Shown here one piece after another: positions 1 to 64,000 of a stretch of 64,000 bases of DNA (the first letter of the stretch is position 1; the number at the start of each line of letters is the position of its first letter). Made by a program: the position numbers and the translations under genes. The notes below the pieces were generated by a model. It had not been told where the DNA came from. It searched no databases and saw nothing but the letters and a program-made list of their open reading frames with translations. The stretch is from Aphelenchoides besseyi (Eukaryota; Nematoda; Chromadorea; Rhabditida; Aphelenchoididae): positions 5,890,001-5,954,000 of the forward strand of contig JAMPIQ010000003.1 in assembly GCA_024699855.1 (NCBI GenBank), in the 5' to 3' direction.

Positions 1-1288
1 TCGCGGTCTTTTAATCCAAATCGCTAATCAACTACAAATACCAAAGCCGTTAATTCGGCAAGAAATCCGGTTCTCTCGCTCAACACGTAAATTTGCTTGT
101 ACATTTACGATGTTTGTTGGAAACATGTCAGAAGCACGCGTTGTTTCGGCGTTAATTCACGGTTATCCCCTTTGAAACTGTCCATTAGCTGCGTATGCCA
201 AAAATGGTTGATACTCCGAAGGTGCAAATAGAAACCAGAATCCGTGTGTTTCTTTAACGGGAGAATCAGGTTTCTCTATTGTCTCGGAAATCATTAAATC
301 GTAAGAAATGAGACTAAACAAATCCTCAGTTCTTTCAATTATTCAAATCGTTTTAACTACTAACTTAACTACAAGGCTGATTTAATGTCTATAACAAGGT
401 TAATTCAATTACTGTAGCTCGTAACAGTAGTTTTCAGTCTAATTAGGCTGCAAAATGAGGTCAACAGACTGGTTCAAAGATTGCGTATTTCTTCTCTTCA
501 TCCGTTGTAACAGGAACTTGCCGGTCAAGCGGTATCTTGAAATGCCATTTGATATGCCAACAAACTAACGTCCCAAAGACTAATCGTCTTATACAGACAA
601 TAAAAGCAAACAGAAAGTTATGAACTATGTATCAAAACCGTGATGAAAACATTTAACACAACAAGTGATTGAAGAATAAAAAGTGAACTCGGAAACTTCA
701 TCTCATAAGACGAATGAGAATTTACGTTTAGACTTCTCTGGAAGAAGAAGACGAGTAGACGTCTCACTTCACTTTTGGAATTGGCGCCTATCCACCGAAC
801 TTCTTGTTTCGCTTTTTCATCATTCTGAAGTGCTCAACACGAAAGCAGAAGACTTTAGGTCGGTTCAAGAACTTCTCTTCAATTTTCTTGTCTTTTGGTG
901 GTGTGGTTAGCCGCGCGTGAACAACATAACTTTTCAATTTGTAGAAAATTGAAATCCAAGTACATGACATAAACTTTGCTTATCTTTTTTTTCAATTCCA
1001 AAGGGCTTCAACACACTACCCCTTTATTGTTGTAGTTTCGTAATAAAGTTCATAAATTACTCAACTCAATTAGCTTTTTTGAGGCTGATAAAAGAGCGCA
1101 ACTAAACACCTGTTTTTAAGCAGCCCATAGTTCCATGTGCCTCTTCTCCATGACAACCTCATTTGACTCGACAGTTCTTCGCAGGACAAAACTAACGAAA
1201 GTAGTCAGTTCGGCCAAGCATACGCAAACGACCCGACCAAATTGTTTTGCCTACTCGAATTATCGTGTAAATTGCAAGTCGATTTGTA
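1..1288. other. No gene recognised; upstream region of channel gene
   Basis: No coding signal is supported here. The short open frames (for example 683-910 and 1135-1419) have no family resemblance, no splice continuity and ordinary AT-rich composition. The stretch is probably the upstream region of the ligand-gated channel gene that starts at 1289, and may include the 3' end of a gene lying outside the window. Confidence 0.4.
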
Positions 1289-3387
1289 ATGAAGACGCCG
1301 TGGCATCATTTCGTTATCATTTTACTTCTGATTCAACTGAAACTTTCCAATCCGCTCATTCCTTCAGTCGAAGATGCACAATCCAACGCCTGTCAGATAC
1401 GCCACAATATTACGGGTAAAAGAGAAACAGAGATCGCAATTACGATCAACTTCAGATGTCGATTCAATAAACGCCACACAACTTGAAATCCTCGAAAACT
1501 GTTTGTACTATTCGTTGTCTAATGCTCAAGCAAGTCACTTTGGTAGGAACCCAATTGTCGTTACAGATGATATTGTTCGAATCGGTTTGTCAAGCTAAAC
1601 CGAATAATATCGCGGAATTTCGAATAATGATATAAAATAAATCAAACTTATTTGCAGACCTAATTCAAGAGGCACCTTTCGATATTCCGTTAAAGATCAC
1701 CATCGAACAATATGTCATTCATCAGGTGGATTTGGTGAGTAAACATCGCATTCCTAATGTATGTCCACACTTATAGATGCAACAAGGATCATCGCAGTTT
1801 AACATTCACGGCGAACTCTCGTTGTCTTGGTTGGATCCGAGACTCGAATTTGACGAAGAAGATTGGAAGGTACAAAAATATAAGATCGCAATTTAAGTAT
1901 TGAACTACAGATTAAAAACTTTGCTTTGCACGACAATCGTAAGTAAAAACTCCTCACTTGTCTGCAACAGGTTCTATTTTCAGATCACATTTGGACTCCG
2001 AAGTTTTCAGGTGGAATAACGTTTGCAGACAAACAGTTTTGACGACAATCAGCTTTTTCACTGACAATTCAATTTAAATTGTTGTGCAAATCTGTTGACT
2101 GCAAACGCTAATTCGCATCTGAATGATTGTCCTTTTAAGAAGAAGGGTAACAGTTTTCGTAGATTATTTTCGATTAACTATTTGAGTTCAGATCATGTGG
2201 TCTAACGGATGGCTGTATATCTCGGTTTTCGGATATTGAAGTTAACAATGAAGGTCAAGTATCAGCACGCTTCACTTTTCGATATCCTGCCTTTTGTGGT
2301 GTAGATTATAAGGAATATCCGGAGGAAACAAACGGTGCACTAATCGCATATTCTCTGAAACAAAAGTATTTGCAGATTGTTGTCTTCTACTTTCACTTAC
2401 CGAAACAGATCGCACAATCAAATATGATATTCAAACGAAAGAGAAAGTCAAGGTCCAGAAACCGGTAGCAATCACAGTAGTTGAGAAGGAAGATGGATCG
2501 AAAGTCTTCAAAGCAGTCGAAACGTCGGCATGGATTGTAGCAGTAAGACAGATAACAACTGAACAGATAACTTCACTGAATGATTAGGATCGCATTATTG
2601 ATGTTGTTAAAGTCGGTTCTTATCGTTCCGAATTTCTACGTTTATGCGTGATTGCAAAAAAAGAAAGTAGGTTTTTGTTCGTCGATTTAGTGTCAATTGA
2701 TTCAGTGAGTACGTTGCGTATTGCTCTTCGAATTCCCGCAACTATCGCAACGGTTTGTAATCAAACACGAATCTTACAATAGGGTACGATTTCAGCTCTT
2801 GATGCTTGTATCGCCGCTCTTTGGAGATTTGAAAACTCAATCATTTGTCAAGATCTTTACTCTAACACTACAAACAATCTGCTTTTTATTTTTGTGTTCA
2901 ATCGCTCCTCCAAACGGGTTTGCTGGTGTCAAACCGAAGTTGTGTAAGTTGAAATCTTAGCATTGAAGGAAATCTGTGTTTCAGATGCTTATTATGAGTT
3001 CATTTTCTTTGTCTCCTTCTTGAGTATTCTCATCACGTTGGTCTGCTTAGCGTTGTGCCGAGTCCAACGCAGTGTTCCGCCATCTCACTTCTTCTACTTG
3101 AGCAGTAAACTCATCAATCGCTTTTTCTGTTGTATTGAACCCGAAACGAACTATCAACGACATTTGGAGGGCTTTGATGGAATCGACAGTAATCGTGGAG
3201 AAGCAAACGCAAACCGTGAATCATCGAGCATCGTCGACTATACACACGAATGGAGACATATCGTGAGTTTACTCGAATTCTATCTTCAAGCAACGTTTTT
3301 TCGTTTCAGTATATCGCAGCGAACAATCTTTTCTCCGGCGTTTCGTTTTCTATTTTTTGTTTGGTTATCATTTTTGAGATCTTGTAA
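1289..3387 (+). CDS. Cys-loop ligand-gated ion channel subunit (nicotinic receptor-like)
   Basis: A pentameric neurotransmitter-gated channel subunit of the plasma membrane. The N-terminus is a hydrophobic signal peptide (HHFVIILLLIQ). The extracellular ligand-binding domain follows, with SLSWLDPRLEFDEEDW and the HIWTPKF motif near 1985-2010. A true Cys-loop, C-13-C, spans about 2297-2380 (CGVDYKEYPEETN, then DC after an intron). Membrane segments follow: TM1 to TM3 over about 2705-3080, an intracellular loop, and TM4 at the end (stop 3385-3387). At least nine short introns are visible. The exon pattern between 2010 and 2200 is ambiguous. Loop C near 2590-2660 shows no vicinal cysteine pair, so this is not a classical alpha subunit; the TM2 region is also divergent, so it may be an orphan LGC/ACR-type subunit. 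The start is the ATG directly before the signal peptide. Confidence 0.85.
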
Positions 3388-3467
3388 CTTATCCGGTATA
3401 CAACAAAACACCAGTGAATATGTTCAACTCTTATTGTAACAAACAAAATGTAAGATAAATTATTTAA

Positions 3468-4154
3468 CTAATCAGAATCTGATGCTTCATCACCAGTACT
3501 GCCCGAAAACTCTGAGTTCGGTGTTGGAATGAAGTCAACAAGTGCGTTTGGATCACTGAAAACCAAATTTTACGAACAAAATAGCAAACAAGAACAAACC
3601 TTAGAATATTCGGATCGAAGCCTTCAGCTCCCATCTTTTGTTTTACTGCCGCTTCCGGAATTCCGAGACGAATCATTTTGAAGTACTTGGCATAAGTCGG
3701 ATGTTCGCTCACTTTTGTTTTATTTGTCTCCACAATCAAAGGAACTTCATCAACCTTCTCTTCAGATGGCTGATCAATGGGAATATCAATGTTGGATTCG
3801 TTGATCACCTCTGAATGGGAGGAAGTTGGAATCTGCGAAGGAAGAGAGACATTGGATTCAATGGTTGGTAAAATCGGCAACTCAACTCGCTCTAACTGAA
3901 ATCAAAACAGCCCTCGATGAGGAATGGAATTTGCTTACCCGCTTTTCCATCAGACACAACAACGTTTCAGTGCGATCCAATCGACACTCCAACTCGCCCA
4001 ACGCTCGTTCCAGTTTCGCCGTACATGTGTTTTGTATGTCGCTAATGCGTAGCAGATATTCGTTGATTAGCGGTATCACAACTTTTGGATCTAACGGCCG
4101 AGTGGTTTCGTAGCGAATCTCCGGTCGAATAAAAAGAAGATTTGGTTCTTGCAT
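3468..4154 (-). CDS. WASHC3: WASH complex subunit 3 (CCDC53)
   Basis: Subunit of the WASH complex, which activates Arp2/3 to build actin on endosomes during retromer sorting. The product is 199 residues in three exons (introns 3896-3938 and 3556-3599), close to the human length of 194. An N-terminal heptad-rich helix (VIPLINEYLLRI and following) is followed by a low-complexity linker and the diagnostic C-terminal motif YAKYFKMIRLGIPEAAVKQK, then an acidic Asp/Ser tail. The ATG at 4154 was chosen because it lies two bases after TTTTTTCCAG, a trans-splice acceptor. An open frame continues upstream to 4301, but it has no ATG and runs through the intercistronic spacer. It lies 150 bases downstream of BORCS5 on the same strand, probably as the second gene of an operon. 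Confidence 0.92.
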
Positions 4155-4304
4155 TTCTGGAAAAAATTCTCGAATCAATCGAGAATATCTTAACGGTATG
4201 TAATCGAAAGTAACATCTGTGCTATCAAGGTGTCGATGAGCAAAGTACTGCTTTATTTGTACCCGTAGAAAGTTGACAGAAACAGTGTAAGTGAATTGCA
4301 AACG
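4155..4304 (-). promoter_or_regulatory. Intercistronic region with poly(A) signal and trans-splice acceptor
   Basis: This 150-base spacer lies between the BORCS5 stop and the WASHC3 start. Reading along the minus strand it holds AATAAA (4257-4252) and then the polypyrimidine acceptor TTTTTTCCAG ending at 4157, two bases before the ATG. The order stop, poly(A) signal, acceptor, ATG is that of a nematode operon spacer where the downstream gene receives a spliced leader. Confidence 0.6.
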
Positions 4305-5005
4305 CTAAGAATCGATTTGCTTTGTTTTCGGAGCCCGGAATTGTGGCAACGATGGAAGTCGCTCGTTTTCCGGTAACAACTCATTTAAAATCTGTAATCC
4401 ACTTGTAACTTCTTCCAAACTCAACTGAAACCAATTTGTCTTTAAAATCAAAGCTGCTAACTTACTTGCAATGCGTCTAATCCCGATTCTATCGTTTGAA
4501 TGCGATTCAGATCGTGGATCAACGCATCGTACTTCTTGGCGTGTATTGACGAGCGTTTGAAAAGTTCGCTTGTAGAGTTGTCCAACTTCAACATGAGATG
4601 ATATAATGACAAAATGAACAATATACCTCAGTGATTTTTGCATTCAACTTCGTTTGCTCCGCATTTATTGTCTGTTGGCAAGCAGTGAAATGTATTTGAA
4701 GACGATGAATGAACCGAGAGATGTATTTCGGGTCGATTTTCGAAAAAATAGACGGCTGATCTCTTTGTCCCGGCAAAACTCCCCGAAGTAGCGGTTGGAA
4801 TCGCGGAATCTCTCGCAGTTTTTTCAGATTTTCGTCTTCATTTGGGTCTGTTCGCCGAGTGTTGGCGACAACAACCGGCGAGTGAGTTTTCTGTGATGCA
4901 CCTGAACCAGAAAATACAAACTGTTGTGAAGAACTTACGTTTTCGTTGCAGAAAAGGAAACGAGGTAGTAGCCGACGATTCTCCATGACTCTGCTCATTT
5001 CCCAT
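4305..5005 (-). CDS. BORCS5: BLOC-1-related complex subunit 5
   Basis: Subunit of BORC, the lysosome-surface complex that recruits Arl8 and kinesin to move lysosomes outward. The product is 193 residues from four exons (introns 4902-4938, 4586-4626 and one of 41 bases near 4430-4470), against 196 in human. The N-terminus MGNEQSHGESS is an N-myristoylation signal like that of vertebrate BORCS5, which anchors BORC to the membrane. The core motif LREIPRFQPLLRGVLPG and the C-terminal LNELLPENERLPSLPQF identify the family. A longer uninterrupted frame starting at 4998 is out of phase: removing the 37-base intron puts the myristoylated start at 5005 in frame. The third exon also reads in a frame different from the unspliced one (ELFKRSSIHAKKYDALIHDL). 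Confidence 0.93.
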
Positions 5006-5159
5006 TACTACTCACCTAGCAAATAAAAACGCATTTCTTTCGAGTACCGTAAGATAATTAAGCGTTACAACGCGTACTCAACAAATTTGGTGAAAAATAG
5101 AATTTTATTTGGGATATGTGAAGCGATAATTAAGTGAAGGAACTATGAACTCACGCGTT

Positions 5160-5855
5160 TTATTCCTTAAAACGCTGCGTCATGAAGTTGACGTCCTTTT
5201 TATAGCCGAATTTTTCATAGAACGCAATCATGTGATCTTTGCAATCCAAAGACAACTTGTAAACATCTTGTTGTTTGGCCAATTTAATGGCAATTTCATT
5301 CAACACACGAGCCAAACCCTTAGATCGATAGTCGTGATGCACGACTACATCCTCAATGCGACCACGTACCGCAGCTTCGTGGATAAATTTCCACTCTAAA
5401 ACTAACGAAATCGAACCCACGATCTTTCCAGTTCTGAATCAGCAATAAACATTTAAGAATTCGAAAGACTCACTTGGTATCCTCCACCACGACTATAAAA
5501 TAAGCTTGTGGTTTGACAGTCATTGACTCAAATCGAGCTCGAAACGCCTCTTTACTCACATGGCCAACAGTCGTTAAATCCGACAACAATTCGAGATAAC
5601 TAAGGGTGAAATCATAAAGAAATAACTCGATAACATACCCTCGATTGAAGTCACCAAGTCGTAACGGTCGATAAACAAATTCACCCGAAGAATCGGGAAT
5701 AAATTGAGCGATTTCGGAGGCAGGAAACAACTCTAAACTTATTTCGTCGTTTTTCTTTCTTCTCATTTACCGATCTCTTTCTCCTCGTCGTTGCTTTGAG
5801 CTTCGTTTTGCATCTTGTGCAAAGAATCAATAGCTACTTGTGGCACCAATGGCAT
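5160..5855 (-). CDS. GNPNAT1: Glucosamine 6-phosphate N-acetyltransferase
   Basis: Transfers acetyl from acetyl-CoA to glucosamine 6-phosphate, on the way to UDP-GlcNAc for chitin, glycoproteins and eggshell. It is a GNAT-fold enzyme of about 192 residues in four exons (introns 5733-5770, 5600-5638, 5434-5473, of 38-40 bases). Key stretches are YRPLRLGDFNRGYLELL, then EWKFIHEAAVRGRIEDVVV, the acetyl-CoA loop YRSKGLARVL, and the C-terminal FYEKFGYKKD, all matching eukaryotic GNA1. The ATG at 5855 follows TTTCTTCCAG and an 8-base leader, so trans-splicing is likely. An extra upstream exon ending near 5903 is possible (46-base intron) but has no family support. It is divergent from the DOCK gene, with 246 bases between starts. 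Confidence 0.93.
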
Positions 5856-6101
5856 TTCGATGACTGGAAGAAACAACAAAACAATCAAAATGTACAACAT
5901 TATCAAACTCCAATACGGCAATTAATACCGAAACTTTGTCGTAAAACAAAAACTCGATAGTTTGAATTACGTTGAATCGTAAAGTCCATAACTTCCGTAC
6001 AGCTGCTATTCGGTGAATAAACATTGAGATTATGTACAAACACTAACAGGTCTTTTGTATTAACATAAAAATGTACGACTGCCAAACGAATTAACGGCAA
6101 A
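5856..6101. promoter_or_regulatory. Divergent promoter region of GNPNAT1 and DOCK genes
   Basis: A 246-base interval separates two oppositely oriented start codons (5855 minus, 6102 plus), so both promoters must lie here or overlap the first exons. It contains the polypyrimidine acceptor of GNPNAT1 next to 5855. No TATA box or specific factor site is convincing. Confidence 0.4.
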
Positions 6102-9100
6102 ATGAGTACTGGAGAATCGCGGGCTTTTGTGGCGAAGAGACAAAAGTGAGTTCGAATCTTCGTGTCTACAACTCAGTGCTTATATTTCATTTATTGCTTT
6201 CAGAACTTCAGCAGCTGAAATTCGAAAACAAGTGGCCGAGTCGAGCAGTATAGCGGATGTTTGGGACATTGAAAGCCAGTCGGGGAGCAAGAGCGCAAAA
6301 TCTGTTTCATTAGAACAATGTGTACGGATTGTCTAAGCCTCAATCATTCATGCGGTTACTTTAGTTGACGAATAACGAAAACGTGAATCCAGTGGATGTG
6401 GAGGAAATCCTATCGTCTAGACCGGTCAAAAGAATTGAAATCAAATTGGCGAACGGCGAACTACAAAGGTAGTTGAGCTCTATTGTATACGATCAATGAC
6501 AACAAGTTTAGAGTCAATGATTACAACGAAAAAGATACAACGATTCAAAATGTGCCTCGAGAGATTCCTTTTTATTCGATCAAAGACGTGAATTTGGAAA
6601 TGTAGTTACCTGGCTCGCATTCAATCACTTTCATTGGTTTTCAGCAATAAAATCGAACCGCACGTCTATGACTTGATCCATTGGTATAAACGTGATTATG
6701 TTACTCAGCAGCGAAACTATGTTCAATTCTCGACTGCAGATGCACTGGAAAAATTGGCGTGTAAAAGAGCTCAGTTGGCGCTGTGTTGTGAAAAGCAAAT
6801 CTTCGAAACAGATCCCGATGCTGATTTGCACAACCAACGTAGTGTGAGTCAAATCGAAGAAACAGTAAGACTTGTTGTTTTTTTTTGCAATTTCCAACCT
6901 TCTGTTTTCAGTCTGATACAAAAGATACCAATTCGCAAGAGATCTTTGACTCAACAAAGTCATCGGCCACTGCGTATGCCGATCCGGTTATCTTGTCGAC
7001 TATTTCACAAAACTGGTCAACATTGTTCGACAACGACGAGTTAATCAAGGACATACGAACTAATCGAAAATATTTGGTTAGCTTGTTTGTTGACGAACAG
7101 AAGGTAACACAAAAAAACAGCAACAAAGAACTTTTACTTTAGATTGAAACTTCCGAATTTCGATCCAATGTCGAGATTCCGCGGGTTCTGCCTTCCGAGT
7201 TTCTTCGCGTTCGTATTCAGAATTTGGAGTTAGAACCGAAATTCGAACCTGTCTTCGCTTCTTTTGCGTTTTACGATCTTAATACCAAAAGACGAATCTC
7301 CGAGAACTTCCATTTCGATTTCAACAGCCGAGAAATCTTGGGACTAATTCGAAGTCATCTGGGAGTAGATGGACATATTTACAAAATACGAACCGGACTG
7401 TTCAATTTGGAGAACATCGAACCAAATGTGTTTCTGGTTTTCCGATTGGAGAAAGTTGGAATGCAATTTCTTACCTTGATGACTGATATCTTTCAGATCT
7501 TACAAGCATCCGACATAAGCGAAGCTGTAGATGCATACATTTCCAAGGATAAACCAAAAGATAAACTGACTCAAAATGCTCGAGAGTTTTGTGATCGACT
7601 CGGAGCATATCGAATGGCTATTGGCTGGAATTTTGTAGACCTGCAATCACTTGCTAAAACTGTACAAACGAAACCGCCAGAGCCCAAATCTGCCGATTCG
7701 ATATCAAATGTGGACATTACAAGTTTAATTAGTGCAGGTAAAATGAACATTATTGTTGTGTTGAAAATTCGATTTCCAGATCGAATGTCAACGTCGACAA
7801 TCGAGACTTTACAACATAGCAGTGACTCTGCTCCGACGATTGTGAGTCACAGCGATTCATCAACGGACGTCGAATCGCGCTCGGAATGTCTTCCAGCAAC
7901 TGACGATAATGCCAATGTGTGGTCCATCCTGCAACCTCTTCGTCTTACTCTTCGATCTATGATCAAACACGAATCAGAGAAATTGGCCGAAGAAGACATT
8001 TTGAAAATGTTAGCAGATATACAAAAGTCGGGTGTTAGCAAATCCAAGTTCAAAACATTCCCTGTCACGTTGAATCTGGAGATTGGTGTTTGCAAGAGCG
8101 ACGAACTTGACGGCTTTTTATCTTCGGAAGGTTTACCTATCGGCAACTTTGTGGCTGATGCAAACGAGAAATCCCAAGAGATAATCGAATTTCCCATAAA
8201 ACCGCGTTTTTCTGCTCATTCAGTTTACAGGTAAAAAACGATTTTACGTCGTTTAAGACGACAAACTTCAGGAATTTGCTTTACATTTATCCGCGATCTG
8301 TCAACTTTTCTGCCAAATCGGGAAACTCGAGGAATATCACGGTGCGAATCGAACTTTTCAACTCCGCTCACATTCCATTGAAAGTATTCTTTGGCAAATC
8401 TTCGGGACCAAAACGACTTGATCGAGTGTACACGTCAGTTAGTTACCATAACAAGTAAGTCGCTTGTTCAGTAAACGAATTCAAGAGCTCGTCACTTAGG
8501 ACTCCCAACTTTTTGGATGAAATTAAAATGGAGATACCTGTCGAAGTCAACGACGACTTCTATCTACTTTTTACTTTTTGTCACATTTCTTGTAAGAAGA
8601 AAGAAACTGACGTGATTGAGACACCGATTGGTTATACGGTTGGTTAAGAAGCAGTTAATTAAACGAACTTGATCATTACAGTGGCATCCCTTGTACACAA
8701 CAACATCGTTGCAAACAGGCGAAATGAATCTGCCTATTTCTCTCGAACAACCGCCCGTTGGAATCACTTACATCTCACCGTCCAACAACGTACCCAACAT
8801 CAATTGGCTGCAAGGACACAAAAATCTTTTCAACGTCTCGTTTGTGGCTGTTTCGACTGTACATCCCGAAGACTCTCGACTAACTGAATTCTTTCGATGT
8901 TACTACTCACTCACCAAAACACATAAAAAGCAACCGGTGGCATCCGAACAAGAAATTCAGAATGCAATTCGAAGTCTGTCGAAAGTTGAACCCACGAAGT
9001 TGTCCGCCTACTTGTACGTGATCTTCGACAAACTCATCGCACTAATAACCTGCCCACCTTATTCGGGTAGGCGTATAAAAAGAAAGCTTATAAGTTTTTG

Positions 9101-12100
9101 GCTTTAGATCAATTAAGCGCAACGTGTTTTGATGCTCTTTGTCAGTTGGTCAAATTGGGAACAATTTTGTTGGACGGGAAGATGGACAAATTTGGACGCA
9201 GTGCGCTACTCAATTGTTACATCAAATACCACTCGACAATTTCATACGGTAAAACAGAATCCTAGAAAATGTAATAAAACACTTTTAGACAATTTCACGA
9301 CCTCGACAGTCAACACAAACTCGTCTTCTGTACAAATAGCCGACAGCGATTCGTTGCTGAATCTAATCAGTAAGAACGAGGGTTGAAAACATTAACCATT
9401 GAATTTGTAGAAAACTATGAAAAATCGACGTCAACAAAACTTCCGCCAATCGACGCAAATTATCGGGTATGTTCGTTGAAAATAGCGCGATTAACAGATT
9501 TTCAGTTACTTCACGAAGAATTAGCTGCCATATTTCTCAAGACTACAGGGTTGATTCGTGAACAAGCCTGTACATATTCATCGTTTTTCCTTGAGCTTAT
9601 GGTCAAAGCGATTGCTGAAAGTTTGTGGGCGACAAATCGATTGCCATTGCCTAGAAAGTTACGAGTTAGCGATCAGTTTTTGGAAAACTTGACGGAAATC
9701 TGCGAAGTTCTAACGAACGAAGCGATTGATCGAGCAGCTTTGGATATCAGTCGAGCAAATGGTATCAACGCGGCATTGGCCTTCTTCATACACGATCTCA
9801 TTTCTTTGTTGGACAGAACTTTTCTGTTGAATCGAATTCGCCGTTACAACAAACTTATTGTTGAACGTATTTGGTGAGTAGAACTCGAAATATCGAAGTG
9901 ATTGTTTTAGTGAAACAACGGATCCGTTACAAACAACGCTAATGGCAATGAAGTTGGATTTTATGCAAATCGTTTGTTCTCACGAGCATTTTGTGATTTT
10001 GAACGTTCCATTTGACTTTCAATCGTCCACAACACAAACATTTGGTGGTTTCAAGCCAAGCTCCTCGTTGACCGCAATCTCGAGTGCGAGTTCGAATTCA
10101 ACTAATTCCTCGAACTTCTCGACTGCCAATCAAGCAGCTCCACCTTCTCCTTCGGGTTCGTCAATGTCGAGTCGTTCAAGTTGCTCCGCTGAGATGCATT
10201 TGAGTCAAACTTATCGTTCACGACATTTCCTTTTGGGATTTGTACTCTGTGATCTGATGGCTGCTTTGAATTCCACAAACGTGCTGATACATTCAAGGTA
10301 CGCACTGATAGATTCCGGTTAAATCATCAAGACAATTGTAGGGCAATTCGGATTTTGTCGAAATTGATTGTAACTCATGAACTGGACGAAAGATTGAGTG
10401 AGCAAAATCCATCACTTCGAAATCGAGTTGCATCTCTGTATTTGCCGTTAATCACGATTCTAATGGAAGTTCGGGGTTGCTTGTATGATCCAATCGCACA
10501 AACTGATTCCACAGCTCAAAGCGCAGGTAAATTAAGTGGTCCAAAAAACGCCGTTTCGATGGCGAGTATCGATCGTTTACCCATCGAACATCATGCAATT
10601 GCGGGAGTGGCAGGACAAAACCCGAAATACAGTGGTCATCTTTCCAAAGAATTAACAATGGAAGTGAGTATCTTGATTGTTTTGGATGATCTACGAAGTA
10701 CTTTAGATATTATCGTGTTTCTGCTGGGTCCTAAAGAATGTTGATCGTTCTGTTCTTCACAATTTTATCCTTGAACTCTCGCTTCAGCGAGTCCAACAAC
10801 TAGTGGAGTTGTTTCAACTTTGTATTTCTGTTTTTGAGTACAAACAACCGTTTGATGTTGCTGTCGCCACTCAACGACCACGACTATCAAACGATAACAC
10901 AACAATGAAAGAGGAGTTGAAATCAATTCGAACACGAAAGTTAAGTGGAAGCTCGAATATCGTTGCACAACCACCAACTGCCGTTCGTTGGCGTCAAAAC
11001 GTAAATTCATATCCGACGCATTCGCGACACTCTGCTTCCGCAATTGTTAATTGTAAGCTCTAAAAAGATGGGTATTTAAATGGAGCTTTTTTAGTTATGA
11101 ACAATAACAACATGATATTGGAGCGGGAATTGTCGACAGAGATTAGTTTGACGGTTTTGAATTCGATGGTAACCTTGGTGCGAATCGTTTTGTTGCCGGA
11201 GGTCGATCATTTCTTATTTATTTTGCCGAACATAATTCGAGTATTAGTAAGCGAATTGTTTACAATATCGAAATAAGATAAGTACTTACAGATGCAATTG
11301 CTCTCGACCAACCAATCGGCCAAGACACTTGAAAGCACGTTTTTGGTTCAACGTTCCATAGTTGCTAAATGTCCGGGACTCATATTTGAACAACAGTCCG
11401 AGTTGTGTACTGAGCTCTGCTTACAACTTCTACGTCAACTTGCATCTCGTCTTCGAAACATTCGCTCCAATGCTGCAGCTTCACTTTACCTGTTGATGCG
11501 TCAAAGTTACGTTCATTCGTTTAATTTCTCTAAAGTCAAAACACAAATAACAATGGCACTTTCTACGCTCTCTTCTGGAATCTCCTTGAACGAGGACAAT
11601 TTGAGACGATCGCTTAAAACAGTTCTAACTTATCTTCAACACGATCTAAATTCGAATCAGTCGTTACGAGAAACCAATTTTGGAGTACAAGTAAGTGAAC
11701 TTCGTTTTCCAATCAACAAAATGGTTGTTGTAGGTGCGCGATCTGATTTTCAATCTACACATGATCCTCACGGATACCGTTAAAATGCGAACTATACCCG
11801 ACGATTTTGAAATGTTGATAGATTTAATGCATCGAATTGCAATGGGCTACAAAAACAACGCTGATCTGCGGTTAGTCTTCACATAAACAACGAACGTAGT
11901 CGAACTGTTTAGGCTCACTTGGCTTATCAACATTGCGAACAAACACGCAGCTCGTCGAAATTATGCTGAAGCTGGACATTGTTTCCTGCACTGCGCTGCA
12001 CTAGTAAATGAATATCTGAGTATGAAACATCACGAAGCTGTAATTGATGGTGGTGCATTTGCTTTCTTGAGTTTGTCGTCAAATATTGAAGATGAAAGCG

Positions 12101-13586
12101 CAATTTCGGACGACGTGGTTAGTCCCGAAGAGGTTTCAAGTTCCTACTTTTCTTCCGATGGATTCCTTTGGCTTATCGACAAAGTGGTTGACTACTTCGA
12201 AAAAGCTCAATTCTACGAACTTATTCCCGAAATTTACAAGGTGTGTTAACGTTTAGTAATTGTTAATGATGAGTGTTTAGATCGTGGAACCAATTTTGTC
12301 AAGCAAACAGAACCTTGTTCGTTTGGCTCAAACACATGCGCGAATCACAGAAAATTTGCAAAAGATTGAACCTGGTGTTCAGTTTCGCGAAGACATCTCC
12401 GATGCTTTCATGAGTCCGTTGCGTGGAATCGACAAACGAAGTTTTGGAACTTATTTTCGAGTTGGTTTCTACGGTTTTCGTTTCGGTGACTTGAATGGCG
12501 AAGAAGTAAGTTTTCGTTGTGTTTCTTCTTTCGAACAGTCAAGAGTAATTGTAATCGATGAATTTCAGTTCATTTACAAGGAACCGTTTTTCACCAAACT
12601 TCCGGAAATTAGTCATCGGTTGGAGGCCTTTTACGTGTCGAAATTCGGAAAGAATGTTGTCGAAGTGATCAAAGATTCGAACGATGTAAGTAAGCTGACT
12701 GTTATCATACAACTTCAGTTTAGTTGGATGTGCGACAACTTGATCAGTCAAAAGCTTATCTGCAAATCACGTTTGTTGAGCCCTATTTTGAAATATGGGA
12801 GAAGCGAAGAAGAACAACACATTTGTCACGTAATTACGGTATCAATCGTTTCGTCTATTCGACTCCATTTACTCGCGATGGAAAAGCACATGGCGAACTG
12901 AAGGATCAGTACAAGAGACGAACCATCTTGACAACTCAGCATTTCTATCCGTTCGTTAAGACCCGATTGCGGGTAATCGATCGCGAACAAAAGACACTTT
13001 CGCCTATTGAAGTAGCAATCGAAGATCTTCAAAAACGAACCCGTGAAATGCACGCCGCAGTTGTTATGGATCCACCTGATGTTAAAATGTTGCAAATGGT
13101 ATTACAAGGTTGTATTGGGACGACAGTGAATGTTGGATGCATTGCGGTAAAATTTGTTTGTTATAATTAACGAATAAGAAATTTAGATTGCTCGTACATT
13201 CCTCTCTCAACTCGATGTCAACGAGCACGGTGTTCCGAAAGATCGTCTTAAAAACAAGTTGAAATTGTGTTTCAAAGACTTTTCGAAGAAGTGTAGTGAT
13301 GCTCTGCAACGAAACGAAACGTTGATATCAGTCGAACAGTTGGATTATCAGGTAACTTACGGTTGTCTCATTTGTCTGATCGCTATGTTTTCAGAAAGAG
13401 CTACGACGAAATTATGCGGATTTCACCCAACAGTTAGCTCAAATTCTTATTGGACCCGTTGAAATGGAAGAAATTGCTGCAAAAATGAGTCTACGAACGG
13501 ATCATCGATCGTTACCTGTCAACTTGCACGCATATACATCACACGCTATGAATTTGGTTGCTGAAGGACCTATAAGTTCTGTTTAA
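6102..13586 (+). CDS. Dedicator of cytokinesis, DOCK6/7/8 (DOCK-C) type guanine nucleotide exchange factor
   Basis: A Rac/Cdc42 exchange factor of roughly 1,900-2,000 residues spread over many exons with introns mostly of 38-60 bases. The N-terminus ([14 protein letters not shown], then [10 protein letters not shown]) matches DOCK7. The family N-terminal region spans about 7150-7550 ([20 protein letters not shown]). The lipid-binding DHR-1/C2 domain begins near 8272 with [13 protein letters not shown] and runs to about 9050. The catalytic DHR-2 domain spans about 11790-13560, with [54 protein letters not shown] and [18 protein letters not shown]. The last of these holds the valine that sits at the nucleotide in DOCK structures. 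The Ser/Thr-rich linkers are shorter than in vertebrate DOCK7. The start is the first ATG before RAFVAKRQK, which aligns with the DOCK7 N-terminus. C. elegans has a single DOCK-C gene, which this probably matches. Confidence 0.93.
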
Positions 13587-13863
13587 CTATTTTTATTTTG
13601 CTTTAACTTTTCTACGATGCTCAATTGTTTTTTGTAAAGTCGCCGGTTTTGAACGTTCATTCTCATTTTTGCATTTCTTGTTATTAGCCACCAAGTTCAC
13701 TATTGTTTTTGTCGTAAATGTAAATAAACTCACTGATTGACGTTATTTCCAAATGCGCACACCATTTCATTGACGGAAAGCGACGATTTCAATTTCGAAG
13801 TTAAGTCAGTGCACACCCTCCGGTTTCCAATCGTCGCACGATCACTTAAATTTCCGAAAAGAA

Positions 13864-14079
13864 ATGTTTGAGACGAAAGAAATGAATGCATTTTTGTTCT
13901 GCGTACTAGTGCTATTGGCTCTGTTGTTTTTCGCTTTCTACAGTAAGTACGTTGCCTAAGATATGACTGGAATTTGAGTTTCAGTTCGAAGTGTTGTGAG
14001 CGCTACGGCCCCATCACGTCCAATCTCATCCGATCTTTCACGGTCAATGAACCCCAAACTACGACCACGAGGTTTATGA
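13864..14079 (+). CDS. Small single-pass membrane protein, unrecognised
   Basis: Two exons joined across a 43-base GT-AG intron (about 13942-13983) encode 57 residues. The N-terminal part holds one strong membrane helix (FLFCVLVLLALLFFAF) followed by a basic, Ser/Pro-rich tail. I do not recognise a family. A further 37-base GT-AG intron at 14072-14108, exactly the size used elsewhere here, would replace the last residues and move the stop to 14137. It lies downstream of the DOCK gene, past a likely poly(A) signal near 13720. The signal-anchor-like helix suggests an endomembrane or mitochondrial location, which is inference only. Confidence 0.5.
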
Positions 14080-14549
14080 TTCTCTTCTTGGCCAATGATA
14101 ACTGTCAGTTCTTGAATGCTTGTATGTTATCGAATAAATTTGGAAGATCAAAAAGGGAAGACCGAAACCAACACAAAGTGCCGAGTTTTTTGCGAAGTCT
14201 TCCGCCAAAAACGCACGTGACCAAAAACGCCATTTTGCATCGGTCGTTGGCATCGTTCATTCCGACCGTCGTTTCGACAGCCGTCGAGTTGTGTGCCGAC
14301 AAAACCGCGAAGAGTCGACAATAAATGTGTTTCAACCGGGATCAAACAGTTAAAGTTATTTTCAATTTATTAATGCAATTTGAATCGAGTTCACTTAGTT
14401 AGTCAAAATTAGAGATCTAATAGAATTGGGAATAGTTCGATTAAAGAATACAAACTAAGCGGACTAATAAATTGAAAATACATGAGGTTATTTGCGACTA
14501 AGTTAAATGTACAACGGGAATCAGAGAGGGAAGAATAAGAGAAAACGAA
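14080..14549. other. Convergent 3' regions; no gene recognised
   Basis: This lies between the small membrane protein (+) and histone H1 (-), which converge. AATAAA-like signals occur near 14133 and 14321 on the plus strand. The open frames on either strand (14105-14345) overlap each other and have no recognisable product, so I read this as 3' untranslated sequence. Confidence 0.4.
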
Positions 14550-15291
14550 TTAAGCGGATTTTGATGGCACTTTCTTGGTTGTTTTCGTCTTCTTTGGCGA
14601 TGCTTTCTTCTTGTTGATCGTCTTCTTTAGACCTGATTTTGTTGAGGTTTTCGGTTTCTTCGGGCTCTTGGCCTTCGGCTTTGTTGCTGTTTTTGGTTTG
14701 GCAGCGGCTTTTGGTGAAGCGGCGGCGGTTGTCTTCTTGGGCTTCGTCGCTTTTTTCGTCTTGTCAGCTGCGGCAGTCTTCTTGGCAGGCAACTTCGATT
14801 TGCTTGATTTCTTGACGGTCTTCGGTTTTGCGTCTTTGGATTCGACAACGCCAAACGATCCATTGGCTCCATTTCCCTTGAGTTGCTTCAAAGTACCATT
14901 GGTGATACCGCGGTTCAAAGCTTGACGCAATTTGGCATTGATCTACAAAATTTTGAGTCGATTAATACGATGCAATTGTCAGCAAGCTCTTACTTGAGTA
15001 CCATTTGGTCCAATGGTGTAGTTTTTGAGAAGATAGCTAAGGATAGCTGCACGACTTGTTCCTTTGGCGTTGCCATGTGTTTTAATGGCTTCTGAAATAA
15101 TTTGCGATTAATTGGTTAAGTCGTATCCGATACTCACTCTTGATCATAACTGCATATGGAGGATGGCTGGATGTAGTCTTCGATTTTGGAGCCTTTGGCG
15201 CAGACTTCGATTTAGTCGTCTTCTTTGAGGCCGCATCAGTAGTTGAAGGACCAAGGTAACGAATATGAGGTGGAGGAACATGAACAGACAT
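14550..15291 (-). CDS. Linker histone H1
   Basis: Binds the nucleosome dyad and linker DNA to compact chromatin. Three exons; introns near 14944-14994 and 15090-15137. A basic N-terminal arm (SKKTTKSKSAPKAPKSKTTS) leads into the H15 winged-helix domain, beginning HPPYAVMIKKAI and continuing RAAILSYLLKNYTIGPNG and INAKLRQALNRGI. The C-terminal tail of about 90 residues is almost entirely Lys, Ala, Pro, Thr and Ser with repeated KKT/KPK blocks, typical of H1. Presence of introns implies polyadenylated, replication-independent style expression like C. elegans his-24. The start is the ATG of MSVHVPPPHIRYLG. The long open frame on the opposite strand (14575-14925) is a compositional shadow of the Lys/Ala tail. 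Confidence 0.95.
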
Positions 15292-17461
15292 GATTGGAGA
15301 GCTCAAGGCTGTATTGGCAAAAGCGAATGTAAAAAAGTGCACTGAATGCAAATGGACAAGTCGAGCGACAAAACTCAGCTTATATTCGAACTACCGCAAC
15401 TGTGGAGCGACTCCCGAGTCTCCACCCCCTTCGAACCGGCGAGAAAAGTAAAGCGGTTAGATATAGCATGCGAAATATGTGCATATTTTTGCGTACAGCC
15501 GATCAAATTTGATCTAATCTTTTTTGTTCGATTCACAACAACATGAGCTTTTTATCGAACCTAAGAACTTGTGTTTAGAATGCAAGCAACAAGTCAGAAT
15601 AAGCTTTGAAACAAAGCGAAATGAAAATTGTTCTCATGTAGTCTTCAGAAACTAACTCATTTGATAGTCAAACAGGATGAATTCAAAGTTTTGTGAACAC
15701 AAAATTTTTAGCTGAGATTACGACAAGTCCAATACATCTAAAAGTGAGTATAAACAAAGTGTTTAAATTGGTGCTAGATAAGCAAAACGAAGTTAGCCGA
15801 ATAACACTACGTTCGTGAATCGGCTTCTTTTTGATTCAAAACTGTGCTTCATCATTGACTATATTATACAAAAATGTATGCGTTGGAAAGAGCAGGTTTT
15901 TGCGAACAAATCGATATGCAGATTACGTGTTTTAATCGCAAATTAACAATCATTTTCGTTATTTTTGTTGCTCAGTCACGCCCCTTTTTGTGTTTTCGCT
16001 TCTTCCTTCGACTCTTGTTGATGTTGAAGAAGCTAAAATCACGTGTTTTATGGTTAATTTTTGAAAACCAAGTATTTTCGAGTATTTCTACTTTACATAG
16101 GCAACAGTAAACCTTATCAATGATAAGGGAACCTAAGACAAAGTCGACGAAATAGACGCATGAAATTTCACTTGGAAAAGTGAGACTTCTTAGTGATGTT
16201 AGAGCAGATTCAGTTAAAAGATTAAGCGTCGTCTCATAACAATTATTCGAAAACTGGTTGCATATTAACAACCATCTACGAGATGTAGCATCAAAGTTAA
16301 TTGTCTAATTCCTTAGATTGCAGTTAAATATCCAAATGCTTAAAGAGATGGAGTAAAATCATGAGACTTCATAAAGTAGGAGTTTGAATTAAACGGTTTT
16401 ATTGATTTCGTTTTCGAATCTGTTGTTTTGTAAAATGCAGCTTGTTATTCTTCAACCGTTGCTAACTGACATGTCAGTAGAGATCAACTTTCAATGTCAC
16501 GATTATTAATCTACAAGTCATTAATTGTTAATTAAAATTGATTACACTGTTAAGTGAAGTTAATCTCAAAAATCAATGAATCAATGGACTTATTCCCAGT
16601 TGATTTAGTTATTGGTAACAATCCAAGAATAAACCTAGAAATCGTTAGATGTTTTTCTTAATCTAAGAAACTAATCAGCACAAAATCAGATGACACAAAA
16701 AGTGACGTTGGAAGTAGTTTTGTGTTTACATAGGCGTTCAAAAGAACTTGACAACTTGTTGAACATTCAACTTGTAATTAGACGTTATCTCGCTAATAAG
16801 ATTAATAATAACAATTAGATGCTTATAAGTCTACTAATAGTACTTCTAATGAATGCATTAACGTGAACATTTTTGTTGAACTGAAAAGTTATTGTTGATT
16901 TTAAAAGCAACTCGATATTTGTGGATCTAATCGGCTCCCATAAGATATTCTCAATTCCCATTCATTTCTGTGTTGTCTTCCAGTTCCCCATCACATTCAA
17001 TCAATGCGACTGTTCGCGCGTGATACATTGGCAGAAGAAATCTAAAAAACCAAACAAATACGATCTTTTTGTCAGAAGGTCACATGTTTTTGAGTACGAC
17101 ACCCAAGCAACAGCATTCGCTTTTTCCGACCAGCGGGAGTGGAAGTCGAAACGAAGGCGCCAAAAACGCAGCCGTCGGCCATCAAGTCGTGACGCGCAGA
17201 TCAATTCGGAGGCCAAATAATGGGAATCAGTTTGCTTCTTATAATCATATTAAAGATCACGAGAATCGCAAACTCATAAATAACCGAAAAGACTGTCATA
17301 CCGAATGTGGCGATCAATCAAACCACACTAACACGTAAATCTTGGCCTGCCTTTTAGAAACATTTGTAAATTTGCATATTCTTCAATTTGATAGCAATTT
17401 GATTTTGTTTTATTGTTCGATAACATTTTGGCGGTGTGGGTTTTCAATCGTTGTCAACAGA
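15292..17461. other. Gene-poor AT-rich region, 2.2 kb
   Basis: No gene is supported. The first 250 bases upstream of H1 are likely its promoter. Around 16300-16900 the sequence is strongly AT-rich with many TTAAT/ATTAA runs. The open frames (for example 15972-16271 minus and 16921-17338 plus) lack splice partners and family features. In so compact a window a gap this large suggests regulatory DNA or a non-coding transcript. Confidence 0.4.
16112..16128. promoter_or_regulatory. Perfect inverted pair of GATA sites
   Basis: CCTTATCAATGATAAGG is a perfect 7-base inverted repeat around AAT and presents two back-to-back TGATAA/TTATCA-type motifs. Paired GATA sites are bound by GATA factors, for example ELT-2 in the nematode intestine. 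It lies far from either flanking start codon, so the target is unknown and a chance palindrome cannot be excluded. Confidence 0.3.
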
Positions 17462-19056
17462 ATGGAAAAGAACGTCAGTGTTACTCCGGCAGAAGTAGTA
17501 AGTCGATTTGATGTTGTGGTTTTAAAAGACGCAAAAATTGTGTGAAATTAAAGTAAAATGAGGTTACTGTAAGAAAGGAGTGAGATGAGTCTTGATTAGA
17601 ACGTTTTGTGGTTTTGTGTGGCTTTGCATCCTCTATTTCTTCGTATCTGAAATTCCTAATGGAATTGTAATAATATGCTGAGATTTTTTTGTAAAATTAT
17701 CGGGGTAAGTGTGCGAGATGATGGTACGCTTGATAAGCTCGAGTTTTGTAGTTTACGCAATTGCGAAACATTGAGATCTGGGAGTCTGGTTGTTTTCCAA
17801 AAGGTACCGTTTTGTTGAGATTGTTTTGAGTTGTGGTTGCAGATGAATTCCGCAAACGTTTAATGAGATCCGGTGGGCCGGGTGGACAAAATGTGAACAA
17901 CGGTAGGAATTGAGGAGTTGATGAGCATTGATCGTTGGTTGTAGTATCGACAAAAGTTGAAATTCGTTTCGACGTTCACAAAGCAAACTGGTTGCCAAGT
18001 GATGTGCGAGATTGTTTGATACGAAAAGAACGAAATCGAATCAACAAACTCGGCGAACTGGTGATTTCATCGGATAAGACTCGGCATGCTGAATCGAATG
18101 AAGCGGATTGTTACGGGAAATTGCAGTCGATGATTGTTGAGTGTGTGCGTCAAATTAAAATGACTAATCTTGAGCCCACAGACGAGGACAAACGAATTCT
18201 CGCCCAACGGTAACCTATGACTTCTCAACGACACAATCATTTCTTAGAGCATTGATAGCGGAACAAAGACGCCGACAACTAAAAGAGCAGTTGAAAAAGA
18301 AACGTGAAAATCGTTTGAAGTGGATGAACTAGAAGTTGTATGACTTTGACTTAAAGGTTGTTTGAAAAGTAAAGTAAAGTCTTTAAGTATTTCTTTTTGT
18401 TGGTTGTACGATTTTACTCTGTTTACTATTGTTATTTTCAGGTTGTATTTGGTTGCACCGAAACTCCAAAAACCGAACTTCAAATCCAGAACTCGTGGGA
18501 TCGTTCGATCATCTTCAAACTCAAAAGCACTCGTCCAAACATCTTGAAAATGCGTCCTGTTTTTGGAACGATTGGTCCCAATGATAAGGTAAGCTATGAC
18601 TGTTTCCAGTTGTCATTCGTATGTCTTAGAAGGCGGTTACTTTGACTATTTGCTCTGAAAAACCGGACGCAATCAATTGGAATTCGAGTGATCGCTTCGT
18701 TGTGGTTATAGCGCCGTTGCCTGTAAATTGTACGAACGTTTCACGTAAGACAACGATTTTGAATGCAAAGCTACTCAGATGATTTAGAAACTTGGAAATC
18801 ACATTGTTCCGAAGTAGCACATCAAAGCATACGAAAAGTTTTGAAAATTCGTTTGGATCCACGGGTTGAACAACAAAAATCAGGTAAAAGGATAGAAGCA
18901 TTCCGTAACGTCGATTTAGAAATAAGGGATGCAGCCAAAAATCTAGAACCAGTGGTCAAATTGTCGGCTGAAAACAATGATCAACAAAAGGAATCGTCAA
19001 GTAGCGACAGCACATCGAAAAGCGAATCGAAGGCTACTAAACAGGAAATCAAGTAG
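17462..19056 (+). CDS. MSP-domain (VAP-like) protein
   Basis: A protein of about 195 residues with an N-terminal major-sperm-protein domain (immunoglobulin-like beta sandwich) and a charged tail. Exon 1 (17462-17497) encodes MEKNVSVTPAEV and follows TTGTCAACAG, a possible trans-splice acceptor. Exon 2 starts at 18442 (VVFGCTETPKTELQIQNSW, then the FKLKSTRP core and MRPVFGTIGPNDK). Exons 3 and 4 complete the domain (VTLTICSEKPDAINW), followed by a tail rich in Lys, Glu and Ser (stop 19054-19056). Exon 1 supplies the VSVTPAE strand that starts every MSP domain, which is why I join it across a 944-base intron. That intron contains the ICT1 gene. No C-terminal membrane anchor is seen, so it is not a canonical VAP. 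If exon 1 is wrong, the domain would be N-terminally truncated. Confidence 0.7.
17675..18332 (+). CDS. MRPL58: Mitochondrial peptidyl-tRNA hydrolase ICT1 / MRPL58
   Basis: A codon-independent release factor that is part of the large mitochondrial ribosomal subunit and frees stalled peptides. Five exons with introns of about 38-47 bases. The short N-terminus (MLRFFCKIIG) is basic and hydrophobic, as expected for mitochondrial import. The catalytic RF-1 loop is MRSGGPGGQNVNNVSTKVEI, with the GGQ tripeptide intact. It is followed by KERNRINKLGELVISSDKTR and a C-terminal basic helix (LKEQLKKKRENRLKW) that enters the mRNA channel in human ICT1. The start is the only ATG before the first exon; stop TAG at 18330-18332. 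It sits wholly within the first intron of the MSP-domain gene, on the same strand. Confidence 0.88.
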
Positions 19057-19291
19057 CTGATTGTCGAATCATGTTCAATAAACTTCATGGGACACAAATT
19101 GCGTTCAATTGTTTGGCAAGAGTAACTGTTACGACGAAGAGTTAACTTCCAACGCTCTGAGTTTTGATCCGCAGGGGATCAAGAATAGCAGTTGAATACG
19201 AGTAATTTGATCACTAACCGATCAATACGAGGCTTTGGAAGATCCGCGGACAACAGAAGTCTTTTAGTTGAAACAAAACTTGCGGTTGCAG

Positions 19292-21139
19292 ATGGCGGTA
19301 TTTCCGGGGAATACAAGTTTGTGGCCAATGGGAACGAAACGGCGAATAATTGAATACGTGATGCCACAAACTTCTGAAGAGTCAGGTATCATATCTGTAC
19401 TTTTAACTGTTTGCTTGAAATACCATATTCAATAAATATGAACTACGTTTTGCTTTGTCTAAATCATTTAATTACAGCAATAAGTTGGACTCTACAGTGT
19501 TTTATTAGCATATAGTATGTAAAATTGCATAGCTATTATTTACAAAACGATCCATAGATACTGGTTTCATGATAAGGTCTATAAGATGATCTGATATTGT
19601 GTTCTTTCTGTTCGCCCTCTTGGCAAGCAAACCTCCGCACTCACGCTGCGCACGCTTCGGTTTTTATTTACTCACTCTTGAACATCGTTTTGCAGCTACT
19701 TCTTCCACGTTGTCTCTGTCAAGCAGCCTAAGGACAAACAGCGAAAGAAGTTCACGGACCCAATTGACCAGTTTGCCACCTCCGATCCAACAGAATGATC
19801 CAAATGCTTTCAGTTTGACAACGAACCATCGGTTTGGTACGTTGATTATTCCCTACTCACTTATACGAGCATAGTTCCAGGTACTGACAATTTTTGGCTG
19901 AGCCGATTGAGAATGCACGGGCAACCAGAATCAGGAATACCGCGAATGAAACAGTTTTGGTAGGCATCTATTTCCGCCATAGTCGTTATTCTGTTCATTT
20001 CAGGGAGTTGACCGCAGAAAAAGAACGTCAAGAAGCGGTATTTGATATCCACGTATTTCAATTCAACTGAGTTTCAGGAAAGATGCGCCGAAAGACACAA
20101 GTTACAACGACCATATGATTTTCCAAGATGGCGATCCAATGATGCGTTTACGGCATCTCTTGTTGCTTCCAAGCAAACTTCTGCCTTAATTCCGATTGAT
20201 AGTCGAATTCCGGAACATCGTGCTCACAAGATCAATGAAACTGAAGCGATAGCTGAGATTGCACGAGTAAGACGTGGAGCATTCACATTTTTGTGCAATT
20301 CAGTATTTAGCGATCGATTCAAGAAAACGCAGTGATTCCCGGTCGTCGAAGAACGAAATCACGGCTTTCTGCCGACGATTTTAGTGATCGCAGCGGCTCA
20401 TCGTCGTGGCTCAGTACTGAAGAGATACGTGCATCGATAGATCACGATTCAATTGCTGATATGCGGTAGGTTAAGCAAACAACCACACTAATTACGTTCT
20501 CCAGTTCGACACGTGATTTTTTCGAAAGAGCATCCAGAGCTGAAGACTTTGAAAGTAAACGATTTCTCCAAAACAAAAACGATCCGAAGTTTCAGATCAA
20601 TTGGTTCCGCGGCCCTTTGTTGCAAATAAAACGATTTCTGTTGTTCCATTGAATCAAGTAGTATGTCTACTTTTAGCAAAAACTCAAATCATTGGCCTAT
20701 AGTTATCTGTAAACTGTAATTCATCACAAGCACAATCCTCTCCGCTGTCCAACGATGTCGTTTACTCGGCACCGCTACAAAGTAATCATCACTCGCCATT
20801 GGTTTCCGCACCATCTGTTGTAGAATCAAGCAATAACTCTCGACCAATGTCGTTTTTGGAACGTGAGATTTTCGAACAGCAACGCAGAGAAGAAGTATTC
20901 AGTTGTATTCTATGATTGCTAATTGTAGATTTCAGGAGTTTCGATTACGTCAACAACAACTTGGTCATTTAACTCTTGAGGTGAGATTGTGTTAGTCATA
21001 TTCATTTATTCTTTAGGACACATTTCAAATTTGGCATAGTGGAGATCCTACCCAATGGGATGCGGCAATAAGTCGATCGGTGAGTGCGATTGGTAGCAGA
21101 ATGGAAATTCAAAATGGAATGACTAATGGAAGAAACTGA
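19292..21139 (+). CDS. Unrecognised multi-exon protein with Glu/Arg-rich motif
   Basis: At least ten exons join in phase: the proposed first exon (19292-19383, MAVFPGNTSLWPMG), then across an unusually long intron of about 310 bases to 19693 and on through introns of 38-50 bases to a stop at 21137-21139. It is Ser-rich (ATSSTLSLSSSLRTNSE) and contains FGTDNFWLSRLRMHGQ, GIPRMKQFWELTAEKERQEA and RIPEHRAHKINETEAIAEIA. Near the C-terminus is SFLEREIFEQQRREEEFRLR, a coiled-coil-like motif that recalls the EREI...REEE signature of MISP/AKAP2-C proteins. That resemblance is weak and I do not assign a function. The proposed start follows TTGCAG directly; an additional 5' exon upstream is possible. 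Confidence 0.6.
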
Positions 21140-24100
21140 AAATTATCGATGATTGGAGTTGCTGAAACTAATCGATCATTATTTCTGTTATTGCAAAGGT
21201 CATAAGAATTCTTGTTAGCTTTGAAATGCTGAAGTGTCGTGTTTATAAAAAACGTTTAATCGCGAATTGAATTGTTTACCTCGCTTATTTCCAACGTATA
21301 AATTAGATGATCAACTAAACGAAAAAGTTTCAAAATTTATTTCGTTACCTGCGAATAAATTGAATTAATATTGTTGACTAAAGAGAAGAGACGTGGTTGA
21401 AAATACCTCAGCTGTTGAAGTGTTCACGCTGCAGCTATTTTACCACGTCTACTCTCCAAAGTCTTTAAAGAACATAGGTAGTGAATAAAGGACCTTCAAT
21501 CGCGAAAAAATGGAGGAAAAACAAACTTGCGGGATGACTGACGAATGCTCAGCAGTTTTTTGACCGCAAAACAGTCGAAAGCTTCAACGTTGTGCGCCAG
21601 AAGACTGACGAAACCACGGGAGTTCAACAAATAGAATCATGTGATTGGGCCGAACGTCTCAGCACCGTAAACCGAACAGCAGCTTATGATAGACAGTAAT
21701 TATCAATTAATAAAACTGCAGAGACGAATGAATTCCAATATCAGACGTTTTTTAATACCAACTCAATGCTTCTAATTTCGGATTTTGACCCGGTTCGTGT
21801 AAGAGTCAATTGCGCAATTGAGCGCCCGACCCGTCGACTACAAGTGGACCCGAACGAAAGTTGTTCGCAACGAGCAAATATCGATTGGAACTGAGGGAAT
21901 TGAAACGGAAGACGTTGATCGACAATGCTCTTCGGGGCGACTGAACTCAAACGGCTGAAGAGGGAAAATACGAAGCAACACAATTCGAAACTTTTTCAGA
22001 GCTATTTTTTGTGGGGTGGGGTGCTGCGACAAAGAGACCCGCCCGGGGCAGACAAACCGGCCGCTTTGCGGGATTCAAATCGCTCGACCACGCCCTATTC
22101 AAGTCAGACCGAATAAACCGATTTGTTTTTTCCACCAACTTTGATCGATTTGGAGGCGGTGTTTGATTGTGTGTTGCTTTCGGAAGCCCAATCAATCGGG
22201 GCAATCGATACTGTGGATTTTTGCTTCCGGTGCTGCCCGTCGAGATTCCTCCCGACACGCTGACGAACGGGGCCAGACGTCCTTGCATGTGCATGAAAAC
22301 AGCCGGGGAAATTCGTACAGCGGAGTTTGGAAAGAAGCAAAAAAAAACCCCACAGACTCCCGTACCAACAAAAACACCGAGAGAGACAACCAAAGTTCGT
22401 TTTCCTCTAAAATACGCGACGTCTCGTTGTCGTTGGGTCGGGCAAATTAACGTAAAAAACGCAAAAAAAAGATGTCTTCGTTGGCTGTGGAGATCGGACA
22501 GAAAAACGGTTGAATAGACGGATTAAGAAACATACGGTAAAGTGCAAAAATCTAGACAGGCAAATGGTCCTACGACCTTAAGACCTGCAATAGCCGATAA
22601 TTTGTGATAATCCTCCTCCTGAACAAAGCCTACGATAAAACGAATTTCAATCAAATGAAACCGATGACCTTTGACTTCGTCTGCTAGTCGAAGTCTGGTG
22701 GAGTAATGTTATCGAAAAGATGTGCGTATGCGACATTTCACTTACGAATCGGCGATGAGCAATCATTCGTTTAGGATCCTCACTAATGACTTCCACTTAT
22801 TGATTGCGGAATTTCTACAATTGAGACATTGAAGTCGCGCATCCCACACGTCAAATTATACGCAAAGCGAAAGGAAGATGGAGGACAGAAAATGAGCGGC
22901 GGCACAAGACGATAAGCGAAAAGCGAATTTCGACGACAAAAATCTTTCTGGCAAAATCGCAAAAATTCCATTCGAAACTAATCGTCTACTACGAAAAAGA
23001 TCAGGTATAATGTTTGGTCTTTTCCCATTTCAAATGCATCACTCGTACGCAACAGCGTCATCTCAAAAACTTTCATTCAATGAGTTTCGTGCACTAAAAA
23101 GAATCCGGCTTGGGAATTTCAGATCGGACTTTGCTTTCATTCGGGGAGTTGACCCGTTGGTTTAGAAGAATCACCAATTCTCTAGAATGTCAATGACGCT
23201 CTCTTCTTTTTTGCGTGCGAACACAGCAAGGACTTTGTTGTGTCTGGGCTGGTGAAGAATTTTCGCAGCCCCCCACTCTTGGTTTTCGGAGGGGCGCTCT
23301 TCTGCTTCGTACGTTTCCATCCCTGCCGTTCGCTGGGGCGATCGTCTGCTCGGTTAATCGCTTCGGCCGCGATGACGCGAAAAACGGCAGACGATGAGCG
23401 TGCAACGGACACAAATAAATGGCCATAGAACGATAAAAAACCGGTCGTTCAGCTGCAAATTCGAGAACGATGAAGAACGATTGTTGGTCTTTTCTATCTC
23501 GGACCCGCCCTTTCCAATTGCCAAAATGCACCACAGACGTCTAATTGGAATTGACCATCAGTGTACAACAAATGAGTTGATAAAGACACCAGAGCACGTT
23601 CATAAAATGTTTAAATTCTTTTTAGTCGGAAACGAAATTGATAAGCAAAAAATATTGCAAACTTTTCGCTAACAACCGTTGAATGACTCAAACTGGACGT
23701 TTATAAGCGAATTGGCCGAGTTGTAGCCCCTTGAGTTCATAGAATCTGTCCAAACTACACAGACAACATTTCACTTCTCAAACGCAAACCAAAAGTCAAA
23801 ATACGCGACCGAAGAACTGAACGGATCAATCCACCTCCGCGATGTTTTACATGCAGCTGTGAAAATAATGCAAACTAATGACACGGATGACACGCTTTGT
23901 AGTTGACCGTTAGAAAGGAATTTGAGTGTTTCATCAAATTTTCTTTACCCTCAAAGCGAAATCTGCCGACTTTGATTTGCATTTCCAGACGCCAATGAAA
24001 ATAGAGATTTGTTATCGGGCTGTGACGACAGTGACTCATCGATCTGTCTACTCCTCAACGACCAACAGATTCTTTCGCCCCCATAAATTTCGCGGCAATG

Positions 24101-24287
24101 CGCCAACCACAAGGACAAAGCATCTTGTACGGTACTCCGCTTAACCTCAACGGAAAAACTAATAAGCGACATTAACTTCTAATCGAATGTCAAGTCATTA
24201 GTTTAATTCGAAAATTTGCATAAAATCGATCTTTCCCTTTCGGATTGCTTGTTGAATGACAGTCTGCAAAGAAGTCTGTTTTCAACG
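21140..24287. other. Largest gene-poor region, 3.1 kb
   Basis: Apart from a strong hairpin at 21383-21457 I find no supported gene. Overlapping open frames on both strands at about 21740-22520 and 23180-23540 coincide with relatively GC-rich patches and have no family features or splice continuity. The final kilobase is probably upstream control sequence of the ABCG gene at 24288. Confidence 0.4.
21383..21457. ncRNA. MicroRNA precursor-like hairpin
   Basis: The arms GAGAAGAGACGTGGT...GAAAATA and TATTTT.ACCACGTCTACTCTC pair over about 22 bases with two mismatches near the base and a one- or two-base bulge, closing on a loop of roughly 20-30 bases. Length (75 bases), near-continuous pairing and isolation from genes fit a pre-microRNA. 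The hairpin can form from either strand and I do not recognise the arms as a known microRNA. A palindromic regulatory element is the alternative. Confidence 0.4.
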
Positions 24288-26629
24288 ATGTCGGTAACGC
24301 CGTCTCGACCGTCGAAAGCCACAGCGCCGACGTCCAATGTCTCAAAGGCGCCATCTCAATCGGCCAGTCAGAATCCTACTGGAACACGTGAACAAGCGGA
24401 GCTGATTCCAAGTTCGCTATCGCCTACGGAATATGATGAAGCAAGCGGAATTCATTCGGTCTACGTTACTTGGGACGATGTTGCTGTGAAATCGCGCAAA
24501 ACCAACGTTCCAATTCTCAAAAGTGTCAGCGGTATTGCTCGTCCGGGTCAAACTTTGGCGCTCATGGGTGCAAGGTAAGTAGTTCGTTTGTGTAAACACA
24601 ACAGTAATCGATTACAGCGGAGCTGGAAAAACCACGTTGTTGAACTTCCTCATGCAACGCAACATGAAGGGATTAAAAATGAGCGGTCAAATTCTGTACA
24701 ATGGAAACACGTTGACGAATGGTCGTGGACTACCACGTATTTCCGCTTATGTCCAACAAGAAGACCTATTTGTGGGCAATTTGACAGTTCGTGAGCATCT
24801 GAGCATTCAAGCTTCGCTTAAAGTACCGAAAGCAAATCGCAAAGAACGTCAAGAACGAGTTAACAGTGTAAACTTCGACTTTCAAAAAATCGACCGAAAT
24901 TTCTTGTTTTCAGTTGATTCGCGATCTTAAACTCGAACAATGTGCTCATGGACGAATTGGTGTGAGTGGCGTACGTAAAGGAATTTCTGGTGGTGAAGCG
25001 AAACGTCTTGCCTTGGCTTCTGAACTTCTCAGCCATCCATCCATCTTGTTTTGCGATGAACCGACCACCGGTTTGGATTCGTATTTGGCATCGGAACTGG
25101 TCGGCTTGTTAGATGAGGTGAACAACAATACTAATACTCGGAATGAATTATTCAGTTTCAGTTAGCCCAGAAGAACATGACAATCATTTGCACGATCCAT
25201 TCGCCTTCATCCGAAATTTTTTGCAAATTCGATCAGGTATATCAAGGAATTTTTGTGTTCTATTTAATGGCTCGTTTAGGTTATGTTTTTGGCAGAAGGA
25301 CGTGTTGCTTATTGGGGAACACCGGAACAGTGCTACAATTTCTTTGGTGGCGCCGTCAGTTCCGATATTCTCATATTACCGAACCGTAATTTGGCCCATA
25401 TGGTTATTGAGGGATTGGCGATTCATCCGGAACGCGTCGAACAAAGTCGATTGAAAGTTGGTCGTATTTGTGACAAGTTTGCCGAATGGCAAAAACAACA
25501 ACCACCTATTGACTTGGAAGATGCTGCAGAAGCACGTAAGCTTCGCCCGTTAATCGGATGTCGCAATGTTCCACTTCATCGTCTTTTCTTTGCAATCTTT
25601 CGTCGTACTCTTTTGGATATTATGCGTAATCCATCGCTAGCACGAGCCAAATTCTTTCAGGTATCTTTAGTTTTATTGAATTCGATTCAGATGTCAATTA
25701 CAGAAAGTTTTCATGGGCGTTTTTCTTGGTCTTCTCTATTTGGACAGCAAACTCGATCAGGATGGAATCATCAGTCGTAAAGGTGCACTTTTCTACTACA
25801 TTTCCGAACTTACATACGCGACCATCTTCGGTATTCAAACCTTTTTGCCTCAACACTTTCCGCTTATGGCACGTGAATATCACGATGGTTTATATCCGGT
25901 TTCAATTTATTACATTGCTACGGTAAAAAAAGTTAGTCAAATAGTTAATTACGATCTACAGATTCTTGCATATTTGCCATTGTTCACGTTGGATGGAATT
26001 GTAATGGTCACGATTAGCTACTGGATGATCGGACTTCATAATACCGCATCAACATTTTTCACAACTTTACTTACGACTATTTTGGTCGAATGGTCAGCGG
26101 TTAGTGTTGGAATAATGGTTTCTGCGGTAAGAAATAGCAACAGCAACTTTGAGTTAACATCTGCAATCCAAGGCTGCTCCATCGTACGCATTTGCGGTTT
26201 CAATTTCTGGACCATTGCTCACAATGTTCTCTCTAACTGGCGGTTTATACACGAACGTTGCAAAGGTGATTGTTCTTATTTTTATAATAGATCTACGTAT
26301 TGCTTTTTAGATGCCGGTTTGGATTCGTTGGATTCAATATTTGAGCTGGTAAGCATCGAAATGAAATATTGTTCAGTGATCTTGATCTTAGGTTTCGTTT
26401 TGGTTACGAAGCTCTGATTGTGAACGAGTGGCAACACTATCCGTCTATCACTTGTGAACCCAAACATAGCGGTGCTATTTGCGAGGATTCGGGAGACGAT
26501 GTGATTCGTAATCTGAACTTTGAGAAACACAATCTCTACTTCAACGAAATTTGCATGTTCTTCTACATTATTGGTGCTTACATTATCGGATATGTCGGAT
26601 TGGTAGTTCGCGTTTTGTGGGCTCGTTGA
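24288..26629 (+). CDS. ABCG (white-type) half-transporter, intact
   Basis: An ATP-driven half-transporter, NBD first then six membrane helices, which works as a dimer. After a Ser/Pro/Thr-rich N-terminus of about 45 residues the nucleotide-binding domain has Walker A (GASGAGKTTLL, split by an intron at 24575-24617), the Q-loop (AYVQQEDLFVGNLTV), the signature GISGGEAKRL, Walker B ILFCDEPTTGLD and H-loop histidine CTIHSPSSEIF. All catalytic motifs are therefore present. The membrane domain runs from about 25660 to the end and includes GLLYLDSKLDQDGIISRKGA, LSWFRFGYEALIVNEW and the ABCG extracellular cysteines before the last helix. Introns are 38-55 bases. Substrate is unknown; C. elegans WHT proteins are the nearest group. 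Ends tail-to-tail with BPNT1. Confidence 0.92.
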
Positions 26630-26668
26630 AGATGTGGATTTGAAAGGAGATAAACGATTTACGATGTG

Positions 26669-26684
26669 AATAAACAGTTTTATT
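26669..26684. terminator. Overlapping poly(A) signals on both strands
   Basis: AATAAA on the plus strand (26669-26674) and AATAAA on the minus strand (26684-26679) lie head to head within 16 bases. The first is 40 bases after the ABCG stop and the second 41 bases after the BPNT1 stop, so both genes can terminate through one compact convergent element with overlapping 3' ends. Confidence 0.5.
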
Positions 26685-26724
26685 CGAACAAATTCAACAA
26701 GATAATTTAGCAAGAACTATCGGA

Positions 26725-27894
26725 TTAAGATTTCGACATGACTTCAGGCAACATCTTCTTCACTTCATCGGGAATTGCATTGACGTAGTCCTAAAGTAAA
26801 AGCATAAGCTCAATAACCGCTCATTGACGTACCTTATGCTCAACCCAACATGCCGTAGCCAACACACCACCTGTGTTTTGTCGTTGAGCATCCGCACCGT
26901 AGTAGAGACGACGACCAGAAATATCCGTGAGATCACCACCGGCTGCACGAATCACCGCTTCTGGACCTGCTGTATCCCATTTCTTGCAACCACCACTTGC
27001 GAAAACATAAGCGGCTGCACTTTCCAAACATTTCAGAACCTTGTAACCCGCTCCACCAATTCGTTCACGCGCATCCAACAACTTTTGTTCCTCCAATGCG
27101 TCCAATGCCGTTTGAACGAGAGTCGTGTTGTGACTACGTGTGGTCACTACAACCCGTTCATCTCCTTCTAAAGATCGACTTTTAGAAACATAGAACAAAC
27201 GGAAACAACTACTTTTCTTAAGATTTGCTCCAAAAGTCCCGATTCCATCGATTCCCCAGACCGTGCGACCATTTTCGCCGTAAAATGGCTGATGAATAAC
27301 ACCCGCCACCGACCGTCCTTTGTACGCGATTCCAATAAGAACGGTGACCTGCTCCAACAATGCTGAAAACTTTGACAGTCAATAAACAAACAAGCTCACT
27401 TACGAGATTTGGTTTTGGCCGCTTCTGCGAATTCTGAAGTTCCATCGAGTGGATCGACCCAAATGACAATGTCTTCTTCGGTTGCTTCGCGAAGTTCTGA
27501 CGGACATTGTGAGTGCAATTGCAAAACTTCGGAGCTCACATTCAACTCAACGGTCGGGACTTCGCTCGTTTTCTCTTCTTCACCAATGATTTTCAACTTT
27601 CCGTTGAACTTTTTTTGCAACGAGTTGTCGATGACGAATTGAGCTGAACGGTCGGCTTCAGTTTGAAGATCTTTCTTTCCATCTGTTCCTTTATCGACAA
27701 TCTTCAGATCCGCACTGTTCGTGATCGTCTGAAAGAAACAACAATTTCAACTCTCAAACAAATGTGTTAGCAACCTTAATCACCGATCCTGCAGTCTCGG
27801 CCACACGAACAGACGAAGCAACCAATCGGATAAGAAAGCACGACTTGTTCCACATTTCGTTCACGTCAACATTGGATGCTTCTTCGCTGGTCAT
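26725..27894 (-). CDS. BPNT1: 3'(2'),5'-bisphosphate nucleotidase 1
   Basis: Hydrolyses PAP (3'-phosphoadenosine 5'-phosphate), the toxic by-product of sulfation, to AMP. It belongs to the lithium-sensitive inositol monophosphatase superfamily. Motifs in order: an N-terminal helix (RLVASSVRVAETAGSVIK), VDKGTDGKKDLQTEAD, the metal ligand GEEE, WVDPLDGTSEF, then WDTAGPEAVIRAAGGDLTDI near the C-terminus. Together these form the three-metal catalytic site and match BPNT1 rather than IMPase or INPP1. Introns near 27731-27775, 27364-27405, 27177-27225 (less certain) and 26791-26832. The ATG at 27894 lies 16 bases after CCAATTTCAG, a plausible trans-splice acceptor. Converges on the ABCG gene. Confidence 0.93.
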
Positions 27895-28477
27895 TCTTAT
27901 AACGGCGGTCCTGAAATTGGTCGAATTAAAAACCAATGACGTAAATTGAGACGAGGAGAATGAGATCTCGGTCGTCGAAAACTTCAGAAACACACGTAAA
28001 TGATAAAAATCTGTTGAAATGAGATGATTATCTCACAGAGCAAAAATAACCCCAAGAACGAACGTTTCTGTAACATGCCTTCTTTAACATTTCTGTGGAC
28101 CATTAAGCGCAGTCGAGAGATTAAAGAATCGAATAGCAAAACAGTCGCTTTCAGCAAATTTAATAACACCAGACAGACACACCGCTTATATTCGTTAAGA
28201 GAAAGTCGACAACCGTCAGTGGTTACTTTCGAGCAGCAATCCAACGAACGGCACCTGCGAGTCAACTTTTTCGTGTTTCACACAATAAACTTCTGTGGAA
28301 ATTCAAAATATTTAATAACAAAAACAACAATTCGTGACACTATTTACAAGAAAATTATGCGCACGACAAACGACTGTTCGTTCAATAGTCTTCGATTTTC
28401 ATCTCCACTTCATGTCGAGCCAACTCGTGTTTTAGTTGAGCTGAAAACGAACAGTTTCCTTCAGTTGAAGATTACGA
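27895..28477. other. Upstream of BPNT1 and 3' of EIF2B3; no gene recognised
   Basis: Both neighbours are on the minus strand. A 188-codon plus-strand open frame crosses this interval and the end of EIF2B3 but has no recognisable features and overlaps a real gene in antisense. The gap probably holds the BPNT1 promoter and the EIF2B3 3' untranslated region. Confidence 0.4.
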
Positions 28478-29992
28478 CTAACTTTTTGGTTCAACTACAT
28501 GTCCCGCAGCCACAATTGTGTTTTCTAACTGGCAGTTTTCACCGATCTGAGCTCCTCGACATACGATGCAACGTTTCAATTTGGTTCTGAAACTTTCATT
28601 CCACAGACAAAACAATACAAAAACAAACCCCGATGCAATCTTGACATCTGCCATTATAATCGATTCTTCCACTTTTGTGTTATTCGCAATTTCACAATTC
28701 GCGTCGACTGCTGACTTGACCACGTTAACGTTCTCGTTTCCTAGCTTACTGGTTTTATCCACAACACTTTTGATTACGTTGACTTTCTTGCCTGAAATCA
28801 TTGGATTCACATTGTCAATTCGAAAACATTCAACTCACCAGGATATGCGACTCGTTCTGGTAAAAACGACGGATATTGTTCGAGAAGTGCTTTGTTGGCC
28901 TCTAAATATGAGCCCAACGTATTGCATTTGGCAATCAACGAAACTGCATCGCGAGTTGTTTTGTAGCTGAATAGACGAAACATTTCTGGCGGTTCCTCGT
29001 AAACTCCGTGTTGCAACTCAAAAGCCAAACGTTGAAGTTGAGTTCGCTCGAATAAGCGTAACAACTCGATGTCATCTTTGTTGTTCTGTTTATCCAACAA
29101 AAACGGAATGAGATCCGCTTTAATTGATGAATGATCACTATACTCCGATCTTAATAATCGCAAATAAAAACACTTACCGTTCCCAAGAAAGAACGTTTAG
29201 TAATCGGTAATCGACCAAATAAACGTGGCAATCCGTGTAATTCGATGACAATTCAACTCTTTTCAGACTAAACAATGTACCGACGTGTTGTTTATTTGAT
29301 GAACTTACTTCGTAAACCAGTTGGGATCCAACTCAACTTCCGATGTCTCCAAATCTTCTTCAGGTTGAAGGTAAATAAGTTGACCACTATCTTGACAGAA
29401 TCCAATGAAATCTTTGTCTAAAGAAAACCATTCACATTTATGTCAATAAGAAGCTCACTTGGAATATGTTCTTTTGGCCCCGGAGCTATCGATTTGCAAG
29501 CTGTGTCCGACAGAAGACACGTGAGAATCGAACTGTTTGCATGGTGCATTTCAATCATATTTCTCAGACAAATATCCGAAACAAAATCGCCGCTCATCAG
29601 AATAAAATCAGTTGTAATTCGACTCATAAAATGGCGAAGAACATCCGCAGTTCCCCAATCGTCGTCTTGATTCGCTGGAGCCACCACTTCGATTTTCATC
29701 GACTCGGGAAGCTCAGGAACCGTTCCGTCTTTGAGCATTTCGTTGATTCGTTCCAAACTTTCTTCATTAGTAATCAAAAGAACATCTAAAATACGAAAGA
29801 ATATTCCGACCAAGTATCCAACTTACCGTTGATGTTGTTTTTGGCCAAAACATTCAATGGAAACCAAAACAACGGAATGTTGGCCAATGGTAAAATGGCT
29901 TTGGGAATGTGCTCAGTTACCGATCGCATTCGACTTCCCAAACCGCCTGCCAATACCACAGCTTGAAATTCGGTATTCTTTTTGACGACCAT
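28478..29992 (-). CDS. EIF2B3: Translation initiation factor eIF2B subunit gamma
   Basis: Together with the epsilon subunit it forms the catalytic half of eIF2B, the exchange factor that recharges eIF2 with GTP. The N-terminal nucleotidyltransferase-like domain starts with VVLAGGLGSRMRSVTEHIPK and LPLANIPLFWFPLN, and continues through MSGDFVSDICLRNM. The C-terminal left-handed beta helix shows hexapeptide repeats: VNVVKSAVDANCEIANNT, VEESIIMADVKIASG, then KRCIVCRGAQIGENCQLENT and IVAAGHVVEP. At least six exons; one intron lies at about 28588-28636. The glycine-rich loop is AGGLGSR rather than the AGGxGTR of active pyrophosphorylases, as expected since eIF2B-gamma is not an enzyme. It starts 196 bases after the TECR stop on the same strand, behind an acceptor (CTCCTCAG). 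Confidence 0.92.
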
Positions 29993-30188
29993 ATCGTCTG
30001 AGGAGCATTCAAAAGTGATTCATTTCTTTTCAACTAGCAATAAAACTTAAGATCAAAACTTTAGAAGTACACGAACAAATAAACTAGTAAATGTTTTATT
30101 ATCTGTTCTATCATATTAAAATAATCATTTCTGCGAATAACAAATGGCAAGTGAGCGAAATGCCAGAACAAAAACCGGTAATAACCGC

Positions 30189-31372
30189 CTAACAAACGAA
30201 AGGAACAATTGGTTTGCGATCCTTCGGATAGTCCGGAAATTCTTTCTTGTAGTTTCGATGCTTTCCAGCTGCCCAGATTTTCATTTGAATAAAACCGGCG
30301 GTGGTAAAGAGCAACGCTAAACAGTTGAATTGTATTTGTTGTTGCAAATAGAAAGAGTACCTGGTAACGATTGAGTGAAGACCGAGAAAGCGATCCACGA
30401 GCCAACTTCGTAAGTGTAATTTGGGCACGAAACAAAGTTGAAAAGTTGAGTGAGCGGATTGGAATTGGGATATGGAATTTTGCGTTCTTTGCTACCGGCC
30501 GGACGAAGATCACGAAGCAATAAATGAATAGACAAATTGCCTTCAAAAGTGGGTTTTATTCTATTACAAAGTTAGAAAACCGACCGAGTTCACAAACAAC
30601 AAACGCCAACACACCACCATACAATTGCAAAGCACCAAGAGTCGGTGGAGTAAACAACGGATGGTTTATGAAGTAGCTGATGAAAGCAGCTAAAATGTCA
30701 TGATTAGTTCAAAGATATGATTTCACTCACCAAAACCCCAGTAATACGAGCAGTTCTAAAAGCCGGTTGTTTGCCTTAACTTTCATATTCCAACAAACCT
30801 TAAAGAGATTGCGAACCGGCATTGTTCCATTACTAAAACGATGAACAAATTGGGTTTCGTACAAGCGTTTTGCATAATGAAAACTATGGCAAATCAACGC
30901 CAAAGTTACTGCTTGATGAATCGGACGATTTGCAGCTAGAAGAAACTTTCGAACACGTAAAATTGACCCTCCTTACCACTTCCGTAGACGAATGATGGAC
31001 GTAAATAGAAGAGTGGATAGACGAAAAGCGGTCCGGCATATTCCAACAAAAACACCGTCTTCCACGCGATCTGTGGTCCCAAATTGCGATAGAAAAGCTG
31101 AGCCGATCCATTGGTCAATTTCAAGCCGGCGATCGTTTCTTCATCACGAAGATTTTTGCCTCGTGGTTCCAAACGTAAAGAAATCTGCTCGATTGGGACT
31201 CGTTCTAAAAACCAACGATGTCAAAGAAAACCTCGAATTACCACAAACTTTTTGTTGCCAATTTTTTCTTCACGACGTAAATGGTTTCCGAGGTGCTCAG
31301 ATCTTCGATCAAAACCGCTGGTTTCTTCTGATCCTTCGCATCCAAAATCTCGATGGTGAGTTGAGTGCTCAT
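30189..31372 (-). CDS. TECR: Very-long-chain trans-2,3-enoyl-CoA reductase
   Basis: Catalyses the last step of each round of very-long-chain fatty-acid elongation, in the ER membrane, using NADPH. A ubiquitin-like N-terminal domain (MSTQLTIEILDAKDQKKPAV) precedes several membrane helices and the C-terminal steroid-5-alpha-reductase domain. The latter shows NLSIHLLLRDLRP, IPYPNSNPLTQLFNFVSCPN, TYEVGSWIAFSVFTQSLP and GKHRNYKKEFPDYP, which match C. elegans art-1 and human TECR closely. The protein ends PIVPFVC. Introns interrupt it near 31205-31240, 30930-30977 and elsewhere. The start ATG (31372-31370) begins the conserved N-terminus. It is the upstream gene of a possible operon with EIF2B3; AATAAA-like sequence follows its stop. 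Confidence 0.93.
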
Positions 31373-31723
31373 TCTAAACGATTAAAATATCACGACTATC
31401 AATTTCACTGGTGGTCGAAACACGAGATCGAACGAATGGCGTGATCTGAAGTTCGTGAATGGCGAGTTCTTTTCGTGCAAAATGATAACACCCGACGAAT
31501 TGGGAACAAGGAACGAAGAGATGAGCTTTTGCAGCAAAACTTGACGCAATTTCGTGACAGCGAATCCTGAAGAACATGGCAAAACGACACATTTTGTTTC
31601 TATTCGATAAACATTTCAATGGCCAACATTTACTTATTAGAATTTTATTGCAACCAAATGCAAAGTCCCACATAATAATCGAGGTTTGTGGCTTGTTTCT
31701 TGCAAATCCCGAATTTTCCAGGA
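31373..31723. other. Divergent upstream region of TECR and a small gene
   Basis: This 351-base interval lies between two start codons in opposite orientation. The long antisense open frame (31374-32060 minus) overlaps the small plus-strand gene and is not supported. The last bases, GAATTTTCCAG, form the acceptor of the plus-strand gene. Confidence 0.4.
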
Positions 31724-32155
31724 ATGACGACCGCCAAAATCGAGGTGGAAGATTTGTTGAAAAAGTGGTTATTCGAGTGTTCAAGCTCCCAAACTTATCG
31801 AACGACCAAATCTCCGCGCCAGAGTCGTCAAATTGCACCAACACGAAAACTTCTACATTCCAAACGATCAACCGAAAAAGGCGAATCAAAACACGAGAGT
31901 TTGACCGTTGATGAGGATGAAGAACCGCCAAACGAGTTGAATTTCGTCGTTGGCCATTCGGACGACCAATCGTCGAGTTGTTTCGACGAATCTGAAAAAC
32001 TGGTGAGCAAAGTTCGCGATTTCGATCGATTTTTATCGTAAATTTAGACACGAAAATCATGTTTCCTGTCGAACAAACGACTCTCGAAGTGTACGATCTA
32101 TCGGCACAAAAAAGAAAAGAGTAAGCAGCTTGTTAATTGTCTTAGCGTTGAATAG
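31724..32155 (+). CDS. Small charged protein, unrecognised
   Basis: Two exons joined at a 44-base GT-AG intron (about 32004-32047) encode roughly 130 residues. The ATG lies two bases after the strong acceptor GAATTTTCCAG, so a trans-spliced leader is likely and fixes the start. The N-terminus MTTAKIEVEDLLKKWLFEC is predicted helical; the middle is basic (SPRQSRQIAPTRKLLHSKRS), followed by an acidic Ser-rich stretch and a second basic, Cys-containing tail. No membrane segment or signal peptide. I do not recognise the family. Located 930 bases before the first possible RFX exon, on the same strand. Confidence 0.55.
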
Positions 32156-33085
32156 AGAAGATACAAAGCTCTCTGGAATAGTCACGTGCAGTGAGTTCAC
32201 TGCGCGAAGTCAGATGTGATGCTCAAAAGATGCGACAATGAATTCAACAGAATTGTTTTTGTTCGCTCGAAAACGGTTTCTTTGTGCTCCAAACCAACAC
32301 TTTTAATTTTAAACGAAGTACGAGCAAAACCCAAAAATGTATACTGTAAATGGTCAGGTTCCAAGCGACTTCGTTTTAATTGCTGTGTCTTACTTTCTCA
32401 CGCTAACCGAGAGAATGAAACTCCCGTGTTATGCGGCAAGAGTTTTGATCAGAAATTCGAAGAAAATATCCAACATCCATAACGTCATACCTTTCGAAGC
32501 AAGCTATTTTGAGTTATGCAAGACGACTGGTCATCTACGACTTCAAAACGTAGAACTTCGTTGGTTTTATTTGTACTTTTTATGGAATATCAACCCGCTT
32601 GTTCGGTTCGATGGTCGGCTTTCGGTAAGAAAACGACGATATAACTAATGGATGTCGAGGATGAAACAAAATTTCAAATTCATTTGGTTTACCGTATGCT
32701 TTCCATGCGTTTTAAGCGCATTCTGAATTCATTTGAATATGCTCAAAACTATCGAGAAGAATGATGACTCCCGTTTATTTGTCTGCCAATTCGTATTTTC
32801 GAATTTCGACTGCAGATTGGGATTCTTGTGAGCTTCGGCGGTGAATGGATTTTGAATTTTTCATTCACTTCAACGACCCACTTTCGGCGCGGAGTAAAGC
32901 GATCGTTTTTGTCCCAAACGGTTACTTAGCACCGGACAAAGTCAACAGTATGGATGCTCTTGCTTTTAAGTTTAAAATATTCGCCGAGCGTTTTTTGTTC
33001 ATTACAATAGTATTTCGAAAAAAGCGCACGATTCCTAAACGGCATTTCTGGTTTCGCTGACATCCACTCATTTACGACCGAAACT
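32156..33085. other. No gene recognised; probable upstream region of RFX locus
   Basis: Open frames at 32216-32648 and 32845-33060 are unsupported: there is no family similarity and no splice partners. Position suggests 3' sequence of the small gene and promoter sequence for the Q-rich exons at 33086. Confidence 0.35.
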
Positions 33086-33522
33086 ATGGATCTCGATTTG
33101 TATAGTCGTACTGTATTCCCTCCAACAGCATATTATGGTAGGTCGATCAATCGAAACCATCGATCCACTGGCATCTTTGCAAGGAATCAAAAGTCTTCAA
33201 CTAACAGCTATACTGTTAATTGCTTTCAAATTACAAACGAATTAATTGTCACGTTTTCAGGTCAAAATGGCGAGCAATCAACGCAGCAAACAAATGAACG
33301 TCTTTTGCATCAGCATTTACTCCAACAGCAATCTCAGCAGTCGACTGAGAGCCGTGATTTGAATCAACAGCAATCGAACGTGCAACATCGTGACACAACT
33401 TTTCCGTACGTGCCCACAGCGTTTCCTAGTTTTCCGTTGGTAACCGCGGAAGCTGCGGCCGTTTCACAGCTTCGGAGTGCGAGTGGTTATACGCTAACAC
33501 AACAATTACATCAAGCAGCTTC
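33086..33522 (+). CDS. Gln-rich exons, possible alternative 5' end of the RFX gene
   Basis: Two exons (33086-33137 and 33261-33522) join in phase across a 123-base GT-AG intron and encode about 105 residues. The product begins MDLDLYSRTVFPPTAYYG and is Gln-rich (LLQQQSQQSTESRDLNQQQS), like an activation domain. The second exon either ends at GCTTC/GTAAGT in phase 2 or reads straight into a stop at 33524-33526. Phase 2 does not join cleanly to the downstream RFX exons I can see, so an unseen linking exon (perhaps the CAG/CAA-rich stretch near 35357) or an independent short gene are both possible. Confidence 0.4.
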
Positions 33523-36472
33523 GTAAGTTTGAAAGAATCTCTCACTTACATTGCCCCCCAACATCCACTTTATTTCTGCCGCGTGATCTCATAGCATTCG
33601 TTTCCAATTTCATTTGGCTTCAAATTCCGAATTCGAAATCTCGTACCTCTTTCGTGAATAAGCGCGAGATTTACTTGTGCCTTCGTTCGGCTTATTAGAA
33701 CCAACGCAGTTAATTGGCACATTGGCACCTTGCAAGCGGATTGCCGACCGAGAAACTGAGAGCGCATGTAAGCGATTAACTTTGGGGCCAAAATAGTCGG
33801 CGGATTGCCAAAAGCTGACGGTTATAAGACTCAATTAATGAGCAGCTATGTTGAAATTGTATGTGGCATACAAAATCATTTTAATTGAAATGTTTAACAA
33901 TAGAGTTGTTGGACATTTGAATGATCGTTCTTTCGAAACACGAGCATTCGCATGGAATTAGCTTTTTGTTTCTTTGAACCGAACAGATGACCGAAGCAAA
34001 TTAATTGGTTGAAGCGGACGGTCTGATCAAAATTGACCTCCTATTCGTCGGTCATTTTTTCGGTATTGTGAACAGATCGAACAGGTGGTTAGCGTGGTGG
34101 CACGGGACTAACGGTTAGCGAGAGAAAAGATGAGTTCGAAAACAAATGAAATACACAAAGATTGTAGTCGTAGATTTGTGGAAAATACAAAATCGGATTG
34201 TGAGAATGTGAACCAAAAAGCTTTCAAAGTCCGAGATTGTCAACGAGATCGAAAACGGTTCCCGTGGACGACCTTACAGTTACCATTGGCAAGTTAGTTA
34301 CTCACGTTAAATCACGAAGCAACACAGTCAGCAACCGCAATCTCTAAGCGCCCCGTTCTTGATTCTGTCAACAAGCAACGAGAACTAATGACATTAAGTC
34401 ATTACTTAGTGGAGATTACGTTGACGAAAAATGTTGATGGCATGAAGAATTTGCCAGTTTTGTTCGGTCGCGCCTCCAATGTTTTTTGCCCGTCGGTTAC
34501 CAAGTCGTTGCGGTCGTCCTGGAAACTGGTTGAAGAACTACCTCATGCATCCTTCGCCCCAATCCCTTCGTAGCACACTATCAGAACGGAACGAAGTCGT
34601 CTGTTAGGTCGAATGAATTGAGTTCGTACAGTTTTAAGTCCAACAAGCTTCAATATTCAACGTGTACAGTATTTCGATCTGTTGCATTCCATTAATCTCT
34701 TGATCAAGCGCTTTGTTGATCTGCTCAAAGGCGTCGGTCGCATTCTCTTCTTATCGACTTGTCTTTTTGGTCATTCAAATGGTTGAATTGAGGGGAAAAA
34801 CAAGTTGAAATAAAGAATCCAAGTTGATAATGCTATGTTAGACCAATTAGAAATGACATTCCGACGCATAGTTACCATAGAAAACTGTCGCCGCCGCAAC
34901 CGTGCGGTATCGTTGTGGTTTGCATAGCGACCGAGTATTTTGTTGTTGCCTTGGTGAACGAACATTGTTGGAATAACCATGGTGAACGACGTTAGTTCAA
35001 TTGGTTGTTTCGACTATATTTCTTATTTTAAGTTTTGCTCGATTCTTCAATTTATTGCTTAGTTCAAAAAGCACAGTATGGTTCTCAATGATCACTGTGA
35101 TTGAACATATTCAAGAGCTAATAATTGATTTGGACAACTTACAAATACGCTGTTTATTTGCCACTACAACTCTTTTCGAAAACGCTCTACTCAGCTCATT
35201 TTGTTTATGTTTCGTTGTATCTATCGGTTCCAGCAGCTTAACCTCGTGCTTGTTTCGGCTCTTTGTGTCCTTGAAGCGACTAATAATCTGAACGGAGTTC
35301 CGACACGCACTTTCCGTTTGTCAATTATCTTTTGTTCGTGTTTTTATTTCGTGCAGTCAGCAACAACAACACCTAAGAAGTCAACGGTCTTACCTTTACA
35401 CCTAAATAGTGAATTAGCCGAAACGGCACATTCACTGCGTACATTTCCGGACATTTGGCCCAAGTGCATTGCACTGAGCAGTTTCCGGTCAGTCGTCCGG
35501 AGATTCAAAATCCCGCAGCACATTAGAGCTAATCGCCGGTTCGCTCCTGAATCGCGAGCACCTGCCGACGACCACCACAACGCATTTACGGAGTGCTCGA
35601 TTTGAGGACGTCATTATCGTTCGCTTCAACCGCTTTTACGAGCCATTTCACATGCGAACTGAAGTTCGTCCAACAACCATAAGGACAATACAGAAATTGG
35701 CTCTAGGGAGATATTAATTCAGTCACCTTGAATGCACGACGACTGTCGATTGTTATTGGGCGCAAATTTATGACATTGAAATTGACGGAAAAGATAATTG
35801 ACTGAAAATCTAAACTTCTTTAATTGAGGCTTTGTTTGATTACTGTAAGTGAGTCCAAAACGTTGCTCATTAGTTTTGGTCAACAAGATTGTTTCGCAAG
35901 AAACTGGCGAATTCTCATCGTTTTTCTTGTCCTACTTCAATGGTTTAATCTCGTTTCTTTGACGGCCGTCCATTGGTTTCGGACAGTTTCACAACATGCA
36001 GCCCGGAAACCCGTTGAATGTCCACCGGTACCCACGGTCAATAGAAATGAAATCGAGGAGCCCGATTCGTCCGTATGGCCGAGAGTCGAAGATTTTAGCA
36101 CCGCCCATCGGCTTTCTCGCGGACTCCCGTGTGCCGCACACTGTCGACCTTCTCATCGTTGTTGGGTGGTGCCCAGTGGACGAGTAGTACTGGGCTTCGG
36201 CTTCTTCGTCAGCGCCTACACATAAACTGTGCTGTTGACCGACAATTTACTCTCCGTTCCTCAACAGCGTTAAGAAAGAATTTGAAGAACATTCCGCTCT
36301 TCCGTACGTTCATCGCGTTGAAATTCAGCTGTACATTTACTGGCTTCTGGGCTTCACGATCTTCGAAACGACATTCATAAGCAGCAACAGCTGCTAATTT
36401 GGTTTATGTCGTGACCAATTGGCCGTTCCACAAGTAAATTCCGTTGTGCCTTCCAGTCAGTTTTGAATAGTC
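33523..36472 (+). other. Long intron or inter-promoter region of RFX locus
   Basis: About 3 kb without a supported exon. A CAG/CAA stretch at 35357-35390 following TTTCGTGCAG could be a small Gln-coding exon. Plain open frames at 34388-34573 and 35201-35605 have no supporting features. The distal part probably carries the promoter of the exon at 36473. An X-box-like motif lies at 34871-34885. Confidence 0.35.
34871..34885. promoter_or_regulatory. X-box-like RFX site
   Basis: GTTACCATAGAAAAC fits the RFX/X-box consensus RYYNYY-N(1-3)-RRNRAC, with a perfect left half GTTACC and a weaker right half GAAAAC. It lies within the 5' part of the RFX gene itself, so autoregulation is conceivable. One match to a degenerate motif in 3 kb can arise by chance. 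Confidence 0.3.
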
Positions 36473-39400
36473 ATGGTTCATCGACCTACTCGTTTGGCTG
36501 CCCAACGTGCCAATGTTTTCATTCAACAACAACAATCTGCGACTCCTTATCTCAGTCAAACAGCTATGCCTCATCATCGTTCGCTTTCTGATTCTCAGTA
36601 TTCGCCTCCTGAACATCTATCCCATCATTCGCATCATTCTATCGCCGATCATCACTCGATTATTCTTACCGATGATGATGAAAAGCGCATAAACACCGGG
36701 GGTATGCTCAAAACTTTGGATCAGTTGCAATGCTGTCCAATCGATCCCTATCCTACTGTTGTTGTTGCTGATAACTATCACATTGTCGGTGATAATCCTA
36801 TTCATTATAGTGGAGCGAATTACATCTACGAAAGCAATTATGCCTCGCCTTACTATCAGGTTGGTTCTATTTCCTATCTTTTGAGTTAAAATACGAATAA
36901 CTGAGTAGTATCGAAAAATATTTCAAGTACAAAGCGATTCTTTTTTGGTCAATATTTTCGTCAGAATGACAAATATCAAGCGCATTTCGTTAGGTTAGAA
37001 ACGAAATAGCTTCTTTCAACTTTTAAATTTGGTTTTTGCGCACATCAAAAACAATTGAGTTAGCCATTCCTAATCGCAAATTAGATGAACGTGTTGCGAC
37101 AAGAAACAGAATTCGCTGGTTGCCATGACGATTCCCTCTCTTTTTCTAGCCAAAGAAATTCCATCGCTCAATGTCGTATGGCCCAAAAACGGGAAGAGAT
37201 TTCAACGGCACTTTTGGTCGAACTCCTTTTGCCTAAAGAACAACCATTACCTTACGTGCAAATCATTCTCCTGTTTGAATTACGTGCACATTAGAGTGCG
37301 TTTTAGAATCCTTAAACTTATCGTCCTTCGATTGTATTTTAACTTATTGGACGTCGAAAATGTGTGAACCTTTTGCTTCCATGCGCTCATTTTCCTTCTT
37401 CTAATTGTCGTTGTAATGAAAAATGGAACGTCCTCCCGTTTACACGGTCATTGAACTAAAACCGCGAAACGTTCGACAAACCAAATACACGACATTGACC
37501 GTTCAAAACGATTATTCCTATCAGCCACATAATATCGAACACCGGCAACCAGATCCGATTGTAAGTTCTTGTTCGAGTTTTCCAATCGGATTTCCAAGTT
37601 CGTTTCTTGAGTCCACGATGGCGATTTGCACGCGCCATTTCGGACCGGAAATGTTTTCCGCCGTTTGAATCAACCGATAAAAAAGGGACCAAGTTTTTGA
37701 AATCGCTAAAATCCGGCCTTTCACAAACCGACCGCCACTTTCTTGCGTATTTTATGGAAGCTTTTTTGTTGAAATATTGAGTTAGAGAGCTCTGATGACT
37801 GTAATTCTGAAGAAGAAGATTTACGCTCAACAAAGGGCAAGTGATTTGATGTTCATGTTGTGCAATTGCAGTTCTTAATCTTTGCATTTCAGCACTATCA
37901 GCAACAATCGCAGTCTCCGGTCGGTCAGTCCGGTTATGTTCACGTACACACGCAGCAAAGTTCTCCAATTTCGGTAGACGATGATGGAGGCACCAATAAC
38001 TCGTTGGGCAACGCGGCTCGTACTCCCAAAGCTACGGTAGGTTTTGTCTCGACCAACCAGTCCGATAACATTTGACGGGCTTCAATAGTCGACTTTGAAT
38101 ACAAAATTTGCGGGGCTTCTGGATCATGTGCACGTATCTCGTCATAACGTTGGTCAGTGGAGACGGGTCTTGACAGCGCTTTTTGTCGTTTCACAAGCGA
38201 ACTGTCGGGTTTACTGTAAAGTCGGAAAAGGCGAAATTGTGAGTGGCGCGCCTTTTGGCCAACTCGACCTTCAGCGCCTTCTGGCGGTTTGCGGTCTCTG
38301 CTATTCTACGAAAAAGCGGCCAATTCGCAAAGCAGACGGCTGTTTGTATTATGACAAGAGCATTAAAGATTCAAGACAAAAACACGGTTTACCGTATGAA
38401 TTTCTTTTCTACAAACCTGAACTTAAAACTAATTGGAGCGTTTAGGTTGAATGGTTGAGTAACAACTACGAAACGTACGAAAGTGCGTCATTGCCACGAT
38501 GTACCCTCTACAAACATTATTGTGCTCATTGTGCAGAAAATGGATTGGAAGCGGTGAATGCTGCTTCTTTCGGCAAACTGATTCGCTCGGTCTTCAAAGG
38601 ATTACGCACAAGACGACTCGGAACTCGTGGAAACTCCAAGTATCATTACCATGGTATTCAATTTGAAATAGCGTATTCCATTTCATTTCTATTCTTAGGT
38701 ATTCGCATCAAACCAACAAGCCGTTTGATTCATTCCGCGTCATCAGACGAATTTCCGCATATGCGCGGAACTAATACGCAACCTCGAGCATCGTATGTTT
38801 TCGGATACCGAATACGAATATCTTGTTGTTGTTTTAGACGTCGTACATCCAATCATTACTCCAGTAATCGATCTTCGTCTTCTGCCTCCAGTTCCAGTTA
38901 CCAAAAGTAAGTGCAATTCAATTCGTAGGCTCCGAATTTTTCGTGACTTCTTTGTCGACAACCGCAAATTATCTCCTTCCGCAATCTCAGCGCATAAAAA
39001 TTGTGTTGAACACCTGGCGTTTTACCGAACACTCTAACGGTCGGCCTTCTAATCGCAAAAAATCCTTGCAGAAGCCGATCAATTTGCTCGATGCTCTCTA
39101 ATACGCTTCTTAGCCCAAACCTTAAGTCTTAATAAGTAATTTTGCATCCAAATAAGTAAATTACTAGAATTAATCGGCATGTTGTTCGAACACATTTAAC
39201 ATGTCGATGAGGAGCGCAGTCAAAAACTCCTCAGCTCTCCATCAATTAATAAGCTCAAAAGACAAAAAACGTTCTCACTCGTCGACGTTTTTTGAAATCG
39301 ATTGTGAATGTTTTTAGCATTGAGCAGCGTCATCTTTTACTTCTTTTGTAGTTGTTTCATTGAACTGGCTTGTAGAAAACGAACTTTATTGGACATTTAG

Positions 39401-41084
39401 GCCTGAGCATAGCGTTGCATCTTACGGCCCACGAGCCAACGGTCATGAGAACACAAATGGATCGTTTGATCCATTGACTATTGCACAACAAGAAGCCGAT
39501 CTCATACGCTCGCCATCGGAACAGGAATTCGATACGCGACCATCTCAAGACCCTGAACCTGTGACGACGGAAGAAAATGAACAGCAGTACACGTTCGGCA
39601 ACGTTCAACTTACTCAGATCTCAATCGAAAACATTGGAGAGTTGGAAGAGGTTCTCGAATCAATGGGCTATTCAGTTCAGCATGCCGTTGAGTTCGTTGA
39701 TCAATACAACGCAAACTGCACTGAATTGTTCGAGGCCATCAAGTTGCTGCGTTTCGATTTATTGAAAACAATCTGGGAAGGCTTTTGGCAGGATCGAAAT
39801 ACCGAAAATCAAAGGTTTGCAATGCAGAAAGTATCTGGAAGTTAATTCGATCATTTAGTGGAATTCCGATGGATAGAATGCAAGTTCAACGGTTGTGTTC
39901 AATTTCTCAAATCGAAAAGTTTATCGTTCGTGCTGACTTGAATTTGTACCAGGCCGTTATTGACTTCCTGATCCCGAACATTTTCTCTAAAACAATGAAA
40001 CGTAAGCAGGATCAAACAGTCCTTATGTCATTACGTATTATTGCAGATTTTCGTGAACGTATTCGTCACTTCGGTCCAACAGCAGAAATCGATTTGCAAC
40101 AAGCGATGAGAAACGCGCCGGAAAACATTCAACGTTGCAAACTTCAACTGGTTGAGATCCTGCAGTACTGTCTGAAACAACTCGTTCAAATCAATTACAT
40201 GTCCGAAACTGTTCGCAAATACCTGAGCACCGAGAAGTGTATGGCCGAAATGCACGGTGATTACGGCAAAATCGTTGGCGATGCATTGGCTGCGGCCTTT
40301 TGGGTCACCGATGCTGATCGCGATTTCGTCATGAAAATCTACGACGACTTCAAGCGTCGACTACAACACGTAAGCTCGTTGGAAAGTTGGATTCAATGGA
40401 TCGAAAATATTTTGTCGAATGTGATGTCAAAATCTGCAGAACGACCGTTAGCTGATCAAATCAAAGCTGCAAAACACTTTCTAATGCAATGGAGTTTCTT
40501 TACGGGCAAAATTGTTGGAGTTCTGACTGCGAAATCTTCGGATTCTTTTGCGCATTTTCATTTGCTTCGTTTACTCTACGACGATTACATTTTGTTTTTG
40601 GTCCTGAAACACTTGGCGACGACTTCGAATCAAACGATTATTTCCTTAATTTACGAGCATTTTCCGATTTCTTTATTCAAAATTGAACGACAATCATCCG
40701 CTGAATTGGATGCGAATCAAGAGTTTGAAATCTCGAATGATCTTCAATACTATGTCGTTGATCAGAATTCGGAAATCGATCAGGTCAGTTAACAACCCAG
40801 AAAACCGAGTGTTTATTTCGTTTCAGGGTATGGATTTGATGTGCCAAAACAACAGTAGTTATTTACATCACACTCACGATAACTATTTGAACGTCGACCA
40901 ACCGGACAATTCGATTGAGCCTGTTCTCTATATGGAAAGAGAGAATTGTGTGACAACAGAAGACGGAGCTTCTTATGCGGAGTTGAGATCGGTGGTGGAA
41001 CCGGTGCTTAGCAGCGTAGCTTCGACAACTAACAACGAAAACTGTGTCGATTCAAAAAGTTTGATCTCAATGGCCCAATTGTAA
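36473..41084 (+). CDS. RFX-family transcription factor (daf-19-like)
   Basis: A winged-helix factor that binds X-boxes; in nematodes DAF-19 switches on ciliary genes in sensory neurons. At least two first exons have their own ATG: 36473-36859 (MVHRPTRLAAQRANVF, behind CCTTCCAG) and 37423-37560 (MERPPVYTVIELKPRNV). Both are in phase 0 for the shared exon 37893-38036. The DNA-binding domain begins at 38446: VEWLSNNYETYESASLPR, VNAASFGKLIRSVFKGLRTR, then RLGTRGNSKYHYHGIRIKP with the DNA-contacting arginines present. The RFX B, C and dimerisation regions span about 39600-40700 (ADLNLYQAVIDFLIPNIF, SFAHFHLLRLLYDDYILFLV). The stop is at 41082-41084. Intron sizes in the 5' half (400-1000 bases) are far larger than elsewhere. 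Confidence 0.9.
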
Positions 41085-41346
41085 ATTTCATTCTCGCTTA
41101 TTCCCCTCTTTTTGATCTCTCTTCTTTGATCTAATTCTCGACATTATCTTCACAACTCCTAATTTGAACAAACTTTTCTTGAGCATTTAATCGTTTCAGT
41201 AGTAAATAAACAGTCGATTTAGATTGCAGTTTATTTGAAGTAGTTTATTTAAGATCACAAAAAGACACTTACTCGTATATTCCAATACTACGCGCATTTA
41301 ACATTCGGTAGCAAAACGATTTACAAAGTATTGTTTAATCGTACAA

Positions 41347-42099
41347 TTAGGCGGTTTGCAAGCTGGCTGGACGAGAGTTGGTGCCTTCGATCGTGGAGAT
41401 ACTGAACTGTTCGCCTTCGGATCGTGGTTTTGGAAGTCGATCGTAACGACCGGAAATTAAACTCGCGTAAAGCAGATCGGTAGCCACAGTGGAAAGATGT
41501 CGAAGATAACGATAACTTGCGTATACGCTCAGAAGACATAATGTCACTGAAATAAAGATGAAGACAATGTGATTGAATCGAACTCACGCTCAACAAGTGC
41601 AATGAACAGTAGTAAAATGTGCACGAGCCACGTTTGCGGCGTGCAAGAAGCTCCACGACTTGCAATGCAAACTCGACTTGTGTGTAGAGACGTGTCAATG
41701 ATTAGAGCAATGCATGTCACGGAGGTCAGAATACCGAAGATAATAATTAAATAGTGTGCTGGACGATCTAAGCGACGAGCAGCAATAAACAAAAGAATAC
41801 CAATGATCACAAAACACAACGATGCAGAGATTGCAAATGCTGATTCGGAAGTCGAGTTTGTTGCCAGATCGTAGATAATAAGAAACATTCCGAGAAGAAT
41901 ATGTGTTGATCCTAAGAGAATACAATTGTTCGATGATCCCCATGTCCACGCGTTGCGTCGTCTTTGAGCTAAAAATATCGATTACAATTGTCGCTTTTCG
42001 TTACTATCAAATGAACGGCAGTCGAATATAACCAAATGAGTTCTTACCTTTACGAAAAGCTTGCTCTCGCTTCAAAGTCTCGAGTATAAGATCCGACAT
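41347..42099 (-). CDS. Four-pass membrane protein
   Basis: Three exons (introns about 41971-42046 and 41549-41586) encode roughly 210 residues. After a basic cytoplasmic start (MSDLILETLKREQAFRK, AQRRRN) four hydrophobic helices follow: GSTHILLGMFLIIYDLA, FAISASLCFVIIGILLFIAA, HYLIIIFGILTSVTCIALII and WLVHILLLFIALVE into LTLCLLSVYASYRYL. The loop between helices 3 and 4 has two cysteines (VCIASRGASC) that could form a disulfide, as in MARVEL and claudin-like tetraspans. The Ser/Thr-rich tail is cytoplasmic. I cannot assign a named family. Converges with the RFX gene, 262 bases apart. Confidence 0.75.
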
Positions 42100-43039
42100 A
42101 AGCTAAATGCAAATCGTGATCTACATTATGAAAGTAAAACAAACCGGTTTACGATCAGTAGAACCGCCCATCGTTCTACAGCTTCTAAAACAACCGTTCA
42201 GGCAACGATCACCGGAAATGCAATTAACGTGCGTTCAACCTCACGCGACTTTTTGCATTGCGACAATTATCCGCAATATCAACTATCACATTACAAAGAA
42301 ACAGAAGATGCGATAGTGTAGATCGTCAAATTAATGGTTGTAAAAAGTTAAAGTTGATTCGATTTGAACTCCAAAAAGAATCCGCAGATGCTCACAAACA
42401 ATCCGAGGGCAAAGTTGACGATCAAAAGTCACAGCAAAAACGTTCGAACGAATTCAGCGGGTGGAAGAAGTCACTTTTACATCCCGCCCATCATTCTTGG
42501 CTCGGATAAATGTCCTGATAGAACGGCATCGCAGACTCTCTACCGGCTCAGCGTTAGCTCTGTCGTTTAATTGACAGACGTGAACGATTCGAAGATACGT
42601 CGAGAGGTCGTGTCGATTTGAAAAAGATAAATGGCCGATCGGGTTAGCGAATGACTCGTCAATTTTACCCTTCGGACGACAACAACAGACGAATAAAAAG
42701 CGGACGGGTTGGAGGATTTACGTCAGTCAAACGGCCGCTCCCAACGAATCACTTGCTGTTCCCAGATCAAATGTGTGTCCCGGACATATGCCGAAACAAC
42801 TCAGCTTTATGATCAACACCGCCAGTCAAATTGCACTAATTTGTGTTGGTAATCAAAACTGGAATGACTACAAAGACAATAAAAAACAACTATTGGCAAT
42901 CAAACTGCACGACGAAAACTTTTCAGGTGTTCCAAAGTCTACAGATGGAAAAAAACTTGTTTATAAGATGTGTCATTGGACTAGTGTTTAAGCAACAAAA
43001 CATAAAATATTGATAATACAATAGGAAATAAAATATCGG
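42100..43039. other. No gene recognised, 0.9 kb
   Basis: This lies between the four-pass protein (start 42099) and the end of the SAC3 gene, both on the minus strand. Plus-strand open frames at 42061-42570 and 42773-42991 have no coding support. AATAAA-type sequences on the minus strand close to 43000 would serve the SAC3 gene; the rest is probably promoter sequence for the four-pass protein. Confidence 0.35.
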
Positions 43040-45058
43040 TTAGATAATATTGCCCGTGTTCAAAGTCCTCAACGGTCTCAGCTTCTTCGATCCGGGCAAC
43101 TTGAAATTGGACAAATCGACGGGATTATAAATAGGTAAATTAACAACAATCGAGTCTATTTCTTCTTGATTTCGTCTTCTCGTCAACGGTTTTGTAGCAG
43201 CAAGTCGCTTCCATCGATCAAAATACGTTCGCATCAGACGTTGAACCCGCTTGCGTTTCATGTACGCAATACAATCCTCGGTCTCCTAGTAGCACAATCA
43301 TAACAACAACTTCAATTGGTTAACGTACGCGTTTAACAAAAACTTCAGATCTTCGCATTTTTGCTGTTGGATTAACAAAAATGGTGGTCGATCGACGTTT
43401 TATTCCGTTCATTGCTGGTAAACGTGAAACGAATTGTTTCCAACGTAACACCGTAACCCACTTTTCAGCGTATGGTCGAACGCTAAACATCAAAATAGAA
43501 GTTAAGTCTCTACATAAACTCACATTCGAAGGTTATGCTTGCTCAACATTTCCGCAACTTTTTTGTTTCGTTCTCGCAACTCGTGAGCTGCCAACCAAAT
43601 GAAATCGTCGACACAAAAACCTGTGACATCGTTGTACAATTCCTGTTTTTTGCGTCGTCTGAATGTCGTTGCAGAGGTTTGGAATCGATCGATACTCGAC
43701 GTCCGTCGAACTGTTCGCGTAACTTTCTTTGCCGCTTTTACCGATTCGATCGGGGCTTTTGGAATTTTTGGCAGTTTGGGTGTTTCAACAATTGGCGTTA
43801 CTGTTGAAACAGCTGGCAAAGCTGGAACAACATTTCAATAGCGACTAGACATTGTGACTGATACCTTGCAAGATCGGAACATCGACTTTTGGTTTCGTTG
43901 TTTGGAAAACAGACGGCAACGTTACAGGCACTTCACAGGTAGGTTCTTTTGGTAGTTGAGGTATCGAAGCTGTTTCTTTGTTTTTTGTAGAAAATGCAAA
44001 GACGGGCGTTGATTTGATATTGGTGGATAGCGAATTCGTCCCGTTTTTCAACGTTTTTGCGGGTTCTGACGGATGTGGACGTCTTAGCTTTGGTGTTGGA
44101 TCTTTCGGTGGGGCTGATGGCTTTGCTGGAACAGCCGAACGTTTGGTTTCCAAGATTTCACAGTCGTCAAGTGACATATTGAATCGTTTCAGATATTCGT
44201 GGAGCTCTTCATTATCAAGTTTCAAGATTCTTCGCAACGCTTCGCCGGTTATGTTCGGTCGATAACTGTAAGTCACCAAATCATTGGTATTATTTGTTTT
44301 ACAACTTACGCAGCCAAAATACAATTAAAATAACGATCTCGTTCTCGTTCAATAAAGAAGTTCATTACTTCTCGAAATATGCCTTTTGAGTTAGTGTACA
44401 ATTTAAGAATCGTATAGCGATCGCCAGCTGTATATGCTAAATACACTCTACGAGCCATTTCCAAATCTTCTCCTTTTCGAATTTCGTCTTTGAATTTGAA
44501 CAACAATTCTGTTGCATCTAAACGATCAACATAACAATGGATGCAGAGACTTTTCCTTTACCGGATTCGCTTTCAACATAAACATAATAAAGCAGACGAT
44601 ATGCAGTAAACAAAAGACGATTTGGAGAATCCGTTAGTTTCTGATATAAGACCTTCAACTGCTGTTGTGACTGGTTGAATTCTTCCCGATCTTTGTGTTT
44701 GATTGCCAACAAAACGTGTTCTTCGTACACAGAAACCGAAAACTCAGTGCGAATATCTTGAGTCTAAACACGATTTACTTGTAGTTGCAAAGTTCCCACA
44801 AACTTACAATGAGATCTTGTCGTATACTTTTCAATTGATCGTTGGCATACGTGTAGTCGCCGGTTTCTTTGTAACGTTCGCGTACTCGATCCAACGACTT
44901 GACAAGCACATTCAAAGGTCGGACATTTGATGCCTTTGCTTCCTAAAGACAATAAGAAACATGAATATGACAAACGAACTCACGGTAGTCAGTCGAAAAT
45001 ATGGTTTCTCAATGTCCTCGCAGGTTCCAACAATTCCACGACGTCGTTTTACTAACAT
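43040..45058 (-). CDS. SAC3-domain protein (LENG8/THP3-like) with extended C-terminus
   Basis: A SAC3/GANP/THP3 PCI-type protein, of the family that couples transcription, splicing or export of mRNA. The SAC3 domain begins at once: [71 protein letters not shown] and [17 protein letters not shown]. These match LENG8/THP3 better than GANP. The N-terminal half typical of LENG8 is missing. After the domain comes a Pro/Lys-rich linker with SIPQLPKEP and LPSVF, a conserved-looking block ([20 protein letters not shown]) and a basic end with [17 protein letters not shown] that recalls the GANP C-terminus. Introns are 40-60 bases. The ATG at 45058 is the first; an upstream exon cannot be excluded. Confidence 0.85.
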
Positions 45059-45270
45059 ATCCCGATAAACGACTCCAGAATTTCAGAACAATACCCGTTA
45101 ATCTGTAATCAATATATTATTATGTTTTAAATGACGTAAAATACTATCACGATATAAATAAATTGCAAAAAAACCAAGTTCAAGCAAGCTAATCTCTACG
45201 TTCTTCGAACAGATAGCTTTTACAGACGATTGTTGGCATTGTGTCAACTCAAAAGGGCGCTATTAAACAA

Positions 45271-45413
45271 CAGCCCCCACAGTTAAACAATCACAAATTT
45301 GCATATCAGAAGGTCTTTGGGCTCATATGAAGTCCGCATTTAAATGCGCTATGGGAACATCGTATGAATTGATGCCCACTGGCGCGGGCAGTTGTTTAAC
45401 TGGTGGGGTGCTG
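45271..45413. repeat. Long imperfect inverted repeat
   Basis: The arm 45271-45290 (CAGCCCCCACAGTTAAACAA) is the reverse complement of 45392-45413 apart from two single-base insertions: 20 paired bases. The 101-base interior can also fold: GGGCTCATATGA (45349-45360) pairs partly with TCGTATGA...TGCCC, and the middle is the palindrome GCATTTAAATGC. Target-site duplications are not evident. Confidence 0.5.
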
Positions 45414-45445
45414 ACCGGTCGCTGCGCCAGCAATCGAAAAAGCGG

Positions 45446-45516
45446 GTCTTTTGCTGTAGTTCCCCTCTTCATCATGCGACCAGCAAAAGATGAAAAAAAG
45501 GACTACAGCAAAATAC
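45446..45516. ncRNA. MicroRNA precursor-like hairpin
   Basis: The arm GTCTTTTGCTGTAGTTCC... (45446-45473) pairs with ...GGACTACAGCAAAATAC (45489-45516) over 28 positions, with five mismatches and one G-U, around a 15-base loop. The lower 12 base pairs (TTTTGCTGTAGT) are perfect. The 71-base total fits an animal pre-microRNA, on either strand. It starts 33 bases after a longer inverted repeat. I do not recognise a known microRNA seed. Confidence 0.45.
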
Positions 45517-46214
45517 CTGAAAAAGCTAATCCAAACGACGTTCTCGTCGGTGATCGCCGTACTGAAGGAAGGAAGAAAGCGGCTAAAAACCAAAACTGGG
45601 ATCACTATTCTTGAACGCTTTCTTTCCTTTCACACGTTCCTCGTTGCAGGAGCTCGTTCCTTCATCGTTCAAAGTTTCGCTTGTCAAGAAAATCTGCGCG
45701 GGGAGGAAGCCCGTAATGAGCGCGAAGACGGCGACGAACGGTGGTAGGGCTTGCGGTTTGGGCATAAACCAAGACACAAACGGCCTTTTCTTGAGCGGTG
45801 CATCAAGAGAGTTAATTACAACTGGCCACTAAGCAAGAAGAATATCTATAAGGCGAACGAGTGTGGCGGTACGGACGGATCCGCTTAATCCGGGCGAAGC
45901 TTAAAGAAGTCCGCCTTTTAGCTCGAAGCTACAGGTGGAGGAAGAGCTGTGTTTCGATGGCCCTGTTGTTCAGGATGAGTTACGGTGGGGAGTGCTGTTG
46001 CTTTAGCGAGGGGTGTTGTTCAAATGGCCCTTAAAAGTGTTCACATTGGCTAATAAGATGGTTTTTATTACACGAAATCTCATTGACAAGTTGTCTTCTT
46101 CTCATCAACAGACTTTAATGATTTTTGCAACTGTTTAGTAATACGTATTGATAACATGGCTTTACGGTTCTTCTAGTTTTTATTCAGACAAAATACCTGC
46201 CATTAATATGTGCA

Positions 46215-48533
46215 TTATCTGTTACAAAATATTTGAGCTCGTTTGACCGTTAAAAAGACGAAGAAAACCGATGTTACAAGAAGTCCAAGAGCTACAATAA
46301 AGATTCCTTGCCATTGCTCGATAGGTCGAAGCGGTTCAGGTAGAACTTCCGCGAGATAATCGGTACCCGATTGCCATCGACAGAACTCGTCGGTTTTGGC
46401 GAACGCTTGTTGTTCTTTTCGACGGCAACTGGGAATGCGAGTTTGATTTAAAAACTCGTGGAAAAGAATCAAATTAGCAAATCGATCGGTACTTAAAGTT
46501 GCGGCATATGTTAGAATTTCATTTGTTGAAGTAAACGACTGGTAGCTCCTAGAATCCAAGTGTTATTATCATCTTTCGTTCTACGGTTTTACTTCAGAAA
46601 TCCGCCAGCAATTGTGCTCGACACGCTTGCGAAGAGAATAGCAGTGATAAGAACTTTGTGACAGTCAGTCATCAATGTGTAAAGAGCGAGAACGAGTAGT
46701 TTATAGCACAGATACGTGCAACTGATGGACAAAATGAGTGTTATTAGATTTTGGGCAGTAAAAGCCGGATAGACGATCCTGCAAGTGTGATTTACTGCGA
46801 ATCTGTTTCCATTAATCTACCAAATAAAACTGATAGCCGACAGAATGATAGAAAAAAGATCTAAAATCGCCGAAGATGCAATGAACGCCAAAAGCATCAA
46901 AACTGCGTTGTACAAACTCTCCGAAACTTCCCAGAACATTACGTGTCGTAAATGTTTAACTAAACTGTCGTTTTGATTTGAACGAAACATTTAACGAACA
47001 TGTAAATGAGGTGCAGAAAGTGGACGAAAGTGCCGTGAAGAAGTTCAGAGCGAAGATCGTTCCGGCAGACGATTGGGGCGAATGTTTGTCGTTCGAATAA
47101 AAACGACCACCGAAAGATGCCACAAAGAGAATAGCAATCAAAAGAATAAATTGAGCAAATATGGTCGAATATGAGCGAATGAAAACAAGTAGATTTCGAC
47201 TAAAACCAACTTTCTATTACTCCTTCAGAGAAACCTAATCACCTAACCAAAACCCAAAATCGTCTGCTCTGCGTAGGTGCTCCGAAATAACAAGACAATA
47301 CGGGAGTATCACTTGGTAATTGTTGGACGTAAGCCGACAGATCCAAAGCTGAACGCCGTTTCTGCAATTGTTTGAACTGCGGTTATCTGATGACTTCACT
47401 TCAAACCTTAAAGACGTCAACTAAGTTTGCTGCTTTGCTTTGTGTCTCTGCGTAACTCTCCGGTGTCTCTCGATCGACGGTTGCGAGAGAAACTGAATGT
47501 TCGATATTTGAAATGCACTCTAAATACTTACGGTAATAGACTGCTGGATTCTCTGTTATTGGACATCGATATCCAATCTGACTGAAGTAGTGGGGCATGA
47601 ATCTGCTCGGACCTAAACAATTATACAGTTGAATGACATGTACTTGTTAGTACCCGAATAAACAACTTCGCCATAAAACAAAAGTGTTAGTTGTCCTAAA
47701 AGTTGATAGACATCCGAACGCGGACAACGCATCGTAACGATTGCCATTCGTGAGTAACGACGAACATGTTCACGCAGCGAAGAAATTAATTGATAATTAC
47801 TTAAAGCATCCAAATCCAAAAGTGCATCATCGACAAGAATAAGAACTGAAGAATTAAGTCAACAATCTAAAGAACACAAAAACAAACCGGGATCTTTGAT
47901 TAGATGTAAAACAAGAACCAAACGTCTTCGAGCACTTTCCGTCAAATCGCTAACTAAACGTTGAGAGTGAAGAGTCAAATCAAACTGTTGCATTAACGTT
48001 GAACCCTAAAGCTTTTTTGCTTTAATACGTCGCGCGAAGGAACATACCCGATGAGCAATAGCTTCGGCGTTGCAGTTTAATGAAAGTTGCGAGTGAAAGC
48101 GAACGGTCTGTTCAACAGTCAGAAACTCAAGTAGATGAACACCAAAATTTACCGATCCACACAAACTCGTAAAGCGTTCATCTATTTCATTCGGAATAAT
48201 GTTGGTTTGCCAAACTTACTTGTCAGTGGCTGTCCGTTCAAACTGATTTCTCCGCTTACATTTCCCGCTATTCGACCAGCAATCACATCCAAAAGTGTCG
48301 ATTTGCCCGATCCTGCACTTCCCATTACTCCATGAACTTCGCCGTGATTAACTCGAAATGTAACTTCATTCAAAAACTGTGCCGTTAGTGGTGGTGAGTA
48401 CATAGTCGTGAACCTAAACTATGAAGTCGAATATGGTGACCACGAATACAAACCATGATCCTTTCGAAAAAGTACGAACAAAAGACAAATTCTTGACTTC
48501 TAATGCAACACCTGAACCGTCCGTCGTTTGCAT
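46215..48533 (-). CDS. ABCG8-like half-transporter with eroded ATPase motifs
   Basis: A sterol-transporter-type ABCG half, expected to dimerise with the ABCG5-like product encoded head to head. The NBD starts VALEVKNLSFVR; Walker A is intact (GSAGSGKSTLLDVIAGR, then SGEISLNGQPL). Other motifs are changed: Q-loop SVNFGVHLLEFLTV lacks Gln, signature LSGGE reads DLTESARRRL, Walker B LILVDDALLDLD has Asp for the catalytic Glu, and the H-loop is TMRCPRSDVYQL with Arg for His. The switch MPHYFSQIGYRCPITENP and TVDRETPESYAET favour ABCG8 over ABCG5. Membrane helices occupy about 47140-46250. The start is the ATG at 48533, seven bases after CGCAATTTCAG; frames further upstream lack an in-frame ATG. 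Exon edges in the membrane half are uncertain. Confidence 0.82.
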
Positions 48534-49517
48534 CAGGAATCTGAAATTGCGGTGAAAAAATAACAATTGTAACTGTGAACACGAATCCACTTTCTCTGTG
48601 GGCTTAGAATCTTTCGGCGAGTCAAGAGCATCGACGGGATATCGAAATGCTGAGATGACAGCAATTTGCGATTCGAAATGCGATCGCCGCGCTCGAGAAG
48701 TTCGGACGTGTCGGACGGCAAAAACTACGTGACGACAATGAGGAGCATTGCCGGTGAATCGTTTTGACCTCAACTGCTCGCCATTCAAGACGACAATTGA
48801 GAAATGATGATGGTCATCTCGAAAAATTTATGTGGTTTCGCCGGAAAGATTTCGCTTCTGTCTTATTGTTTGGATAAGCAAATAGCTTGTGATTCGACTT
48901 CTCATTTCTAGCCGGTGCTCATTTTGCTACGCCAATTTTACGCTTCGAAAGTTTTGTATTTTAACCAAGAACGTTCGTTCATGACGACTGTTGTCCATTT
49001 ATCGCCAATTAACTGCGATTGATTGATCATACTCGAGTTATTTTACGCTCAACCATCCGATTAGAGGATGTTGAATCACGATCCTCGACAGTTACATTTC
49101 ACTTCTCCACTACATGCCGACTACTTGGTGAGGTTTGAAGACTGTTTTTAAACGACAATAAAAAGCCGGAATGATCTTTTTGCGGATATCCGTTAACACA
49201 GCAGGTTGTCGATTCATTAGTCAACAATTTTTGGTGCCTGCGGCGGGCTGATTGACGTTTCCAACCGCGCACTAATGTCCGTTAGTGGTGTTTAAATCGG
49301 TTTGAACGACCATTGAAATCGATTCACTGATTCGTCTCAACGGTTGAAACTTTTCTCAAAAGTCGTCGGTTGATGGTCGAAAACAAATCATTTTCACAGT
49401 CAATTAAATTTTATTGTTTCTTCAATCTTATTGCTGTTCGAAAACTCCTTTACTCGTTAATTTCTTTCTGCGCTTACACTTCGTTTTCAGAGCGATACGT
49501 TGGATCAAGCATCAGCG
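48534..49517. promoter_or_regulatory. Shared divergent promoter region of the ABCG8/ABCG5-like pair
   Basis: Just under 1 kb separates the two start codons. Acceptor sequences sit at both edges (CGCAATTTCAG before 48533 minus; TTCGTTTTCAG before 49518 plus). The interior has several unsupported open frames. I see no specific factor site that I would defend. Confidence 0.45.
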
Positions 49518-52502
49518 ATGGCTGAGTCTCATTCCATTTCCGTCGGCGATTCTCAGCATTTGGAACGAGTGGAGTCGCCGCTTTCACCTCCATTTCCACG
49601 ACCCACTCACGCACTTTCAATTCCTAAAGGTTTACCACGAACTCATATAGCGCCCGGAAGTTTGTTGGACGAAATCTCTGCAGTTGCCGCCGCCCACTCT
49701 GATTTTCGACATGAATGGGACTCGAGGTTTGTTGATTCGAAAGCAACAATTAGCATCAATTAGCTTTCAGACCACATCATCGACTCATAAACATGCCGAA
49801 CTCGCCGCCGAGCACTACAACTGAGCCCTCAACTGATGAGATGCATTACGCCGAATCGGACATTCCGTTGCCATTACCTCCCTTCCCGGGGAATTCTCGA
49901 TTCGAACCGTTTGGTCGTCATCGCTATTCACACCAACAGTCAAAATCGAAACGTTGTGTTAGCGATGAAGATGACGAAGAGGAAGAGAGACGCCCGCAAA
50001 AACGCCGTCGACATCATTCGACTGCCAGTCGAGTTCCGGCTGAATTACCATCGTTGAAACGACATCAATCGCATTACTTTTCAAATGTCGATCTTTTCCA
50101 ACAACAAGACAGTAATTTTAATTATTTGAAATATGCCAAAGCATCCGATATTCGAACAACTCCATCGGCGTAAATTACTGAGTGTGTGAGAAGCGGTTAA
50201 TGAATTTTTTAGTAGTCCGCATATTCGAATAATGGACTTGTGCTTTGACTTCGATCCAAGATCTCAATTCGATCGTTTAATGTTGCGATCTGCGGAACAT
50301 CATCGTCTGTTGCATCATCTAACCTTTGAATTGTTCGCTGGCGACACTCTTGCTCTTCTTTACACGGCAGGTAATCCACTCTCTTAATTGCTTGTCTATA
50401 CTGATTTTAAGAAAGTGAAATGCAAACGTTCATTCGAGTACTTGCGCATTCTGAACTACCACAAGGACGAGTTCATGGTGTGTTGGAAATCAACGGTCAT
50501 AAACTGAAACCACGACAGTTTGGGGAACGTGTTGCACATGTTTCAAGTTCTTCGTTACCGTCTGGCCTTACCCTCAGTGAACATCTCAATCTCTATTCCT
50601 CTTTAGTTCAACCGGCAACCACAGCTTTTAAAAGACAAGAGACGGTAATCGTGAACCATAACGCAACGATAATTGTTGTTTTTCAGATAGAACAGCTAAT
50701 TCAAGGGCTTGCTCTTGCACCATTTCGAACACAACTCGTTGAAAAATTGGGTCGGAACGAAGTTCAACGTTTGAAGCTCGCTTCAAAGATGCTTCTCGAT
50801 ACGGGTATGAGGTCTATTAATCAAATCAATAATCCACTCCAGATTTACTGTTATGTGAAAACATTTTACGTGACATGGACGTCTATGATGCTGCGTTCAT
50901 CATTGATTTTGTACGTGATTGGGCCCAACGCTTAAAAAGAATTGTAATCGTCGCAATGAATCCACCAACGCCTGAAATTCTGACGATGTTTGGGAAAAGT
51001 AGCGTTCAAATTAGGTCGATCTCCGTAAGATGTTCTTTTAGCTGCTATTCTCACTTGTGGTCGAATGGTCTTCATGGGCGAGAGTGGAGAAATGTCCGGC
51101 TATTTTCAATCGATCGGCTACAGTTGTCCGCCGTTCAAGAATCCTTGTGATTACTACGTTGATCTGGTGACACACGATGTGTTGACCGTCGAATCGGCAC
51201 GTGAGTCAATGGCACGAATACGAACGTTGGCCGAGATATGGACACACAAAGATTCTCCGCTAAATCCTCCACGCGGAAATATCGTATCTCCGAAAGTGCA
51301 ACATGCTGGTCTAATTGCTAAAATCTTTGTTTTGTATAAGTCAGTTCTAAATAGTCTTCGCAATAATACAAGTTCAGGTTATTTTGGTGTCGTATTTTAA
51401 ATCGACCTTTGTCGATTTGTTGGGAAGTTGTGGTCGCAATGATGATGTCTCTTTTGTTGGGTTGGATCTTCTTCCAGTTGCCATTGGATCGTCGGTCGGG
51501 AATTAACGATCGTCAGGGATTTCTTTGCTCACTCCTTTTAATCTGTCAACTGCCGCTGACGCTCGCTGGAACACGAACCGGTAAGTCATTTTTCCTGATG
51601 CTTAACATTATTCGTTTTAGTTATTCTTGATTGGCCATTACTCGAACATGATCTCGCCTTTGGAGCTTATTCACGACGTGTCTATTTAATTTCAAAGGTT
51701 GATTTTTAACAGTTGGGATGTTCTAAGCGAAAAATTTTTAGTTACTGTTTGATTTACCTGTTGCGACGATCTCCGGGCTTGCTTACGCAGTTCCGGCGTA
51801 CATATTGACAAACCAAAATCCAATAGTTGAATCGGAAATAAGCGTTCTACTTTCATTTGTTATAGTGGTTACATTGAACTATCTTCTTGCTCGTTATGCT
51901 GCTTGGTGTTTCGCGCTGTTTGCGCAATCCGTGCTTACTGGAGCTTTACAATACTGCAAGTTTATGAGCAACTACACTTATTCCCATCGTATTTTAGGTT
52001 TCACGTTCGGCCTTCTTCTTTTGTTTTCCGGATTCCTGATTCATCCTGAAGACCAGCTACTATCGAACGTTCAGGCGTATAATCCTGTCAAAGTTCTTGG
52101 TGCCGATTTGCTTCGTGCAAGTTTTCTTGGTCGTTCCAAAACTTCGGAATTCATGTCGTCAACTTTCGATTTGCGACGTCCGGGTAATCGCACTGAAATC
52201 TTTATTGACTGTCAAAAGAAAAAGATACTTGCAACAAAGTTGAAACAAGTAATCGTAATTATCTTCATCATATCTAAACTCTCAATATTCAGATTCCAAT
52301 TTATACGGTTGCAAAATGTCTTCAAACAACAGGGTCCGAAGCGTTCAAGTTTTCTGGTTTTCTTCCCGCTTCTCTCGACTTCGAACATAGCGGTTGGCTT
52401 ATTCTGAGCGTCGGTTTAATGCTGTCGATTAGTCTAATTGCGGTTGTTCATCAACAGCATCGAACGAAACGAAATCCAGTGACCATTAAAACATTCAAAT
52501 GA
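49518..52502 (+). CDS. ABCG5-like half-transporter with degenerate nucleotide-binding domain and long N-terminus
   Basis: The partner of the ABCG8-like gene. The first 210-220 residues are an extension rich in Pro, Ser and charged residues, with the block SDEDDEEEERRPQKRRRHHS. The NBD begins near 50230 (MDLCFDF). Walker A is gone (LALLYTAESEMQTFIRVLAH), the Q-loop is AHVSSSSLPSGLTL, the signature is EKLGRNEVQRLKLA, Walker B is LLLCENILRDMD with Cys for Asp, and the H-loop is AMNPPTPEI with Asn for His. The fold is still clear: INGHKLKPRQF, KVAILTCGRMVFMGESGEMS, IGYSCPPFKNPCDYYVDL match ABCG5. Six membrane helices span about 51410-52470, with FSGFLIHPEDQL late. The ATG is 27 bases after TTCGTTTTCAG. 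The reading frame is intact throughout, arguing against a pseudogene. Confidence 0.85.
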
Positions 52503-52669
52503 GAAATTGTTCGCAATGCCATTAGTTGTCAAATAAACTTGTTAGCTAACCACAGACTATTTGGTCTGACGCCATTTACTCAAAAGCAACCAGAACAAAC
52601 GAACAATTCGAATTGTTTGCAGCATTCGATTCAATAACGGAAATAAGAACTGCAAATCTTAATTGATTC

Positions 52670-53864
52670 TCACGTTTGTGCTATGCGACAGCTCGGCTTT
52701 CTGCGAATTGAAGCACGAGAATCCCGAGGCGTATTAATCAAAGCACCACGTGTTGTGAAACTCAACGATGTCTTCCGGGCACTAATAAACAGTTTTCGGG
52801 AATAGACGCGTATTTCGTGATGCTTTAAAAGATAAATAAAAACCATGATGCAAGAGTTGAATGCTTCGCCGATACCAAACAAAATAGACATATGACCTCT
52901 AAGAATTTCGCTTCCGTTCAAGACCTAAAACAATGTTATCATGTGTGAATGTTAAGTCAACTTACAAATACCAAAATAGAAAGAAAGATCGGAACACAAC
53001 AGAAAATCAAGTAACAAATAACAATCAAACTTATTGAAATAAACGCCCGCTGTTGAACTCTGAGTGTATGAAGATGTTTCGAGTATTTTGATGTCAATTT
53101 CTGATTCAACAAACGAACAGCACGTACATAGAGTCCTTTAATAGACGGTTAATTGGTCAAGTTATGCTCAAGGAACTAACCAATGACAAAGAACGAGTTA
53201 AGGAATCCACAACTCAACCACACCGCCTGATAAGTCGTCGTCGAAGCTGCACCAACCGTACACTGTTTGACTGTTTCATCGGAAACATTCCAAAAAGATA
53301 GTAACGAAAAGAAAACTCCAAAAACAATACAACTGCCCACAACAATCGTAATTCTTATCTAAAACTTTTGTTATAATTTCAACTTGATATAACAACTTAC
53401 CCTCAGGTTTATCATGTAATGGCACGGCCAACGAACTGCACTATATCGATCCAACGCCAAGGCGAACAAAAGTACTTGACCAAAAACTACTCCAAACATT
53501 TGAATTTGTCCGACGGCCAAACATTGAATTCGGTGATATCCTTTCTCGCCGGTAACCAATTTACTGTAAATTGCACGCACCAGGATACCCAAACCTGAAG
53601 TTGTTTGTTATTGATCGATTCGCCCTTTGTCAGCTTACCAACTATACATCCACTCACTGATAATAACGATATCAGAATGTTGGATTGAATTCGACGAAAA
53701 GCCGGAAACTTGAGGAAGATCAAGATAACCAGAATGTTGCTCAACACCGCCAATATCCCAACGATTAGACGAACAAGAAACACGGACAGAAACCCATCCG
53801 GATCGTCATAATCGGACATTCGACTGCGATTGTCGGCAAAGAAGATATGATCGAAATTGAACAT
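52670..53864 (-). CDS. Rhodopsin-like seven-pass receptor (Srsx-type)
   Basis: A G-protein-coupled receptor of about 330 residues. TM1 (LVRLIVGILAVLSNILVILI) has the class A N in SN. TM2 is ILISLLSVSGCIVG. TM3 ends with the DRY motif in LFALALDRYSAVRWP. TM5 lies near 53170-53230 and TM6 is RAFISISLIVICYLIFCCVP. In TM7 FNSCIMVFIYLL replaces the usual NPxxY with NSCIMVFIY. A basic, Ser-rich tail follows. This pattern fits the nematode serpentine receptors of the Srsx/Srw type, and a peptide or chemosensory ligand is likely. Five or more exons with short introns; start ATG at 53864-53862. Ends 167 bases from the ABCG5-like stop, converging. Confidence 0.82.
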
Positions 53865-54146
53865 CTTTTAATTGGTCAGTTTCGTGAAACAACAAATCCA
53901 CGGAATAAACAAACTTCTAGAAACGGAATTACAAAATTCTAAGCATTCGAGGCTTTTTTTTGGCGCTTTCAAATATTCGAAGACAAACAAAAATGCTAAG
54001 AGTGGAAAGACAGTGGGATTAACGCAAACACAAACTCGACCAACGGCATGGGGAATGTAAAGAAATTTAGAAATTAAAAACAACGGTCAACGTGGATTTG
54101 CGAGTGAAAAACGTGTTGTCCGCCGGCTGAGTTTAAAAGTCGACAA

Positions 54147-54898
54147 CTACCGTACGTCCTTTTCCATGATCAGTGCGGTGGGACAGTGAGTACGTCGATA
54201 GAAGTCGGCAACTTCGTCAACAACAACAAACCCAAACTTTTCGTAAAAAGCTCGAGCATCTTCGTTGTCTTTCTAAACACTCTCGTTTAGTTGTTCACGA
54301 GTTCGAAATCACCTGAACGTGCAAGTAAATCGACTTCACGTCTCGGTTTTGTTCACAAAAACGCTTGGCAATCGCGAACATCGCCGTACCGATACCTCTT
54401 CTAAACCCAACAATCGAGAGCATTCAAACTGTCACTCACCGTCGCCAAAACACGTTCACGCCAAATACCGAAATGTAAAGTTTCTTGTTCTCGTCAGTTT
54501 CTTCGAATTTCGCACAAAAAGCGCCAATGATTTTGGTGGTACGATCGGTGACAATCAGAGAAATCGGCCAATGGAGAATCTGTTTGTAAAAATCGTTGTC
54601 ATAAGACACCGGAAAAACGGAAAGAATGAACGTTTTTAGTTGCTAAAAGGCTTATGATTAACTCCATTGTGAAGGTACTTACTTTGAGTTGTTCCTTTTC
54701 GATTCGTGCTACTTTGAAAGGACGATCACATTTTTGTTCGGTCGAACAACAATCCGCGTATTCGGAGCATAACTCCAACTTTTTCTGAACCATAACAAAA
54801 AGTTAAGAGCACTGAAGTTTGCCGCCAATTTCTTTTCAATTCGCTTCGTTTTTACTCACTGGAAAGAGATGTCCATTCGACTTGTACGAGTTGGCCAT
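54147..54898 (-). CDS. NAA50: N-alpha-acetyltransferase 50 (San), Cys-rich N-terminus
   Basis: The GNAT-fold catalytic subunit that acetylates Met-starting N-termini and is needed for sister-chromatid cohesion. Core motifs in order: the peptide-binding FPVSYDNDFYKQIL, the beta-sheet KLYISVFGVNVFWRR, the acetyl-CoA loop RRRGIGTAMF, SIYLHVQKDNEDARAFYEKF and the end TALIMEKDVR. The first of these comes from an exon starting at CAACTAAAAACG (about 54645), which the unspliced frame misses. In front of the usual NAA50 start there is an additional stretch of about 45 residues with six cysteines (ELCSEYADCCSTEQKC). The start (54898) is only 42 bases from that of the IRAK gene on the other strand. Confidence 0.88.
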
Positions 54899-54940
54899 CT
54901 GAAAAAAGCATATAATCCGAAGACATCGGTCGGAAAGTAA
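54899..54940. promoter_or_regulatory. 42-base space between divergent start codons
   Basis: The NAA50 ATG (minus) and the IRAK ATG (plus) are separated by 42 bases, so promoters must overlap the opposite gene's first exon or one gene must have a distant, trans-spliced first exon. There is no TATA box or clear acceptor within it. Confidence 0.45.
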
Positions 54941-56683
54941 ATGTCCGAAGTAACCGAATATGTTTTCCAATTGCCAACAATTATTGTTCACGAGTTGTGT
55001 GAATCACTGGACTCTGATCAACAGTGGGAAGAAGTCGGTGAGGCAACGATCTTCGACGTTTGATTTTGTCGATTAAGCACGGGCAATGCCCGGAATTAAC
55101 TCCAACGACATCGATGGTTGTCGTCGATGTGCGAAACCAACCGAAGCGTTGATTCGCATTTGGGGCTCAAAAGGGTACAAAACTCTGGACTTGTACAAAG
55201 TTTTTGGACGAGTTCGATACGTGAAATGTATGCGTCTGTTGCATCCGTACAGTAAGTTTTGAATACTTTCATTGTTCTACGTTGTTTTAGTTGATGAGAA
55301 ATTTCATAAAATCACTAGTTCTGTGATTCAAAAGAAGCCAGTTTTGTCGCCGAGAGTTACGAACACAAATGATGCGCACTCGGTTGGTCGTTTCTCCGAA
55401 CACACTCAGCCATCGACTGTCTATTCGAAGAAAGCGACTTCTCAAGCCGAATTGCAGTTCCTAAGCGAAGGGTAATAGCACAAACACAGTCATTTTATTT
55501 AAGAAGTTCAGAGAAACTTCGAGCTCATCAAACGACATCTTCACAGGACTTCAGAACACGCCGATGGTTAAATACGACGATATTCGGAAAGCGACCAATG
55601 ACTTTGCACAAGAGCAAATTTGCGGAAAAGGCGGCTATGGAGTTGTGTATCGCGGTGTTTGGCAACATACTGAAGTGGCGATAAAGAGAATAAAAACACA
55701 AAAAGATGGAGTGAATGCTGTAAGTGAATAAACAGTGTATTTCGTGAGATAAGAAACCATTTGCAGAACAAAGAAAGGATACGACAAAGTCTTCAGGAGC
55801 TTCGACATCTTTCCAAGTTGAGACACGACAACATTCTTTCTTTGTATGCATATTCAATGGATGGAAATGATCCGTGTTTGATTTATCAGTTCATGTCGAA
55901 TGGATCGTTAGAAGATCGAATATTATGTCGAGTAAGTAGCTGAAAAAGACTGTCGACTCTTTTTCTTAGAACAACACAAAACCACTGAGTTGGGAGCTAC
56001 GAAAGTCGATTTGTGAAGGTGCGAGCAAAGGTATAAATTTCTTGCATCAAATTGGTGCAACGCCGATCATTCACGGGGACATCAAGTGCGCGAACATTCT
56101 TCTCGACAAGCACATGGAACCAAAGATTGGCGATTTCGGTTTGAGTCGTGATGGACAGGTCGAATTGGATGCTGCCGACAAATCGCCAATGATTGCATCG
56201 CACATAAAAGGAACCTTGGCTTATTTACCTCCAGAATTCACACGAAGGTCAGTAGTTGTTTTCGAAGTCAAATATTTTTTATTTTCAGCAAGATTCTAAC
56301 TCCAAAATTGGACGTTTACAGTTTCGGCGTTGTTCTGTTAGAAGTCGCAACAGGTATGGGACTGTTACGGTATTTGTTATTGAGTTTCAGGTCTACGTGC
56401 ATATTCGGATTCTCGTCAACCGCATAGTTTGGTTGCATTCGTGAACAAGATCACAGCCGAAATTGGGGAACGACCAAAGGAAGTTGCCAGTACTCTTAGC
56501 GACAAGAAGGTCGAACTGAACGGTAAGGGAAGACCATCGACTATCACTGAACATTTCAACTTAGAAAACAACAAACACATTTTCTCGACACTTTTACAAT
56601 TGGGACTCAGATGCTCGGTGGAAAGATATCAATCACGTCCGGTATTTTCAGAAATAACACAAGCTCTAACTCTTCTTTCCTAA
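54941..56683 (+). CDS. IRAK/Pelle-type death-domain protein kinase
   Basis: A cytoplasmic Ser/Thr kinase downstream of Toll/IL-1 receptors; the C. elegans counterpart is PIK-1. The N-terminal death domain runs over about 54941-55255 (WEEVARAMPGINSNDI, PTEALIRIWGSKGYKTLDL). A Ser/Thr-rich linker leads to the kinase domain from 55570: glycine loop ICGKGGYGVVYRGVW, VAIKRIKTQ with the ATP lysine, gatekeeper region CLIYQFMSNGSLED (Tyr, an IRAK trait), catalytic loop IIHGDIKCANILLD (HGD, a non-RD kinase as in Pelle/IRAK), KIGDFGLSR, then GTLAYLPPEF and KLDVYSFGVVLLEVATGLRA. Catalytic residues are all present. The C-terminal tail is short, without the extension of vertebrate IRAK1. The start ATG is the first in the gene and in frame with the death domain. 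Confidence 0.92.
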
Positions 56684-56728
56684 TAATTTATTATTGTACA
56701 AATAAACGAACATTAACCGGGAACAATT
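56684..56728. terminator. 45-base convergent 3' interval with poly(A) signals on both strands
   Basis: Between the IRAK stop and the stop of the gene at 56729 there are AATAAA on plus (56701-56706) and AATAAA on minus (56692-56687). Each lies within about 20-45 bases of its own stop, so the two transcripts must overlap at their 3' ends. Confidence 0.45.
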
Positions 56729-57267
56729 TTATGCTTCAGAACATTCTTCTTCATTCAATTCCTCTTCGTAAACTGGTTTCTTGAATTCCATCGGTTTTCT
56801 GATTAATTTGACTTCGGCAACTACTCGTAACATCTGAAACAAAAGCCCGTTAAACACATGATTAGAATTCAAAAGTTACCTTGTTTTTAAGATTAACAAC
56901 AAGACTCTTAAGGTGGTTGACGAAACCAGTGATTTTATGGCTAATGAATTCAACCAACGCATGAAATTTGATTTGTAATTGAATCTGAGCAATCCACTTG
57001 AACAATTCAATCAATTCAAACACGATTGGAAGTGAAATCGCTTTGAAGAGATAGAAGTGAAAGATGAAATACCCGATCGTGAACTGAATTGGCCACAGAA
57101 CACGTGGTGGAACGTATTTTACCTAATAGATAAATGAAGATTTCAACTCCGTTACTTACAACAACATCTCGACTTGAAACTGACCAACGCTCAATGTCTC
57201 CATCTTCTCGTAAACGCTTCTTGATTCGTTGCAACAAGCGAACCGAGTAGTCACCTTCTTTTTCCAT
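56729..57267 (-). CDS. Small helical protein, probably membrane-associated, unrecognised
   Basis: Three exons in phase (introns near 57124-57160 and 56830-56880) give about 147 residues. A basic N-terminus (VRLLQRIKKRLREDGD) is followed by a hydrophobic segment (LWPIQFTIGYFIFHFYLF and on through SLPIVFELIELFKWI), amphipathic helices (HKITGFVNHLKSLVVNLKNK) and an acidic end. I recognise no family. There is no in-frame ATG upstream of 57267, and an AG (CGACAG) 14 bases before it can accept a spliced leader. It lies 116 bases downstream of a transthyretin-like gene on the same strand, in an operon-like arrangement. Confidence 0.6.
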
Positions 57268-57383
57268 TTTCAGCAAACTGACTGTCGAATTCAAAGTGAA
57301 TTGAAGTTCATTGTCATAAACTGTTTATTCAGAAAATTTGCATAAGTTGAAAATGACTACAACAGTTTAGAGCAGACAAGAGT
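57268..57383 (-). promoter_or_regulatory. Intercistronic region with poly(A) signal and acceptor
   Basis: The 116-base spacer downstream of the transthyretin-like stop contains AATAAA (57329-57324, minus) and then CGACAG, 14 bases before the next ATG. This is the spacing expected for an operon with trans-splicing of the downstream mRNA. Confidence 0.5.
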
Positions 57384-58060
57384 TTAAGAAATGCACTCCC
57401 GTTTCTCGTCGGCAAAAGTCGATTGAAGATTGATGACCCCAAAGTCGATCCATTGGTCATCACTTTCAGGATCAGTCGATATAATATACTTCTTTGGAAT
57501 CACGAATTTGACCTAAAAACTTCTGTTTTTGCTACCTTTCTATGTTCTACCTTTCGAGAACATGGAGTAGCCTAAAAGAAACGATTAATCGAAATGACAT
57601 TTTCTTCTTATTTACCTCGTCCATACACTCGTGCCAAATGAGCGCAATGGGGTCGATGTCAGTCTGAATTCAGTAGTATTTGCGCTTCGCATTTACGCTT
57701 ACCAATTCACGCGTAAATCCTAGCAACTTGAATTCTCCTTTTTCGTCCACGAACTTCTCGTCCAGCAGGTCATTAGGGTCCGGACCAAGAAAAACAAACA
57801 TTAGAGCACGTTTAGTGGCGTCTTTTGGTACGAAAAAAGATTGTGCTATTTGTAAGCATTTCAATAATTTAAGACATTGGAATGTTTGTAAAATATTCAA
57901 ATTCAATACCTGTATCGACATCCTCAGTTCTCACTTTTGTCGAGTTTGAAGCTGCTGGCAACGCACCACAAAGTAGACGCCCTTTGGCGGCGATTCCTTG
58001 CTTCCTCATTCCTTCAACGGCTGACAATCCGAAAACCAGCAAAATCAGAAAGTATTTCAT
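57384..58060 (-). CDS. Transthyretin-like (TTR) family secreted protein
   Basis: A nematode-specific secreted beta-sandwich protein, often among excreted or hypodermal products. The signal peptide is MKYFLILLVFGLSAVEG. The domain opens with IAAKGRLLCGALPA and continues with RALMFVFLGPDPNDLLDEKF, VDEKGEFKLLGFTREL, the conserved IDPIALIWHECMDE and CSRKVKFVIPKKYI. The cysteine pair of the family is present (WHEC...C). Four exons, introns 38-65 bases. The 3' part encodes DDQWIDFGVINLQ, and the stop follows RECIS. Divergent from a second TTR-like gene 343 bases away, and the upstream member of a probable operon. Confidence 0.92.
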
Positions 58061-58403
58061 GGTAACACCGTAACGCCGAAAGTGCAATTGACTTTCAAAC
58101 AAGCAAACCTGTGCACTGTCCTTGAGACAGGAACGTTAGGAAAGTTTAGTTGTTTATGATCAATCTTCTTTCGCTTATCAGTTCAGGTTTTTGGTCCGCT
58201 CGCTGTTAAATGATCGACGTCCCGCATTTTATGTGTCTAAATTAAGTTGGTCAATAACTGATAAGAAGAGTTTTCGTGCTTGTTGAGCTTCCTTGTTTAC
58301 GATTAAAGAATCTCTTTTTCGATAAGAATTTTTACTCTCAAGCTATTTGATTTGGTAAACAGTCCGAAGATCCTCAGTAGTTTGAACGGTACAACAAGTG
58401 AAC
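58061..58403. promoter_or_regulatory. Divergent promoter of two TTR-like genes with three GATA motifs
   Basis: Between the two start codons lie CTTATCA at 58174-58180, ACTGATAAG at 58257-58265 and GATAAG at 58321-58326. The first two carry TGATAA/TTATCA, the core bound by intestinal GATA factors of nematodes. Three such sites in 343 bases make shared intestinal expression plausible, though the motif is short. Confidence 0.4.
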
Positions 58404-58945
58404 ATGTTGAAAGGATTGGTTTTCGTATCATTGATTGCTTGTGCTATAGCCGAAGACAAATATATGTCGGCCATAGCAACTCGATCGACCAAAGTTGAAG
58501 GTCATTTGCGATGCGGAGTCGAACCGTTGGCTAACGTGCATGTTCGCCTTTTTCGAACGGCGTCTGAAGGTAGAAAGAACATGTGAAGTTGTACAGTAAT
58601 CGAAATTATAGACTTGAACGAGGTGATCAGCAGTGGAAAAACCGACGACAAAGGACGATTTTCGGTCGAAGGCGATACCTCTCGCTTTGAAGGCGACCAA
58701 TCTGCCATAGATCCTTACCTACGTATTTACCACAAGTGCGATGAAGAGGAGACTAAAGTAAGTGGCTTCAGACGCTTTAAAATAAATCTTTTTAGAGCGG
58801 ATATCGTCGTGTTGAACTTCGTTATCCACGCGAGTTCGTAACTCTCGGTCGTGTTCCTCGTCGAACGTTCAACATCGGAATACTCAACATGGAAGTCATT
58901 TACCCAAATGAGAAACGTCAGAAAGTACTCGAAGGAGTCAACTGA
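58404..58945 (+). CDS. Transthyretin-like (TTR) family secreted protein, second copy
   Basis: Signal peptide MLKGLVFVSLIACAIAED, then the TTR-like domain: VEGHLRCGVEPLANVHVRLF, TDDKGRFSVEGDTSRFE, IDPYLRIYHKCDEE and RRVELRYPREFVTLGR, ending MEVIYPNEKRQKVLEGVN. Introns at about 58572-58611 and 58758-58795. The product is about 150 residues, close to the usual length. Divergence from its neighbour is large, so the pair is old rather than a recent tandem duplication. The stop lies 68 bases from that of PIR-1, which converges from the other side; AATAAA at 59001-59006 lies close to the PIR-1 stop. Confidence 0.92.
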
Positions 58946-59012
58946 GTTAACAACGAACAGTTTATTATAACTTTTAAAATGCAACAAAACGCTTCGTAAC
59001 AATAAAATTTAC

Positions 59013-59806
59013 TTAACATTTGTGGGCTTCGTCTTCGGTAGAGAGGGCAGCAAATTTGCGCAAAGTTTCCAAGTACTCGATTCTTTCAATTGAATGACCA
59101 CGAGCTTGTTCGAATTCTAAACAAAAACAATTGATTTCAAATACGAATACGATTACCTTTAAGAGCTTTTTCAAACGACCAACCCAAAGATTCGGTCAAA
59201 TAACGACAAATAAGATAACCGGTTCGATTGATTCCATGAGTACAATGAACTCCAACCCATTTGTCTAAATACGATTTTCAAGAACTCAACTGAACATCCG
59301 ACTTACTGTTGTTCGAGTTTTCCTTGAAAAAATCTTTCAACACCTCAACGAATTCGGTTCCTGAAGTTTCCAATTTCTCGAAATCACGACCATGACAGAA
59401 AATCTTTTTGTGCAAAATTCCATGACTCGTGAATTGTTCAGGATCGTAGTATTTGCTCGTGTATGTCAAATCAACAACCAATCCCAATTCTCCACCAAAT
59501 TCTTTGATTTTGTCCAACAGATCAGTAACTTCAAAATGATCCACGTTATTGGTTTCGTAGAAATCCGATTTCAAAGGCGTTTTGAAGGCGATGATTCGAG
59601 CATCCGGAATAACTTTTCCAATGGCACTGTAGTCAGACCAACTAAAACTAATGATTGCCGATCTAATTGGCTTCTTGTTTTTACCGATCTGGAAGGTCAA
59701 AGCGATTGTATTTGCGGCGTCGTTGTCGAAATCCGCGTTCCTCATTTCGATTCGAATTCACATCGTAGGTCAATTCGGCTGGTTTAGCAACATCATCACT
59801 CGACAT
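59013..59806 (-). CDS. RNA 5'-triphosphatase PIR-1 / DUSP11
   Basis: A dual-specificity-like phosphatase that removes phosphates from RNA 5' triphosphates; in C. elegans PIR-1 works with Dicer in small-RNA pathways. Exon 1 (basic, [17 protein letters not shown]) joins at a 43-base intron (about 59640-59682) to [20 protein letters not shown]. Then follow [19 protein letters not shown] and, across an intron, the active site [19 protein letters not shown], the HCxxGxNRTGY signature with Asn before Arg that is typical of the PIR1/capping-type RNA phosphatases. The end is [16 protein letters not shown]. About 220 residues. The start at 59806 lies some 24 bases after GGATTTTAG. It lies 166 bases after the stop of the upstream same-strand gene. 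Confidence 0.93.
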
Positions 59807-59972
59807 CGTGAAGCACTTTACCTCAACTACCTAAAATCCGATTACATTTGAGCAAATCTAACGGCATAGATATCGATGGTCAAAACCAAATGAACAGTGT
59901 AAAAGTTGTGCGATAAAAGAAGTCCAGCCATATTATATTTTTTCTTTTAAAATAACATTTAAAAACAAATGA

Positions 59973-61712
59973 CTATGGTTTCAGTCGATGAAAAATTGCA
60001 GTCTCGTTGTTGAAGAATTTGTGCAACAGACGAGGGAGAGATTCGAATGCTCGATTAATAGCTTGCTGGTTGGACGATTCTTCGAATATCAATAAGCGTA
60101 CTTTACGAACATAATTGATCTCTTTCCTAAACAATCATATACGTTAACTAGATGATTTTATGCAACTAACCGAGATTTGATCAAAATGTCCATGAGCGTC
60201 TCATTCATTTTCTTATTCGAACTTTCGAAACGAGGAAGCTGGAAATTTCGATTAAACAAAATCAAAACCGCTGCAGAACATACCACAGGAACAGTTAAAA
60301 TGCCAAGTGAATTGAAAGTTGTTGGGAGTTTTTTCATTAAAATTTTCACACATTTTGGTAGTGCAGTGGAAAGGATGTCACTGCATTTGATTTCGTACGT
60401 ATCAAAGACAGTAACCAGGCTATCCGTAGCGTTCAAAACCACGTGTGTTATTTGACAACGATCAAAATTGCATTTGAAAAGAATTTCAGGCAATAGTCTA
60501 AAAGCCTGAAAATGATAATCCATTGAAGTTACTTACTCAATTCTAAATTCCAGTGGAAGCAGAGTGACAAATGCACGTTTCTTGGCACAAACTTCCGTAT
60601 TGACGCCACTCATCGGTTGTTCTAGAAGAAGCCAGTAACGACCCTTATTGCGCCGACACTCGTCAAGTGTTTTGTTGAACAAATTGATCATATTGTCTAC
60701 TTTTTGAGTATGAATTGCTGAACTTAAATCGTCGTATTTGATTGCCTAAAAGGAATCAAAATAAAACCCAACAAAACAAACGAATGTACGATATCTCGTT
60801 CAATTGATACGGCTTTGAACATCGGAGGAGTTGACGTCTTTGAATTGTTAAACTAAAAAAAGGATCTTTGAATGTTTGACGTTGGATAAACTTACGTTCG
60901 TACCTTCGACACTTTCATCGTTCAATTCACTCTCATTTGTCGATCGCTCGCTGGGACGCGAGTGACGAGATGAAGCAAGATGCACTTGCAACATTCGATG
61001 ATCATTCTGAATCAATGCTTTCTTGGAGGTCGAGTACTTTTGTCGTTTGACTTCTTTTTGTATTTTGGATTTAGTACTTGAACGCGGAGTACTCAAAACT
61101 TTCCGTCTCGACCGAGATACTCGTGGGGTTGATAACTGAGTTCCGGTCGATGTAGAAGAGATTGTAGTCATTTTTGTGTTTGCAGTTATATCGGTACCTC
61201 CACTACTCGCAAACGAAGTGTTCAAACTCATATCGTCAAAGATCATATTCGATTTACCCATCGACACACGCGACACCCAGGCCTTTGGCGTCTGTGGAGG
61301 CGAAAGAGATCGTTTGATAAACGGTGGAGAAACAGATCGAGGCTGCGTTGGCACAATGATTGAAAATTTGGGACATTTTGTCTCTAAAACCATTTCCTTT
61401 TTTGCCAATTCCTCCTCAAGCACACTTCTCTCAGCGTTAAATTTAAACTGAAACGCCAGAAAGGAATAACAAGAAATCAGCTGGAACGAACATGCTCGTT
61501 CTTCGCGAGCCGTTTTCTGGCCGAAACAAACGTTGAAGTCACATGTTCTGCTTTTTGAGCTGGTACCAGCGGTTCTGGAATCGGGTCCTCCACGACTTCG
61601 ACAGCCAGTGCCTTTGCATTGTCGAAGTCGTTGTTCCTAAACAAAACACTCGTCAGTTGTACCTGGAAACGCGTTACCAATTAAAATCCAAGTCAATATG
61701 AAAATCCTCCAT
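59973..61712 (-). CDS. Ser/Pro-rich protein, unrecognised
   Basis: At least six exons with introns of 40-60 bases. It starts MEDFHIDLDFNW, continues with an acidic stretch (ALAVEVVEDPIPEPLVPAQ) and a charged helix (FNAERSVLEEELAKKEMVLE). It then has a region full of potential Ser-Pro/Thr-Pro phosphosites (RSVSPPFIKRSLSPPQTPKA, LSTPRVSRSRRKVLSTPRSS). The C-terminal half looks globular (RAFVTLLPLEFRIEAFRLLP, KILMKKLPTTFNSLGILTVP). SP/TP clusters suggest cell-cycle kinase control, which is inference. I cannot assign a family. The start is the ATG at 61712; PIR-1 follows closely on the same strand. Confidence 0.6.
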
Positions 61713-62068
61713 TGCGAATGGTCATTTCACAAGAGATAAAAAAAAGAAAGCGAACGCCAGAAAAGATCGCATTATTTCGTGCAAAAAACTTGGTTACAAT
61801 TCCAACTAATCAATTCGCTCGTCTTGTGTTGAGCTTCGAGCTGCGCACCATTCGGCTTGTCGACGAGTGTTTTTGTACGACTGAGGCTAATAACAACTTC
61901 TGATTCTTTTATTTCCGCAATTTTTCTCGTTGTTTCACTTACTCGAACATTTTTGGACGTTAAACGTGAGCTCAGAAACTAACCCGTTGATTTCAGTTTC
62001 CGCCGCAGTTTCGTGGATCGGCATGAGCCTTTTGTTTTTTTGTTTATGTAGTTAATTTGTTGACTACA
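61713..62068. other. Divergent upstream region, no gene recognised
   Basis: A 356-base interval between the Ser/Pro-rich gene (minus) and the TESK-like kinase (plus). Contains ATTTCAGTTTCCGCCGCAG at about 61994-62012, which could be an acceptor, implying a possible untranslated first exon for the kinase. Nothing else stands out. Confidence 0.35.
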
Positions 62069-64000
62069 ATGGTAACAACAACACATCTTCTCGATCCACC
62101 TCCAAGTGATAACAAGTAATTACGACTGCAGATCAATCTAAGTTAAATTTTAGTTGTCGAACGGAAGCCTGTCGTTCACGACCGTCAACTTCTTCGGGAA
62201 CTAACGACACTAATGCGAATCAACAGGGTTTTCTTGGCGGCTCATCGGTTGGCGCTCTTGGAACACTCAAATATGTCGAAGACTTTGAAATTCTGGAAAC
62301 GTTAGGAAAAGGCTTCTTTGGAGTCGTTTATAAGGTCGATTCGTTTTAAAATTGATTTATTTGTGGGTGTTTTAGGTGCGTGAAAAACGATCGGATTCAC
62401 AATGCCAACGAAGTCGAACACAACCGTCAATTCTGGTGATGAAAGAACCGATCATTCATAACTCGCATAGCGGATTCTCGGCAAAAAAGATCGTATCTCG
62501 CGAGTACTACATGCTCCGGCTCCTCAAACATCCCAACATTTTAAAAACCCGCGGTATCTGTCTAAAACAATGTCAAAATGAATGGAAACTCAATTTGCTT
62601 GTCGACTATTGTGATGCCGGAAGTCTTCAACAAACCATTTTAAACCTACAGAAACCGTTCACTTGGCTGTGTCGTTGTAATGTTGCGTTGGATATTGCTA
62701 GAGCGATGGCCTTTGTTCATCGTTCCGGTTATATGCATCGAGATTTGACGAGCATGGTAGAACGCCTTCAATCGTAGCGATTTATCACTTCATTTCAGAA
62801 CGTGCTTCTCCAATCCAATGTTCGAGGTCTGCGTTGCAAAGCGGTTGTAGCAGACTTCGGACTGTCGTGTAAGATTCCGGCACAAAATGAAATCAAACAA
62901 CAAGTTGGCACTCAAAATTGGATGTCGCCCGAAATGTTACAAGAACGTTTTTATGACGAAAAGGTATTCTGTAAAAGAATGAATTAGGAATTAATGTGTT
63001 CAATTTAGTCGGATGTATTCTCATTTGGGATTATTCTCTGTAAGTGCTTCAGTGCACCGAAGAATCTTGATTGCTGCTGGATTGATTTGAACATTAAATT
63101 TTAGGTCAAATGATAGCGCGAATCGATGCCGATCATGATGCTGGACTCTATAGAACAACACAATTTGGACTTGACTACATTCGTTTCAGTTGCTTGTGTG
63201 GTCCAGGAACACCATTGAGTTTGTTGAAAACTTCGTTTTCTTGTTGTCTGGTAAGCAGAAAAACATTGAGAAGAAATTGAAAAGGTTTTTTCAGTGGAAT
63301 TCAGTTTCCCGACCAAGTTTCGAACAACTCCATGAGCAGATCCGTCAAATTATTAACGAGGATCTAAACGATGTGTCGTCTATCGACGAATCACGAATGG
63401 AACGAGCCCATTCGGATGCGGCGATTAAAACACCATCAGTGTCGTATCTGAGCGGTAAACGTTACAGTCAAGTGGAACAACCTTTTCGTCCGGGAAGTAT
63501 TGTGATACCTGAAGGAGTTTCAATTGATGCTCCGGTCGGAACACCAACGATGGCAGAGCTTGGAAATCGAATGAAAGAGTTGGCTACGAGTGTTGCGAAT
63601 GAAGATCCCGACTATCAAGTAAGAATATTGAAGAGCTATTTTGTCTCTAATGTAAATTTCAGGAGTCAACATTGAATCCTTTTAGTCATGATCGCTATCG
63701 TTCGATTCGCAAAGTAAAACCCGGTGATCGTTATTTCATTCAACGGGAAAATGCACGACGCGAAACCTTGAAAACGGAGATAAATTCCTCGTCGCACTTA
63801 TCCAGAATTGACGATCAACCAAAATTAAGGTTTGTAAATCGAGATTTTGTTTTAAATAGAATTGAGTTTAGACGTAAACGAAGTGCTTCTGTTCCATCAC
63901 TGTGCTTCTCTTACGGTTTCACAAACGCACGTTCGCCGTTGATCAAAGCATCCAAACGCTCAATGACATTGGGTCTGGGCGAAAAAGACAGGATCACAAT
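62069..64000 (+). CDS. TESK/LIMK-like dual-specificity kinase (runs off the window)
   Basis: A tyrosine-kinase-like family kinase; TESK and LIMK phosphorylate cofilin to control actin. After a Ser/Thr-rich start (MVTTTHLLDPPPSDN) the kinase domain begins near 62283: glycine loop ETLGKGFFGVVYKV, ILVMKEP with the ATP lysine, LLVDYCDAGSLQQTI, catalytic loop YMHRDLTSMN followed by VLLQ after an intron, VVADFGLSCKIP, VGTQNWMSPEML and KSDVFSFGIILCQMIARIDA. The LTS in the catalytic loop and the QFGLDYIRF block match TESK. TESK normally has DLTSKN; here Lys is Met. The region 63520-64000 encodes a basic, Ser-rich tail. The 3' end lies beyond 64000. Confidence 0.88.

What the first reader, a model, noticed from the sequence alone, without database searches (positions are those of the whole stretch)
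46215..52502. Head-to-head ABCG8/ABCG5-like pair preserved although both ATPase sites look dead
Two ABCG half-transporters start back to back. The minus-strand gene resembles ABCG8 and the plus-strand gene ABCG5, the same divergent arrangement as the sterol transporter pair in vertebrates and some arthropods. Yet the ABCG5-like NBD has lost Walker A, Q-loop Gln, LSGGE, Walker B Asp and H-loop His. The ABCG8-like NBD keeps Walker A but has lost Q-loop Gln, LSGGE, the catalytic Glu and H-loop His. Both reading frames remain open over many exons and the switch, cysteine and membrane regions are conserved, so selection seems to hold them. A non-ATPase sterol receptor, channel or regulator made from a former pump would be novel.
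Basis: partly seen in the sequence, partly recalled or inferred. Interest (0 to 1): 0.85.

Follow-up and report, generated by a model that had tools for sequence, protein, structure and literature searches.

The report
ATPase-dead ABCG5/ABCG8 pair in nematodes
Two neighbouring worm genes descend from the paired cholesterol pump ABCG5/ABCG8, but both have lost parts needed to burn ATP and are nevertheless well conserved, which suggests that an old pump now does another job.

Summary
At 46215-52502 two intact ABCG half-transporter genes start back to back (620 and 841 aa), and neither composite ATP site is complete. Three corrections. (1) Labels are swapped: the minus gene is the ABCG5 relative, the plus gene the ABCG8 relative. 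(2) The decay is old: signature and switch His are lost in all 13 nematode ABCG5-type rows aligned, and Walker A Lys, signature, catalytic Glu and His in all 21 ABCG8-type rows. (3) Arthropod-type ABCG8 is broken too: of 120 listed hits (307 in all) 0 keep the Walker A Lys or signature Gly-Gly, 1 the catalytic Glu. The dead ABC domain stays better conserved than the membrane domain in 19 of 19 comparisons and is predicted to fold. No second copy of the pair was seen in the genome. One paper could not identify C. elegans orthologues and thought a human-like function likely in a mite (PMC3724490). I read the pair as a non-pumping lipid or sterol sensor, conduit or regulator; that role is inferred. 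New variant of a known kind.

The parts
46215..48533 (-).
   Evidence: Exons 48454-48533, 48220-48413, 48048-48181, 47888-48005, 47654-47845, 47532-47612, 47407-47492, 47243-47361, 47000-47199, 46821-46959, 46593-46778, 46215-46548; best solved structure human ABCG5 148.8 bits against ABCG8 129.1; public name ABCG5 in A. bicaudatus and Toxocara canis
48290..48322 (-). Walker A of ABCG5-type protein, intact (GSAGSGKSTLL)
47916..47945 (-). signature position, lost (LTESARRRLV)
47805..47843 (-). Walker B/D-loop: Asp kept, catalytic Glu->Asp (LILVDDALLDLDA)
47712..47741 (-). H-loop His->Arg (IVTMRCPRSD)
48534..49517 (.). 984-nt divergent intergenic region; TTTCAG and TTTTCAG acceptor-like sites lie about 7 and 28 nt upstream of the two start codons (possible SL trans-splice sites)
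   Evidence: SL1-like RNA genes in the genome, all below Rfam's cut-off; trans-splicing itself not tested
49518..52502 (+).
   Evidence: Exons 49518-49726, 49771-50169, 50213-50370, 50412-50644, 50687-50804, 50843-50998, 51042-51339, 51378-51580, 51621-51697, 51742-51955, 51998-52248, 52293-52502; clade with arthropod ABCG8, SH-aLRT 100; public name ABCG8 in A. besseyi, A. bicaudatus, Ascaris
50361..50434 (+). P-loop, lost (YTAESEMQTFI; spans an intron); the Glu in place of the third Gly is invariant in 31 of 31 ABCG8-type rows
50747..50776 (+). signature position, lost (LGRNEVQRLK)
50845..50883 (+). Walker B/D-loop: Asp->Glu, catalytic Glu->Asn (LLLCENILRDMDV)
50947..50976 (+). H-loop His->Asn (IVAMNPPTPE)
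51122..51178 (+). strongly conserved NBD-membrane linker (SCPPFKNPCDYYVDLVTHD)
51956..51997 (+). GC-AG intron, read through in the public A. besseyi model; 5 of the 14 residues so read match, a rough neutral yardstick

Best explanation
The two genes are the ABCG5 (minus strand) and ABCG8 (plus strand) relatives of a nematode close to Aphelenchoides besseyi. They most likely form a heterodimer with the ABCG fold but no ATPase cycle. Shown by sequence: neither composite site is complete. Site NBS2 (ABCG5 Walker A/B plus ABCG8 signature, the only site the human pump needs) has an intact Walker A but no signature, catalytic Glu->Asp and switch His->Arg; NBS1 lacks Walker A, the opposite signature, the catalytic Glu and the His. 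The ABC domains remain under constraint. Inferred: the ABCG5-type domain may still bind ATP as a static ligand, the ABCG8-type domain has become a folded non-nucleotide docking platform (invariant Glu in its P-loop), and the membrane part serves as a sterol or lipid sensor or regulator (about 0.4), a passive conduit (about 0.2) or a regulatory subunit for other half-transporters (about 0.2) instead of a pump.
Against: No biochemistry. Two ABCG5-type proteins (Toxocara, Acrobeloides) keep the catalytic Glu, so weak hydrolysis at one site cannot be excluded there. NBDs are better conserved than TMDs in ABCG proteins generally (PMC7756502, passage), so the 19 of 19 shows that constraint was kept, not that it is unusual; the 19 comparisons also share the window sequence and are not independent. 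Y432 of human ABCG5 is not kept, which speaks against an unchanged sterol route. In a Tribolium RNAi survey of all ABCG genes only four gave phenotypes, not TcABCG-9C/9D, which by size and divergent adjacency I take to be the pair (PMC3560195, passages; my inference). dN/dS could not be computed.
Confidence: 0.72

Rival explanations
1. Degenerate but active pump: one site still turns over slowly, with ATP bound by the intact ABCG5 Walker A and unorthodox residues doing the chemistry; sterol or lipid export continues.
For: ABCG5 Walker A and Walker B Asp intact; Toxocara and Acrobeloides rows keep the catalytic Glu; human ABCG5/8 and yeast Pdr5 work with one degenerate site (PMC7756502, passages).
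Against: The ABCG8 signature that completes this site is gone in 21 of 21 nematode and 120 of 120 listed arthropod-type rows, and in human ABCG5/8 it is required (PMC8403869, passages); switch His absent in 13 of 13 ABCG5-type rows.
Confidence: 0.1
2. Regulatory or trafficking subunits: one or both proteins pair with other, active ABCG half-transporters and modulate them.
For: A canonical ABCG gene lies in the same window (24207-26417), other ABC2-type membrane domains in the genome; some ABCG proteins dimerise with more than one partner (PMC3560195, passage).
Against: A swap does not give the ABCG5-type protein a complete site on its own side (catalytic Asp, switch Arg); the head-to-head linkage and joint retention point to the two proteins acting together.
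Confidence: 0.2
3. Passive conduit or scramblase: sterol or lipid moves down its gradient through a gate no longer driven by ATP.
For: Membrane domains intact, ABCG fold predicted for the ABCG8-type relative.
Against: Membrane domains evolve faster than the NBDs; Y432 lost in 13 of 13 rows.
Confidence: 0.2
4. Pseudogenes in slow decay.
For: Catalytic motifs lost.
Against: Twenty-four exons in frame; plus-gene NBD identical to A. besseyi at 284 of 288 residues while an intron of the same gene read as protein matches at 5 of 14; invariant replacement residues across nematodes and arthropods.
Confidence: 0.02

Closest known systems
Human ABCG5/ABCG8 sterol exporter
   Same: NBD-TMD half-transporters, divergent gene pair, best sequence and fold match
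   Different: Human pair has one working site (NBS2) and one degenerate site; here both are broken, and the ABCG8-type protein has an N-terminal extension of about 200 residues
Arthropod ABCG8 and its head-to-head ABCG5 (D. melanogaster CG31121/CG11069, Tetranychus, Daphnia; PMC3724490, passages)
   Same: Same ABCG8 clade (SH-aLRT 100), Walker A and signature lost as well
   Different: Arthropod-type rows mostly have Gln at the catalytic Glu (113 of 120) and keep the switch His in 98 of 120; nematodes have Asn and no His. Arthropod ABCG5 was not seen here
C. elegans / Pristionchus abcx-1
   Same: The Pristionchus pacificus protein named abcx-1 is an ABCG8-type relative with the same losses
   Different: The C. 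elegans sequence itself was not retrieved; its orthology rests on the name
ABC proteins with non-pump roles: SUR1, CFTR (recalled)
   Same: Precedent for an ABC fold turned regulator or channel
   Different: Those keep one working ATP site and belong to ABCC, not ABCG (recalled)

Membership tests
ABCG5/ABCG8 by descent | NBD before TMD in one half-size chain | tested here: met
   Minus protein: ABC_tran 41-183, ABC2_membrane 329-508 (below its cut-off). Plus side: fold match over residues 202-847 of its A. besseyi relative
ABCG5/ABCG8 by descent | ABCG8-type gene groups with ABCG8 | tested here: met
   With arthropod ABCG8 at SH-aLRT 100; adding human ABCG8 not rejected, p 0.53, adding human ABCG5 instead p 0.074. 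Against: the nematode profile scores human ABCG5 227.7 above ABCG8 212.3, and the model's best fold match is human ABCG5 (one search shows one chain per entry)
ABCG5/ABCG8 by descent | ABCG5-type gene groups with ABCG5 | tested here: inconclusive
   Profile scores human ABCG5 267.9, ABCG8 231.7, ABCG1 174.3, ABCG2 157.6; tree: with ABCG5 p 0.54, with ABCG8 p 0.25, neither rejected; the free quick tree instead joins it to the ABCG8-type clade at 76, not significant
ABCG5/ABCG8 by descent | divergent head-to-head linkage | tested here: met
   984 nt between the genes.
ABCG5/ABCG8 ATP-driven sterol pump | complete NBS2 (ABCG5 Walker A/B, ABCG8 signature) | tested here: not met
   signature, catalytic Glu and switch His lost
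ABCG5/ABCG8 ATP-driven sterol pump | ABCG5 Y432 | tested here: not met
   absent in 13 of 13 nematode rows (alignment of a fast-evolving membrane region)
ABCG5/ABCG8 ATP-driven sterol pump | obligate heterodimer; sterol transport | not testable with these tools
   needs protein work

The most novel reading that the evidence does not exclude
Across Ecdysozoa, animals that must eat sterols, the ABCG5/ABCG8 sterol pump was converted before nematodes and arthropods split into an ATPase-dead heterodimer whose ABC domains serve as a protein-docking or sensing module, so that the arthropod and nematode genes annotated as sterol exporters are a sterol or lipid receptor or regulator. The arthropod ABCG5 state, not seen here, would have to fit.
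Probability: 0.27. Interest if true: 0.86.

Novelty: new variant of a known kind. Interest (0 to 1): 0.7.

Why it matters
Two papers of which I saw passages call the arthropod pair a likely sterol transporter like the human one (PMC3724490; PMC7339416), and one reports no C. elegans orthologue (PMC3724490). The sequences say that relatives exist in many nematodes, that ABCG8 lost its catalytic motifs in both phyla, and that the dead domain has stayed under constraint. That makes a testable case of an ABC pump turned into something else, in animals that, unlike vertebrates, cannot make sterols (insects: PMC6801466, abstract in the listing; nematodes: recalled).

Tried and rejected
Hidden exons restoring motifs: rejected, introns are 38-45 nt and relatives lack the motifs too. 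A second, working ABCG5/8 pair elsewhere in the genome: none seen in a six-frame search that scores only the best candidates (44, 12); the next matches outside the pair score 38.1 and 35.5 bits. dN/dS: not possible, no relative's DNA was at hand. Literature: ten searches gave no paper, among the passages I opened (nine papers), that reports loss of the ATPase motifs in nematode or arthropod ABCG5/8; the nearest is a whitefly table that lists ABCG8 as TMD only. One search was too broad to be useful. The structure of an ABCG5-type relative came out poor (pLDDT 59.6), so its fold match, human ABCG5 first, is weak support.

Rows dropped before counts: the ABCG5-type table leaves out P0003 (chimeric model) and P0008 (second B. 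xylophilus model); the ABCG8-type table leaves out P0123, P0127, P0141, P0142, P0146, P0147, P0150 (second models of species already in), P0148 and P0149 (partial) and P0153-P0155 (not nematode); P0151 and P0152, unnamed, are counted with the arthropod type. The 120 arthropod-type rows are the listed part of 307 hits; those with a species name are arthropods, the others were not identified. The tree used 41 rows and the quick method; its outgroup paralog is a rough exon join.
Full report
What is there. The window belongs to a nematode close to Aphelenchoides besseyi: the plus-strand protein is 94% identical over its whole length to an A. besseyi protein, and the genome is 47.4 Mb, of which three contigs make up 45.9 Mb. 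Two genes diverge from a 984-nt spacer. The minus gene (48533..46215) has 12 exons and encodes 620 aa. The plus gene (49518..52502) has 12 exons and encodes 841 aa, with one GC-AG intron. Introns are 38-45 nt, and both frames are intact.

Which is which. The minus protein matches human ABCG5 (148.8 bits) better than ABCG8 (129.1), its nematode profile likewise (267.9 against 231.7), and relatives are named ABCG5. The plus protein alone cannot tell (ABCG5 89.4, ABCG2 89.2, ABCG8 88.4), its nematode profile even prefers human ABCG5 (227.7 against 212.3), and so does the fold match of its A. besseyi relative. But it forms a clade with arthropod ABCG8 at SH-aLRT 100, relatives are named ABCG8, Tribolium ABCG8 prefers human ABCG8 (164.1 against 144.0), and holding the clade with human ABCG8 is slightly better than the free tree, whereas with human ABCG5 it is worse (p 0.53 against 0.074). 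The ABCG5 identity of the minus gene is favoured but not forced by the tree (p 0.54 with ABCG5, 0.25 with ABCG8; the free quick tree joins minus and plus clades at a non-significant 76).

The ATP sites. In human ABCG5/8 only NBS2, made of ABCG5 Walker A and B and the ABCG8 signature, is needed (PMC8403869, passages; PMC7756502, passages). Here NBS2 has an intact Walker A but catalytic Glu->Asp, switch His->Arg, no Q-loop Gln and no opposite signature. NBS1 has no Walker A, Walker B Asp->Glu, catalytic Glu->Asn, switch His->Asn and no opposite signature. Swapping partners would not give the ABCG5-type protein a complete site of its own.

How old. Of 13 nematode ABCG5-type rows (window included), 13 lack the signature and the His, 11 have Asp for the catalytic Glu (Toxocara and Acrobeloides keep Glu), and Walker A is intact in the 9 that cover it. 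Of 21 nematode ABCG8-type rows (window included), none keeps the Walker A Lys, the signature Gly-Gly, the catalytic Glu (Asn in 20, Asp in 1) or the His. The ABCG5-type rows come from Aphelenchoides, Bursaphelenchus, Halicephalobus, Panagrolaimus, Acrobeloides, Toxocara and Pristionchus; the ABCG8-type rows from Aphelenchoides, Bursaphelenchus, Panagrolaimus, Panagrellus, Acrobeloides, Steinernema, Ascaris, Toxocara, filariae, Pristionchus, Mesorhabditis and Caenorhabditis auriculariae. Among the 120 listed arthropod-type ABCG8 hits (of 307), the Walker A Lys is present in 0, signature Gly-Gly in 0, catalytic Glu in 1 (Gln in 113), His in 98. The Glu that replaces the third Gly of the P-loop is invariant in 31 of 31 rows of a mixed alignment and Glu in 119 of 120 arthropod-type rows, Asp in 1: a conserved replacement, not drift. 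Trichinella and its kin are not among the listed hits, and arthropod ABCG5 was not seen, so I cannot say when the ABCG5 side decayed; a whitefly table lists ABCG5 with an NBD and ABCG8 as TMD only (PMC5405539).

Function. Not shown. A Pristionchus pacificus relative is named abcx-1. A review table lists C. elegans abcx-1 among clones from Chen et al. 2007, a screen that took larval-arrest clones and began knock-down at L4, as extending life (PMC3468884, passages); if that gene is the orthologue, the dead transporter is needed in development. Against a general need, the Tribolium survey reported phenotypes for four ABCG genes, not for TcABCG-9C/9D (PMC3560195, passages), which I infer to be the pair from size and layout. 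Human ABCG5 Y432 is lost, so the ligand may not be cholesterol. I rate a sensor/regulator role highest (about 0.4), then passive conduit and partner subunit (0.2 each), then a slow pump (0.1).

Known and new. PMC3724490 (passages) reports the arthropod head-to-head pair, thinks a human-like function likely, and could not identify C. elegans orthologues; PMC7339416 (passages) repeats the function; PMC4587908 (passages) says that arthropod functions remain to be identified. None of the passages that I opened states that the motifs are lost in these animals. The gene pair belongs to ABCG5/8 by descent and fails the sequence test of an ATP-driven pump.

Noticed in passing
window 24207-26417 (+): A canonical ABCG half-transporter with Walker A, SGGE signature, DEPTTGLDS and an H-loop His, about 20 kb from the dead pair: a useful internal control.
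   Followed up: partly
G000 C1 4.36-4.85 Mb and C2 (L010-L017): SL1-like RNA genes (18 matches, 38-44 bits, below Rfam's cut-off), on C1 in five divergent pairs about 330 nt apart.
   Followed up: no
G000 contigs C7, C10, C14, C15, C19, C25, C27: Small contigs carry long reading frames with ABC matches and no stops that look bacterial: contamination or a symbiont (impression).
   Followed up: no
proteins P0003, P0122, P0123 (public A. besseyi models): Public models of this pair look faulty: the ABCG5 model is fused to a PCI-domain protein and skips exons; the ABCG8 models read through a GC-AG intron or skip the exons before it.
   Followed up: partly
L018 (G000:C30): The only COX1 match, with TGA read as Trp, sits on a 2500-base contig.
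   Followed up: no
ABCG8-type N-termini (P0131, P0132, P0151, P0206): A motif DLHxW(S/T)IYRQNL and a later FGLPRV far upstream of the NBD are shared by ascarid and arthropod ABCG8; in Aphelenchoides only GLPR remains: a possible old docking site.
   Followed up: partly
window 53367-53867 (-): Hydrophobic exon-like frames that resemble a seven-helix receptor (impression only).
   Followed up: no
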